Below, in pieces: positions 1 to 48,017 of a DNA stretch of 48,017 bases (within the stretch, counting starts at the first letter, position 1; each line of letters begins with the position of its first letter). Below the pieces are notes generated by a model. The model saw only the letters and a list, made by a program, of their open reading frames with translations. It was not told the origin of the DNA and did not search any database. Made by a program: the position numbers and the translations under genes. The stretch covers positions 1 to 48,017 of the forward strand of contig SHWW01000006.1 of NCBI GenBank assembly GCA_009693635.1, in the 5' to 3' direction. The DNA comes from Flavobacteriaceae bacterium. Its GTDB lineage: Bacteria; Bacteroidota; Bacteroidia; Flavobacteriales; Flavobacteriaceae.

Positions 1-224
1 CCTAAGTCCAAATCGGTTTCTGCACCGTCATCTGTAACGTAACATTCTCCGTGTTCATAAGGGTTTAGAGTTCCTGGATCCACATTGATATACGGATCAA
101 ATTTTTGAATTGTAGTGCGATATCCTCTTGCTTGCAATAATTTTGCTAAAGAAGCTGCGATAATTCCCTTTCCTAAAGAAGAAGTAACTCCGCCAGTAAC
201 AAAAATATATTTCGTTTGAGCCAT
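1..224 (-). CDS. pyrG: CTP synthase, N-terminal part (cut by window edge)
   Basis: Not in the ORF track; read from the reverse strand. The frame opens with ATG at 224 ([13 protein letters not shown]) and stays open to base 1. The N-terminal motif [11 protein letters not shown] is the P-loop-like ATP site of the CTP synthase amidoligase domain, followed by [15 protein letters not shown] and the [17 protein letters not shown] stretch that binds Mg and UTP. The family makes CTP from UTP, ATP and glutamine in the cytoplasm. Only about 74 of an expected 535-540 residues are visible; the glutaminase half lies outside. It has its own promoter (separate entry). Identification is secure from the motif string; nothing can be said about the missing part. 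Confidence 0.96.
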
Positions 225-258
225 TGTATAGTGTGTTGTTGTTATATAAAAAACTTGG

Positions 259-291
259 CAAAAATACGAAAATAATTAGATAATTTGCCAA
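259..291 (-). promoter_or_regulatory. Bacteroidota-type promoter of pyrG
   Basis: On the minus strand a TTG (289-291) is followed after 22 bases by TATTTTTG (259-266), a match to the flavobacterial -33 TTG / -7 TAnnTTTG consensus. The start codon at 224 is about 35 bases downstream, which leaves a short untranslated leader. Inferred from the pattern only. Confidence 0.55.
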
Positions 292-359
292 TTTAGATAA
301 TAGATAATTAAAAAAAATTGACGGCAATTATAGCTTAATAATTCTTTTATTATTATAAT

Positions 360-602
360 TTATGGCTTCGGATATTTCATTCTAATGTTTCGAATTAATT
401 CCTCCAAACCGTTTAATTTCAGCTCATAGACCAACTGAAGTTGTTTACCTAATTGCCCTTTTGGGAAACCTTTATTGCTATACCAAACCACATAATATTC
501 TGGCAAATCAATTAAATGCAAGCCTTCGTATTTGCCGAAAGGCATTTTTGTATGCGCTAAAATGATAAGTTGTTGTTGGTTTTTATCCAAAATTATTTCC
601 AA
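360..602 (-). CDS. DUF3820 family small protein
   Basis: An 80-residue protein with the core MPFGKYEG...LIDLPEYYVVWY and GFPKGQLG typical of the DUF3820 family, small cytoplasmic proteins of unknown role (some relatives carry a quorum-sensing-regulated factor label; I would not transfer that function). The only start that keeps the conserved residues before MPFGKYEG is TTG at 602: the codon just upstream is a TAA, and the first in-frame ATG lies inside the conserved core. The gene overlaps the end of the OsmC gene by 10 bases, so it is probably translated by coupling as the last gene of the guaA-LysM-osmC unit. Family call good, function unknown. Confidence 0.85.
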   Translation of the reverse strand: MEIILDKNQQQLIILAHTKMPFGKYEGLHLIDLPEYYVVWYSNKGFPKGQLGKQLQLVYELKLNGLEELIRNIRMKYPKP

Positions 603-994
603 TTAAAAATAATTCTCTTATCAATTTCAGGATGTAAACTTAATAAAACTGGACAATTCATTGCGGCTCTTTCCAAAATAATTTTGGTTTTTTCGTCGGG
701 AGCGATTGTCATATTAAGGACAATTTCGATAGCTCCAATTCTTCTTGGTTCGGCTTGCATAATTTTAGTTACTTCGACAGTAGAATCCAATAAATCTACA
801 TTCAAATCTTTTGACTTTATTGCCATTATAGAAATCATGCAACTTCCTAATGCTGTTGCCAACAAATCAGTTGGCGAAAAAGCTTCTCCTTTTCCGTGGT
901 TGTCGGTTGGTGCATCCGTTAAAATTTCTGATTCCGATTGAATATGAATAGCCGAAGTTCGTAATTCTCCTAAATAAGTGATTTTTGAAGTCAT
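593..994 (-). CDS. OsmC family peroxiredoxin-like protein
   Basis: A 133-residue OsmC-fold protein. The family reduces organic or fatty hydroperoxides with two cysteines; here these are Cys52 (ATALGSCMIS) and Cys114 (MNCPVLLSL), both in the expected places, and the length is normal. The early segment HGKGEAFSPTDLL is also typical. The ATG shares one base with the TAA of the upstream LysM gene (TAATG) and the 3' end overlaps the DUF3820 gene, so the three are probably one transcript. It could equally be called an OsmC/Ohr-like protein of the YhfA type; the actual substrate is not visible. Confidence 0.93.
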   Translation of the reverse strand: MTSKITYLGELRTSAIHIQSESEILTDAPTDNHGKGEAFSPTDLLATALGSCMISIMAIKSKDLNVDLLDSTVEVTKIMQAEPRRIGAIEIVLNMTIAPDEKTKIILERAAMNCPVLLSLHPEIDKRIIFNWK

Positions 995-2763
995 TATTCT
1001 GCTTGTTTTATGGTTAAATCGGTATCGTAATACAATATATAAATCCCTTTATTGCTATAACTTTCCACACTATTTTTACTGTAACTGAATTTGTTTTCTA
1101 TTTGTTCAGTAGCAACATTTTCAGAAGTTTCTTGATAGTTTTTATCTTGTGATAATCTTAATAGTGTGTCAAATGTTAAGTCAAAGCCACGAATTGCGAA
1201 TTGGTTTGGAAATACTTTGTTCACTTTTTTAAAATCATTTCTAAAAATGTCAGCTTCTCGAGTTGAGTTTTCACGAACAATTGAAGGATATAACATTTTT
1301 AATTTAGTCAAACGACTCAAATCAATTTCATCAAAATCTAATGTTGAATTGGCTTCTAAAATTACTAATTGCACTTGATATTCTGGCATTAAAACCAACA
1401 TCGCATTGGTTACAGCCAAAATTACATTTGTTTTTTGAGAATCTAAAACAACATAATTCATCTTGTTTTTCAGAAACAATTTCTTCAAACTGTCTTTAGC
1501 AATGCTTCCCTTTTCATTGAAACCAACTATTTTAATTCCTTTTTTACTTTTGATAAAAAAATCTTTCAAAGTAGTTTTTTTAGCATCGATTACGGCAACT
1601 ATATTTCCATTTTTTTTATAAATATAATCTAATATTGCTGCCTTAGAATCGTCATTTGAAGGCATCGATTGGTACAAATTAGGAATAGATTTACCTATTT
1701 CTTTTGATAAAGGTGAAATCACAGGAACGTTATTCGAGCTTACCAATTCTGCTAATTTTTCAACATTTGTTTGATAAAAAGGACCGATAATAGCATCAGC
1801 ATTTTGAAGATTATTCTGTTGCACTAATTTAGTAATTGCTGATGAATTCTTAGTTTCTTCAGAATCTAAAATCCGAACGTTGACATTTAATCCAATAACT
1901 TTTGCAGAATCAATTGCCATCAAAACGCCTGAATAAAAGTCCAAAGTCATATTCAGAAATTTGTCTTTTTTTAATTTTGATGCAACCGAATTCAAACTGT
2001 CATTTTCTATTTTTAAAATATTAAATGGCAATAACAAAACCAATTGTTTGGCATTTTGAGAAGTGCTACTTTTTGTTAGTTTAGAAAATACTTTATTCGA
2101 CTTTACAATGTCTTCAATTTTTATAGATTTGGACGTTATAGCTACTTCTGGCTGTTCTTTTGAAATAAATTTATTAATTATTCCACTCACAATTAGCTTA
2201 TAACCAATTGGCAAGCCCGAAATAATTTCTGGATTTAATTGCTCCAATTGTTCTACTGTTAACGTATATTTATTTGCAATAGCATATTTAGTTTCCTTTG
2301 GTAAAACTTCGTGATAAATAATTTTATCCGAAGCTTTTACATTAGTTTTAACCGCTAATTTCAATGTTGATTTTGATGGAATAACAAGCATTTGACCAAT
2401 TTTCAAACCTTCCTTTAAACCGTCTTTATTAATAATTTGTATATCTTCAACCGAAACAGCATACAAATTTGAAATACTATAAACTGTTTCTTTTGCAAGA
2501 ACTTCGTGAATTTTTTGTTTGCCATTTATGGATGAAACTGCAGGTGCTTTCAATTTTGAAACAGGAATCAACAACACCGAATTTAATTTAACTCCGCTTT
2601 GAGCATCGGGATTCAAATTATAAATATCTAAAGGTGAAACTTTATATTTGAGAGCAATTTGCGTAATCGTTTCCCCTTTGAGAACGATATGTTTAGTGTA
2701 ATTCTGTCCAAAAAGAGAAGACGTAAAAACCAATACAAGAATGAAAATTACTCTTTTAAACAT
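994..2763 (-). CDS. Secreted triple-LysM protein with periplasmic-binding-like domain
   Basis: A 589-residue exported protein: signal peptide at residues 1-19 (ending SSLFGQ), then three LysM modules at about 22-66, 85-128 and 150-193, each with the pattern H-x-V-L-x-(G/K)-E-T...Y and ending in an N-P or N-x-D turn. LysM modules bind the glycan of peptidoglycan. From about residue 240 to 570 the sequence resembles the type I periplasmic-binding fold of amino-acid ABC receptors (blocks LLLPFN, DFYSGVLMAID, ADAIIGPFYQ, NVPVISPLS). No transporter genes are next to it, so it may be a cell-wall-anchored sensor or a regulator of wall enzymes comparable to LpoA rather than a transporter part; that is inference. 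It lies 33 bases after guaA and is probably cotranscribed with it. Confidence 0.85.
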   Translation of the reverse strand: MFKRVIFILVLVFTSSLFGQNYTKHIVLKGETITQIALKYKVSPLDIYNLNPDAQSGVKLNSVLLIPVSKLKAPAVSSINGKQKIHEVLAKETVYSISNLYAVSVEDIQIINKDGLKEGLKIGQMLVIPSKSTLKLAVKTNVKASDKIIYHEVLPKETKYAIANKYTLTVEQLEQLNPEIISGLPIGYKLIVSGIINKFISKEQPEVAITSKSIKIEDIVKSNKVFSKLTKSSTSQNAKQLVLLLPFNILKIENDSLNSVASKLKKDKFLNMTLDFYSGVLMAIDSAKVIGLNVNVRILDSEETKNSSAITKLVQQNNLQNADAIIGPFYQTNVEKLAELVSSNNVPVISPLSKEIGKSIPNLYQSMPSNDDSKAAILDYIYKKNGNIVAVIDAKKTTLKDFFIKSKKGIKIVGFNEKGSIAKDSLKKLFLKNKMNYVVLDSQKTNVILAVTNAMLVLMPEYQVQLVILEANSTLDFDEIDLSRLTKLKMLYPSIVRENSTREADIFRNDFKKVNKVFPNQFAIRGFDLTFDTLLRLSQDKNYQETSENVATEQIENKFSYSKNSVESYSNKGIYILYYDTDLTIKQAE

Positions 2764-2796
2764 AGCTTTAACTTTTAAAATTCAATTGGAATAATG

Positions 2797-4326
2797 CTAT
2801 TCCCACTCAATTGTTGCAGGTGGTTTAGAGCTAATATCATAAACAACTCTGTTTACACCTGGTACTTTATTGATAATATCATTTGAAACTTTCATCAAGA
2901 AATCATAAGGTAAATGTACCCAATCTGCGGTCATTCCATCTGTAGATTCCACTGCGCGAAGGGCTACCACTTTTTCATAGGTTCGCTCATCGCCCATTAC
3001 TCCTACACTATTCACAGGAAGTAAAATTGCACCCGCTTGCCAAACTTTGTCATACAATCCCCAAGATTTCAAACCGTCAATAAAAACGGCATCAACTTCT
3101 TGCAAGATACGCACTTTTTCGGGTGTAATATCGCCCAAAATACGAATTGACAATCCTGGCCCTGGAAAAGGATGTCTTCCTAATAATGCCGCATCAATTC
3201 CTAAGGTCGCTCCCACTCTACGCACTTCATCTTTGAATAACATTCGAAGTGGTTCTACGATTTTCAATTTCATATAATCTGGTAAACCTCCCACATTATG
3301 ATGTGATTTGATTGTTGCTGAAGGTCCTTTTACAGAAACCGACTCAATTACATCAGGATAAATGGTTCCTTGAGCCAACCATTTTACGTTTTCAATTCGG
3401 TGTGATTCATCATCAAAAACTTCAATGAAAACTCTACCAATTGCTTTTCTTTTTAATTCTGGGTCTTCAACTCCTGCCAAAGCGTCCAAAAAACGTGCCG
3501 AGGCATCCACACCTTTTACGTTCAAACCCATTCCTTTATATTGATCCAAAACTTGTTCAAATTCATTTTTTCGCAACAAACCGTTATTTACGAAAATACA
3601 ATATAGGTTTTCACCAATGGCTTTATGCAATAAAACTGCGGCCACCGTTGAATCTACTCCACCTGAAAGTCCCAAAACTACTTTGTCATTTTGAACTTTT
3701 CCTTTTAATTCCGAAACCATATCTTCAACGAAAGCATTTGGTGTAAAAGTTTGAGGTACATCGGCAATTTTAACTAAGAAATTCTCCAACATTTGTTTCC
3801 CATCTGAAGAATGAAAAACCTCTGGATGGTACTGAATTGCATACGTAGTTTCGCCTTCAATTTTGTAAGCAGCAAATTCCACATCATTTGTGCTAGCAAG
3901 CTTTAGCCCTTTTTTAGGAAGTACTTTTATACTATCGCTATGGCTCATCCAAACTTGTGAATTTTCAGAAACTCCATCGAAAAAAATTTCATTTTCTTTG
4001 ATAAAAGACAAATTGGCCCTGCCGTATTCTCTGGTGTTGGAAGCCGCTACTTCCCCACCACTAAAATGGGCTAAATATTGCGCTCCGTAACAAACGGCAA
4101 GCAAAGGTAATTTGCCTCTAATTTGGGATAAGTTTGGATGTGGCGCATCTTCTGAACGAACAGAGAATGGGCTTCCACCAAGAATTACAGCTTTATAACT
4201 TGATAAATCACTCGGAATGTGATTGTAGGGAAAGATTTCGCAGAATATATTTAATTCCCGAACTCTTCTTGCAATAAGTTGTGTGTATTGCGATCCGAAA
4301 TCTAAAATGAGTACGTTGTGTTGCAT
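2797..4326 (-). CDS. guaA: GMP synthase (glutamine-hydrolysing)
   Basis: A 509-residue two-domain enzyme that aminates XMP to GMP with glutamine and ATP. The N-terminal class I glutaminase has its nucleophile Cys79 in LLAVCYGAQ and the His-Glu pair in QYHPEVFHS. The ATP-pyrophosphatase domain has [10 protein letters not shown] near residue 225. The C-terminal dimerisation domain ends in [11 protein letters not shown], the hallmark of the family. The ORF-track start at 4332 is a TTG; ATG at 4326 ([14 protein letters not shown]) matches the usual N-terminus. A TAATTTTG box lies only three bases upstream of this ATG (see findings). Identification certain. Confidence 0.98.
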
Positions 4327-4532
4327 GTGCAAAATTACTTTTAAAAATCGGAACTGAAAAATGGAATTTTGATATTTTTAAAATTATTTTCATTTGATTT
4401 CAAATACTTTTTTTACAAAAAAATCGTTAAACTTTTAATATCAATGCAAAACCCAAAAAATAAATTATTTTTGTAGATGCATTTAAAAAAAAATATGGAA
4501 ATTTGTAAACTTACTAAATTAAAATAATAGCT

Positions 4533-5240
4533 ATGTTTTTAAACTTTTTGCTTCAAGCCGCGAATCCTATTGCTGACCCTCCTGCGAATACTTTGGCGAA
4601 TTCCGAAATGAATGTTAGTGTTACTGAAAGCGTTTCCTATTTGGATTTTTTGCTAAAAGGTGGAATTATGATTATTCCAATTATTTTGCTGTTATTCTTT
4701 TGTATTTATGTAATTATTGAAAGGTATTTATCCATCAAAAAAGCGACTAAACAAGATGCAAATTTGATTAGCGATGTAAAGATGCAATTGAAATCTGGTA
4801 AATTAGACAATGCAATTATGATGTGTAGTCGCGAGAATACGGCATCTGGAAATATTATGAAAAGTGGAATTTCAATTATAGGAAGACCCATTAGCGAAAT
4901 TGAATCGGTGATGGAACGTACCGCAAATGTAGAAATTGCAGAAATGGAAAAAGGTTTGGGACATTTGGGATTGATTTCTGGAATTGCACCAATTCTTGGT
5001 TTTATCGGAACAATTTCTGGGGTTATAAAAATATTTCATACGATTTCAAATACAGGAAATTTGAATATTCAAACAATTTCTGGGGGTTTATATGAAAAAA
5101 TGATTAGTAGTGGTGCCGGACTTGTTGTGGGAGTAGTTGCTTATTCTGCCTATCATTTATTCAATATGATGATTGATAGTTTTTCACTTAAAGTACAAAA
5201 ACAGACTTTAGAAATCATTAACGTAATTCAACAACCGTAA
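4533..5240 (+). CDS. exbB: MotA/TolQ/ExbB proton channel family protein
   Basis: A 235-residue inner-membrane protein. One transmembrane segment is at about residues 43-68 and two more at about 145-170 and 190-215, separated by a cytoplasmic stretch rich in charged residues; this is the ExbB/TolQ topology. The motif GHLGLISGIAPILGFIGTISGVI is the conserved transmembrane region that lines the proton path. With ExbD it uses the proton-motive force to energise TonB-dependent outer-membrane uptake or Tol functions. It is followed after one base by the exbD gene. A TATTTTTG -7 box lies at 4466-4473, without a clear TTG partner. ExbB versus TolQ cannot be decided from sequence alone. Confidence 0.93.
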   Translation: MFLNFLLQAANPIADPPANTLANSEMNVSVTESVSYLDFLLKGGIMIIPIILLLFFCIYVIIERYLSIKKATKQDANLISDVKMQLKSGKLDNAIMMCSRENTASGNIMKSGISIIGRPISEIESVMERTANVEIAEMEKGLGHLGLISGIAPILGFIGTISGVIKIFHTISNTGNLNIQTISGGLYEKMISSGAGLVVGVVAYSAYHLFNMMIDSFSLKVQKQTLEIINVIQQP

Positions 5241-5241
5241 T

Positions 5242-5634
5242 ATGGCAATTAAAAGAAACAAGCGATTTCACGCAGAAATTCCGACTTCGTCATTGAGCGA
5301 TATTATGTTCTTTTTGTTTTTGTTTTTTCTAATTATATCTACTCTGGCAAATCCAAATGTGATTAAATTGACCTTGCCAAAAGCAGCATCTAACGAAAGC
5401 ACAAACAAAGATCATATAAGTCTATCGGTTACAGAAGATAAATTGTACTATATTGACAAACAAGAAGTTGCATTTGAAAATTTAGAGCAGATGTTACTCG
5501 AAAAAACTTCAATTTCTGCTGATAAAACTGTGGTTCTTAGAGTTCCAGCCGATAATAAAGTACAAGATTTAGTTGATTTAATGCAGATTGGCGTTAAATT
5601 AAAACTTAATTTTGTTATAGCCACTTCTAAGTAA
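5242..5634 (+). CDS. exbD: ExbD/TolR biopolymer transport protein
   Basis: A 130-residue protein with a short basic cytoplasmic N-terminus, one transmembrane helix at about 18-38 preceded by SLSDIMFFLFLF, which carries the conserved Asp of the family, and a periplasmic domain of about 90 residues. ExbD partners ExbB (the preceding gene, one base away) in a proton-driven motor acting on TonB. Normal length. The close spacing says the pair is one translational unit. Confidence 0.92.
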   Translation: MAIKRNKRFHAEIPTSSLSDIMFFLFLFFLIISTLANPNVIKLTLPKAASNESTNKDHISLSVTEDKLYYIDKQEVAFENLEQMLLEKTSISADKTVVLRVPADNKVQDLVDLMQIGVKLKLNFVIATSK

Positions 5635-5640
5635 TTTTTT

Positions 5641-6012
5641 ATGATTAGAACCTTATTATTAATTGCTATTGGCGGAGGGATTGGAAGTGTTTTTAGATAT
5701 TTGACATCTATTATTGTTCAAAAATATAATGCCTCAGTTTTTCCATTAGCCACATTAATTTCAAATGTTCTAGGCTGTTTTCTAATCGGAATTGCAATTT
5801 CATTATTAGAAAAAAATGATTTAGTTAACTCCAATATCAAATGGTTTTTCATAACTGGATTTTGCGGCGGTTATACAACATTTTCAACTTTTGGACTTGA
5901 AAATATCAATTTACTACAAAATAATAATTCTGGTTTGGCTTTTATTTATATTGGTTTAAGCATAATCACTGGATTATTTGCCGTTTGGTTGGGACTAATT
6001 ATTGCAAAATAA
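5641..6012 (+). CDS. crcB: Fluoride exporter CrcB/FluC
   Basis: A 123-residue, four-helix membrane protein of the CrcB/Fluc family, dimeric fluoride channels that protect enolase and pyrophosphatase. Diagnostic blocks are GGGIGSVFRY near the N-terminus, PLATLISNVLGCFLIG (pore Asn), and FCGGYTTFSTFGLE (pore Phe and Na-site region). It starts six bases after exbD and is probably in the same transcript. No fluoride riboswitch can fit in that gap. Identification is strong. Confidence 0.96.
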   Translation: MIRTLLLIAIGGGIGSVFRYLTSIIVQKYNASVFPLATLISNVLGCFLIGIAISLLEKNDLVNSNIKWFFITGFCGGYTTFSTFGLENINLLQNNNSGLAFIYIGLSIITGLFAVWLGLIIAK

Positions 6013-6032
6013 AATTGTAAGAACATGTTAAA

Positions 6033-6065
6033 TTGTTTCTATTTTGTGAAAAAAATGTAACTTCG
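6033..6065 (+). promoter_or_regulatory. Candidate promoter of the DHH phosphoesterase gene
   Basis: TTG (6033-6035), 22 bases, then TAACTTCG (6058-6065), one mismatch from TAnnTTTG. The corrected ATG is at 6072, only six bases after the box, so the transcript would have almost no leader. Confidence 0.4.
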
Positions 6066-6071
6066 CACTCT

Positions 6072-7091
6072 ATGAAAAATTTTGACATCCATACGATAAA
6101 GTCGCTGTTAGCAACTCCAAAAAAAATTGTAATTATTCCGCATCGCAATCCTGATGGGGACGCAATGGGTTCTTCTTTGGGTTTATACCATTTTTTATTA
6201 AAATTAAAACACCAAGTACTTGTAATTTCACCCAACGAATTTCCTGAATTTTTGGACTGGCTTCCTGGTTCAGAAAACGTTTTGACGTATGAAAAACACA
6301 AGGAGGAAACCACAAAAATTCTTCAAGAAGCAGAATTGCTTTTTACTTTAGATTTCAATGCGTTGCATCGTGTTGGGGAAATGGAAAATGTTTTAAAAGA
6401 CCTTGCCGCTACTTACATAATGATCGACCATCATCAAAAACCAGATGATTATGCGGCATTTATATATTCTGATACGCAATTTGGTTCTACTTGTGAAATG
6501 GTTTACAATTTCATTGAATTATTAGATCAAACTCATCTATTAGATAAAACAATTGCAACTTGCATTTACACAGGAATTTTAACTGATTCTGGTTCGTTTC
6601 GATTTCCAAAAACAACAGGCAAAACACATAGAATTGTGGCAAGTTTAATCGATTTGGGTGTTGAAAATACTTTGATTCCAAATTTATTATTCGATAATAA
6701 TTCCTACAACCGTTTGCAATTATTGGCAAGAGCATTACAAAATATGAAAGTGATGTTTGAATTTAGCACATCATATATCACACTATCACAAGCTGAATTA
6801 GATAGTTTTGAACATATTAAAGGCGACACAGAAGGAATTATAAATTATGGATTAACGATAAAAGGTATTATTTTTACAGCCATTTTTATCGAAAATAAAG
6901 AAGAGAAAATTATAAAAATATCATTCCGTTCCCAAGGCGATTTTGATGTCAACCAATTTGCAAGAGATAACTTTAGAGGAGGTGGACATATCAATGCTGC
7001 TGGGGGAAAATCGGAATTATCATTGGAAGAAACTATCAAAAAATTTGAAGGTTTGGTAACTCAAAATTTAAAACTAAATGAAACTATTTAA
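6072..7091 (+). CDS. DHH/DHHA1 family phosphoesterase (NrnA-like)
   Basis: A 339-residue cytoplasmic enzyme of the bifunctional oligoribonuclease / pAp phosphatase family. Visible metal motifs are HRNPDGDAMGS at about 24-34, a LDFNALHRVG segment, the DHH itself in MIDHHQKPDD near 115, and the C-terminal DHHA1 glycine motif GGGHINAAGG near 310. The family degrades short RNA or cyclic-dinucleotide products and/or 3'-phosphoadenosine 5'-phosphate. The ORF-track start at 6033 is a TTG inside the probable promoter; ATG at 6072 (MKNFDIHTIK) is the likely start. The last 14 bases overlap gldI, so the two are coupled. Confidence 0.92.
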   Translation: MKNFDIHTIKSLLATPKKIVIIPHRNPDGDAMGSSLGLYHFLLKLKHQVLVISPNEFPEFLDWLPGSENVLTYEKHKEETTKILQEAELLFTLDFNALHRVGEMENVLKDLAATYIMIDHHQKPDDYAAFIYSDTQFGSTCEMVYNFIELLDQTHLLDKTIATCIYTGILTDSGSFRFPKTTGKTHRIVASLIDLGVENTLIPNLLFDNNSYNRLQLLARALQNMKVMFEFSTSYITLSQAELDSFEHIKGDTEGIINYGLTIKGIIFTAIFIENKEEKIIKISFRSQGDFDVNQFARDNFRGGGHINAAGGKSELSLEETIKKFEGLVTQNLKLNETI

Positions 7092-7644
7092 GCAATTGCT
7101 ATTCCTAATTTTTGGAGTATTTACTATTTTGAGTTGTAGCCAACAAAAAGCGAGAAGACCAATTTCTCAATCCTCGGGAACTTTTATGAAAGAATCAGCC
7201 GAGCGTAATAAAAAACTCATTGCAACTGAAGAAGCGAAGATTGATTCTATTATAAAAAGTAATCCTGAAATGAATTATATCGCTTCAACAAAAGGATATT
7301 GGTATCATTATGAAAGCAAAAATGAAATGGATACATTACGACCTAAAAAAGGTGATGTTGCCTATTTTGATTATGAAATTAAGGATTTAAAAGGAAATAT
7401 AATCTATTCCGAAGTAGAATTAAAACCTCAAGAATATCACGTTGACAAAGAGCAAAAAATACTGATTGGATTACGACACGGAATAAAATTAATGCACAAA
7501 AAAGAAAAAATCACGTTTCTTTTTCCTTCACACGTAGCCTACGGATATCACGGTGACGAGCGAAGAATTGGAATAAATGAACCAATTATTTGCACCGTAA
7601 CCTTAAATGATTTTAAACCTGAAAGTAAAGTAATAACAGAATAA
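7078..7644 (+). CDS. gldI: Gliding motility peptidyl-prolyl isomerase lipoprotein GldI
   Basis: A 188-residue lipoprotein: hydrophobic signal at 1-19 with lipobox LSC (Cys21), a charged helix around 35-65, then an FKBP-type isomerase domain from about 95 (KKGDVAYFDYEI, ... FLFPSHVAYGYHG, ...NEPIICTVTLNDF). This matches GldI, needed in Flavobacterium johnsoniae for gliding and probably a periplasmic folding factor for motility or secretion proteins. It overlaps the phosphoesterase gene by 14 bases and is followed 11 bases later by another isomerase. The Gln-Gln-Lys after the lipid Cys is a plausible outer-membrane lipoprotein start. Assignment good. Confidence 0.9.
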   Translation: MKLFKQLLFLIFGVFTILSCSQQKARRPISQSSGTFMKESAERNKKLIATEEAKIDSIIKSNPEMNYIASTKGYWYHYESKNEMDTLRPKKGDVAYFDYEIKDLKGNIIYSEVELKPQEYHVDKEQKILIGLRHGIKLMHKKEKITFLFPSHVAYGYHGDERRIGINEPIICTVTLNDFKPESKVITE

Positions 7645-7655
7645 ATAGTATTTAA

Positions 7656-8777
7656 ATGAAAAAAAGAATAAGTTTATTGTTAATTGTAATTGCAACATTT
7701 ATTTCTTGCAAAGATGCTCATACCAATTTAAAAGATGGATTATATGCTGAAATTGTAACCAATAAAGGAACAATTCTTATTCAATTAGAATTTGAAAAAA
7801 CACCTATAACTGTTGCCAATTTTGTAACATTAGCAGAAGGGAATAATAGCTATGTGAACGAGCAATTCAAAGGAAAACCTTTTTACAATAACCTAAAATT
7901 TCATAGGGTAATACCTGATTTCATGATTCAAGGGGGCGATCCTTTGGGAGATGGAAGTGGCGATACTGGTTACAAATTTAAAGATGAAATTACAGACTTA
8001 AAATTTGATACAGGTGGATTATTGGCAATGGCAAATTCAGGTCCTGGAACTAATAGCAGCCAGTTTTTTATTACACATTTAGAAACACCTTGGCTAAATG
8101 GCCTGCATACTATTTTTGGGCACGTTTTAGAAAATGGAATGGAAACCGTGAATGCGATTGTTCAAAATGACGATATTAAATCCATTACAATTATTAGAAA
8201 AGGAGAAGCAGCTAAGAAATTTGATGCCGTTAAAGTATTTAGTAATTTCTTTGCAAACGAAGCAGATAACTTGAAAAACCAAGCTAAAATTGAAGCTAAA
8301 AATAATAACATTTACAACGAAAAATACAAACCAATTATAGAAGCTAAAGTGGCTTCTTTTGTTACTTTGAAAACTACCACTGTTACAACAAAAAGTGGAT
8401 TGCAATTTAAAATTACCAAAAAAGGAAGTGGCAAAAAACCAGTAAATGGAGCAACAATTTATATTCATTACGCAGGTTTTTTAGAAGATGGAACTTTATT
8501 TGATACAAGTATTGAAACTGTGGCAAATGCGTTCGGGAAATTTGACCAACGAAGAGCTGACGCGAATCAATATGTACCAATTCTTTTTCAAGCGGGTAAA
8601 AAAGATGGTATGATTCCGGGTTTCATTGAAGGTATTGAAAACATATCTTTTGGAGACAAGGCAATTTTATTTATTCCATCTCGATTGGGTTACGGAGAAG
8701 CGGGTGCTGGCGGAGTAATACCTTCAAATGCCAATATCATCTTTGAAATTGAATTATTAGAAACTATGCCAAAATAA
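7656..8777 (+). CDS. Cyclophilin-FKBP fusion peptidyl-prolyl isomerase, lipoprotein
   Basis: A 373-residue protein with two unrelated isomerase folds. Signal peptide with lipobox ISC (Cys19). The cyclophilin domain spans about 27-185, with catalytic-site blocks [15 protein letters not shown] and [10 protein letters not shown] charged helical linker (about 190-240) follows. The FKBP domain spans about 245-373, with GATIYIHYAGFLEDGTLFD and a C-terminal [16 protein letters not shown]. Both active sites look intact. Such dual-family immunophilins in cyclophilin-first order are known from flavobacteria. It is 11 bases after gldI, so probably in the same transcript, and should act in the periplasm on envelope protein folding. 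A paralogue lies next to it. Confidence 0.92.
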   Translation: MKKRISLLLIVIATFISCKDAHTNLKDGLYAEIVTNKGTILIQLEFEKTPITVANFVTLAEGNNSYVNEQFKGKPFYNNLKFHRVIPDFMIQGGDPLGDGSGDTGYKFKDEITDLKFDTGGLLAMANSGPGTNSSQFFITHLETPWLNGLHTIFGHVLENGMETVNAIVQNDDIKSITIIRKGEAAKKFDAVKVFSNFFANEADNLKNQAKIEAKNNNIYNEKYKPIIEAKVASFVTLKTTTVTTKSGLQFKITKKGSGKKPVNGATIYIHYAGFLEDGTLFDTSIETVANAFGKFDQRRADANQYVPILFQAGKKDGMIPGFIEGIENISFGDKAILFIPSRLGYGEAGAGGVIPSNANIIFEIELLETMPK

Positions 8778-8851
8778 TAAATACCGAATTGGGAACAAAC
8801 CTGAAATCCCAGCATAACGCAAATAAGTAAGGTGCTTTTAAACTAAATAAA

Positions 8852-10060
8852 ATGAAATTTAAAGTATTGTTTTTATTGTTTTTTGGAATAACTACTTCCA
8901 TTTATTCTCAGAAAACTAAAAAAGTTGTTGCCTCTAAAAGACCATTTGCAACAGTTCAGAAACTAAATCTAACTGCAAACGAAGGAATATTTGCAGAATT
9001 TGAAACTACAAAAGGAAAAATTGTAGTGGTATTAGAATACAAAAAAACACCTATTACGGTTGCCAATTTTGTCTCTTTAATTGAAGGAACAAACACATTC
9101 GTAACGGATGAAAAACTAAAAGGAAAACCATTTTATAATGGATTAAAATTTCACAGAGTTATCAAAGATTTTATGATTCAAGGTGGTGACCCTGCTGGAA
9201 ATGGTTCTGGAGGTTGTGGTTATAGCTTTAAAGATGAATTTGTTCCTGAATTAAAACACGATAAAGGAGGGATATTATCTATGGCAAATTCTGGTCCTGC
9301 AACCAATAGTAGCCAGTTTTTTATTACACATAAAGATACTCCTTGGTTAAATGGAAAACACACTGTTTTTGGTCATGTTGTAAAAGGAATGGAAGTTGTA
9401 AATGCAATTGTTCAAGATGATGTAATATTGAAAGTTACGGTTTCAAGAGTTGGTGCAGAAGCAAAAAAATTCGATGCTCCTAAAGTTTTTTCTGATTACT
9501 ATGCAAATAAAGCGGTTGAGGATGCAAAACAAAATGCAGCACAATCAGAAGCACAAGCAGCAGCAAGAAAAATTTACGATGAAAAATATGCTCCTATAAA
9601 AGCTGCAAAAGTGACTGAATTAGAGGCAATTAGAGCAACTGCAACTAAATCTGAAACAGGATTAGAATATAAAATTATTCAAAAAGGTGCTGGTGTAAAA
9701 CCTACTGACGGAGCAAATGTTTTTATTCATTATGCTGGTTATCTTGAAGATGGTTCTTTATTTGACAGTAGCTATGAAGAAGTAAATAAAATTTGCGGAA
9801 AATTTGATCAAAATAGAGCTTCGCAAAACGGATACCAACCTTTTCCTTTCCAATATGGTAAAAAAGACGGTTTAATTCCTGGATTTATCGAAGGATTGAA
9901 CGCAATGTCTTTTGGAGATAAAGCAGTAGTTTTCATCCCTTCAAAATTAGGATATGGTGAAAGAGGCGCAGGAAATGTAATTCCACCGAATGCTAATATT
10001 ATTTTTGAAATAGAATTATTAGAAGGAATTCCTCCCCCAGTTGCTGCAGAAGCAAAATAA
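8852..10060 (+). CDS. Cyclophilin-FKBP fusion peptidyl-prolyl isomerase, secreted paralogue
   Basis: A 402-residue paralogue of the preceding gene, with the same order: cleavable signal peptide (about 1-20, ending YSQ, no lipobox Cys), cyclophilin domain about 45-215 ([24 protein letters not shown]), an Ala/Gln-rich helical linker (about 220-265), and an FKBP domain about 270-395 ([37 protein letters not shown]). The two proteins are clearly alike throughout, so a local tandem duplication is likely; one copy is lipid-anchored and this one is probably soluble. A strong terminator follows directly. The 74-base gap to the first copy shows no clear promoter. Confidence 0.92.
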
Positions 10061-10079
10061 TATAAGAAATTATTTTATA

Positions 10080-10116
10080 AAAAAAGGTGTTTCAGAATTT
10101 ATGAAACATCTTTTTT
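10080..10116 (+). terminator. Intrinsic terminator after the isomerase genes
   Basis: A 15-base stem (10080-10094 with 10102-10116, one G-T pair), a 7-base loop GAATTTA and an A-run/T-run at the two sides. It can end transcripts from both sides, so it also serves the convergent gene at 10134. Confidence 0.85.
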
Positions 10117-10133
10117 ATTTAATTTAATTAAAC

Positions 10134-10571
10134 CTAACTTTTGAACTTCCATTCAAATTCGTCTTTATCATTAATTATAGCACCAATCTCAAATTTCACA
10201 ACCTCATCAAATTCCGTTTGAAAGATAATCCAATGGTCTTCATTGAAATAGTTTTCAAAAGTATCAAATTCTTCTTGAGTAAATTTTATAATTCCTTTTT
10301 GAGTCAATTCTGATTTAACATCACTGATTTTCCTGCCAATAATTTTGTTTCCAAACAATTCCATTTCTGCACTTGAAGCCACGATATAACACATTTTAAA
10401 GTCCTCATCTTTATAGAAAGTCAAACGCATTTTTTGTGCATTGTAGGAGAGTATTACGTTGTCGTCATCGTCTTTGTAATTTTTATTTGGCTTACCATAA
10501 ATAGCAATTACATCATTTTGTTTCATTCCGAAAATGAGTTTATCAATTCCGTTTTTTGGGTTTATTTTCAT
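10134..10571 (-). CDS. Hypothetical protein, possible immunity-type
   Basis: A 145-residue soluble, acidic protein that I cannot assign to a named family. The start MKINPKNGIDKLIFGMKQNDVIAIYGKPN resembles the short module found in bacterial proteins that begin with a glycine-rich turn followed by LGMs..dV....GKP, seen among SmpA-like and some toxin-immunity-like proteins. No signal peptide, no membrane segment and no obvious catalytic motif. It lies 23 bases downstream of another small gene in the same orientation, so the two are probably cotranscribed. An immunity role is only a guess from small size, acidity and pairing; no toxin gene is in the window. Confidence 0.7.
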   Translation of the reverse strand: MKINPKNGIDKLIFGMKQNDVIAIYGKPNKNYKDDDDNVILSYNAQKMRLTFYKDEDFKMCYIVASSAEMELFGNKIIGRKISDVKSELTQKGIIKFTQEEFDTFENYFNEDHWIIFQTEFDEVVKFEIGAIINDKDEFEWKFKS

Positions 10572-10594
10572 AAAATATTTATTATTAAATACGT

Positions 10595-10948
10595 TTACTC
10601 TACTCCATCATACCGCTCTGGTACTTGTGGGTCGTATAAAGGACATTTAAATTCTTCGAGTTCACTTACTAAAATATCCATCGTTTTTCCTTCAGTTCCG
10701 TAGCAATCAATTTTTATGCTTTGAGAAGTGCTACGAACGTGAAATGCACCTGGACCATTATTGTTTTTCCAACTGTTTTCATCCATTCGTTCCCATTTTG
10801 AGAACAAAGTATTAATTCGGTTTAGAATTACGGATGTTGGTAAATCTTCTAAACCTTCAACTAATTCTTCTTCTACGATGGACTCATACACTAAATGGTG
10901 ATTGAGATAAATTCCGTCTTGGTAAATCCAAAAAACTAATTCGTACAT
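10595..10948 (-). CDS. Hypothetical protein, possible immunity-type
   Basis: A 117-residue acidic soluble protein. The beginning MYELVFWIYQDGIYLNHHLVYE and the end CPLYDPQVPERYDG look like a conserved family I have seen as small uncharacterised proteins in Bacteroidota and Firmicutes, but I know no function. A central WxxMDxxxW-like segment and a C-rich end (two Cys) are visible. It is followed 23 bases later by the other small gene and preceded by a palindromic intergenic element, which separates the pair from purM. Function unknown; real gene status is likely from length, composition and clean start. Confidence 0.72.
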   Translation of the reverse strand: MYELVFWIYQDGIYLNHHLVYESIVEEELVEGLEDLPTSVILNRINTLFSKWERMDENSWKNNNGPGAFHVRSTSQSIKIDCYGTEGKTMDILVSELEEFKCPLYDPQVPERYDGVE

Positions 10949-10956
10949 AACTGTGT

Positions 10957-11042
10957 TTTAGCCCCGATAGCAGTGGAAATCCTTTTCTTTTTTTCTTTAA
11001 AAAAGAAAAGATTGTAACGAATAGCGGGAATAGCTCCTAAAA
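10957..11042. repeat. Structured palindromic intergenic element, putative flavobacterial repeat
   Basis: An 86-base imperfect palindrome. The core is a perfect 12-bp stem (10982-10993 CTTTTCTTTTTT with 10999-11010) around a 5-base loop; outer arms are GCCCCGATAGCAGTGG on the left and CGAATAGCGGGAATAGCTCC on the right, which fold onto each other with mismatches. I recall very similar sequences as a recurrent intergenic element in Flavobacterium genomes, but only one copy is in this window, so repetition is not shown here. It could end transcription of purM (minus). Confidence 0.6.
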
Positions 11043-11051
11043 AAAGCTAAA

Positions 11052-12230
11052 TTAATATTCAAAAACACCATACTCACTGGTGATTGTCAATTTTTTTGTA
11101 TCTGATGCTGCTACTCTACCCACAATTTGAGCATCAACATTAAACGATTTTGAGATGGTAATAATATCATTGGCGATGACTTCAGGAACATACAATTCCA
11201 TACGGTGACCGCAATTGAAAACCTGGTACATTTCCTTCCAATCCGTTTTAGATTGTTCTTGAATCAATTGGAATAATGGTGGTACTGGAAACAAATTGTC
11301 TTTTATTATATGAACGTTATCTACAAAATGTAATATTTTGGTTTGTGCACCACCACTGCAATGCACCATTCCATGAATAGCTTCTGAATTGTATTTTTCT
11401 AAAATTTTCTTGATAATTGGGGCGTAGGTTCTTGTTGGAGATAGCACCAATTTTCCTGCGTCAATTGGAGAATTTTTCACGGCATCTGTCAACTTTACTT
11501 TTCCAGAATAAACTAAATCTTGGGGAACTGCCGCGTCAAAACTTTCAGGATATTTCTGAGCCAAATAGTTGTCAAAAACATCGTGTCGTGCCGACGTTAA
11601 TCCGTTGCTTCCCATTCCGCCATTGTAGCCTTTTTCGTAACTTGATTGACCAAAAGAAGCCAAACCAACAATTACATCTCCCGCTTTTATATTGGCATTA
11701 TCAATCACATCGCTACGTTTCATTCTGGCGGTAACCGTTGAATCTACTATGATGGTACGCACAATATCGCCTACGTCTGCGGTTTCTCCGCCTGAGGAAT
11801 GAATGTTTACGCCGTAGGTTTTCAATTCTGCAATTAATTCTTCCGTTCCGTTGATAATTGCCGAAATCACTTCTGACGTGATTAGGTTTTTATTTCTTCC
11901 AATTGTTGAAGATAATAAAATATTATCGGTAGCTCCAACACACAATAAATCGTCAATATTCATTATTAATGCGTCTTGTGCAATGCCCTTCCAAACAGAA
12001 ACATCGCCTGTTTCTTTCCAATACATATACGCCAACGAAGATTTTGTACCTGCTCCGTCAGCGTGCATTATGAGACAATATTCTTCGTCTTGGGTTAAAT
12101 AATCGGGAATTATTTTACAAAAAGCTTGTGGAAACAAACCCTTGTCAATATTTTTTATAGCGTTGTGAACGTCTTCTTTGGATGCTGAAACACCGCGAAG
12201 TGCATATCGTTTACTTGTATCTGAACTCAT
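11052..12230 (-). CDS. purM: Phosphoribosylformylglycinamidine cyclo-ligase (AIR synthase)
   Basis: A 392-residue member of the PurM/PurL ATP-binding superfamily in the longer form usual in Bacteroidota. The family closes FGAM to AIR in purine synthesis with ATP. Visible are the early ATP segment HADGAGTKSSLAY, the Asp-rich DALIMNIDDLLCVGA, the GGETADVGD motif, and the C-terminal glycine block MVHCSGGAQTK. The ORF-track start (12287) is unsupported; ATG at 12230 (MSSDTSKRYALRGVSASKED) fits the family. A TATCTTTG box at 12251-12258 lies upstream. PurM is the best call; AIR-synthase-related is the cautious one. Confidence 0.9.
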   Translation of the reverse strand: MSSDTSKRYALRGVSASKEDVHNAIKNIDKGLFPQAFCKIIPDYLTQDEEYCLIMHADGAGTKSSLAYMYWKETGDVSVWKGIAQDALIMNIDDLLCVGATDNILLSSTIGRNKNLITSEVISAIINGTEELIAELKTYGVNIHSSGGETADVGDIVRTIIVDSTVTARMKRSDVIDNANIKAGDVIVGLASFGQSSYEKGYNGGMGSNGLTSARHDVFDNYLAQKYPESFDAAVPQDLVYSGKVKLTDAVKNSPIDAGKLVLSPTRTYAPIIKKILEKYNSEAIHGMVHCSGGAQTKILHFVDNVHIIKDNLFPVPPLFQLIQEQSKTDWKEMYQVFNCGHRMELYVPEVIANDIITISKSFNVDAQIVGRVAASDTKKLTITSEYGVFEY

Positions 12231-12308
12231 TTTTTTTGTGTAGTTGTTTGCAAAGATAATCGGAATTTTTGGATGTGAAATTTTCAATTGTTGGAAATAT
12301 AGAAATAT

Positions 12309-13103
12309 TTAATTTTCTATAATCATAATTTCCACACGGCGATTGTCTTCTTCCTCTTGTTCAGATTGTTCAGGTATTTGATGAACTGGCCTTGTGGTTC
12401 CGAAACCCTTATAAGTAATTCGCTTTCTATTAATTTTATTTTGAATAAGAAAAACCCAAACTGCTCTAGCCCTAGCTGAAGAAACATCATATTGTTCAAG
12501 AACAGTTTGACAACAAATGTGACCCTGAATTTCTATTTTAAGCTTTGGATTGTCATTCATTACACATAAAAGTTCATATAACACAGGTTTTGATTTTGGT
12601 AATAATTTTGGGGAATTATTATAAAAATAGATGTTTTTAAGTTTAATAATATCACCCACATTAGAAGTTTTCAAAGTTGCATTCAGCTCTTCAAGCATAA
12701 TAGCCTCTTTTGTTTTTGGGACAACTTCCTTGATTATTTCATAGACTACAGTAACTTTTCTGTTTTCGGATTGAATTTTTGACTGTTCAAAATCTTTTCC
12801 AAAACCCTTAATTTCATAATCACTTTTTATTTTCACATTTCTGTCTTTCAAGAAATCATAAACCGAATGAACGCGGTTCCAAGACAAAGTATCATTGTAA
12901 TGATTACTTCCTTTCCAATCACAAAAGCCATGAATTTTTTGAACTTCAATATTTTTTGAAGCAGCAACCCAATCAACTAATTTTTGGTTGGCAGCCATAT
13001 TGATATCATATTTATTATAATCAAAGAAAACCTCCAATTTTTCCTGTGCTGATATTTTTTCAATATTAAAAAGCAACAATAAATAAAATAGTTTCAATTT
13101 CAT
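12309..13103 (-). CDS. OmpA-family outer-membrane protein with two OmpA-like domains
   Basis: A 264-residue secreted protein: signal peptide 1-19 (ending KISAQ), then two OmpA C-terminal-like domains at about 22-125 and 150-264. Each shows an F-x-x-N/Y-x-Y-like opening and the R-A/V-x-x-V-(Y/W)-x-(F/L)-L helix; the second ends in the typical NRRVEIMI. Such domains bind peptidoglycan non-covalently. There is no N-terminal beta-barrel, so the protein is probably periplasmic or attached to the outer membrane by partners. A TAACTTTG box sits upstream at 13138-13145 (minus). Confidence 0.85.
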   Translation of the reverse strand: MKLKLFYLLLLFNIEKISAQEKLEVFFDYNKYDINMAANQKLVDWVAASKNIEVQKIHGFCDWKGSNHYNDTLSWNRVHSVYDFLKDRNVKIKSDYEIKGFGKDFEQSKIQSENRKVTVVYEIIKEVVPKTKEAIMLEELNATLKTSNVGDIIKLKNIYFYNNSPKLLPKSKPVLYELLCVMNDNPKLKIEIQGHICCQTVLEQYDVSSARARAVWVFLIQNKINRKRITYKGFGTTRPVHQIPEQSEQEEEDNRRVEIMIIEN

Positions 13104-13161
13104 TATTATAATTTGATATTGATATATAAAATATAATCAAAGTTATGATTTTTTTTGGTTA

Positions 13162-13195
13162 TAAAAAAACCTGATTCATTTATCGGAACCAGATT
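13162..13195 (-). terminator. Terminator after glnN
   Basis: On the minus strand AATCTGGTT (13195-13187) pairs with AATCAGGTT (13176-13168), 9 bp with two wobbles and a 10-base loop, followed by seven T. Confidence 0.7.
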
Positions 13196-13219
13196 AACTA
13201 TTTGTAACTCAAATTATCA

Positions 13220-15409
13220 TTATTTGGTAAACAACAACTCTCTGTACTTGGTTAATGTCCAGATTTCATCATCCACCAAAAGCTCTAATTTATCGCAATG
13301 GTCTCTAATGATTTCAAAATAAGGTTTCACTTTATTGCAATAGGCTTCTGCCATTTCTAGAGCATCTGTAATCACATTTGCTTTTCTTCGAGCATCGGTC
13401 ATTTCCTCAACTTTAGAATTAATACCTTCTATATGTTTAGAAATTTCTTTGATTAATCGGATTTGTTCTTTAGCAATTTTCTCAAAATCAGAACCGAAAA
13501 TTTCTTTCAGCCCTTTAACATTTTCAATCAATGTATTTTGATACCTGATAGCCGTTGGAATAACGTGATTTTGAGAAATATCTCCCAAAACTCGTCCTTC
13601 AATTTGGATTTTCTTAGTATATTCTTCTAATTCAATTTCGTATCTCGCTTCCACTTCCACGTGATTCATAATTCCCATTTCCGAGAATAAATCGAATGCT
13701 TGCTTAGATGCTCTAGCCTTCAATGCTTCGGGAGTAGTTTTTGAATTACTCAATCCTCTTTTTGCCGCTTCAATTTCCCAAGCTTCGCTATAGCCATCTC
13801 CTTCAAAAAGAATTTTCTTAGATACTTTGATGTATTCTCTCAAAATATTGAAAATAGCATCGTCTTTCTTCATTCCTTTTAATTCAATCAAACTATCGAC
13901 TTCAATTTTGAAATCTTTCAATTGTTTGGCAACAATAGTATTCAAAGTTGTCATGGCATTGGAACAATTTGCTGAAGAACCAACGGCTCTAAACTCAAAT
14001 TTATTTCCTGTAAAGGCAAATGGTGATGTTCTATTTCTATCAGTATTGTCCAAAAGTACGTCTGGAATTTTACCCACTACATTCAATTTTAAATCAGTTT
14101 TCTCTTCAGGTGATAATTTTCCAGAAGTTACTCCTTCTAATTCAGCTAAAACTTTTGTTAATTGTTCTCCAATAAAAACAGAAATAATTGCCGGAGGTGC
14201 TTCGTTAGCACCTAATCTGTGATCGTTACTAGCAGTTGCAATAGCTCCACGCAATAACGCTTCATAATCATTTACTGCTTTTATAGTATTAATAAAGAAA
14301 GTCAAAAATTGCAAATTACTCATTGGGGTTTTACTCGGACTCAATAAATTTACACCTGTATCCGTTGCCAAAGACCAGTTGTTGTGTTTTCCAGAACCAT
14401 TTACGCCCTTGAATGGTTTTTCGTGGAGCAATACTTTCAAATCGTGGCGCTCCCCCACTTTGTGCATGACATCCATCAACAAACAGTTGTGATCTACAGC
14501 CAAATTCGTTTCTTCAAAAATGGGTGCCAACTCAAATTGATTAGGTGCCACTTCATTGTGACGCGTTTTTACAGGGATTCCGAGCAACATACATTCTTGT
14601 TCCAAATCTCGCATAAAAGTCAAAGCCCTTGTTGGAATAGACCCAAAATAATGATCATCTAATTGTTGTCCTTTGGCAGAAGTATGTCCTATTAATGTTC
14701 GTCCTGTCATCATTAAATCAGGACGAGAATTCGCTAACGATTTGTCAATCAAAAAATATTCTTGCTCCCAACCCAAAGTAGCGGTTACTTTCTTTACATT
14801 TTTATCAAAATATTTACACACATCTGTAGCTGCATCATCCATAGCAGACAAGGCACGTAATAATGGAATTTTATTATCTAATGCTTCTCCTGTATAAGAA
14901 ATGAAAACGGTAGGAATACATAAAGTCGTACCATAAATAAACGCTGGAGATGTTGGATCCCAAGCGGTGTAACCTCTAGCTTCAAATGTATTTCTGATTC
15001 CACCATTTGGAAAACTTGAAGCATCTGGCTCTTGTTGTACCAATTGTGCACCACCAAATTTTTCTACAGGGTCACTTCCATCGTAAGAAGTTTCAAAAAA
15101 AGCATCGTGCTTCTCGGCAGTAGTTCCTGTAAGAGGCTGAAACCAATGTGTATAGTGAGTTACACCTTTTGATAACGCCCATTCTTTCATTCCCATTGCA
15201 ATATAATCGGCTAATTTTCTATCAATTTTTGTTCCAAATTGAACCGCATCTTTAACGGCTTTGTGCGCATCTGAAGTCAAAAACTGCTTCATTGCCTTGT
15301 TATTGAAAACATTAAACCCGAAAATATTAGATTTTATATCAGTCTCATCAAATTTAATTAAACTCCGATTGGAAGCTTCTTTTAATGCTTGAAAACGTAA
15401 ATTTGCCAT
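13220..15409 (-). CDS. glnN: Type III glutamine synthetase
   Basis: A 729-residue glutamine synthetase of the large GSIII class, which makes glutamine from glutamate, ammonia and ATP as a double hexameric ring. Characteristic blocks include the GWEQEYFLIDKSLA substrate region near 215, KTRHNEVAPNQFELAPIFEE near 285, GKHNNWSLATDTG near 345, and RLGANEAPPAIIS near 400. Length is typical. The N-terminus MANLRFQALKEASNR is standard. It is divergent from a second, unrelated-class synthetase, 248 bases away, with a shared regulatory region, and ends at its own terminator. This class is common in Bacteroidota. Identification certain. Confidence 0.97.
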   Translation of the reverse strand: MANLRFQALKEASNRSLIKFDETDIKSNIFGFNVFNNKAMKQFLTSDAHKAVKDAVQFGTKIDRKLADYIAMGMKEWALSKGVTHYTHWFQPLTGTTAEKHDAFFETSYDGSDPVEKFGGAQLVQQEPDASSFPNGGIRNTFEARGYTAWDPTSPAFIYGTTLCIPTVFISYTGEALDNKIPLLRALSAMDDAATDVCKYFDKNVKKVTATLGWEQEYFLIDKSLANSRPDLMMTGRTLIGHTSAKGQQLDDHYFGSIPTRALTFMRDLEQECMLLGIPVKTRHNEVAPNQFELAPIFEETNLAVDHNCLLMDVMHKVGERHDLKVLLHEKPFKGVNGSGKHNNWSLATDTGVNLLSPSKTPMSNLQFLTFFINTIKAVNDYEALLRGAIATASNDHRLGANEAPPAIISVFIGEQLTKVLAELEGVTSGKLSPEEKTDLKLNVVGKIPDVLLDNTDRNRTSPFAFTGNKFEFRAVGSSANCSNAMTTLNTIVAKQLKDFKIEVDSLIELKGMKKDDAIFNILREYIKVSKKILFEGDGYSEAWEIEAAKRGLSNSKTTPEALKARASKQAFDLFSEMGIMNHVEVEARYEIELEEYTKKIQIEGRVLGDISQNHVIPTAIRYQNTLIENVKGLKEIFGSDFEKIAKEQIRLIKEISKHIEGINSKVEEMTDARRKANVITDALEMAEAYCNKVKPYFEIIRDHCDKLELLVDDEIWTLTKYRELLFTK

Positions 15410-15450
15410 ACTAATTGATATTAAATTGATTAAATAATTACTTTATATTG

Positions 15451-15484
15451 CAAATATATAAAAATGTCTAAAGACGAACTACAA
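15451..15484 (-). promoter_or_regulatory. Promoter of glnN
   Basis: On the minus strand TTG (15482-15484), 23 bases, then TATATTTG (15451-15458), a full match to the -7 consensus. Start codon at 15409 is 41 bases downstream. Confidence 0.6.
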
Positions 15485-15531
15485 AAAAATTCTCAAATTA
15501 CTCATTTATCAGGTCAATTAATAACTTTTTA

Positions 15532-15549
15532 AAAATTTACCCCCATAAA
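15532..15549. promoter_or_regulatory. C-run box 1 in the glnN-glnA intergenic region
   Basis: AAAATT followed by TACCCCCATAAA. The 12-base core TACCCCCnTAAA recurs exactly at 15590. A run of five C is conspicuous in this AT-rich region. It lies between the two divergent promoters, about 50 bases upstream of the glnN -33 element. Candidate operator; no protein is known to me for it. Confidence 0.5.
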
Positions 15550-15582
15550 AAATATAATTTTACTAAAAATAATATATATAAT

Positions 15583-15601
15583 AAAATTATACCCCCCTAA
15601 A
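15583..15601. promoter_or_regulatory. C-run box 2 next to the glnA promoter
   Basis: AAAATTATACCCCCCTAAA, the second copy of the TACCCCCnTAAA core, 52 bases (about five helical turns) from box 1. It ends four bases before the -33 TTG of the glnA promoter, a position suited to an activator touching RNA polymerase. It overlaps one arm of a perfect 10-bp inverted repeat (15553-15562 with 15582-15591). Confidence 0.5.
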
Positions 15602-15604
15602 TTT

Positions 15605-15633
15605 TTGGAGTATAAATAAAATTTATATTTTTG
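15605..15633 (+). promoter_or_regulatory. Promoter of glnA
   Basis: TTG (15605-15607), 18 bases, then TATTTTTG (15626-15633), a full match to the flavobacterial consensus. The ATG at 15658 follows after 24 bases. Confidence 0.65.
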
Positions 15634-15657
15634 TAAAAAATTAATTACTAAATAACC

Positions 15658-16671
15658 ATGGCGAAAATTAAATTAGAGTACATTTGGTTGGACGGATACG
15701 AGCCAACTCAAAATTTAAGAAGTAAAACTAAAGTTGAAGAACATGCAAATTTTCAAGGAACTTTGGCTGAAATCGGAAATTGGTCTTTTGACGGATCTTC
15801 AACAAAACAAGCCGAAGGCGGGTCTTCAGACTGTTTGTTAGTTCCTGTGGCAATCTATCCAGACCCAACTCGCATCAATGGTTTCCTAGTGATGACCGAA
15901 GTTATGAATGCAGATGGTACACCCCACTCATCAAACGGTCGGTCAACTATTGACGATGATGGAGATTTCTGGTTCGGATTCGAGCAAGAATATTTCATCA
16001 TGGACACGAAAACTTTATTGCCATTAGGATTCCCAATTGGCGGCTACCCTGCTCCACAAGGAATGTACTACTGTTCAGTAGGTGGGAAAAATACTCACGG
16101 AAGAGCTTTAGTTGAAGAACATTCTGATTTATGTATCTCTGCTGGAATCAACTTTGAAGGAATTAATCAAGAAGTAGCTTGTGGACAATGGGAATTCCAA
16201 TTGTTTGCTCAGGGTGCTAAAAAAGCAGGTGACGAAATTTGGGTTGCCCGTTATTTATTAGATCGTTTAACCGAAAAATATGGTTACTATATAGAATACC
16301 ACCCTAAACCGTTAGGAGATACCGATTGGAATGGTTCAGGTATGCACGCTAACTTCTCTAACGAAGTTTTGAGGACTTGTGGAGACCAAGCAACCTACGA
16401 AAAAATATGCGAAGCGTTCCGTCCAGTTACTGCAGAACATATTGAGGTTTATGGAGCTTATAACGACTTGCGTTTAACAGGGAAACACGAAACTGCATCC
16501 ATTCACGATTTCTCTTACGGAGTTTCAGACAGAGGATGTTCAATCCGTATTCCGTTAATGACCGTTCAAAAAGGTTGGAAAGGTTGGTTAGAAGACAGAC
16601 GACCCGCATCTAATGGTGATCCTTATAAAATTGCCGCTAGAATTGTAAAAACCGTAAAATCAGTTCTATAA
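15658..16671 (+). CDS. glnA: Glutamine synthetase, GSII-like (eukaryote-type) class
   Basis: A 337-residue glutamine synthetase with beta-grasp N-terminus and the GSII-type signatures NWSFDGSSTKQAEG (about 42), EQEYFIMD near 110, APQGMYYCSVG near 138, EVACGQWEFQLFAQG near 178 and the TGKHETASIHDFSYG region near 285. It lacks the C-terminal adenylylation loop of GSI, so it should not be controlled by GlnE. The enzyme makes glutamine in the cytoplasm, probably the second isozyme beside the GSIII gene opposite. Shortness (about 337 against 350-370 in eukaryotes) is normal for bacterial members. The gene symbol is used in the broad sense. Confidence 0.94.
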   Translation: MAKIKLEYIWLDGYEPTQNLRSKTKVEEHANFQGTLAEIGNWSFDGSSTKQAEGGSSDCLLVPVAIYPDPTRINGFLVMTEVMNADGTPHSSNGRSTIDDDGDFWFGFEQEYFIMDTKTLLPLGFPIGGYPAPQGMYYCSVGGKNTHGRALVEEHSDLCISAGINFEGINQEVACGQWEFQLFAQGAKKAGDEIWVARYLLDRLTEKYGYYIEYHPKPLGDTDWNGSGMHANFSNEVLRTCGDQATYEKICEAFRPVTAEHIEVYGAYNDLRLTGKHETASIHDFSYGVSDRGCSIRIPLMTVQKGWKGWLEDRRPASNGDPYKIAARIVKTVKSVL

Positions 16672-16688
16672 CATCAACTACAATAATC

Positions 16689-16733
16689 AAAAGTGGTTTC
16701 AATACTGAATTTAAGTAAAATTAAGACACTTTT
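16689..16733 (+). terminator. Weak possible terminator between glnA and glmM
   Basis: AAAAGTG (16689-16695) can pair with CACTTTT (16727-16733) ahead of a T-run, but the loop is about 31 bases. Low confidence; the genes are convergent here. Confidence 0.3.
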
Positions 16734-16750
16734 TTATTTGCTAATACTGA

Positions 16751-18139
16751 CTAAATTCCTACTATTGCTTTTATTTCGGCAATGATTCGTAGAGCCAAAG
16801 CATCGGCTAAATCTTGTGTTTGCGCCTCGGTGTAAATACGAATTATTGGTTCAGTATTGGACTTACGGAGGTGTACCCAATTTTCGGCAAAATCTATTTT
16901 CACGCCGTCAATTGTAGTGATGTCTTCGGATTTGTACTTATCGGTCATAACCATCAAAATGGCATCTACATCAATTTGTGGGGTGAGTTCAATTTTATTT
17001 TTACTCATATAATATTGGGGGTAACTTGCTCGTAATTCAGCTACGGTTTTCTCCTGATTTGCCAAATATGTAATGAATAAAGCTACTCCAACCAAGCTGT
17101 CACGACCATAATGCAACTCCGGATAGATAATCCCACCATTTCCTTCGCCACCAATAATTGCGTTTGTAGCCTTCATTAATTCAACTACATTGACTTCGCC
17201 CACGGCACTTGCCTGATAGTTACCTTTATACTTATTGGTGATGTCTCGTAACGCTCTAGAAGACGACATGTTAGACACTGTATTTCCTGGTGTTTTACTC
17301 AAAACGTAATCAGCGCAAGCCACAAGCGTATATTCTTCTCCAAACATTTCGCCATCATTAGAAATGAAAGCCAAACGATCTACATCGGGATCAACAACAA
17401 TTCCAAAATCTGCTTTTTCTTCGAGAACTAATTTGCAGATGTCACCTAAATGTTCTTTTAAAGGTTCCGGATTGTGTGGAAAATGTCCGTTTGGTTCGCA
17501 ATATAATTTGACTACTTCTACACCCATAAGCTCTAACAATTTAGGAATAATAATTCCACCAGATGAATTTACAGCGTCCACAACCACTTTATATTTTCGT
17601 TTTGAAACAGCCTCTATATCTACTAAAGGTAAGTTTAAAACTTCATCTATATGAATGTCCATATAGGAATCGTTTTCGGTAATTGTACCTATATCATCTA
17701 CTTCAGAAAACGTAAATGTTTCGTCTTCGGCAATTTGCAAAATCAATTCGCCTTCTTTAGCGCTTAGAAATTCCCCTTTTTCATTTAGTAATTTCAAGGC
17801 GTTCCATTCTTTTGGATTGTGAGAGGCGGTTAGGATAATTCCTCCATCGGCATTTTCCAAAGGCACCGCAATTTCTACTGTTGGAGTGGTTGACAAACCC
17901 AAATCGATAATATCAATTCCCAAACCTATTAAAGTGTGTGTGATTAAGTTATGAAACATAGGGCCCGAGATTCTTGCATCACGACCTACCACTATGGTTA
18001 ATTTGGTTTTTTTGCTTTTGCTTTTCAGAAAGGTTCCGTAGGCTGAAGCAAATTTTACTGCGTCAACAGGTGTTAGATTATCACCTACAACTCCTCCAAT
18101 GGTTCCTCGAATTCCTGATATAGATTTTATTAATGTCAT
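16751..18139 (-). CDS. glmM: Phosphoglucosamine mutase
   Basis: A 462-residue phosphohexomutase. The active-site serine lies in ILTASHNPKEWNALK, the Mg-binding loop is VDPDVDRLAF, the sugar-binding loop is GEGNGGIIYPE, and the C-terminal phosphate-binding loop is RKSNTEPIIRIYTE. The first residues (MTLIKSISGIRGTIGG) match the usual start; the ORF-track start 33 codons earlier (18238) is unsupported. It should turn glucosamine 6-phosphate into the 1-phosphate for UDP-GlcNAc and cell-wall synthesis. A phosphomannomutase or phosphoglucomutase role is the alternative, but the GEGNGG loop favours GlmM. A TATATTTG box lies at 18160-18167 (minus). Confidence 0.9.
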   Translation of the reverse strand: MTLIKSISGIRGTIGGVVGDNLTPVDAVKFASAYGTFLKSKSKKTKLTIVVGRDARISGPMFHNLITHTLIGLGIDIIDLGLSTTPTVEIAVPLENADGGIILTASHNPKEWNALKLLNEKGEFLSAKEGELILQIAEDETFTFSEVDDIGTITENDSYMDIHIDEVLNLPLVDIEAVSKRKYKVVVDAVNSSGGIIIPKLLELMGVEVVKLYCEPNGHFPHNPEPLKEHLGDICKLVLEEKADFGIVVDPDVDRLAFISNDGEMFGEEYTLVACADYVLSKTPGNTVSNMSSSRALRDITNKYKGNYQASAVGEVNVVELMKATNAIIGGEGNGGIIYPELHYGRDSLVGVALFITYLANQEKTVAELRASYPQYYMSKNKIELTPQIDVDAILMVMTDKYKSEDITTIDGVKIDFAENWVHLRKSNTEPIIRIYTEAQTQDLADALALRIIAEIKAIVGI

Positions 18140-18827
18140 TTCAATGGATTTAATTTTAGCAAATATAAGAATTTGGGATGTTTTTAAAGTCGCATTTGAA
18201 ATAAAATTCCCAAACTCGGAAAATGAATTTTTTAGCACATAATTTCCTTTCTGTTGTTTCTTTTTTAATTAAAATCCTTAATTTATAATAGATGACGTTC
18301 ATGAAAATAAACAAATGGAGTTGCATTCTGAAATTCAAAAAGTAATTATTTTGCAAATAGTATTGATACTTATTTTATGCGCATACTATTTTAAGAGAAA
18401 GTACCGGGCAATCACATTCCAATTACCATCATTTTTCTGAAGTTATTGTAGATGTTTTAAGATCACTTTTTGGCTAAGAACTGAAGTTTATATTCGGATG
18501 AAAAATTGGAGGTTTTTGTTTCTAATTTCTATGATTAATTAATCATCCCAATTTATTGACTGAGCAAAACTAGCTTTTCAGTTACCAAAAATTATCAACA
18601 GAATTGAGATTGTTTTACAAAGAATTTGAGGATAATTTTACTCTTTTCTTTAATAACTTTCGAGTTTATTTTTCTGAAAAATTAGATCTATCATAGTTAT
18701 TGATTCGTTCAATAGTTTTAGTGTTATGCATTAGTATATTTATTAAGTTCAATTTTATTGAACTAATTTGAAATAACGAGCGGTATTAAACTCAAAATAA
18801 TATTAAATTAGCATTTTACAAAAATCA
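18140..18827. other. 688-bp gene-poor region between glmM and the ClC gene
   Basis: No convincing gene. The 66-residue ORF of the track (18156-18356, minus) has no recognisable features. On the plus strand, 18315-18440 reads as a 41-codon frame, MELHSEIQKVIILQIVLIL and on to KRKY, with one hydrophobic helix, then a stop; the rest of the region is broken in all frames. It may be the front end of a lost membrane protein. At 18746-18764 there is a perfect 8-bp inverted repeat with a 3-base spacer. No RNA gene is apparent. Confidence 0.4.
18746..18764. repeat. Perfect inverted repeat upstream of the ClC gene
   Basis: AGTTCAAT, TTT, ATTGAACT: 8-bp arms, 3-base spacer, about 64 bases upstream of the ClC start codon. 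It could be a dimer operator or a small hairpin. No T-run follows, so it is not a terminator. Confidence 0.45.
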
Positions 18828-20612
18828 ATGTTCAAAAGAATTATTTATAAAATTGAAAACTTAATTGTTTGGTCGCAATCAAAACTATCAGAAAAGCAGT
18901 TTATTTTTCTGTCGAGTGTTTTGGTTGGGATTTCGGCCGCCTTTGCTGTAATTGTATTAAAGAGTTTTGCGCATTCCGTATTTTCGCTTGCAACTTACAT
19001 CAATGGTGTATTAAAATTAAGTTTCATTAATAGCATTTTGCCAATTGTTGGGATTTTGTTAACTATATTTATTGTGAAACGGGTTTTGGGGGGCACGATT
19101 GAAAAAGGAACTTCACAAATTTTATATGCCGTCGCAAAAAAATCGAGTGTAATTCCAAGAAAACAAATGTATGCTCAAATAGTCACAAGCTCGTTGACTG
19201 TTGGTTTGGGTGGTTCTGCTGGTTTAGAAAGCCCAATTGTAATTACGGGTGCCGCATTTGGATCTAATTATGCTCAACGTTATAAACTGAGTTATAAAGA
19301 TCGAACATTATTAATAGGTTGTGGTGTTGCGGCAGGAATTGGTGCTGCTTTTAACGCTCCAATAGCAGGAGTTTTATTCGCTATTGAAGTTTTATTAGTT
19401 GATGTAAGTATTTCTGCATTTACACCCATAATGATTGCCGCAGCGACTGGGGCTTTGGTATCGGAAATTGTATTAGACGAGAGTATATTACTGAATTTCA
19501 ACCAACAACAAAAGTTCGATTATCATAATATTCCATACTATATTCTACTTGGTATTTTTGCAGGTTTTATTGCCGTTTATTATTCTCGAAATTTTCAAAA
19601 GGTAGAACATTTTTTTGAAAGAATTAAATTGAGACCTTATAAAAAAGGGCTTTTTGGCGCTTCCATTTTAGCGGCTATTATCTTTGTATTCCCAACATTA
19701 TTTGGTGAAGGTTATGAAAGTATCAAAACTTTATCAGAAAATGACCCTGGACAAATATTAGAAAACACATTATTTAGTGATTTTAGAAATAACAGTTGGG
19801 CGCTATTGATTTTTGTTGGAGCAACAATGTTATTGAAGGTTTTTGCAACAGGAATTACACTTGGAAGTGGAGGAAATGGAGGAAACTTTGCTCCTTCATT
19901 ATTTTTAGGTTCTTATGCTGGATTTATATTTTCTAAACTAGTAAATCTTACTGGATTTACAAAATTGCCAATCAGTAACTTTACAATTGTTGGAATGGCA
20001 GGGATTCTAAGCGGTTTATTTCACGCGCCATTGACCGCAATTTTCCTAATTGCAGAAATTACGGGTGGTTACGAATTGATGATTCCTTTAATGATTGTTT
20101 CCTCTATAAGTTTTGCAATCTCCAAACGTTTTGAAAAACATTCTTTGGATTTAAAGAATTTGGCACGAAAAGGAAATGCATTTACAAATAACAAAGATAC
20201 CAATATTTTATCTGTTTTAGATATCAATAAAATCATTCAAACCGATTACGAAACTCTTAATTCAGAAGGAAATTTAGAAAAATTAGTCGAATTGATTTCG
20301 CGTTCAAATCAGGTGGTATTTGCGGTTGTTGATGAAAATCTTGAATTATTAGGCGTGATTTATTTCAATGATATTCGGAAAATAATATTTAGTGTATTCA
20401 AAGTTAAATACACTTCAATTAAAGAAATAATGCAAACTCCCAAAGAGATTATTTATCTAACCGATAGTATGGAAACAGTAATGAATAAATTTGAAAACTC
20501 AAAAGTTGCTTTTCTTCCCGTAATTAAAGATGGAAAATATTATGGTTTTATATCTAAATCTAATGTACTTGAGGCTTATAGAAGTAAATTAAAATCGATG
20601 ACGATAGAATAA
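18828..20612 (+). CDS. ClC-family chloride channel/transporter with CBS domains
   Basis: A 594-residue membrane protein with about ten to twelve hydrophobic helices up to residue ~430. Family motifs: GLGGSAGLESPIV (carrying the gating Glu in G-x-E-x-P form), GIGAAFNAPIAGVLFAIE, and the selectivity-filter GGNFAPSLFLG. The C-terminal third is a pair of CBS domains (about 455-590), which in this family bind adenine nucleotides and adjust opening. It should carry chloride or other anions across the inner membrane, as channel or H+-coupled antiporter; the sequence does not decide which. Alone between two gaps, no operon partner. Start ATG at 18828. Confidence 0.93.
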   Translation: MFKRIIYKIENLIVWSQSKLSEKQFIFLSSVLVGISAAFAVIVLKSFAHSVFSLATYINGVLKLSFINSILPIVGILLTIFIVKRVLGGTIEKGTSQILYAVAKKSSVIPRKQMYAQIVTSSLTVGLGGSAGLESPIVITGAAFGSNYAQRYKLSYKDRTLLIGCGVAAGIGAAFNAPIAGVLFAIEVLLVDVSISAFTPIMIAAATGALVSEIVLDESILLNFNQQQKFDYHNIPYYILLGIFAGFIAVYYSRNFQKVEHFFERIKLRPYKKGLFGASILAAIIFVFPTLFGEGYESIKTLSENDPGQILENTLFSDFRNNSWALLIFVGATMLLKVFATGITLGSGGNGGNFAPSLFLGSYAGFIFSKLVNLTGFTKLPISNFTIVGMAGILSGLFHAPLTAIFLIAEITGGYELMIPLMIVSSISFAISKRFEKHSLDLKNLARKGNAFTNNKDTNILSVLDINKIIQTDYETLNSEGNLEKLVELISRSNQVVFAVVDENLELLGVIYFNDIRKIIFSVFKVKYTSIKEIMQTPKEIIYLTDSMETVMNKFENSKVAFLPVIKDGKYYGFISKSNVLEAYRSKLKSMTIE

Positions 20613-20670
20613 AAATTGCTAAAAAGATTTCCGTGATTATTATTTTGTATTAACTAAATCTTAATAAGCG

Positions 20671-20705
20671 TTGTATCGAAAGTATAAATCAAAATGGTAA
20701 CTTTG
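20671..20705 (+). promoter_or_regulatory. Promoter of uvrA
   Basis: TTG (20671-20673), 24 bases, then TAACTTTG (20698-20705). ATG is at 20722. The spacer is at the long edge of the usual range. Confidence 0.5.
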
Positions 20706-20721
20706 CATTTTAATATAAATT

Positions 20722-23553
20722 ATGTTAGAAACTGATAATAATATTCAAGTATTAGGGGCGAGAGTTCATAATCTTAAAAATATAGATGTTACCATTCCCC
20801 GAGAAAAATTAGTTGTGATTACTGGACTTTCAGGTTCGGGAAAATCGTCTTTAGCTTTTGATACTATTTATGCCGAAGGACAACGTCGGTATGTAGAAAC
20901 TTTTTCCGCTTATGCTCGACAGTTTCTTGGGAGCTTAGAGCGACCTGATGTTGACAAAATTGATGGACTTTCTCCAGTTATTGCAATTGAACAAAAGACA
21001 ACTAGCAAAAGTCCGCGTTCCACTGTGGGAACTATTACAGAAATTTACGATTTTTTACGTTTGCTTTATGCCCGTAGCGGAGATGCTTATAGTTATAATA
21101 CGGGCGAAAAAATGGTTTCCTATAATGATGATCAAATCAAGGAATTGATTGCGAAAGATTTTATTGGAAAGCGAATTAACATACTTTCGCCAGTAATTAG
21201 AGCTCGAAAAGGTCATTATGGTGAATTATTTCAACAAATTGCAAAACAAGGATTTCTTAAAGTTCGCGTTAATGGTGAAATAAAAGACATAGTTGCTGGA
21301 ATGAAATTAGACCGTTATAAAACTCACGATATTGAAATTGTGATTGACCGAATTGCGGTAAATTCTTCTGTTGAAAATGAAAAAAGATTGACTGACAGCA
21401 TTAAAACTGCAATGTATCACGGTGAAAATGTTTTAATTATTTTAGATCAAGACACCAACCAAGTTCGCTTTTTTAGTCGGAATTTGATGTGTCCTACTAC
21501 AGGGATTTCCTATCAAAATCCAGAACCGAATATATTTTCTTTTAACTCTCCAAAAGGTGCTTGTGAACATTGTAATGGTTTAGGAACGGTAAATGAAATT
21601 AACATTAAAAAGATAATTCCAAACCCAAAAATTTCTATTAAAAGTGGTGGTTTTGCGCCTTTAGGAGAATATAAATCAACTTGGATTTTTAAGCAATTAG
21701 AAATTATTGGAGAAAAATTTGATTTCAAATTATCAGATTCTATAGAGCGTATTTCTGAGGAAGCAATGGATATGATTTTGAACGGTGGAAAAGAGAAATT
21801 TTCTGTTGCATCGAAAACATTGGGAATTACGAAGGAATATAAAATTGAATTTGAAGGGATTTCACATTTCATAAAAAACCAACATGACGAAAGTGGTTCT
21901 GCAACAATAAAACGATGGGCTTCTGGATTTATGGACGAAGTGAAATGTCCAGTTTGCGAAGGAACAAGATTAAAAAAAGAAGCGTTGTTTTTTAAAATTA
22001 ACAAAAAAAATATTGCTGAATTATGTGATTTAGACATTTCAGATTTAACAAAATGGTTTCACGATTTACATAATCATTTGTCTGATAGACAAATACTTAT
22101 AGCAACAGAGGTAATTAAAGAAATTAAGGATAGATTGAACTTTTTGATGAATGTTGGTTTAGATTATTTGGCTTTAAGCCGAAGTTCAAAATCACTATCT
22201 GGTGGCGAAGCACAACGAATTCGATTGGCAACACAAATTGGTTCGCAATTGGTTGGTGTATTATATATTTTGGATGAACCTAGTATTGGTTTACACCAAA
22301 GAGATAACGATAAATTAATTCATTCTTTGGAGCAATTACGCGATTTAGGAAATTCTGTGATTGTGGTAGAACATGACAAAGATATGATTGAACGTGCCGA
22401 TTATGTTATTGATATTGGTCCTAAAGCAGGAAAATTTGGTGGAGAAATTATCAGCAAAGGAACACCTGCAGAAATCTTGAAAGACCACACTATTACAGCG
22501 ATGTATCTTAATGGGAAAATGAAAATTGAAATTCCAATAAAGAGACGCGAAGGCAATGGAAAGTTCTTGAAATTGACTGGAGCAAGTGGCAATAACTTGA
22601 AAAATGTTACCATTGAAATGCCGTTAGGGCAGCTAATCTGTGTTACAGGCGTTTCTGGAAGTGGAAAATCGACCTTGATAAATGAGACGCTTTATCCTAT
22701 TTTGAATGCCTTTTATTTTAATGGTGTTAAAAAGCCAAAACCGTACAAGAAAATTGAAGGTTTGGAGCATATTGATAAAGTTATTGATATTGACCAAAGT
22801 CCTATTGGGAGAACGCCACGTTCAAATCCTGCGACCTATACCGAAGTTTTTACGGAAATTAGAAACTTGTTTACGATGACTTCTGAAAGTATGATTCGGG
22901 GTTATAAAGCAGGAAGATTTAGTTTCAATGTGAAAGGCGGAAGATGTGAAACCTGTGAAGGTTCTGGAGTTCGGACAATAGAAATGAACTTTTTACCGGA
23001 TGTTTATGTTGAATGTGAAACCTGTCAAGGAAAGCGATTTAATAGAGAAACTTTGGAAATTCGGTTCAAAGGAAAATCAATTTCAGATGTTTTGAATATG
23101 ACGGTTGATGAAGCGGTTCCGTTTTTTGAAATGATTCCGAAGATTTATAGAAAAGTAAAAACGATTCAGGATGTTGGTTTGGGTTATATTAGTCTTGGTC
23201 AGCAAAGTACAACACTTTCTGGTGGCGAAGCGCAACGAATTAAATTGGCTGGGGAATTGTCTAAAAAAGATACTGGAAATACATTTTATATTCTTGATGA
23301 ACCAACAACAGGGTTGCATTTTGAAGATATTCGGGTTTTGATGGATGTGATAAATAAATTGGTTGACAAAGGCAATACGATATTGATTATCGAGCATAAT
23401 ATGGATGTAATTAAATTGGCTGATTACATTATTGATATTGGTCCTGAAGGCGGAAAAGTTGGTGGAGAAGTTGTTGCGAAGGGAACTCCCGAAGAAATTA
23501 TAAAAAATAAAAAAAGCTATACTGCTCAATTTTTAAAAAAAGAATTACTTTAG
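20722..23553 (+). CDS. uvrA: Excinuclease ABC subunit A
   Basis: A 943-residue DNA-damage recognition ATPase of nucleotide excision repair. Two ABC modules are visible: Walker [10 protein letters not shown] at about 35-43 and GVSGSGKST near 645; signature SGGEAQRI at about 490 and again near 835; Walker B segments [14 protein letters not shown] and [14 protein letters not shown]. Zinc-binding cysteine clusters occur at about 255-285 (CEHCNG), near 410 (CPVCEGTR) and at about 740-765 ([17 protein letters not shown]). The early [13 protein letters not shown] is conserved. Length normal and start secure. It acts with UvrB and UvrC, which are not in this window. Confidence 0.98.
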
Positions 23554-23702
23554 TAAGCTGAAAATTTATTTAAATGCTTAATTTTAAATAAACAAAAGGA
23601 ATTTAGTCTAGAGTCTAAGCCCTGATGAAATTGAAAATCCTTAGCTTTTAGTGAGAATTAAATTGGAAAGCGAAAAATTAGGAGCAAAAAAAATAAAAAA
23701 AA

Positions 23703-24437
23703 ATGACTATGAAATTAGAAGATTTTAATAATGATGAGGACAAAGTTATTCAGGATAAACTGAAACAAAAGAACTGGAATGAGATTCGGGCGAACGATTC
23801 TTGGGCGATTTTCAAGATTATGGCAGAGTTTGTGAATGGTTATGAGAGTATGAGTCGGATTGGGCCTTGTGTGACTATTTTTGGATCGGCGAGAACGAAA
23901 ACTGATGATCCATTTTATTTTTTGGCAGAGAAAATTGCCTATAGAATTGGAAAAGCTGGTTATGGTGTAATTACTGGAGGTGGTCCTGGAATAATGGAAG
24001 CAGGCAATAAAGGCGCTAGTTTAGGTGGTGGTGCATCTGTAGGATTGAATATAGATTTGCCATTTGAGCAACATTATAATCCGTATATAGATCAAGATAA
24101 AAACTTAAATTTCGATTATTTCTTTGTTAGAAAAGTGATGTTTGTGAAATATTCTCAAGGATTTGTAATTATGCCAGGAGGATTTGGAACATTGGATGAA
24201 ATGTTTGAGGCGATTACCTTGATTCAGACAAAAAAAATAGAGAAATTTCCAATAATATTGGTTGGAAGAACATTTTGGTCGGGCTTGATGGAGTGGATAA
24301 AAACGGTTTTGATAGAGCAATATAACAATGTGAGTTCCGACGATTTGAAGTTAATTAAAATCGTAGATACTGAAGATGAAGTCATTGAGGTATTGGATAC
24401 CTTCTACAAAAAATATAATTTATCTCCTAATTTTTAA
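23703..24437 (+). CDS. LOG family Rossmann-fold protein
   Basis: A 244-residue cytoplasmic protein of the LOG / TIGR00730 family. Two motifs define it: GGGPGIMEAGNKGA (about 97-110) and PGGFGTLDEMFE (about 158-169), which form the nucleotide-binding and active site. Plant and bacterial members split cytokinin riboside monophosphate or related nucleoside monophosphates; the native bacterial substrate is often not known. Two ATGs (23703 and 23709) are possible. Its 3' end overlaps the beginning of a strong terminator. Confidence 0.9.
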   Translation: MTMKLEDFNNDEDKVIQDKLKQKNWNEIRANDSWAIFKIMAEFVNGYESMSRIGPCVTIFGSARTKTDDPFYFLAEKIAYRIGKAGYGVITGGGPGIMEAGNKGASLGGGASVGLNIDLPFEQHYNPYIDQDKNLNFDYFFVRKVMFVKYSQGFVIMPGGFGTLDEMFEAITLIQTKKIEKFPIILVGRTFWSGLMEWIKTVLIEQYNNVSSDDLKLIKIVDTEDEVIEVLDTFYKKYNLSPNF

Positions 24438-24470
24438 AAATAAAGCTGTCTCAAAAACAGGTTTATTTTT
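24436..24470 (+). terminator. Terminator after the LOG gene
   Basis: AAAAATAAAGCTGT (24436-24449) pairs with ACAGGTTTATTTTT (24457-24470) with one internal mismatch; 7-base loop and T-rich 3' side. Confidence 0.8.
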
Positions 24471-24534
24471 TAGAAATATCTTTTTAATTAATGCCCCAAA
24501 ATTTGTAAATTAGATTTTTATAAAAAAATTCAAT

Positions 24535-27363
24535 TTGAAATCCTATTTTAAAATATTTGCTTCTATTTTTCTTTTGTTTGTTTCGGTTAAAAACTTAGCG
24601 CAACACCATTCTCAAATTAATGTGGAAGTTAATATGGCAACAAAAACGCTAAATATTCAACAAGAAATCACTTTTTTCAATCAATCTGAAGATACGCTAA
24701 AAGCGATAGTTTTGAACGATTGGATTCACGCATATTCTTCAAGAAATACAGCTTTGGCTCAACGATTTTCCGATGAATTTTATAGAGACTTTCATTTGGC
24801 GAGTGAAAAAGAACATGGAAGTACTAACAATTTATCGATTATTGATAATTCAAATTTATTTTTATCGTGGAAAAGAACTTTATCCAATTGCGATTTTATA
24901 GTTGTTGAATTGAGAACTAAATTGGCTCCGAATCAAAAAATCGTTTTACATCTTAGTTATTCCGTTAAAATTCCAAGTGATAAATTCTCAAAATACGGAT
25001 ATTCTGAAGAGGGTGGAATGAATTTGAAAAACTGGTTTCTTAACCCTGCACGATATGAAAATCACGATTTTATTCAATATGACAATAATAATTTAGATGA
25101 TATCTCAAATGCGGTTTCAGATTTTGATATTGATTTAAAAATTCCGAAAAATGTATTTGCAACAACAGATTTGAATAGCACAAAAATTGATTCCAATTCG
25201 CTTTTTTCAAATTATAAATTAAATGGTAAAAACAGAACCGATTTTAGCCTTTACATAGAACCTAAAATTAGTTTTTATAGCTATAAAAACAGTATTGTAA
25301 ATGTCGCTATTAATTTAAAAGAAACAAAGATTAATTCAATTCAAGAATCTTTGGTTGTTGATAAAGTGGTCACTTTTGTAGATGAATTAATTGGTCGTTA
25401 TCCATTTGAAAAAATTATTGTTTCACAAGTTGATTATGAACGAAATCCGTTTTACGGACTCAATCAATTGCCTTCATTTCTGAGTCCATTTCCTGATGAA
25501 TTTATATTTGAAATTAAGTTTTTAAAGACGTATTTGAATACTTATTTGAAAAACAGTTTGCATTTGAATCAACGAAAAGACAATTGGATTTACGATGGGA
25601 TTCAGGTATATGCGATGATGAAATATATTGATGAAAATCATCCTGATATGAAAATGTTTGGATCCTTATCAACCTATAAATTATTGAAAGGATTCAATTT
25701 GACAAATGTCAATTTTAATGAACAATACAGTTATTTTTATATGCTAATGGCGAGGAAAAATTTGGATCAACCTTTAAGCAATCCTAAGAATACATTAATT
25801 AAATTTAACGAACAAATAGCTAGTAAATACAGAGCAGGATTAAGTTTTCGATACTTGGACGATTATTTAGGAGAAGAGACAATTCCAAAAAGTATTCGTC
25901 AGTTTTATGATACTTACAAAGGCAAACAAGTTCAGAGGTTGGATTTTGAAACTATTATTAAAGTGAATTCAAGGAAAGAAATCGGTTGGTTTTTCAAAAC
26001 AATTATCGACTCCAGAGATATCATAGATTATAAGTTTTCTAAGGTTTTAAAAACAAAAGATAGTATTACTTTTTCAATAAATAATAGAACTGGAATTATT
26101 GTTCCAATCCCAGTTTATGGTGTTAAAAAAAACGAAATTGTATTTAAAAAATGGATTGATTCAAAAAATATTGAAAGCACTTATACTATTGAAAGAAAAG
26201 AGGCAGACAAGATTATTTTGAATTATAAAAATGAAGTTCCAGAATATAATTTGAGAAATAATTGGAAGTCATTGAAAAGCTTTTATCCGAATAATCGACC
26301 AATAAAATTCACATTTATGAAAGATTTGGAAGATCCCTATTACAATCAAATATTATATGTTCCAACATTAACATATAATTTATATGATGGATTATCGCCT
26401 GGTTTAAGAATACATAACAAATCAATATTAGACAAACCCTTTACATTTGACATAAATCCAGCGTATTCAACTACTTCTAAATCAGTTTCAGGAGGTGCAT
26501 CATTTATGATAAATACAAATTATAGAGACGGTAATTTATTTAATATTAAGTATTCTTTATCAAGCGCTTATTATCATTATGCTCCCGATGCTACGTATCA
26601 AAAAATAAATCCAACTATTCAATTTAAAATTAGGGAAAGTAATTTTAGAGACAATAGAAAGCAACTAATTTTATTCCGACAAGTTTTGGTTAATCGTGAA
26701 AAAAGTGATTATATCGTTGACAATACCACCGAAAATTATTCTGTATTTAATTTGAAATATTTAAATACAAAAACAGAAGTAGTGCATCATTTTAATTTAA
26801 TTACCGATTTTCAAATATCCTCAAAATTCGGGAAATTAGCAGCTGAAGTTCAATACAGAAAATTATTTGATGGCAACAGGGAGTTAAGTTTAAGACTGTT
26901 TGCTGGAAGTTTTTTATATAACAAATCTAATTCTAACTTTTTTAGTTTTGCATTAGATAGACCAACGGACTATATGTTTGATTATAATTATTATGGCAGA
27001 TCGGAAAATACGGGTTTTTTTAGCCAACAATTTATTATGGCAGACGGAGGATTTAAGTCAAAGTTGGATACACCATTTGCAAATCAGTGGTTGACAACTG
27101 CAAATGTAAGTTATTCAATTTGGAATTGGGTAGAAATATATGGTGATGTCGGTTTATTAAAAAATAAACTTTCAAATACTAAATTCATTTATGACAGTGG
27201 ATTCCGTTTAAATTTAGTTACCAATTACTTTGAATTGTACTTTCCTGTATATTCAAACAATGGATGGGAGGTTTCGCAAAATAGATACAATGAAAAAATT
27301 CGATTTATAATAACATTTGACCCTAAATTATTGATTAATCTTTTCACAAGAAAATGGTTCTAA
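24535..27363 (+). CDS. M1-aminopeptidase-like outer-membrane protein lacking the zinc motif
   Basis: A 942-residue exported protein. Signal peptide 1-22 (ending KNLAQ), an N-terminal beta-sandwich like M1 peptidases (about 25-240), and a middle region that aligns in style with the gluzincin domain. Where HExxH would be, the sequence reads EFIFEIKFLKTYL, with no HExxH anywhere in the protein; the later WIYDGIQVYAMMKYI resembles the segment that carries the third zinc ligand but has Asp in place of the usual Glu. From about 640 to the end the sequence alternates polar and hydrophobic residues and finishes in RKWF, as outer-membrane barrels do. The start is TTG (24535), because an in-frame stop lies eight codons upstream and the next ATG is past the signal peptide. 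Role unknown; not a working metallopeptidase by this reading. Confidence 0.75.
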   Translation: MKSYFKIFASIFLLFVSVKNLAQHHSQINVEVNMATKTLNIQQEITFFNQSEDTLKAIVLNDWIHAYSSRNTALAQRFSDEFYRDFHLASEKEHGSTNNLSIIDNSNLFLSWKRTLSNCDFIVVELRTKLAPNQKIVLHLSYSVKIPSDKFSKYGYSEEGGMNLKNWFLNPARYENHDFIQYDNNNLDDISNAVSDFDIDLKIPKNVFATTDLNSTKIDSNSLFSNYKLNGKNRTDFSLYIEPKISFYSYKNSIVNVAINLKETKINSIQESLVVDKVVTFVDELIGRYPFEKIIVSQVDYERNPFYGLNQLPSFLSPFPDEFIFEIKFLKTYLNTYLKNSLHLNQRKDNWIYDGIQVYAMMKYIDENHPDMKMFGSLSTYKLLKGFNLTNVNFNEQYSYFYMLMARKNLDQPLSNPKNTLIKFNEQIASKYRAGLSFRYLDDYLGEETIPKSIRQFYDTYKGKQVQRLDFETIIKVNSRKEIGWFFKTIIDSRDIIDYKFSKVLKTKDSITFSINNRTGIIVPIPVYGVKKNEIVFKKWIDSKNIESTYTIERKEADKIILNYKNEVPEYNLRNNWKSLKSFYPNNRPIKFTFMKDLEDPYYNQILYVPTLTYNLYDGLSPGLRIHNKSILDKPFTFDINPAYSTTSKSVSGGASFMINTNYRDGNLFNIKYSLSSAYYHYAPDATYQKINPTIQFKIRESNFRDNRKQLILFRQVLVNREKSDYIVDNTTENYSVFNLKYLNTKTEVVHHFNLITDFQISSKFGKLAAEVQYRKLFDGNRELSLRLFAGSFLYNKSNSNFFSFALDRPTDYMFDYNYYGRSENTGFFSQQFIMADGGFKSKLDTPFANQWLTTANVSYSIWNWVEIYGDVGLLKNKLSNTKFIYDSGFRLNLVTNYFELYFPVYSNNGWEVSQNRYNEKIRFIITFDPKLLINLFTRKWF

Positions 27364-27550
27364 TTCATTCCTTTATGTTAAATTAATTGCATTATAGTTA
27401 ATAAAATTGTTTTTATTGTAATAATAAAATAAAATATATTGATTTAAACGCTATATTTTTATTGATAATTTAATTACATTTTATTCAAACTATTATGTAA
27501 ATAGATAGATTTTACATATTTTTGTTCAAAATTCCAACTTATAAATAATT

Positions 27551-29953
27551 ATGAAACAATCAGAAACTGTAGCATTGACTTATGAAGATTTTAAAATTGA
27601 GGTTTTAAACGATTTTAAAATTGCGTGTATTAGTCGGGAATGCAGTTTATTAGGAAGGCGTGAAGTTCTTTCTGGAAAAGCCAAGTTTGGAATTTTTGGT
27701 GATGGAAAAGAAGTGCCACAATTGGCAATGGCAAAAGCGTTTAAAAATGGAGATTTTAGGTCTGGATATTATCGAGATCAAACTTTTATGATGGCAATTG
27801 GACAATTGACAATTCAGCAGTTTTTTGCAGGACTTTATGGACATACAGACATTGAACACGATCCGATGAGTGCAGGACGTCAAATGGGAGGTCACTTTGC
27901 CTCACATTCACTTGATGAAAATGGAAATTGGAATGATTTAACACAGCAAAAAAATTCAAGTGCCGATATCTCCCCTACTGCGGGTCAAATGCCAAGATTA
28001 CTAGGATTAGCACAAGCCTCAAAAATATATAGAAACGTTGAAGAATTAGAAGATAAAACTAAATTTTCTAAAAATGGAAATGAAGTGGCTTGGGGAACAA
28101 TTGGTAATGCTTCAACTTCTGAAGGATTATTTTTTGAAACTATAAATGCTGCAGGGGTACTTCAAGTTCCTATGATTATCAGTGTTTGGGATGATGAATA
28201 CGGGATTTCAGTTCATGCAAAACACCAAACAACAAAAGAAAATATATCAGAAATACTGAAAGGTTTTCAGAGAGATTCAAGTGGTGATGGCTATGAAATT
28301 ATGACTGTTAAAGGTTGGGATTACGCGAATTTAATTGATGTTTACCAGAAAGCTGCTACAATTGCAAGAGAGGAACACGTTCCTGTTCTAATTCATGTTA
28401 GAGAATTGACACAACCACAAGGGCATTCAACTTCTGGTTCACACGAAAGATATAAAAACACCAAAAGACTTGCTTGGGAAACTGAATTTGATTGCTTAAA
28501 GCAAATGAAAAAATGGTTAATTGATAATGGATTTTCTACCGAAGAGAATCTTGATTCAATAGTTAATCAATCAAAAAAAGACGTATTAGATGGTAAGAAA
28601 GCGGCATGGAATGCATTTGTTTCTCCAATTAAAACAGAACAAATGGAACTAGTACATTTATTAAAAGAAATAGGGAAATCTTCAAAAAAAAGTGCTTTTA
28701 TAGAGCAATTTGCCAGTGATTTAGCAGCAATAAAAGAACCTCTTAGGAAAGATGTTCTTTCTACAGCAAGAAAAATTTTAAGAAAAATAGTTGGTGAAAA
28801 CGATAGAGGTAAATTAGCAAAATGGATTACAGATGTCACAGCAAAAGTTCAACCTAAATTTAGTTCACATTTATATTCTGAATCGACGGAAAATGTATTT
28901 TCAGTAAAAGAAGTACTTCCTAAATTTGATAAAAACTCAGTTGAAGTTGATGCAAGATTAATATTAAGAGATAACTTTGATGTGCTTTTTAGAAAATTTC
29001 CAGAATTATTAGTTTTTGGAGAAGATTCAGGAAATATTGGAGATGTAAATCAAGGTTTGGAAGGAATGCAAGAGAAATATGGAGCACATCGTGTCGCTGA
29101 TGTAGGCATTAGAGAAGCTTCAATAATTGGGCAAGGAATTGGAATGGCAATGCGAGGATTACGTCCAATAGCAGAGATTCAATACTTAGATTATCTATTA
29201 TATGGTATTCAAATTATGAGTGACGATCTGGCAACACTTCAATACAGAACTGCTGGTCGTCAAAAAGCTCCTTTGATAATTAGAACTCGTGGTCACCGTT
29301 TAGAAGGAATTTGGCATGCTGGTTCTCCAATGGGAATGATCGTGAATGCATTACGAGGAATTCATGTCTTGGTTCCTCGAAATATGACAAAAGCGGCAGG
29401 TTTTTATAATACTTTACTCGATACAGATGAACCCGCATTGGTAATAGAATGTTTAAATGGGTACCGTTTAAAAGAGAAAATACCTTTGAATTTAGGTGAA
29501 TTTAAAACTCCAATTGGTTTAGTAGAAACTATTAAAGAAGGGAAAGATATCACAGTAGTTTCTTATGGCTCTACTTTACGATTAGTAGAACAAGCGGCAA
29601 ACGAACTGTTGGAAATTGGTATTGATGTAGAAATTATTGATGTTCAATCACTTTTACCATTTGACATTAATCATGATATTCTGAAAAGTATCTCTAAAAC
29701 AAATAGATTATTAATTGTTGATGAAGATGTTCCAGGTGGCGGATCGGCGTTTATACTTCAACAAATTTTAGAAATTCAAAAAGGATATTTTCAATTGGAT
29801 AGTCAACCTAAAACGCTAACATCACAAGAACATCGGCCTTCTTATGGAACAGATGGAGATTATTTTTCAAAACCATCTACTGAAGATATTTATGAAAAAA
29901 TATATGAAATGATGGGTGAAGATAACCCTTTTAAATATCCAAGTTTGTATTAA
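27551..29953 (+). CDS. 2-oxoacid dehydrogenase E1, fused alpha and beta subunits
   Basis: An 800-residue thiamine-diphosphate enzyme with alpha (about 1-400) and beta (about 460-800) parts in one chain. The alpha part shows YYRDQTFMMAIG and the cofactor segment GNASTSEGLFFETINAAG near 190 (canonical members have GDG; the Asp is replaced here). The beta part shows LLVFGEDSGNIGDVNQG, GMAMRGLRPIAEIQY and DVQSLLPFD. Fused E1s of this kind serve branched-chain or related 2-oxoacid dehydrogenase complexes; pyruvate is also possible. E2 and E3 are not adjacent. A TATTTTTG box is at 27517-27524. Confidence 0.88.
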   Translation: MKQSETVALTYEDFKIEVLNDFKIACISRECSLLGRREVLSGKAKFGIFGDGKEVPQLAMAKAFKNGDFRSGYYRDQTFMMAIGQLTIQQFFAGLYGHTDIEHDPMSAGRQMGGHFASHSLDENGNWNDLTQQKNSSADISPTAGQMPRLLGLAQASKIYRNVEELEDKTKFSKNGNEVAWGTIGNASTSEGLFFETINAAGVLQVPMIISVWDDEYGISVHAKHQTTKENISEILKGFQRDSSGDGYEIMTVKGWDYANLIDVYQKAATIAREEHVPVLIHVRELTQPQGHSTSGSHERYKNTKRLAWETEFDCLKQMKKWLIDNGFSTEENLDSIVNQSKKDVLDGKKAAWNAFVSPIKTEQMELVHLLKEIGKSSKKSAFIEQFASDLAAIKEPLRKDVLSTARKILRKIVGENDRGKLAKWITDVTAKVQPKFSSHLYSESTENVFSVKEVLPKFDKNSVEVDARLILRDNFDVLFRKFPELLVFGEDSGNIGDVNQGLEGMQEKYGAHRVADVGIREASIIGQGIGMAMRGLRPIAEIQYLDYLLYGIQIMSDDLATLQYRTAGRQKAPLIIRTRGHRLEGIWHAGSPMGMIVNALRGIHVLVPRNMTKAAGFYNTLLDTDEPALVIECLNGYRLKEKIPLNLGEFKTPIGLVETIKEGKDITVVSYGSTLRLVEQAANELLEIGIDVEIIDVQSLLPFDINHDILKSISKTNRLLIVDEDVPGGGSAFILQQILEIQKGYFQLDSQPKTLTSQEHRPSYGTDGDYFSKPSTEDIYEKIYEMMGEDNPFKYPSLY

Positions 29954-29975
29954 AAATAAAATACTAAAGTGGATT

Positions 29976-31511
29976 CTACCCCAACCAACCATCACGATCC
30001 AAACTTCTGTATTGAATGGCTTCGGCAATATGGTAAGAAACTACGGTTTTCGCAGCTTCTAAATCGGCAATGGTACGCGCCACTTTAAGGATTCTGTCGT
30101 ACGCTCTTGCCGAAAGATTTAACCGCTCCATTGCTGTTTTTAATAACTGTTTTGACACTTCATCAAGCGCACAAAATTCTCTAATTTGCTTGGAACTCAT
30201 TTGAGCATTGTAATGCACTTTTTCCATTAATTCAAATCTTGCTGTTTGAATTTCACGAGCAGCAGTAACTCTTTTTCGAATATCAACGCTACATTCTGAT
30301 TTCCTATCGTCCGATAATTTTTCAAAAGGCACGGGTGTAACTTCAATATGAATGTCAATTCTATCTAATAAAGGTCCTGAAATCTTACTCAAATAGCGTT
30401 GCATTTCGTGAGGAGAAGATGTTTGTGGAGAATCTGGATCGTTGAAAAAACCACTCGGACTTGGATTCATACTTGCAACCAACATAAACGAGGAAGGATA
30501 AGTTACTGTGAACTTTGCTCTTGAAATAGTAACTTCTCTGTCTTCCAAAGGCTGACGCATTACTTCCAATACATCTCTTTTGAATTCTGGTAATTCATCT
30601 AAAAATAAAACGCCATTGTGCGCCATCGAAATTTCTCCAGGTTGGGGATAACTGCCGCCACCAACGAGGGCCACATTAGAAATCGTATGATGCGGGCTTC
30701 TAAAAGGTCGTTGGTTCATTAAACCTACTTCTTTCAATTTTCCTGCAACACTATGAATTTTGGTTGTTTCTAGTGCTTCACGCAATGTCATTGGAGGTAA
30801 AATACTTGGTAATCTTTTGGCAAGCATTGTTTTACCAGCTCCCGGAGGACCAATTAATATTATATTATGTCCGCCAGCAGCCGCAATTTCCATACATCTT
30901 TTGATGCTTTCTTGACCACGAACATCTGAAAAATCGAATTCTGGGAAATCTAAAGTTTTGTTAAATTCAGCTCGTGTGTCTATAATTGTAGGTTGTAAAG
31001 TGCCTTTTCCTTCAAAAAAATCGATAACTTCTTGCAAGTTTTCAACACCATAAACATCTAAACCACTAACTATTGCAGCTTCTTTTACGTTTTGAATTGG
31101 AAGAAAAAAACCTTTAAACCCTTCTTCTTTTGCCTTTATGGCAATAGGCAAAGAGCCTCGAATCGGTTGCAAACCACCATCAAGTGATAATTCCCCCATA
31201 ATTATATATTTGTCGGATTCTGTATTTTGAATTTGCGAGGAAGCTACTAAAATCCCAATTGCCAAAGTCAAATCATAGGCAGAGCCTTCTTTTCGCAAAT
31301 CGGCAGGTGCCATATTTATTGTGATTTTTTTGCCAGGCATGGCATAACCATTATTTTTCAAAGCAGCTGCAATACGATAACTGCTTTCTTTGATGGCATT
31401 ATCGGGCAAGCCAACAAGGTGGTAACCAATACCTTTGTCAATGTTGACTTCTACAGTTATTGTTGTGGCTTCAACGCCAAAAACGGCACTTCCGAAAATT
31501 TTTACTAACAT
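29976..31511 (-). CDS. comM: YifB/ComM family Mg-chelatase-like AAA ATPase
   Basis: A 511-residue protein in three parts: the ChlI-type N-terminal domain (about 1-170, starting MLVKIFGSAVFGVEA), an AAA+ ATPase with Walker A IGPPGAGKT near 220 and Walker B-like LFLDELPEF near 300, and a C-terminal helical domain with LSARAYDRILKVARTIADLE. ComM is a hexameric branch-migration helicase that helps integrate DNA in natural transformation; older names call it a magnesium-chelatase-like protein. The gene converges on the E1 gene, 22 bases apart. Family secure, exact role in this organism inferred. Confidence 0.93.
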   Translation of the reverse strand: MLVKIFGSAVFGVEATTITVEVNIDKGIGYHLVGLPDNAIKESSYRIAAALKNNGYAMPGKKITINMAPADLRKEGSAYDLTLAIGILVASSQIQNTESDKYIIMGELSLDGGLQPIRGSLPIAIKAKEEGFKGFFLPIQNVKEAAIVSGLDVYGVENLQEVIDFFEGKGTLQPTIIDTRAEFNKTLDFPEFDFSDVRGQESIKRCMEIAAAGGHNIILIGPPGAGKTMLAKRLPSILPPMTLREALETTKIHSVAGKLKEVGLMNQRPFRSPHHTISNVALVGGGSYPQPGEISMAHNGVLFLDELPEFKRDVLEVMRQPLEDREVTISRAKFTVTYPSSFMLVASMNPSPSGFFNDPDSPQTSSPHEMQRYLSKISGPLLDRIDIHIEVTPVPFEKLSDDRKSECSVDIRKRVTAAREIQTARFELMEKVHYNAQMSSKQIREFCALDEVSKQLLKTAMERLNLSARAYDRILKVARTIADLEAAKTVVSYHIAEAIQYRSLDRDGWLG

Positions 31512-31604
31512 GGCGTATACTTTATATTTTGTCTAAAGTACCACTATTTAATTAGAATATTGATTTAATTGATAATAATAAAATACAAATTAATTTAAAA
31601 TAAA

Positions 31605-31630
31605 AATCCCAACTGTTTAAAGTTGGGATT
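31605..31630 (-). terminator. Terminator after dsbD
   Basis: A perfect 10-bp stem AATCCCAACT / AGTTGGGATT with a 6-base loop, followed on the minus strand by a T-rich stretch (TTTTTATTTT). It separates dsbD from comM. Confidence 0.85.
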
Positions 31631-31634
31631 GCTA

Positions 31635-33647
31635 TTATTTTTTAAAATTTAAAACTCCTGATTTTAGCCACTCTTCATAGACTTTTACATCGGATGTATA
31701 ACTGATTGTTGGGGTTGTTGTATTCAAATTATATCCTTCTAAATCTATAATTACATACAAAGGTTGTGTGTTTGCTTTGTATTTAGAAATCATTAAATCA
31801 GTCCATTTATCGCCAATTGTTTCTAATAATTCTCCTGTTGTTGCCGATTTAAATTGTTGTTCTTTCGGCAATTCTCTTTTATCATCTACATATAATGAAA
31901 TCAAAACTACTTCGTTTTTTAAAATTGGTAAAATTGTAGGTTCTCCCCAAACTGTATTTTCCATTTTACGACAATTTACACACGCAAAACCTGTAAAATC
32001 AAGCATAATTGGTTTATTTACGGTTTTAGCATACGCCAATCCTTTATCATAATCATCAAAAACTACAATTCCGTGAGGCCCTGATTTTGCTCCTTCGGGT
32101 AAAATTACATTAGCATTTGAAGCTAAATTTTGTCCTATTCCAAAAGGACTTTCGCTATATTCTATTGGTGGTGGAAATGCGTTGATTAATTTTAATGGTG
32201 CGCCCCAAAGACCTGGAATTAAATATATTGTAAATGTCAAAACCAATAATCCCAATGATAATCTACCCACGGAAATGTGCGTCAATGGACTGTCGTTTGG
32301 CAAGGTGATTTTTCCAAATAAATAAAGTGCCAATGTTCCGAAAATTGCTATCCAAATGGAAAGGAAAACTTCGCGTTCCAATAAATGCAATTGTAAAACT
32401 AAATCGGCATTTGATAAAAATTTAAAAGCTAAAGCCAATTCTAAAAAGCCCAAAACTACTTTAACGGTATTCAACCACGAACCTGATTTTGGTAAGGAAT
32501 TCAACCAGCCAGGAAACATTGCAAACAACATAAATGGCAAGGCTAAAGCCAATGAAAAACCGAACATCCCAACAATTGGAGCAATTCCGCCTTTAGACGC
32601 TGCATCAACTAATAAGGTTCCTACAATTGGGCCTGTGCAAGAAAATGAAACAATAGCTAATGCTAATGCCATAAATAAAATCCCTACAACTCCTCCTCTA
32701 TCCGCTTGTTGATCAACTTTATTTGCCCAAGAATTAGGTAACATTATTTCAAATGCTCCTAAAAAAGAAGTTGCAAAAAACACTAACAAACCGAAGAAAA
32801 TAAGATTAAACCAGACATTTGTTGACAACGCATTCAGCGCATCTGCACCAAAAATCCAAGTGACTAAAAATCCTAAAACTACATAAATCAGTATAATTGA
32901 AATGCCATATACAATTGCATTCCTAATTCCTTGTGCTTTGGTTTTGCTTTGCTTGGTAAAAAAACTCACCGTCATTGGAATCATCGGAAAAACACAAGGC
33001 GTTAAAAGTGCTGCGAATCCTGAGAAAAAAGCAATTATAAAAATAGTAAAAAACCCTTTTTTAGGTTCTTCAATTGGTTTTTGAGGTACAAATTTTTCTG
33101 TTTTAACCTCTGTTTTTATGATTTCGGATGTAACATTATTGGATGAAGTATCAATCAAAATCGTGTCTTTTTTTAAAGGAAGTACTGCACTTAAAGCTAT
33201 TACGGGAATTTCAAATTTAAAGTTTTTGTTTAAGTTTATACAAACCTCTTTACACGCTTGATAATCAATTTTCAGTTTTATGCTTCTTGTTTTAGAATTT
33301 ACAATTTTAACTTTTTGAGTAAGAACTACTTTCTTTTCAAAGAAAATTTCATCTACTTCAAAAACAGGATTGTATTCTTTTCTGGTTTTACTTTCTTTCG
33401 TTTTTCCAACCAATTCATAATTTCCTGCGCTTTCCGCAAATTTTAATTCTAATGGAATTGGACCGCCGTCAGGAGTAAATTGGGAATATATGTGCCAGCC
33501 ATTGTCAATAGTTCCTTCAAGAACTAGATTAAATTCGGTTTCAGAAATTTTTTCTGTTTTAGATTTCCATTTCACAGGATTCAAAATTTGTCCTATTCCA
33601 TTGGTATAAACCAAAAAAGCAAAGAGTAAAAAAATTAATTTTTTCAT
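31635..33647 (-). CDS. dsbD: Thiol:disulfide interchange protein DsbD
   Basis: A 670-residue protein of the DsbD type that carries electrons from cytoplasmic thioredoxin to the periplasm. Signal peptide 1-19; N-terminal immunoglobulin-like domain (about 20-165) with the Cys pair in YQACKEVC; eight hydrophobic helices (about 195-465) with the redox Cys in LLTPCVFPMIP and VSFSCTGPIVG; C-terminal thioredoxin-like domain with FACVNCRKMENTVW near 555. All three Cys pairs are present. The ATG shares one base with the tilS stop codon (TAATG), so the two are translationally coupled. Confidence 0.95.
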   Translation of the reverse strand: MKKLIFLLFAFLVYTNGIGQILNPVKWKSKTEKISETEFNLVLEGTIDNGWHIYSQFTPDGGPIPLELKFAESAGNYELVGKTKESKTRKEYNPVFEVDEIFFEKKVVLTQKVKIVNSKTRSIKLKIDYQACKEVCINLNKNFKFEIPVIALSAVLPLKKDTILIDTSSNNVTSEIIKTEVKTEKFVPQKPIEEPKKGFFTIFIIAFFSGFAALLTPCVFPMIPMTVSFFTKQSKTKAQGIRNAIVYGISIILIYVVLGFLVTWIFGADALNALSTNVWFNLIFFGLLVFFATSFLGAFEIMLPNSWANKVDQQADRGGVVGILFMALALAIVSFSCTGPIVGTLLVDAASKGGIAPIVGMFGFSLALALPFMLFAMFPGWLNSLPKSGSWLNTVKVVLGFLELALAFKFLSNADLVLQLHLLEREVFLSIWIAIFGTLALYLFGKITLPNDSPLTHISVGRLSLGLLVLTFTIYLIPGLWGAPLKLINAFPPPIEYSESPFGIGQNLASNANVILPEGAKSGPHGIVVFDDYDKGLAYAKTVNKPIMLDFTGFACVNCRKMENTVWGEPTILPILKNEVVLISLYVDDKRELPKEQQFKSATTGELLETIGDKWTDLMISKYKANTQPLYVIIDLEGYNLNTTTPTISYTSDVKVYEEWLKSGVLNFKK

Positions 33648-34957
33648 TATAATAGGGCTATTTGTAAACTATTTTTTGTTGTTTTTTCAATTTTAAATCG
33701 CTCGTCTTGTCGGATTCCAACAACCCAAATAATTTTATTATCTGAATATAAAATCCAAGTATTTTCTTTTTGCAAAAGCGATAATTTCTCATCTTTGAAA
33801 AGTTTGCTCACTTTTTTCGATTTTCCATTCATTCCAAAAGACTGAAAAATGGCACCTTTTTCAAATCTTTTCAATACCAAAGGATATTTTAATTTATCAA
33901 TGTCCACAAATATAACGGATTTATCAGTATTTGGATTGTAATCTTTGGTACAAAACGAAAGTTTTATAGGAAGATTAACTTCTTTTTGATTTTCATCAAT
34001 GAAATATTCTTCTGTTGCATCAATTTTATTAATTGGACTTAAAATCAAAAAATGGCGGTCTTTTAAAAGTCTAAATTCACCCGAAAAAATCTGTTTTCCT
34101 GATTGTGAAGTTACCAAATCATAAATATCATCCCAAGCAGAAAACCGAAATTCTTTAAGCCATTGGTACAAATACAATTTATAATTAGGAAATTTCGTGA
34201 GTTTTTCAATGTCAAAATGAATCTCATCTTCAATTTCTGTTGCCACTTGCTTATAAATCATAATTTTAGCATCTTCAACCATTGATTGTGCTTCTTTCAA
34301 ATATTTTTGAGTGTTTTGAAATGAAGTTAAAAAATTTGTATTCAATTCTTTTAAGATTGTAACCAAATCGTGACGTATTTTGTTACGTAAATATTTATCC
34401 GAAGCATTACTGCAGTCTTCGCGCCACAGAACGGCATTTGCGGAAGCATAATTTGAAATTTCATCACGACTAAAAGCCAATAAAGGACGAATTACCGACT
34501 TATTTTTATCGGGAATTCCTGTAAAACCAACCAAACCTGAGCCTCTAACAAGGTGAATTAAAAATGTTTCAATGTTATCATCGGCATGATGACCTGTTAT
34601 GATATAATCGTAATTATGGGTTTTAAGCAATTCATAAAACCAATTGTATCTCAATTCGCGAGCTGCAACTTGAGTGGAAAGTTTATAATAATTAGCAAAA
34701 GATTGGGTGTCAAATTGGGTTATAAAAACGGGAATGGCATTTGCGTCAGCATAATTTTGAACAAATAATTGGTCTTCAAAACTCTCCATTCCACGCAATT
34801 GAAAATTACAATGTGCTAAAGCGATTTGGAAATTTAACAACTTAAATAAATGAGCCATTACCATACTGTCCAGCCCACCACTTGTTGCCAATAGTAGCTT
34901 TTTCCCAGATAAAAAGGAAAAATTATTGGTAAGATGGGATTGGAATTTTTCAATCAT
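33647..34957 (-). CDS. tilS: tRNA(Ile)-lysidine synthase
   Basis: A 436-residue N-type ATP-pyrophosphatase with LLLATSGGLDSMVMAH at 21-36, the family signature SGGxDS. It adds lysine to C34 of tRNA-Ile(CAU), giving a tRNA that reads AUA. The HHADDNIETFL motif near 130 and C-terminal substrate-binding domain are typical. The ORF-track start at 34963 is TTG; ATG at 34957 (MIEKFQSHL) is preferred. A TATTTTTG box (34961-34968, minus) ends three bases before this ATG (see findings). It overlaps dsbD by one base. Essential in most bacteria. Confidence 0.96.
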   Translation of the reverse strand: MIEKFQSHLTNNFSFLSGKKLLLATSGGLDSMVMAHLFKLLNFQIALAHCNFQLRGMESFEDQLFVQNYADANAIPVFITQFDTQSFANYYKLSTQVAARELRYNWFYELLKTHNYDYIITGHHADDNIETFLIHLVRGSGLVGFTGIPDKNKSVIRPLLAFSRDEISNYASANAVLWREDCSNASDKYLRNKIRHDLVTILKELNTNFLTSFQNTQKYLKEAQSMVEDAKIMIYKQVATEIEDEIHFDIEKLTKFPNYKLYLYQWLKEFRFSAWDDIYDLVTSQSGKQIFSGEFRLLKDRHFLILSPINKIDATEEYFIDENQKEVNLPIKLSFCTKDYNPNTDKSVIFVDIDKLKYPLVLKRFEKGAIFQSFGMNGKSKKVSKLFKDEKLSLLQKENTWILYSDNKIIWVVGIRQDERFKIEKTTKNSLQIALL

Positions 34958-35003
34958 AGTCAAAAATAGTTATTTTAAACAGAGTAATAAGGTAAATTTA
35001 AAA

Positions 35004-36293
35004 CTAATTACAATTCAATACATTTAACATCGCACTGGCTTTCAATAGACATTCTTCATATTCCGATTCAGGATTTGATTGAGCTGTTATAGCACTTCCA
35101 ACAGAAAATGAAACGTAATTATTTTTACTATTATATAAAATACTACGAATAACTACATTAAAATCGAAATCGCCATTAGGAGTAAAATACCCAACACTTC
35201 CACTATACAAACCGCGTTTTGTTTCCTCTAATTCCTCAATGATATTCATTGCTGAAATTTTAGGTGCTCCAGTCATACTTCCCATTGGAAATGAATTCTT
35301 AATAACATCTATTTCAGAATATTGAGAATCAATAATTGAAGTAATAGTTGATATCATTTGATGTACTTGCAAGAAGGAATAAATACCGCATAATTCTTCT
35401 ACTTCAACCGATCCTTTTTTAGCAGTTCGTGACAAATCATTTCTTACTAAATCGGTGATCATGATATTCTCAGAGCGTTCTTTAGGATCAGAGGCTAAAT
35501 TATTCCTAGATATTGTATCTTGATCATTACTTAAATAACGCTTTGAAGTGCCTTTAATTGGTTGAGAAATGATCTTATTACTTTCTTTTTTCAAATACCG
35601 TTCTGGAGTTGCAGAAATCAAAAAAATAGTATTGTTTTTAAAAAAAGCTGCAAATGGGGGCTTCGAAATGTCATTCAATAAAAAGAACTTATCGATTGGA
35701 TTTATTGTGGTTTCTGCATAAAATTCCATACAAAAATTGGCTTCATATATATCGCCTTTGTTAATATATTCGATTATTTTAGAAACTTTTTCTAGGTACA
35801 AATCTTTAGGAATACGTTGTTGAATTTCAATTGTATTTAAATTTTCTAAAGGAGAAACTGAGTTGATAATAATAAAATCAAAATCCTCCTCAACTTCATC
35901 ATCACAAAGATGTAGATATTTAATTTCAAGTTGATTATTTTTCAATAAAAACAATTTCTTAGGTTGAAAAAAAAACAAATCTGGGAATTGCAATCCGTCA
36001 AAATTCGCAGAATTTAATTCTTCGGTATCGTTTTTTAAATCGTAGGATAAATAGCCAAAAATCCAATCTTTCGATTTTTGTTGATATTGCTTTAAATCTT
36101 CAAAAGCATTGTGATAATCTGTTGTTATTGAGGTAAACGCATTAACAGCAAGAATACAATCGTAATTTGAATATTTCTGAGGATAGTCATTACTATCTAA
36201 AAAAACTACTTCACGGAACTGTTGAGCCCAAGATAAAAGTTGCGATTTAAACAATGTAGAATTAGAAATTTCCTTGTAAATTGAGGTTCTCAA
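35004..36293 (-). CDS. pabB: Aminodeoxychorismate synthase component I (PabB-type)
   Basis: A 429-residue chorismate-utilising enzyme. The catalytic-domain motif reads QPIKGTSKR: a Lys in PIKGT marks aminodeoxychorismate synthases, whereas anthranilate synthases have PIAGT. Further motifs are DPKERSENIMITDLVRNDL, VHQMISTITS and SFPMGSMTGAPKISAM. It makes 4-amino-4-deoxychorismate for p-aminobenzoate and folate. The start is TTG at 36293 (MRTSIYKEIS); the frame has a stop four codons upstream and no nearby ATG. The usual glutamine-hydrolysing partner PabA is not adjacent. Immediately upstream is tRNA-His with its own promoter and terminator. Confidence 0.9.
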   Translation of the reverse strand: MRTSIYKEISNSTLFKSQLLSWAQQFREVVFLDSNDYPQKYSNYDCILAVNAFTSITTDYHNAFEDLKQYQQKSKDWIFGYLSYDLKNDTEELNSANFDGLQFPDLFFFQPKKLFLLKNNQLEIKYLHLCDDEVEEDFDFIIINSVSPLENLNTIEIQQRIPKDLYLEKVSKIIEYINKGDIYEANFCMEFYAETTINPIDKFFLLNDISKPPFAAFFKNNTIFLISATPERYLKKESNKIISQPIKGTSKRYLSNDQDTISRNNLASDPKERSENIMITDLVRNDLSRTAKKGSVEVEELCGIYSFLQVHQMISTITSIIDSQYSEIDVIKNSFPMGSMTGAPKISAMNIIEELEETKRGLYSGSVGYFTPNGDFDFNVVIRSILYNSKNNYVSFSVGSAITAQSNPESEYEECLLKASAMLNVLNCN

Positions 36294-36365
36294 ATTATAA
36301 TTTTATAATTACAAAAATAGGTAAATTATATCATTCAAAATTAGAATATTTGTTTAATATTGGAC

Positions 36366-36397
36366 AAAAAAAAGCTCCGAATCACTTCGAAGCTTTT
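36366..36397 (-). terminator. Terminator after tRNA-His
   Basis: On the minus strand AAAGCTTCGAA (36396-36386) pairs with TTCGGAGCTTT (36381-36371) around a 4-base loop, followed by a T-run. It ends the tRNA transcript upstream of pabB. Confidence 0.85.
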
Positions 36398-36406
36398 GCG
36401 TTTTTG

Positions 36407-36481
36407 GGTGGCTGACCGGGTTCGAACCGGCGACCCTCGGCACCACAAACCAATACTCTAACCAGCTGAGCTACAACCACC
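36407..36481 (-). tRNA. tRNA-His, anticodon GTG
   Basis: The minus strand folds as a full cloverleaf: acceptor GTGGTTG/CAGCCAC, D arm GCTC...GAGT, anticodon arm TTGGT-TTGTGGT-GCCGA with anticodon GTG, T arm GCCGG-TTCGAAC-CCGGT. The extra G at position -1 (36481) opposite discriminator C73 (36407) is the hallmark recognised by HisRS. The CCA end is not encoded, so the tRNA nucleotidyltransferase must add it. Own promoter and terminator flank it. Confidence 0.97.
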
Positions 36482-36495
36482 ATTTTTAACGAGTG

Positions 36496-36526
36496 CAAAT
36501 ATATGTCAAAAGTTTTTGTTTTGCAA
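36496..36526 (-). promoter_or_regulatory. Promoter of tRNA-His
   Basis: On the minus strand TTG (36524-36526; TTTG if 36527 is included), 20 bases, then TATATTTG (36496-36503). The tRNA starts 15 bases after the -7 box. Among the promoters in this window this is one of the best matches to the flavobacterial consensus. Confidence 0.7.
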
Positions 36527-36543
36527 AGGGAAAAAATAAATAA

Positions 36544-37260
36544 TTATATCAAATCTCCTAAGCTATTGACTGCCAAATACCTTTCTACGGTAAATCCTTC
36601 GGCATTTTCAGTTCCTATTAATCGTCCTAATTCTCGGGAACGATTATGAATACTTTCCAAGAAGTTCTTTGTTGCAATTGGAGTTTCTGGTTCTTCTGAA
36701 TTTGGATTGAAAAACTGAGAACTATATGCCAAAATTGAAGCTTCTTTTTTATCTATAAAGCCTGTGATATCTATAACAAAATCAGGTTCAATATTTTTCC
36801 ATTGAATATAATGATATACTAATTTTGGTCGCCAAGACACTTGTTTAATACCATCTAATGAAGTTTCAATTTTTACTAATCCTGATAAAAAACAAGCATC
36901 AGAAACTAATTTACTTCCTCTTTCGTGATCAATATGACGGTCATCAATTGCATTACATAAAACTATTTCTGGCTTATATTTTCTAATGATTTGAATAATT
37001 TGCAACCGATGACTTTCATCGTTTATAAAAAAACCATCACGCATATCCAGGTTTTCTCTAATGGATATGTCTAGAATTTTTGCAGCAGCCTCAGATTCTC
37101 TATTCCTAATTTCAACAGAACCACGAGTTCCTAATTCCCCTCGTGTCAAATCGATAATTCCAACTTTCCTCCCCAAGGAAATTTCTTTAGCAATAGTTCC
37201 TGAACATCCTAATTCTACATCGTCGGGATGTGCACCAAATGCAAGTATATCTAATTTCAT
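36544..37260 (-). CDS. bshB1: Bacillithiol biosynthesis deacetylase BshB1
   Basis: A 238-residue LmbE-like Zn deacetylase. The metal-binding motif AHPDDVE is at 10-16, HIDHERG supplies further ligands near 108, and the block ELGTRGSVEIRNRE is typical of BshB1. The family removes acetate from GlcNAc-malate, the second step of bacillithiol synthesis. Its ATG overlaps the stop of the isochorismate synthase gene by four bases (ATGA), so the two are coupled although their pathways differ. No bshA or bshC in the window. BshB1 is the best call; a generic PIG-L deacetylase is the fallback. Confidence 0.9.
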   Translation of the reverse strand: MKLDILAFGAHPDDVELGCSGTIAKEISLGRKVGIIDLTRGELGTRGSVEIRNRESEAAAKILDISIRENLDMRDGFFINDESHRLQIIQIIRKYKPEIVLCNAIDDRHIDHERGSKLVSDACFLSGLVKIETSLDGIKQVSWRPKLVYHYIQWKNIEPDFVIDITGFIDKKEASILAYSSQFFNPNSEEPETPIATKNFLESIHNRSRELGRLIGTENAEGFTVERYLAVNSLGDLI

Positions 37261-38321
37261 AGTATTATATTTTTCATTGTCATTGCTTTATTCTCTGTTT
37301 CTTGCCATTCATTTTCAGGATTGCTATCTTTTGTAATTCCACACCCTATATATGAATGAGCCTGTATTTTATCAAATTCTAATCGAATTTGCATACATCT
37401 TAAATTCACAAATAAATCCGTTTCTAAATTTTCATTTTTGTTTATTTCCCCTAAGAACCCGGCATAAAAACTTCTATTATATCCTTCATTTTCAATAATA
37501 AAATCTATAGCACTTTTTTTTGGAAAACCACAAACTGCCGGAGTTGGATGCAACAGTAAAACTAATTGTTTTAAAGTGGCTTCTTCATTAATCCTTCCTT
37601 TAATATCCGTTTTCAAATGTAGTAAATTTCCAGCTTTCAAAGTATAAGGCGATGTGATTTCAACAGCAGATGTCAGATTTTTTATTGTTTCCAATATATA
37701 ATCAGTAACAAATTGTTGTTCAACCTGCTCTTTATTTCCCCAAACCACATCCTTATTATATTGAAATAACTGAGTTCCTGCGAGGGCTACGGTATGAAAT
37801 TCTTTACCAATTACTTTAAGGAACCTTTCTGGAGTTGCTCCCATCCACAAACCAATTTTAGGATGAAACCAGCAATACGTATAGACTGTAGGATAGAAAT
37901 TTACTAATTCTTCAAATAGTGAAACTAAGTCGAAATTTGGCAAATTAATTATTTCCTCTCGAGATAAAACAACTTTATTAAAACTTCCATTCTCAATTGC
38001 ACAAATAGCTTTTTTAACCAAATTTTCAAAATTATTTTTAGCTAATTCATCTGTAAAAGTATCGTATTTTGGATTTTTAATTATGGGATTTGAAGTAAAT
38101 TCAATTTCAATTAATTCCGATTCACGCTCTGAAATCAGAACAACCTGTTTGGCATCAAATGGAGCAAAAACAAAACCTTTTTCGTTGAAATTATTTGTTA
38201 AATACAACTGATTATTTTTTTGAAAAAGTCCCGATAATTTATCAATATTGGGTTTGCTATAAATCACAAACGGTAAGTTTTGTTGAAATTGTTGTTTTAC
38301 TTTTATAAAAAAATCAATCAT
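37257..38321 (-). CDS. menF: Isochorismate synthase (MenF-type)
   Basis: A 354-residue chorismate-binding enzyme. The catalytic segment HTVALAGTQLF replaces the PIKGT of PabB, which fits isochorismate synthases. Other conserved parts are VVLSREEIINLPN, WMGATPERFLKV and LLHPTPAVCGFPKKSA, and the end ITKDSNPENEWQETENKAMT. It turns chorismate to isochorismate for menaquinone (or a siderophore). A hotdog thioesterase next door supports menaquinone. The gene is shorter than E. coli MenF (431), which is usual for Bacteroidota. It overlaps bshB1 by four bases. Confidence 0.86.
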   Translation of the reverse strand: MIDFFIKVKQQFQQNLPFVIYSKPNIDKLSGLFQKNNQLYLTNNFNEKGFVFAPFDAKQVVLISERESELIEIEFTSNPIIKNPKYDTFTDELAKNNFENLVKKAICAIENGSFNKVVLSREEIINLPNFDLVSLFEELVNFYPTVYTYCWFHPKIGLWMGATPERFLKVIGKEFHTVALAGTQLFQYNKDVVWGNKEQVEQQFVTDYILETIKNLTSAVEITSPYTLKAGNLLHLKTDIKGRINEEATLKQLVLLLHPTPAVCGFPKKSAIDFIIENEGYNRSFYAGFLGEINKNENLETDLFVNLRCMQIRLEFDKIQAHSYIGCGITKDSNPENEWQETENKAMTMKNIIL

Positions 38322-38357
38322 AATTTCATTTTATGAGTTTAAAAGACATTTAAATTA

Positions 38358-38786
38358 CTACTTCTTTTTTATTTGCAAAACCATATTGGTCAATTTACAA
38401 AGCGAAATTAACTCACCTTCTTCATCAGTAATTTTAATTTCCCATAAATGCAAACTACGTCCTTTATGAATGATTTTTGCAGTTCCAAAGACAATTCCTT
38501 CTTTTTTACTTCTCAAATGATTGGCTGAAATTTCAATGCCACGAATTTCACTTTCTTCAGGATTTACTAATAACATTGAAGCAGCACTTCCCACACTTTC
38601 TGCCAAAGCAACTGATGCGCCTCCATGCAACAAACCCGTGGGTTGATGAATTCTAGGATTTACAAGCATTTTGGCAACTAAAAAGTCTGCACCAGCATCT
38701 ATAAATTCAATTTCTAATGTTTCCATCAAAGTATTTTTTGAAAATGCGTTACACATTGAAATTATATTCTCTTTATCGAAAGCCAT
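38358..38786 (-). CDS. menI: Hotdog-fold thioesterase, probable DHNA-CoA hydrolase
   Basis: A 142-residue PaaI/YdiI-type hotdog thioesterase. The conserved motif HQPTGLLHGGASVALAESVGSAAS has the HGG loop and the active-site Glu. YdiI-type members hydrolyse 1,4-dihydroxy-2-naphthoyl-CoA in menaquinone synthesis. Adjacent isochorismate synthase (36 bases downstream) supports that, though a phenylacetyl-CoA-type or general acyl-CoA role is not excluded. No signal peptide. The gene symbol is an inference from context. Confidence 0.75.
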   Translation of the reverse strand: MAFDKENIISMCNAFSKNTLMETLEIEFIDAGADFLVAKMLVNPRIHQPTGLLHGGASVALAESVGSAASMLLVNPEESEIRGIEISANHLRSKKEGIVFGTAKIIHKGRSLHLWEIKITDEEGELISLCKLTNMVLQIKKK

Positions 38787-38965
38787 TTTTTTTTGATGTA
38801 AAAATAAGACATTATAAGGATAGTTTAAAATTTATTAAGATTTTAGTAAACTAATGCAAATTGGCAAACTAAATTCAATACTTTTTCGTTATCCATTAAC
38901 AATATAATAGTTCAGGTATTTATAATTATCAAATTAATACCTATTTTTACAAAAAATCAGTAGCA

Positions 38966-40519
38966 ATGCGTAATACAATTTATATTCTTTTTATCGGAAT
39001 TTTAATTTCAATGTCATCGTGTAGAAAAGATTTCGTATTTGAACCAAGCTCTGGAAATTTAGGCTTTTCAAAAGATACTGTTTTCTTAGATACTGTTTTT
39101 ACCAACATAGGATCAAGCACTTACACATTAAAAGTATACAATAAAAGTAATACCGATATATTAATTCCTAAAATCCAATTAGGAAAAGGAGCCGCATCAA
39201 AATACAGAATGACTATTGATGGAATGCGAGGCGAAAACGGAAAAATATTTAAAAACGTAGAGCTTTTAGCTAAGGACAGTATGTATGTTTTTATCGAAAC
39301 TACAGCAGAAATTACCGATGCAAATCCTACTGACTTTTTATATATCGATCAAATTCAATTTGATTCTGGTAGTAAACAACAAAATGTTGAATTGGTAACT
39401 TTAATTCAAGATGCGGTATTTTTATACCCACAAAAATACGTTGATGCCACAACTGGGGGAGTAACTTATGAATCATTGCCTTTCGGTGAAGATCAAATTT
39501 ATGGTTTCGTTTTAAACCATAATGACCACAATGATGAATACCATTGGACAAATGCAAAGCCTTACGTAATCTATGGTTATGCAGGAATTTCGAGTGGCGA
39601 AACACTTAATATTGATCCAGGAGCGCGAATACATTTTCATGCGAATTCAGGGATTATTGTTGGAAATGGTGGCTCATTAAAAGTAAATGGACAAGTTTCT
39701 ACAACTGCTGCTTTAGAAAAAGAAGTGATTTTTGAAGGCGATCGATTAGAACCTGGTTTTTCAGATGTTCCAGGACAATGGGGGTTAATTTGGCTGAGCC
39801 AAGGAAGTGTGAATAATCAAATTAATCATCTAACTTTAAAAAATGCAACTGTAGGAATTTTTGTGGGAGATGTTCAAAATGCTGCAAACACAACATTGAA
39901 AATTGATAATTCTCAAATATATAACTGTTCAAATGTTGGGATATTTGCAAGAACTGCAAAAATTGAAGGATACAATCTAGTTATTAATTCTGCAGGTCAG
40001 GCAAGTATTGCTTGCACTGAAGGTGGTTCCTATCTTTTCAAACATTGTACATTCAATAACAACTGGCAAAGTTCAAAACAAGTAGCAGTATTAATTAGCA
40101 ATTATAAGAAAGTGGGAGAAATTATTACTCCAATTGCACTGATTCAAGCAGAATTTGATAATTGTATTATTTATGGTTCCAATCAGGTTGAAATGATTTT
40201 GGATAAAAAGGAGGGTGCTCTTTTTAATTATAAATTTAATAGTTGCTTGTTGAAATTTAATAATGTGTCCAATCAGTTTACAAATAATCCTTTGTATTTT
40301 TTTGATACTGACGTAGCGCATTATTCGAATATTGTCAGAAATCAAGATCCAAAATTTTTGAACACTAATAAAAATAAACTAAATATTGATCTTACTTCTG
40401 CTGCTTTCGCAAAAGGAAATTCAACTTATTTAATAGCGAATGATATTTTAGGGATTCCAAGAACTTTACCACCTGATTTGGGAGCTTATAAAAATGCACC
40501 ATTTCCAGTAATTCCTTAA
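38966..40519 (+). CDS. Lipoprotein with right-handed parallel beta-helix
   Basis: A 517-residue lipoprotein: signal with lipobox SSC (Cys19). The first part (about 25-150) is a beta-rich Ig-like domain with SKDTVFLDTVFTNIGSSTYTLKVYNKS, of the type also found at the start of adhesins; from about 200 to 480 the chain has repeated short turns with N and G (NGGSLKVNG, LKNATVGIFVG, YNCSNVGIFAR) typical of a beta-helix. The role is unknown; such proteins are common in cell-surface polysaccharide-handling lipoproteins. It diverges from menI, 179 bases away. No catalytic motif was recognised. Confidence 0.78.
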   Translation: MRNTIYILFIGILISMSSCRKDFVFEPSSGNLGFSKDTVFLDTVFTNIGSSTYTLKVYNKSNTDILIPKIQLGKGAASKYRMTIDGMRGENGKIFKNVELLAKDSMYVFIETTAEITDANPTDFLYIDQIQFDSGSKQQNVELVTLIQDAVFLYPQKYVDATTGGVTYESLPFGEDQIYGFVLNHNDHNDEYHWTNAKPYVIYGYAGISSGETLNIDPGARIHFHANSGIIVGNGGSLKVNGQVSTTAALEKEVIFEGDRLEPGFSDVPGQWGLIWLSQGSVNNQINHLTLKNATVGIFVGDVQNAANTTLKIDNSQIYNCSNVGIFARTAKIEGYNLVINSAGQASIACTEGGSYLFKHCTFNNNWQSSKQVAVLISNYKKVGEIITPIALIQAEFDNCIIYGSNQVEMILDKKEGALFNYKFNSCLLKFNNVSNQFTNNPLYFFDTDVAHYSNIVRNQDPKFLNTNKNKLNIDLTSAAFAKGNSTYLIANDILGIPRTLPPDLGAYKNAPFPVIP

Positions 40520-40576
40520 TTTTATTTTTATTAAAAACAAAAAAACAATTCTTTATTTTTTCTAGAAGCAACAGAA

Positions 40577-40735
40577 TTATAGGCTGTTTCGATAATAATA
40601 TTCAAATTCATAGCCAGCGCCAGCGCCAGGAATTAAAATCTTGATTTTTTCATTTGTGATTTGGTCAATATATTCTTTTATCGGTGATGAAATTTATACC
40701 AAATTATGTTTATCTTATCCTTTTCGATAAAGTTC
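40577..40735 (-). pseudogene. Remnant of a TPMT-like SAM-dependent methyltransferase
   Basis: Not in the ORF track. The minus strand at 40693-40577 reads ISSPIKEYIDQITNEKIK, then ILIPGAGAGYEFEYYYRNSL and a stop. SPPIKxYIDQ...KILIPGAGNxYEAEYL is the SAM-binding start of the thiopurine S-methyltransferase-like family in flavobacteria. Upstream, the expected RY..(x)W segment is readable only in a different frame (YIEKDKINIIWYKF), so a frameshift separates them. Everything after the SAM loop is missing; the original gene would be about 190 residues. A decayed fragment, not expressed as an enzyme. Confidence 0.7.
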
Positions 40736-40745
40736 TTTTCAATAT

Positions 40746-41135
40746 TTACTGGTCAGTTTCATCATCATTTGTTTCATTTCCAAAATCTTCTAAATCTCTA
40801 CGATCTTTTTTCGTTGGTCGTCCATCTCCCGTTTTCCGATAATGTTCTTTAGATAATTTCAATAGTTCTAAATGTTGGAAAACTTCGGGTGGCGTTTCAT
40901 TTTTTCTGTAAATATCTACCAATTTCGCAGCTACTCTATTGGGAGGTATATCTAAAACTAAAATTATTTGAGTAATTTGATCTTTTCTAAAAGTGATTTT
41001 ATCAGTTGGAAATATCTCTTTTGATGCTTTTACAACCAATCCATTGACAGAAATATGATTTTTTTTACAAGCTTCTGTAACCATATTTCTGGTTTTATAA
41101 TACCGAACGCACCATAAAAATTTATCTACTCTCAT
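40746..41135 (-). CDS. S4-domain RNA-binding protein (Hsp15-like)
   Basis: A 129-residue cytoplasmic protein with an S4 RNA-binding domain at its start (MRVDKFLWCVRYYKTRNMVTEACK and SVNGLVVKASKEI), and a C-terminal basic/acidic tail (RPTKKDRRDLEDF) as in the Hsp15/HslR family, which rescues free 50S subunits carrying a nascent chain. The ORF-track start (41180) adds unconserved residues; ATG at 41135 is the clear start. Family call firm; precise function inferred. Confidence 0.88.
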   Translation of the reverse strand: MRVDKFLWCVRYYKTRNMVTEACKKNHISVNGLVVKASKEIFPTDKITFRKDQITQIILVLDIPPNRVAAKLVDIYRKNETPPEVFQHLELLKLSKEHYRKTGDGRPTKKDRRDLEDFGNETNDDETDQ

Positions 41136-41159
41136 ATTTTTTCTAAAATCAAAGTTAAA

Positions 41160-41193
41160 TTGGTTACAAAAATAAATCAATATTGTATCTTGC
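41160..41193 (+). promoter_or_regulatory. Candidate promoter of the FKBP-like lipoprotein
   Basis: TTG (41160-41162), 23 bases, then TATCTTGC (41186-41193), two positions off the full TAnnTTTG. The ATG at 41214 follows after 20 bases. It is divergent from the S4 gene. Confidence 0.4.
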
Positions 41194-41213
41194 GGACTTA
41201 AAATTTATAAAAA

Positions 41214-42257
41214 ATGAATAAATATTTTAAAATAATTTTATTTCTTGTTATTGGAATAACAATTGCTTCATGTTCAAAAACCGATCCTACTCCTGAAGTA
41301 GCTTTGAGGGATTACAAAGTTCAATATGCAACTGACATGGATTCTATTAACAAATATATAGATACTCATTACATAACAGTTGATTCCGATTACAATGTTA
41401 CTATGACTAAAATTCCTATTGGTGGGTCACAACAATCTATTCGGTTGCAACAAACGTTTCCATTACAATTCAAAATGGTCCAAAATGACGATCATGATGT
41501 AAACTATAAGATTTATTATTTAAATTTGCGTGAAGGTACTTCTCAAAGTACAAGTGCAGTAGACTCTGTATATGTATCGTATAGAGGTATTTTAGTTTCG
41601 GATCAACAATTTGATTACTCTGAAACTCCAATTTGGTTTCAATTGCAATCGGTTGTTGAGGGTTGGGGAGAAATTATCCCTTTGTTTAAAACTGGGACAT
41701 ACGACACTGCAGAAGGGCCAAATCCTACAACATTCACAAATTTTGGAGCAGGCGTCATGTTCCTCCCATCGGGATTAGGATATTACAACCAAATTCCGTC
41801 AGCAAATATTCCCTATTATTCTCCATTGATTTTCAGTTTTAAATTAAAAAGTCAACGAAGTAGAGATCATGATAGAGACGGTGTTTTATCTAAATATGAA
41901 GTAAGTCAAACCGTGGTAGGACAAAAACCTAAAGATTACGATAGTGATGGTGATAAAATACCTAATTATTATGATATTGATGACGATGGAGACTATTTTA
42001 TGACTAAAGTAGAAATTAAACGACCTAACGTACTAAATTCAAATAACATTTCTGTTCCTAATGGCTATTTTTCTTTTAATGGCGCAGCTATTGATAATCC
42101 TTTAACTCCTAATATTGACGAAAGACAAGGTATACCTAGAAAATATACAGGACCGGTAAATACTAATAATTTACCGACTCCTTTACCAGCAGATTTTACA
42201 GATCCTACAAGGATAAGAAGATATCTAGATCCTACTAGTTACCCACCATTTGAATAA
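41214..42257 (+). CDS. FKBP-like lipoprotein with acidic Ca-binding-like repeats
   Basis: A 347-residue lipoprotein: signal with lipobox ASC (Cys20). The middle (about 115-220) has the FKBP-type pattern VYVSYRGILVSDQQFDYSE and FGAGVMFLPSGLGYYNQ...NIPYYSPLIFSFKLK, with a partly changed active site. Directly after, two acidic repeats appear: DHDRDGVLSKYE and DYDSDGDKIPNYYDIDDDGD, in the style of thrombospondin type 3 / EF-hand calcium loops. The gene overlaps the next TonB-dependent receptor by eight bases, so they are coupled. It may fold or attend that receptor; this is inference. Catalysis should not be assumed. Confidence 0.8.
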   Translation: MNKYFKIILFLVIGITIASCSKTDPTPEVALRDYKVQYATDMDSINKYIDTHYITVDSDYNVTMTKIPIGGSQQSIRLQQTFPLQFKMVQNDDHDVNYKIYYLNLREGTSQSTSAVDSVYVSYRGILVSDQQFDYSETPIWFQLQSVVEGWGEIIPLFKTGTYDTAEGPNPTTFTNFGAGVMFLPSGLGYYNQIPSANIPYYSPLIFSFKLKSQRSRDHDRDGVLSKYEVSQTVVGQKPKDYDSDGDKIPNYYDIDDDGDYFMTKVEIKRPNVLNSNNISVPNGYFSFNGAAIDNPLTPNIDERQGIPRKYTGPVNTNNLPTPLPADFTDPTRIRRYLDPTSYPPFE

Positions 42258-44736
42258 GATTTATAAAAATATTAAAAATACCAATTTCTATTTATCACTA
42301 TTACTTATTTCATTTACTTCAATTATAGCTCAAAAAAGTACGGTAAAAGGTTTTGTAATAGACAATCAAACATTGGAACCTATTGAATATGCAAGTGTAG
42401 CATTATTAAATCAGATTGATAATTCTTTAGTTACTGGAGTTGTAACAAACAGAAATGGTGCTTTTACTATTCAAAATGTCCAAATGGGAAATTACATAAT
42501 CAAAATCTACTTTGTAGGATATGAAATTCAATATTTGGAAAATAATTTGGTTGAAAACAATCAAAATTTAAATCTACAAACTATAAAATTACAACTAAGT
42601 AATCAAGTATTGGAAGAAGTAATTGTTAAGGGAACAAAAGCAACATCGTATAATAAAATCGATAAACAACAATATAACTCCAATCAATTTGCAACCGCAA
42701 ATGGAGGAAATGCAATTGATATTATAAAAAATTTACCCTCAGTAACAGTGAATGGTCAGGGTGAAATTAGTTTTCGGGGTTCTAATGGATTTATGGTTTT
42801 GGTAAATGGGAAACCAGTTTTAACCGATGCGCAAACTGTTTTGAGTCAATTACCAGCAAACATGATTGAAAATATTGAATTAATAACCGCACCGTCTGCA
42901 AAATATGACCCCGATGGAAAAGGAGGAATCATAAATATCATTACCAAAAAAAATACTACAACCGGAACGGCATTGACATCAAATGTATCTGGTGGACTTC
43001 CAAGTACAGGCGATTATAATAATTTAGAAAAACCAAAACGATTTGGCGGCGATATAACGTTCAATTATAAATCCAAAAAATTCGATATTACCATTAGTGG
43101 AAATTATCTACGAAATGATGTAAATGGTTTCCGTGAAGGAAATGTATTTACCAAAAACTTTACTAATAATACCATCACTCGATTTCCATCGAAAGGAGAA
43201 CGAAGTTTTGACAAGTATAATTATGGAACAAAAACGGCGGTTTCTTATACTGCAAATAAAAATGATGTCTTTAACTTTGGTTTCTTTATAGGTAGAAAAT
43301 TCCAAGCCCGACGTGCAGATATTGTGTATTCTAATTCGACTTCTGATTTAAATACCAATACCTTACTTAGTGAGAACGCCTATTTTAATTCTAATGTTCA
43401 AACCAAAGAAGGTACATTTACGTTGACTAATCTTGATTACACGCATACATTTGCAAATAAATCAAATTTGACGACTTCAATTTTATATGAAAATGCTGAT
43501 TTATATGGTAATACAATCAATAAAAATTTAGATTTAGCCACAAAATCAATTGTTTTACAAGAAGTAAATAATCCTTATAAAAATCCAATTGACGGCTTCC
43601 GATTTAAATTAGATTATACAATTGCAATTGGTTTGGGGAAGTTAGAAAGTGGCTATCAGTTCCGATTCGACCAACAAAACGGAAATTTTGATTATATCGT
43701 TACACCCATTTCAGCTCAACCAGACGTAGCAAATTTCAGAGGGACTGCAAAATCTGTAAACCATATCAATGGATGCTATTCACAATATAGTGGCAAAACT
43801 AACAAATTGGATTACACCGCTGGATTGCGCTATGAATACTCGGCAAGAGAAGTTATTTTATCCACAGATTCCAATCCTCATCTATTGAACTTGAGTAATT
43901 TATTTCCATCTGCCAATTTATTATATACATTTAATACGTCTTGGAATACCAAATTAGGTTACAGTAAACGAATACAACGGAACAATAATTTTGAGTTAAA
44001 CCCTATACCAGAAAGAGAACATTCAGAAACATTGGAACAAGGCGACCCCGATTTAAAGCCCCAATTTGTAGATTTATTTGAAATTGGTATGAACCACAGT
44101 TTCAAAAAAGGGACTTTATTTGCAACATTATATTATCAGAATATCAAAAACCCAATTCAACGCGTAAATAGTGTTTATGCAGACACAATTTTGAATAGAG
44201 TTTTTACAAATGCCGAAAAAGCAAGATTATTTGGATTAGAATTTGGAACCAGTTTAAAGCCTTTGAAATGGGTTTCAATTTATGTAGGTGGGAATGTTTA
44301 TAATTATAAAATTACAGGTAAATTGAACATTTTGGGAATTACATCAAAAGTGGATAATTCTAATTGGGCCTATTCGTTAAATACGAACACTACTTTCAAT
44401 CTAGGAAAAACATTGAGTCTTACAGCCAATGTAAATTATACTTCAGCAAAACCAACAGCTCAAGGTGAAGATTCCCGATTTTTATCACCTAATTTGTCTG
44501 TCAAAAAAACTATTTTGAATGGAAATGGAACTATAGGGTTGCAATGGCAAAATATTAATTTTGGAAATATGGGTTCGAACCAACAACGGATTACAACTTT
44601 TGGAACTGATTTTTATACAACAACAAACTACAGCTATGAAACCAATGTTTTATTATTGAATTTTAGTTATAATTTTAATAAAATCAATAGCAAAAACAAA
44701 CTTCCATCAAGTGAGATTGGAGAAAAAGAATTTTAG
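42250..44736 (+). CDS. TonB-dependent receptor, outer-membrane beta-barrel family
   Basis: An 828-residue outer-membrane protein. Signal peptide 1-27 (ending SIIAQ), a carboxypeptidase-regulatory-like domain at about 30-110 (VKGFVIDNQTLEPIEYASVA), a plug domain at about 135-235 with AKYDPDGKGGIINIITKKN, then a barrel from about 250 to the C-terminus, ending in Phe. This is the barrel family with the OMP_b-brl_3 type, not the SusC type in strict sense. Start is TTG at 42250, overlapping the previous gene by 8 bases; an in-frame stop lies just upstream and no ATG is near. Substrate unknown; energised through the ExbB/ExbD type motor. Confidence 0.9.
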   Translation: MNKIYKNIKNTNFYLSLLLISFTSIIAQKSTVKGFVIDNQTLEPIEYASVALLNQIDNSLVTGVVTNRNGAFTIQNVQMGNYIIKIYFVGYEIQYLENNLVENNQNLNLQTIKLQLSNQVLEEVIVKGTKATSYNKIDKQQYNSNQFATANGGNAIDIIKNLPSVTVNGQGEISFRGSNGFMVLVNGKPVLTDAQTVLSQLPANMIENIELITAPSAKYDPDGKGGIINIITKKNTTTGTALTSNVSGGLPSTGDYNNLEKPKRFGGDITFNYKSKKFDITISGNYLRNDVNGFREGNVFTKNFTNNTITRFPSKGERSFDKYNYGTKTAVSYTANKNDVFNFGFFIGRKFQARRADIVYSNSTSDLNTNTLLSENAYFNSNVQTKEGTFTLTNLDYTHTFANKSNLTTSILYENADLYGNTINKNLDLATKSIVLQEVNNPYKNPIDGFRFKLDYTIAIGLGKLESGYQFRFDQQNGNFDYIVTPISAQPDVANFRGTAKSVNHINGCYSQYSGKTNKLDYTAGLRYEYSAREVILSTDSNPHLLNLSNLFPSANLLYTFNTSWNTKLGYSKRIQRNNNFELNPIPEREHSETLEQGDPDLKPQFVDLFEIGMNHSFKKGTLFATLYYQNIKNPIQRVNSVYADTILNRVFTNAEKARLFGLEFGTSLKPLKWVSIYVGGNVYNYKITGKLNILGITSKVDNSNWAYSLNTNTTFNLGKTLSLTANVNYTSAKPTAQGEDSRFLSPNLSVKKTILNGNGTIGLQWQNINFGNMGSNQQRITTFGTDFYTTTNYSYETNVLLLNFSYNFNKINSKNKLPSSEIGEKEF

Positions 44737-44752
44737 TTTTAATCTATAATTT

Positions 44753-45102
44753 ATGAATTCAAAACCACTTAATTATTCAACGAGATTCCATTTGAAAATT
44801 GGAATGATTTCAGCAATTATAATTATAAAAACATCGGTTGTATTTTCACAAGTAATTTTAAATGCAAACGGACCAGGAAATACCTACGAAAGAATTACAA
44901 GTATTTTTGCTCCAGGAAATGGCGTAAGTGCATTAGAAGCTCCAGACTTATATCATCCTTGGAAATGGGAAAGTGCATAGCCAGAAACTGTAAAAGATTT
45001 AATGCTTTTGCTTATTTTTATGGAAAACAATTACAAGAAATTTTAGACGTTCCTATAGGTTTAATAATGACTTCATGGGGGGGAACTCGGATTCAACCCT
45101 AG
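44753..45102 (+). pseudogene. Broken sialate O-acetylesterase-like gene, chimeric 5' end
   Basis: The track shows only 75 codons (44753-44980): a signal peptide and QVILNANGPGNTYERITSIF, resembling the N-terminus of a secreted carbohydrate-locus protein of another kind. From LYHPWKWESA the sequence changes to that of a sialate (or pectin) O-acetylesterase: after an in-frame TAG it continues in the same frame as PETVKD, then shifts by one base and reads NAFAYFYGKQLQEILDVPIG and LIMTSWGGTRIQP before a stop at 45100-45102. GLIMTSWGGT is the family motif. So there is one nonsense codon, one frameshift and an early end. Probably a deletion fused two genes of the former locus. Not functional. Confidence 0.75.
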
Positions 45103-45205
45103 AACGAATGATTGGGAATAAATATCAAAAATTCCACAAGTTTTCACAATATTAAGAGTAAAAATTTGTGGAATCTAAATTGGACTAATTGTGTAAAGGG
45201 TCTGC
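45103..45205. other. Intergenic stretch after the pseudogene
   Basis: About 100 bases with no gene, RNA or repeat I can support. Together with the pseudogene this makes 469 bases between the receptor gene and the DUF4861 gene without a functional gene. Confidence 0.5.
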
Positions 45206-46381
45206 TTATTTAATCTTTACAATAAGTGGACTATTAATTTTAGTAGCATATTGTTCTAAATACTTTTCCCAAGCTTCTTTAGTTGTGAATTCACCTTGTT
45301 TTTTCCAACCAAATCCAGTGTAATAGGTCACTTTATTATTTACCACTTTCAGGGCTGCATACAAATTACAAAGTTCTTTATTTGGATTCATGTATTTTTC
45401 TGCACTAATCATAGTATTTTTTGGAAAAACAATACCCGTACCTAATTCAGAATCATCAATAGGTTGCCAATAATCAATCCAACCTGCATTAAAATTAGAT
45501 TCCGTTTTACCATCGTTATTGTGCAAAGTAATTCCTGTAGAAAGTGTATTTATGCCAGAAACTTGAATTTCAAATTTAGAAAGAAAACTTCCGTAATCTA
45601 AACTGATGTGTTTTACCTCTTTAATTTTATTTCCTTTGGCATCCCAATCAGCATAAGTTAGTGTAAAACTTGTTCTAAGAGGTCCAGTGGTAATTGTTTT
45701 CCAAGAAATGAAGTTTTTAGAATAGTAATATGTTGAATCTATTTTAACCGCTATTCCTCCAATTCCGCGACTATCACCAACGTGAAAGTTATCTAAACCC
45801 TCACCAGTATCTTTGTGATAAGTTCCTGTTCCTGTAGTATATTTTTCATACCATTTATTTATCACGGGATATTCAACTCTCTTTAACCAAGCGTCAATTC
45901 CACTAGTTAAAGTTCCGCCTTTTACTTTGTCTTCGGCCATTTTTTGAGCCACAGGTCCGTAAGTTCTAAATGCCACTTTGTTGTTTTCCCAGGCGTAATC
46001 ATCAGTTCTTTCGGGAACAAATCTGGAATAACAAAAAATTATTGGGTCTTTAGTTTTAGTATCTGTATTGAATACGATTTCGTATTTATTTGTAGCTAAC
46101 GCTTTGATTTTAGGTTGGAATAACAACACGTCGTTAATTTCATCACCATTTTCATCCACACATTGAGAAATTAAGAAAGTAGAAGTTCCCAATTCTTTAA
46201 CCCGGTATTTTTCTAATTTATCAGAAGATTTTAGTCCTAATGAAGTTTTGGATAATTCTACAGTTTCAAACTCTCTATCGGTATTTAAAGAATTGGAAAT
46301 GGTAATTATTTTATTTTTTTGTGAAAACGATAATAACGTTGTGGATAGCAGTATTGCTGCAAAAACATTGCTTAGTTTCAT
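45206..46381 (-). CDS. DUF4861 domain-containing secreted protein
   Basis: A 391-residue protein with signal peptide 1-21 (MKLSNVFAAILLSTTLLSFS) and the DUF4861 family pattern (WLKRVEYPVINKWYEKY, DWDAKGNKIKEVKHISLDYGSF, GFGWKKQGEF). Family members are often found in pectin and other uronate-containing polysaccharide loci; their biochemical role is not settled. The ORF-track start (46408) is TTG within the SDR gene; ATG at 46381 is preferred. It begins four bases after the kduD stop, so the two are in one transcript, together with kduI. Probably surface or periplasmic. Confidence 0.85.
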   Translation of the reverse strand: MKLSNVFAAILLSTTLLSFSQKNKIITISNSLNTDREFETVELSKTSLGLKSSDKLEKYRVKELGTSTFLISQCVDENGDEINDVLLFQPKIKALATNKYEIVFNTDTKTKDPIIFCYSRFVPERTDDYAWENNKVAFRTYGPVAQKMAEDKVKGGTLTSGIDAWLKRVEYPVINKWYEKYTTGTGTYHKDTGEGLDNFHVGDSRGIGGIAVKIDSTYYYSKNFISWKTITTGPLRTSFTLTYADWDAKGNKIKEVKHISLDYGSFLSKFEIQVSGINTLSTGITLHNNDGKTESNFNAGWIDYWQPIDDSELGTGIVFPKNTMISAEKYMNPNKELCNLYAALKVVNNKVTYYTGFGWKKQGEFTTKEAWEKYLEQYATKINSPLIVKIK

Positions 46382-46385
46382 GCTC

Positions 46386-47177
46386 TTATTCGTTTGAAGG
46401 TTTTCCAATTGTAGCTAATATTCCGCCATCTACATATAAAATATGACCGTTAACGAAATCACTCGCTTTTGAAGAAAGAAATATAGCTGCGCCTGATAAA
46501 TCATCCGGATTTCCCCATTTTGCTGCTGGAGTTCTGTTTATAATAAATTCGTTAAACGGATGTCCATCTACCCGAATTAGTTCTGTTTGTGCTGTAGCAA
46601 AATATCCTGGCCCAATTCCGTTGACTTGAACATTGTGTTTTGCCCATTCTGTTGCCATGTTTTTGGTAAGCATTTTTAGTCCTCCTTTTGCAGCAGCATA
46701 AGCCCCTACTCCATTTCTACCCAATTCACTCATCATAGAACAGATATTAATTATTTTTCCTTGTTGTCTATCAATCATTCCTTTTGCAACATGTTTTGAA
46801 ACGATAAAAGGACTTACCAAATCAATATCAACAACTTCTTTAAAATCAGTAACTTCCATTTCAATTAATGGGATACGTTTGATAATTCCAGCGTTATTAA
46901 TTAAAATATCGATTGTACCCACTTCACTTTCAATTTTGCTAATAGCAGCAATAACTTCACTTTCAACAGCTACATTAAATTTGTAACCAAAAGCAGTGAT
47001 ACCTTCTTTTTTAAATTCCAATACCGCTTCATCAATTTTAGGTTGAGAAGAATTTCCATTTATAATAATAGTGGCGCCAGCATGTCCTAAACCTTTGGCC
47101 ATAGCCATACCTAAACCGTGCGTACTACCTGTTACTAAAGCTATTTTTCCTTTTATGTCAAATAATGAGTTTCCCAT
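46386..47177 (-). CDS. kduD: 2-deoxy-D-gluconate 3-dehydrogenase / KduD-type SDR
   Basis: A 263-residue short-chain dehydrogenase. NAD(P) motif TGSTHGLG at 16-23, NNAG near 93, catalytic Ser near 146 and YAAAK near 158. The order and the neighbour kduI fit KduD, which reduces 2,5-diketo-3-deoxygluconate to 2-keto-3-deoxygluconate in the breakdown of pectin and other uronates. A gluconate 5-dehydrogenase function is the alternative in the same SDR subfamily. It begins one base after the kduI stop and ends four bases before DUF4861. Confidence 0.85.
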   Translation of the reverse strand: MGNSLFDIKGKIALVTGSTHGLGMAMAKGLGHAGATIIINGNSSQPKIDEAVLEFKKEGITAFGYKFNVAVESEVIAAISKIESEVGTIDILINNAGIIKRIPLIEMEVTDFKEVVDIDLVSPFIVSKHVAKGMIDRQQGKIINICSMMSELGRNGVGAYAAAKGGLKMLTKNMATEWAKHNVQVNGIGPGYFATAQTELIRVDGHPFNEFIINRTPAAKWGNPDDLSGAAIFLSSKASDFVNGHILYVDGGILATIGKPSNE

Positions 47178-47178
47178 A

Positions 47179-48017
47179 TTATCTTAAATCTGTTATTTTG
47201 CAAACATCCATATCTCCATAATCCAGATTTTCTCCTGCCATTCCCCAAATAAAAGTATAATTAGAAGTTCCTGCACCCGAATGAATTGACCATGGTGGAG
47301 AAATTACCGCTTGGTGGTTGTTCATCCAAATGTGACGAGTTTCATCAGTTTGTCCCATAAAATGACATACCGCTTGGTTTTCTGGAATATCTAAATAGAA
47401 ATACACTTCCATTCTTCTGTCGTGCACATGAGCTGGCATTGTGTTCCAAACACTTCCCGTTTTTAATTCCGTCATTCCCATTTGCAATTGGCATGTAGTT
47501 ACAATTCCACCAATTATCATTTGGTTTACCGTGCGATGATTTGCAGTTTCCATTGAACCCAGTTGCAATTTATTTGCTTCAGCAAGACTAACTTTTTTAT
47601 TTGGATAATTGGTGTGTGCAGGAGCAGAATTTAGGTAAAATTTTGCTGGATTATTAGAATCCTGACTTTTAAAAAGTACTTCTTTAATTCCACTTCCAAT
47701 ATATAGTGCATCTTTAAATCCCAATTCGTAAACCACACCATCGGCAGTAACCGTTCCGTTTCCACCTACGTTTATAATTCCTAATTCTCTTCTTTCAAGA
47801 AAATAACTAGATTTTAAAGGGTCTATGGTTTCTAGAGTTAATGGTTCTAATGGAACTGCTGAACCCGCAATATATCTGTCGTAATGAGAATACGTAAGAT
47901 TAACTTTACCTACTTCCATTAAATTGTCAATTAAAAATTCGGCTCTTAATTGTGCAGTATTATATTCTTTTCCGGCTTGCGGACTTGAAGCGTATCTTGT
48001 TTCGTAAGAGGTAGACA
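47179..48017 (-). CDS. kduI: 5-keto-4-deoxyuronate isomerase KduI (5' end cut by window edge)
   Basis: The ORF track starts at 47919 (246 codons), but the frame continues upstream to base 48017 without a stop, adding 32 codons that read STSYETRYASSP...LRAEFLIDNL, the usual KduI N-terminus. Total visible length is 278 residues, close to the family's 278-280, so only the start codon and perhaps one or two residues are missing. The zinc site shows as PAHVHDRRMEVYFY with HxH and Glu. KduI converts 5-keto-4-deoxyuronate to 2,5-diketo-3-deoxygluconate, and kduD (one base downstream) does the next step. Confidence 0.95.
   Translation of the reverse strand, partial: STSYETRYASSPQAGKEYNTAQLRAEFLIDNLMEVGKVNLTYSHYDRYIAGSAVPLEPLTLETIDPLKSSYFLERRELGIINVGGNGTVTADGVVYELGFKDALYIGSGIKEVLFKSQDSNNPAKFYLNSAPAHTNYPNKKVSLAEANKLQLGSMETANHRTVNQMIIGGIVTTCQLQMGMTELKTGSVWNTMPAHVHDRRMEVYFYLDIPENQAVCHFMGQTDETRHIWMNNHQAVISPPWSIHSGAGTSNYTFIWGMAGENLDYGDMDVCKITDLR

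Follow-up and report, generated by a model that had tools for sequence, protein, structure and literature searches.

A deletion-made lyase–esterase pseudogene in a trimmed polysaccharide cluster of a freshwater Flavobacterium

A short stretch of plus-strand DNA at positions 44753-45121 almost certainly consists of dead scraps of a PF14099-like lyase gene and a SASA acetylesterase gene, neighbours in a polysaccharide utilization locus (PUL), which were cut and fused by deletions. It lies in a window of 48,017 nucleotides, which is the entire contig C41 of a draft genome (1.81 Mb in 87 contigs, 78.6% complete). The locus is an ordinary deletion-made pseudogene, a product of ordinary gene decay in a trimmed polysaccharide cluster of a freshwater Flavobacterium. 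Alignment with the intact syntenic genes of relatives shows two deletion joints, a stop codon and a frameshift.

The remnant comprises three pieces, which we delimited by searching 400 genomes from this genus at the nucleotide level; 400 family genomes were also searched. Piece 1 (44753-44962, plus strand) corresponds by DNA homology to the start of a secreted PF14099-like polysaccharide lyase (PL_A3), namely its signal peptide and initial ~70 codons, and is 79-86% identical at the DNA level to the 5' part of the whole lyase gene in G379, G141, G101, G158, L068 and others. From the TonB receptor upstream as far as 44962, the window and L068 (449-3108) are collinear. Piece 2 (44963-45098, plus strand), also placed by DNA homology, covers ~46 codons of the central part of the esterase (~167-212 in the intact gene) and shares 80-83% DNA identity with the intact SASA gene in G153, G043, G379, G014, L067 and L075. 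Finally, piece 3 (45101-45121, plus strand) comprises the six final esterase codons and the stop, RTNDWE*, aligned with RTDDWE* or RTDSWE* of intact SASA genes. The homology blocks match these pieces: positions 44842/45-44962 fall in the 5' part of the lyase, 44963-45098 in the middle of the esterase, and 45100-45191 in the esterase 3' end and the intergenic DNA behind it. A preliminary description had recognised a chimera of a secreted-protein start and a SASA esterase body, in agreement with the exact break of the blocks at 44962/44963, and its 75-codon open reading frame (44753-44980) is real. It had ended the feature at 45102, but the real end is 45121, and the third piece adds a second joint.

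In relatives the two parent genes are whole. The lyase and the esterase stand intact and adjacent in G014, G379, L067 and others, with ~1.4 kb between the corresponding blocks, and the comparison of the locus proposed earlier placed both genes side by side before the DUF4861-kduD-kduI block. Many genomes carry the array PL_A1-(TonB receptor)-PL_A3-SASA followed by convergent DUF4861, kduD and kduI. Its full order is gene X (T9SS-sorted), an optional BD-FAE esterase, PL_A1, an optional TonB receptor, PL_A3 and SASA, and beyond SASA the convergent DUF4861, kduD, kduI, SusD, SusC, a sulfatase and onward. Compared with the intact Flavobacterium PUL (G210, G050, G158, L067, L075), the window has the same gene order, and the lyase, esterase, DUF4861, kduD, kduI, SusD/C and sulfatase genes of that PUL share ~75-88% DNA identity with those of the source genome; the lyase and the esterase are whole there, whereas the window holds only scraps of them. 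In a more distant lineage (L117, from contig C7 of G002, and L071) the receptor directly precedes DUF4861 and the lyase and esterase are absent between them, possibly through independent loss or ancestral absence.

The intact esterase parent is a 471-aa SASA protein of the sialate O-acetylesterase family (PF03629), from which pieces 2 and 3 originate; its two contig-split parts score 56 and 30 bits against PF03629, above the cut-off of 24.8, and 7kmm and 9h4u are PDB relatives of the intact gene. The intact lyase parent scores 21-29.7 bits against PF14099, below the gathering cut-off of 29.9, with a best E-value of 7e-7. Its structure model was poor (pLDDT 55) and gave weak fold matches, among them the glucuronan lyase 2zzj, but also lectins. 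A PDB sequence search with the PF14099-like lyases and DUF4861 returned no useful match.

The lyase/esterase joint, J1, lies at 44962..44963, where blocks end and start in many relatives. Relatives have ~1.4 kb at the matching place (4754 to 6163 in L040), and clear microhomology is absent. The joint inside the esterase, J2, lies at 45098..45101; the 759 bp lost there from within the gene are still found in relatives, as measured in L067 (15100 to 15860) and L040 (6299 to 7059). No alignment crosses J1 or J2 in the 400 genus genomes or the fetched loci. The best genus matches of the remnant reach E-values down to 3e-34, while 100 dinucleotide-shuffled sequences gave no hit at 1e-6 in the collected loci.

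An assembly or binning artefact, in which two strains or loci were misjoined and the genes are intact in the organism, is very unlikely. The genome is a fragmented, incomplete metagenome-assembled one, and the cluster is split over three contigs, two of which overlap by 149 bp, as such an artefact might produce. However, the parent sequences at J1 and J2 have at most one or two bases in common, and a misassembly through a shared k-mer is improbable for this reason, there being no repeat on which a misjoin could form. The point lesions in the esterase piece and two more clean losses in a part of the cluster that lies on another contig also speak against it. No sister genome carrying the scar was found among the genus and family genomes, and the scar is known from one assembly.

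Both point lesions named in the preliminary description are present relative to the aligned relatives, and they set the remnant apart from all of them. An in-frame TAG (44978..44980, plus strand) replaces what are sense codons in the alignment of L014, L040, L041 and L048. Behind it, frame analysis shows the esterase frame picking up again, shifted by one base, at a T run (44998..45000, plus strand) that is one base longer in relatives. GQSNM, a SASA family motif, contains the catalytic serine and is visible in the intact esterase; the segment bearing it was removed at J1, and the C-terminal catalytic region lies within the segment removed at J2. Piece 2 thus contains no catalytic motif, both elements are missing from the SASA copy of the window, and because of their deletion the remnant cannot be an enzyme.

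Nor does the 75-codon frame seem to have acquired a role of its own. It is open and begins like a signal peptide, and could in principle encode a small secreted peptide that is functional and whose signal sequence is intact, but we consider this extremely improbable: the frame terminates at a stop inside the former esterase, and the fused form, including any full-length homologue with the same fused N-terminus, was absent from the 400 genus and 400 family genomes.

In the draft assembly (78.6% complete) we found no PL_A1, gene X or equivalent SASA copy outside this cluster, and no second PL_A3. Two further PF03629 matches are located on contig C46, next to a different SusC/D pair. Because these other SASA genes are kept, acetylesterase ability in general is not lost; the earlier suggestion that the handling of acetylated substrate had disappeared stands for the SASA gene of this cluster only, and not genome-wide.

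Upstream of the remnant, the TonB-dependent receptor of the same cluster (42250..44736, plus strand, assigned by Pfam) is intact, but analysis of its start region shows that the original ATG is lost. The TTG at 42250 overlaps the stop codon of an FKBP gene (TTGAATAA) and is the sole start that keeps the receptor signal peptide. In L067, L068, L069, L070, L074 and L075 the receptor stands between PL_A1 and PL_A3. One of these, L069, is a contig labelled Candidatus Nitrotoga (Betaproteobacteria) that bears the flavobacterial lyase-receptor-lyase array, probably through a binning error. In the window, by contrast with these arrays, gene X and PL_A1 are missing at a probable deletion joint, J0 (42271..42282), where the 3' flank of the FKBP gene is fused to receptor codons 2-6. 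Homology on the FKBP side reaches 42282 and homology on the receptor side begins at 42271, and TTAAAAATACC is shared by the two parents, being present in L048 (FKBP side) and in L075 (receptor side). The cluster directly follows the same FKBP gene in six genomes (G210, G050, G158, G101, G152 and G371). We found no genome in which a single array unites FKBP, gene X, PL_A1 and the receptor. The simplest reading of J0 would be a third deletion between short direct repeats. Such a deletion would have taken gene X, PL_A1, the FKBP terminator and the ATG of the receptor.

Downstream, a hairpin at 45131..45174 (MFE -15.2, z -3.7) separates the remnant from DUF4861. It is found at the same place in L067, L075 and L108 and is probably a convergent terminator. 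Palindromes almost identical to it are found at other places in the genus (L010, L035). The next gene, intact on the minus strand (45206..46408), encodes a DUF4861 / BT_3233-family polysaccharide utilization protein (PF16153, 290 bits; NF058564, 395 bits against a cut-off of 320); we found no paper on DUF4861. It is followed by an intact short-chain dehydrogenase (SDR) gene, KduD-like or gluconate 5-dehydrogenase (46386..47177, minus strand). This protein passes NF005488 (gluconate 5-dehydrogenase; 438 bits, cut-off 369) and fails the equivalog cut-off of TIGR01832 (kduD; 239 bits against 339), and, judged by these profile scores, gluconate 5-dehydrogenase is the better-suited name. KduI (PF04962; 47179..48017, minus strand) is cut by the contig end, with the rest on contig C23.

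Window positions 47869-48017 are identical to C23 1-149, and because of this exact 149-base overlap we regard the two contigs as adjacent. C23 and C33 carry the cluster onward in the order of G210. C23 encodes SusD, SusC (the pair at 263-5113, orthologous to the SusD/SusC of L041/L043), a sulfatase, a PF05426 lyase, a sulfatase, a 223-aa protein, a sulfatase-modifying enzyme, a sulfatase and a PL6 protein cut by the contig end. C33 continues with two sulfatases, of which the first is truncated by the contig end, and then with another PF05426 lyase, GH2 and GH88. Last comes a 1365-aa gene, which is the orthologue of a G210 gene and, from its N-terminus, looks like a hybrid two-component regulator. 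Compared with G210, G050 and G153, the cluster lacks the DUF1961 gene, cleanly lost near position 9508 of C23, and likewise the first PL6 gene, lost at C23 11357-11397. The cluster has kept SusC/D, five sulfatases, two PF05426 lyases, one PL6, GH2 and GH88. Pairwise dN/dS against relatives, which is blind to very recent change, shows the remaining cluster genes to be under ordinary constraint: 0.09-0.11 for the receptor, 0.07-0.10 for DUF4861, 0.04 for KduD, 0.13-0.17 for SusD and 0.07-0.10 for SusC. This test, insensitive as it is to recent change, gave no sign of relaxed selection on the receptor.

The pattern of losses could also reflect a selective abandonment of public goods, in which the external lyases and the esterase were dropped while uptake and sulfatases were kept by a scavenger of the products of others. 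This would refine the deletion-remnant explanation rather than compete with it, as both can hold. Three of the six lyases are gone together with the esterase, and SusC/D, the TonB receptor and the five assessed sulfatases are retained, as scavenging would have it. However, three of six lyases lost against 3 of 18 other genes gives a hypergeometric p of ~0.14 (hand calculation) with losses that are not independent, so that selective loss of the lyases as a class is not significant, and one PL6 and two PF05426 lyases are still there; on balance we consider this refinement unlikely. Quite unlikely, too, is a lineage caught in mid-conversion from a degrader to a scavenger locus, with the outward lyases and esterase lost first, uptake and desulfation retained, and the receptor now placed by one deletion behind an unrelated FKBP gene, its TTG start overlapping the stop of that gene.

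The intact cluster contains at least five sulfatases, a sulfatase-modifying enzyme, two chondroitinase-B/PL6-type lyases and PF05426 lyases. Its PL6 proteins are similar to solved PL6 alginate lyases and chondroitinase B, and its PF05426 lyases to the PDB entries 3nfv and 8bdq, which are members of CAZy family PL38. The PL38 enzymes characterised so far degrade alginate, glucuronan, or hyaluronan and chondroitin sulfate (PMC13027841). The five sulfatases and the sulfatase-modifying factor make a sulfated uronate polysaccharide the most likely substrate. GAG-type PULs, such as that of Roseihalotalea indica (PMC13027841), likewise combine PF05426-kind lyases and other lyases with SusC/D and an esterase, but PL8 and PL35 were not recognised in the source cluster. 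The trimmed pectin locus proposed earlier is borne out as a trimmed uronate locus by the intact arrays of many relatives. Its attribution to pectin is unsupported: the scanned cluster proteins, which cover part of the cluster genes, include no pectin-specific lyase and no GH28, and show sulfatases and PL6 instead.

As the comparison with intact relatives shows, two deletions took most of the lyase and the esterase and fused the leftovers. The TAG and the one-base frameshift in the esterase piece complete the inactivation, and any order of these events is our inference. Further deletions in the cluster probably took gene X, the second lyase, the DUF1961 protein and one PL6 lyase, while the uptake, sulfatase and uronate-catabolism genes stayed intact. 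We found nothing pertinent in the literature on PUL pseudogenes or on the PULs of freshwater Flavobacterium.

These results correct the annotation, in that there is no esterase at 44753-45121, and replace the guess of pectin with that of a substrate that is probably a sulfated uronate polysaccharide. The locus represents a well-delimited case in which a polysaccharide locus of a small-genome Flavobacterium has been trimmed step by step, and many relatives offer intact counterparts with which to compare it. Most likely, the trimmed cluster still handles part of its substrate with a reduced set of enzymes.
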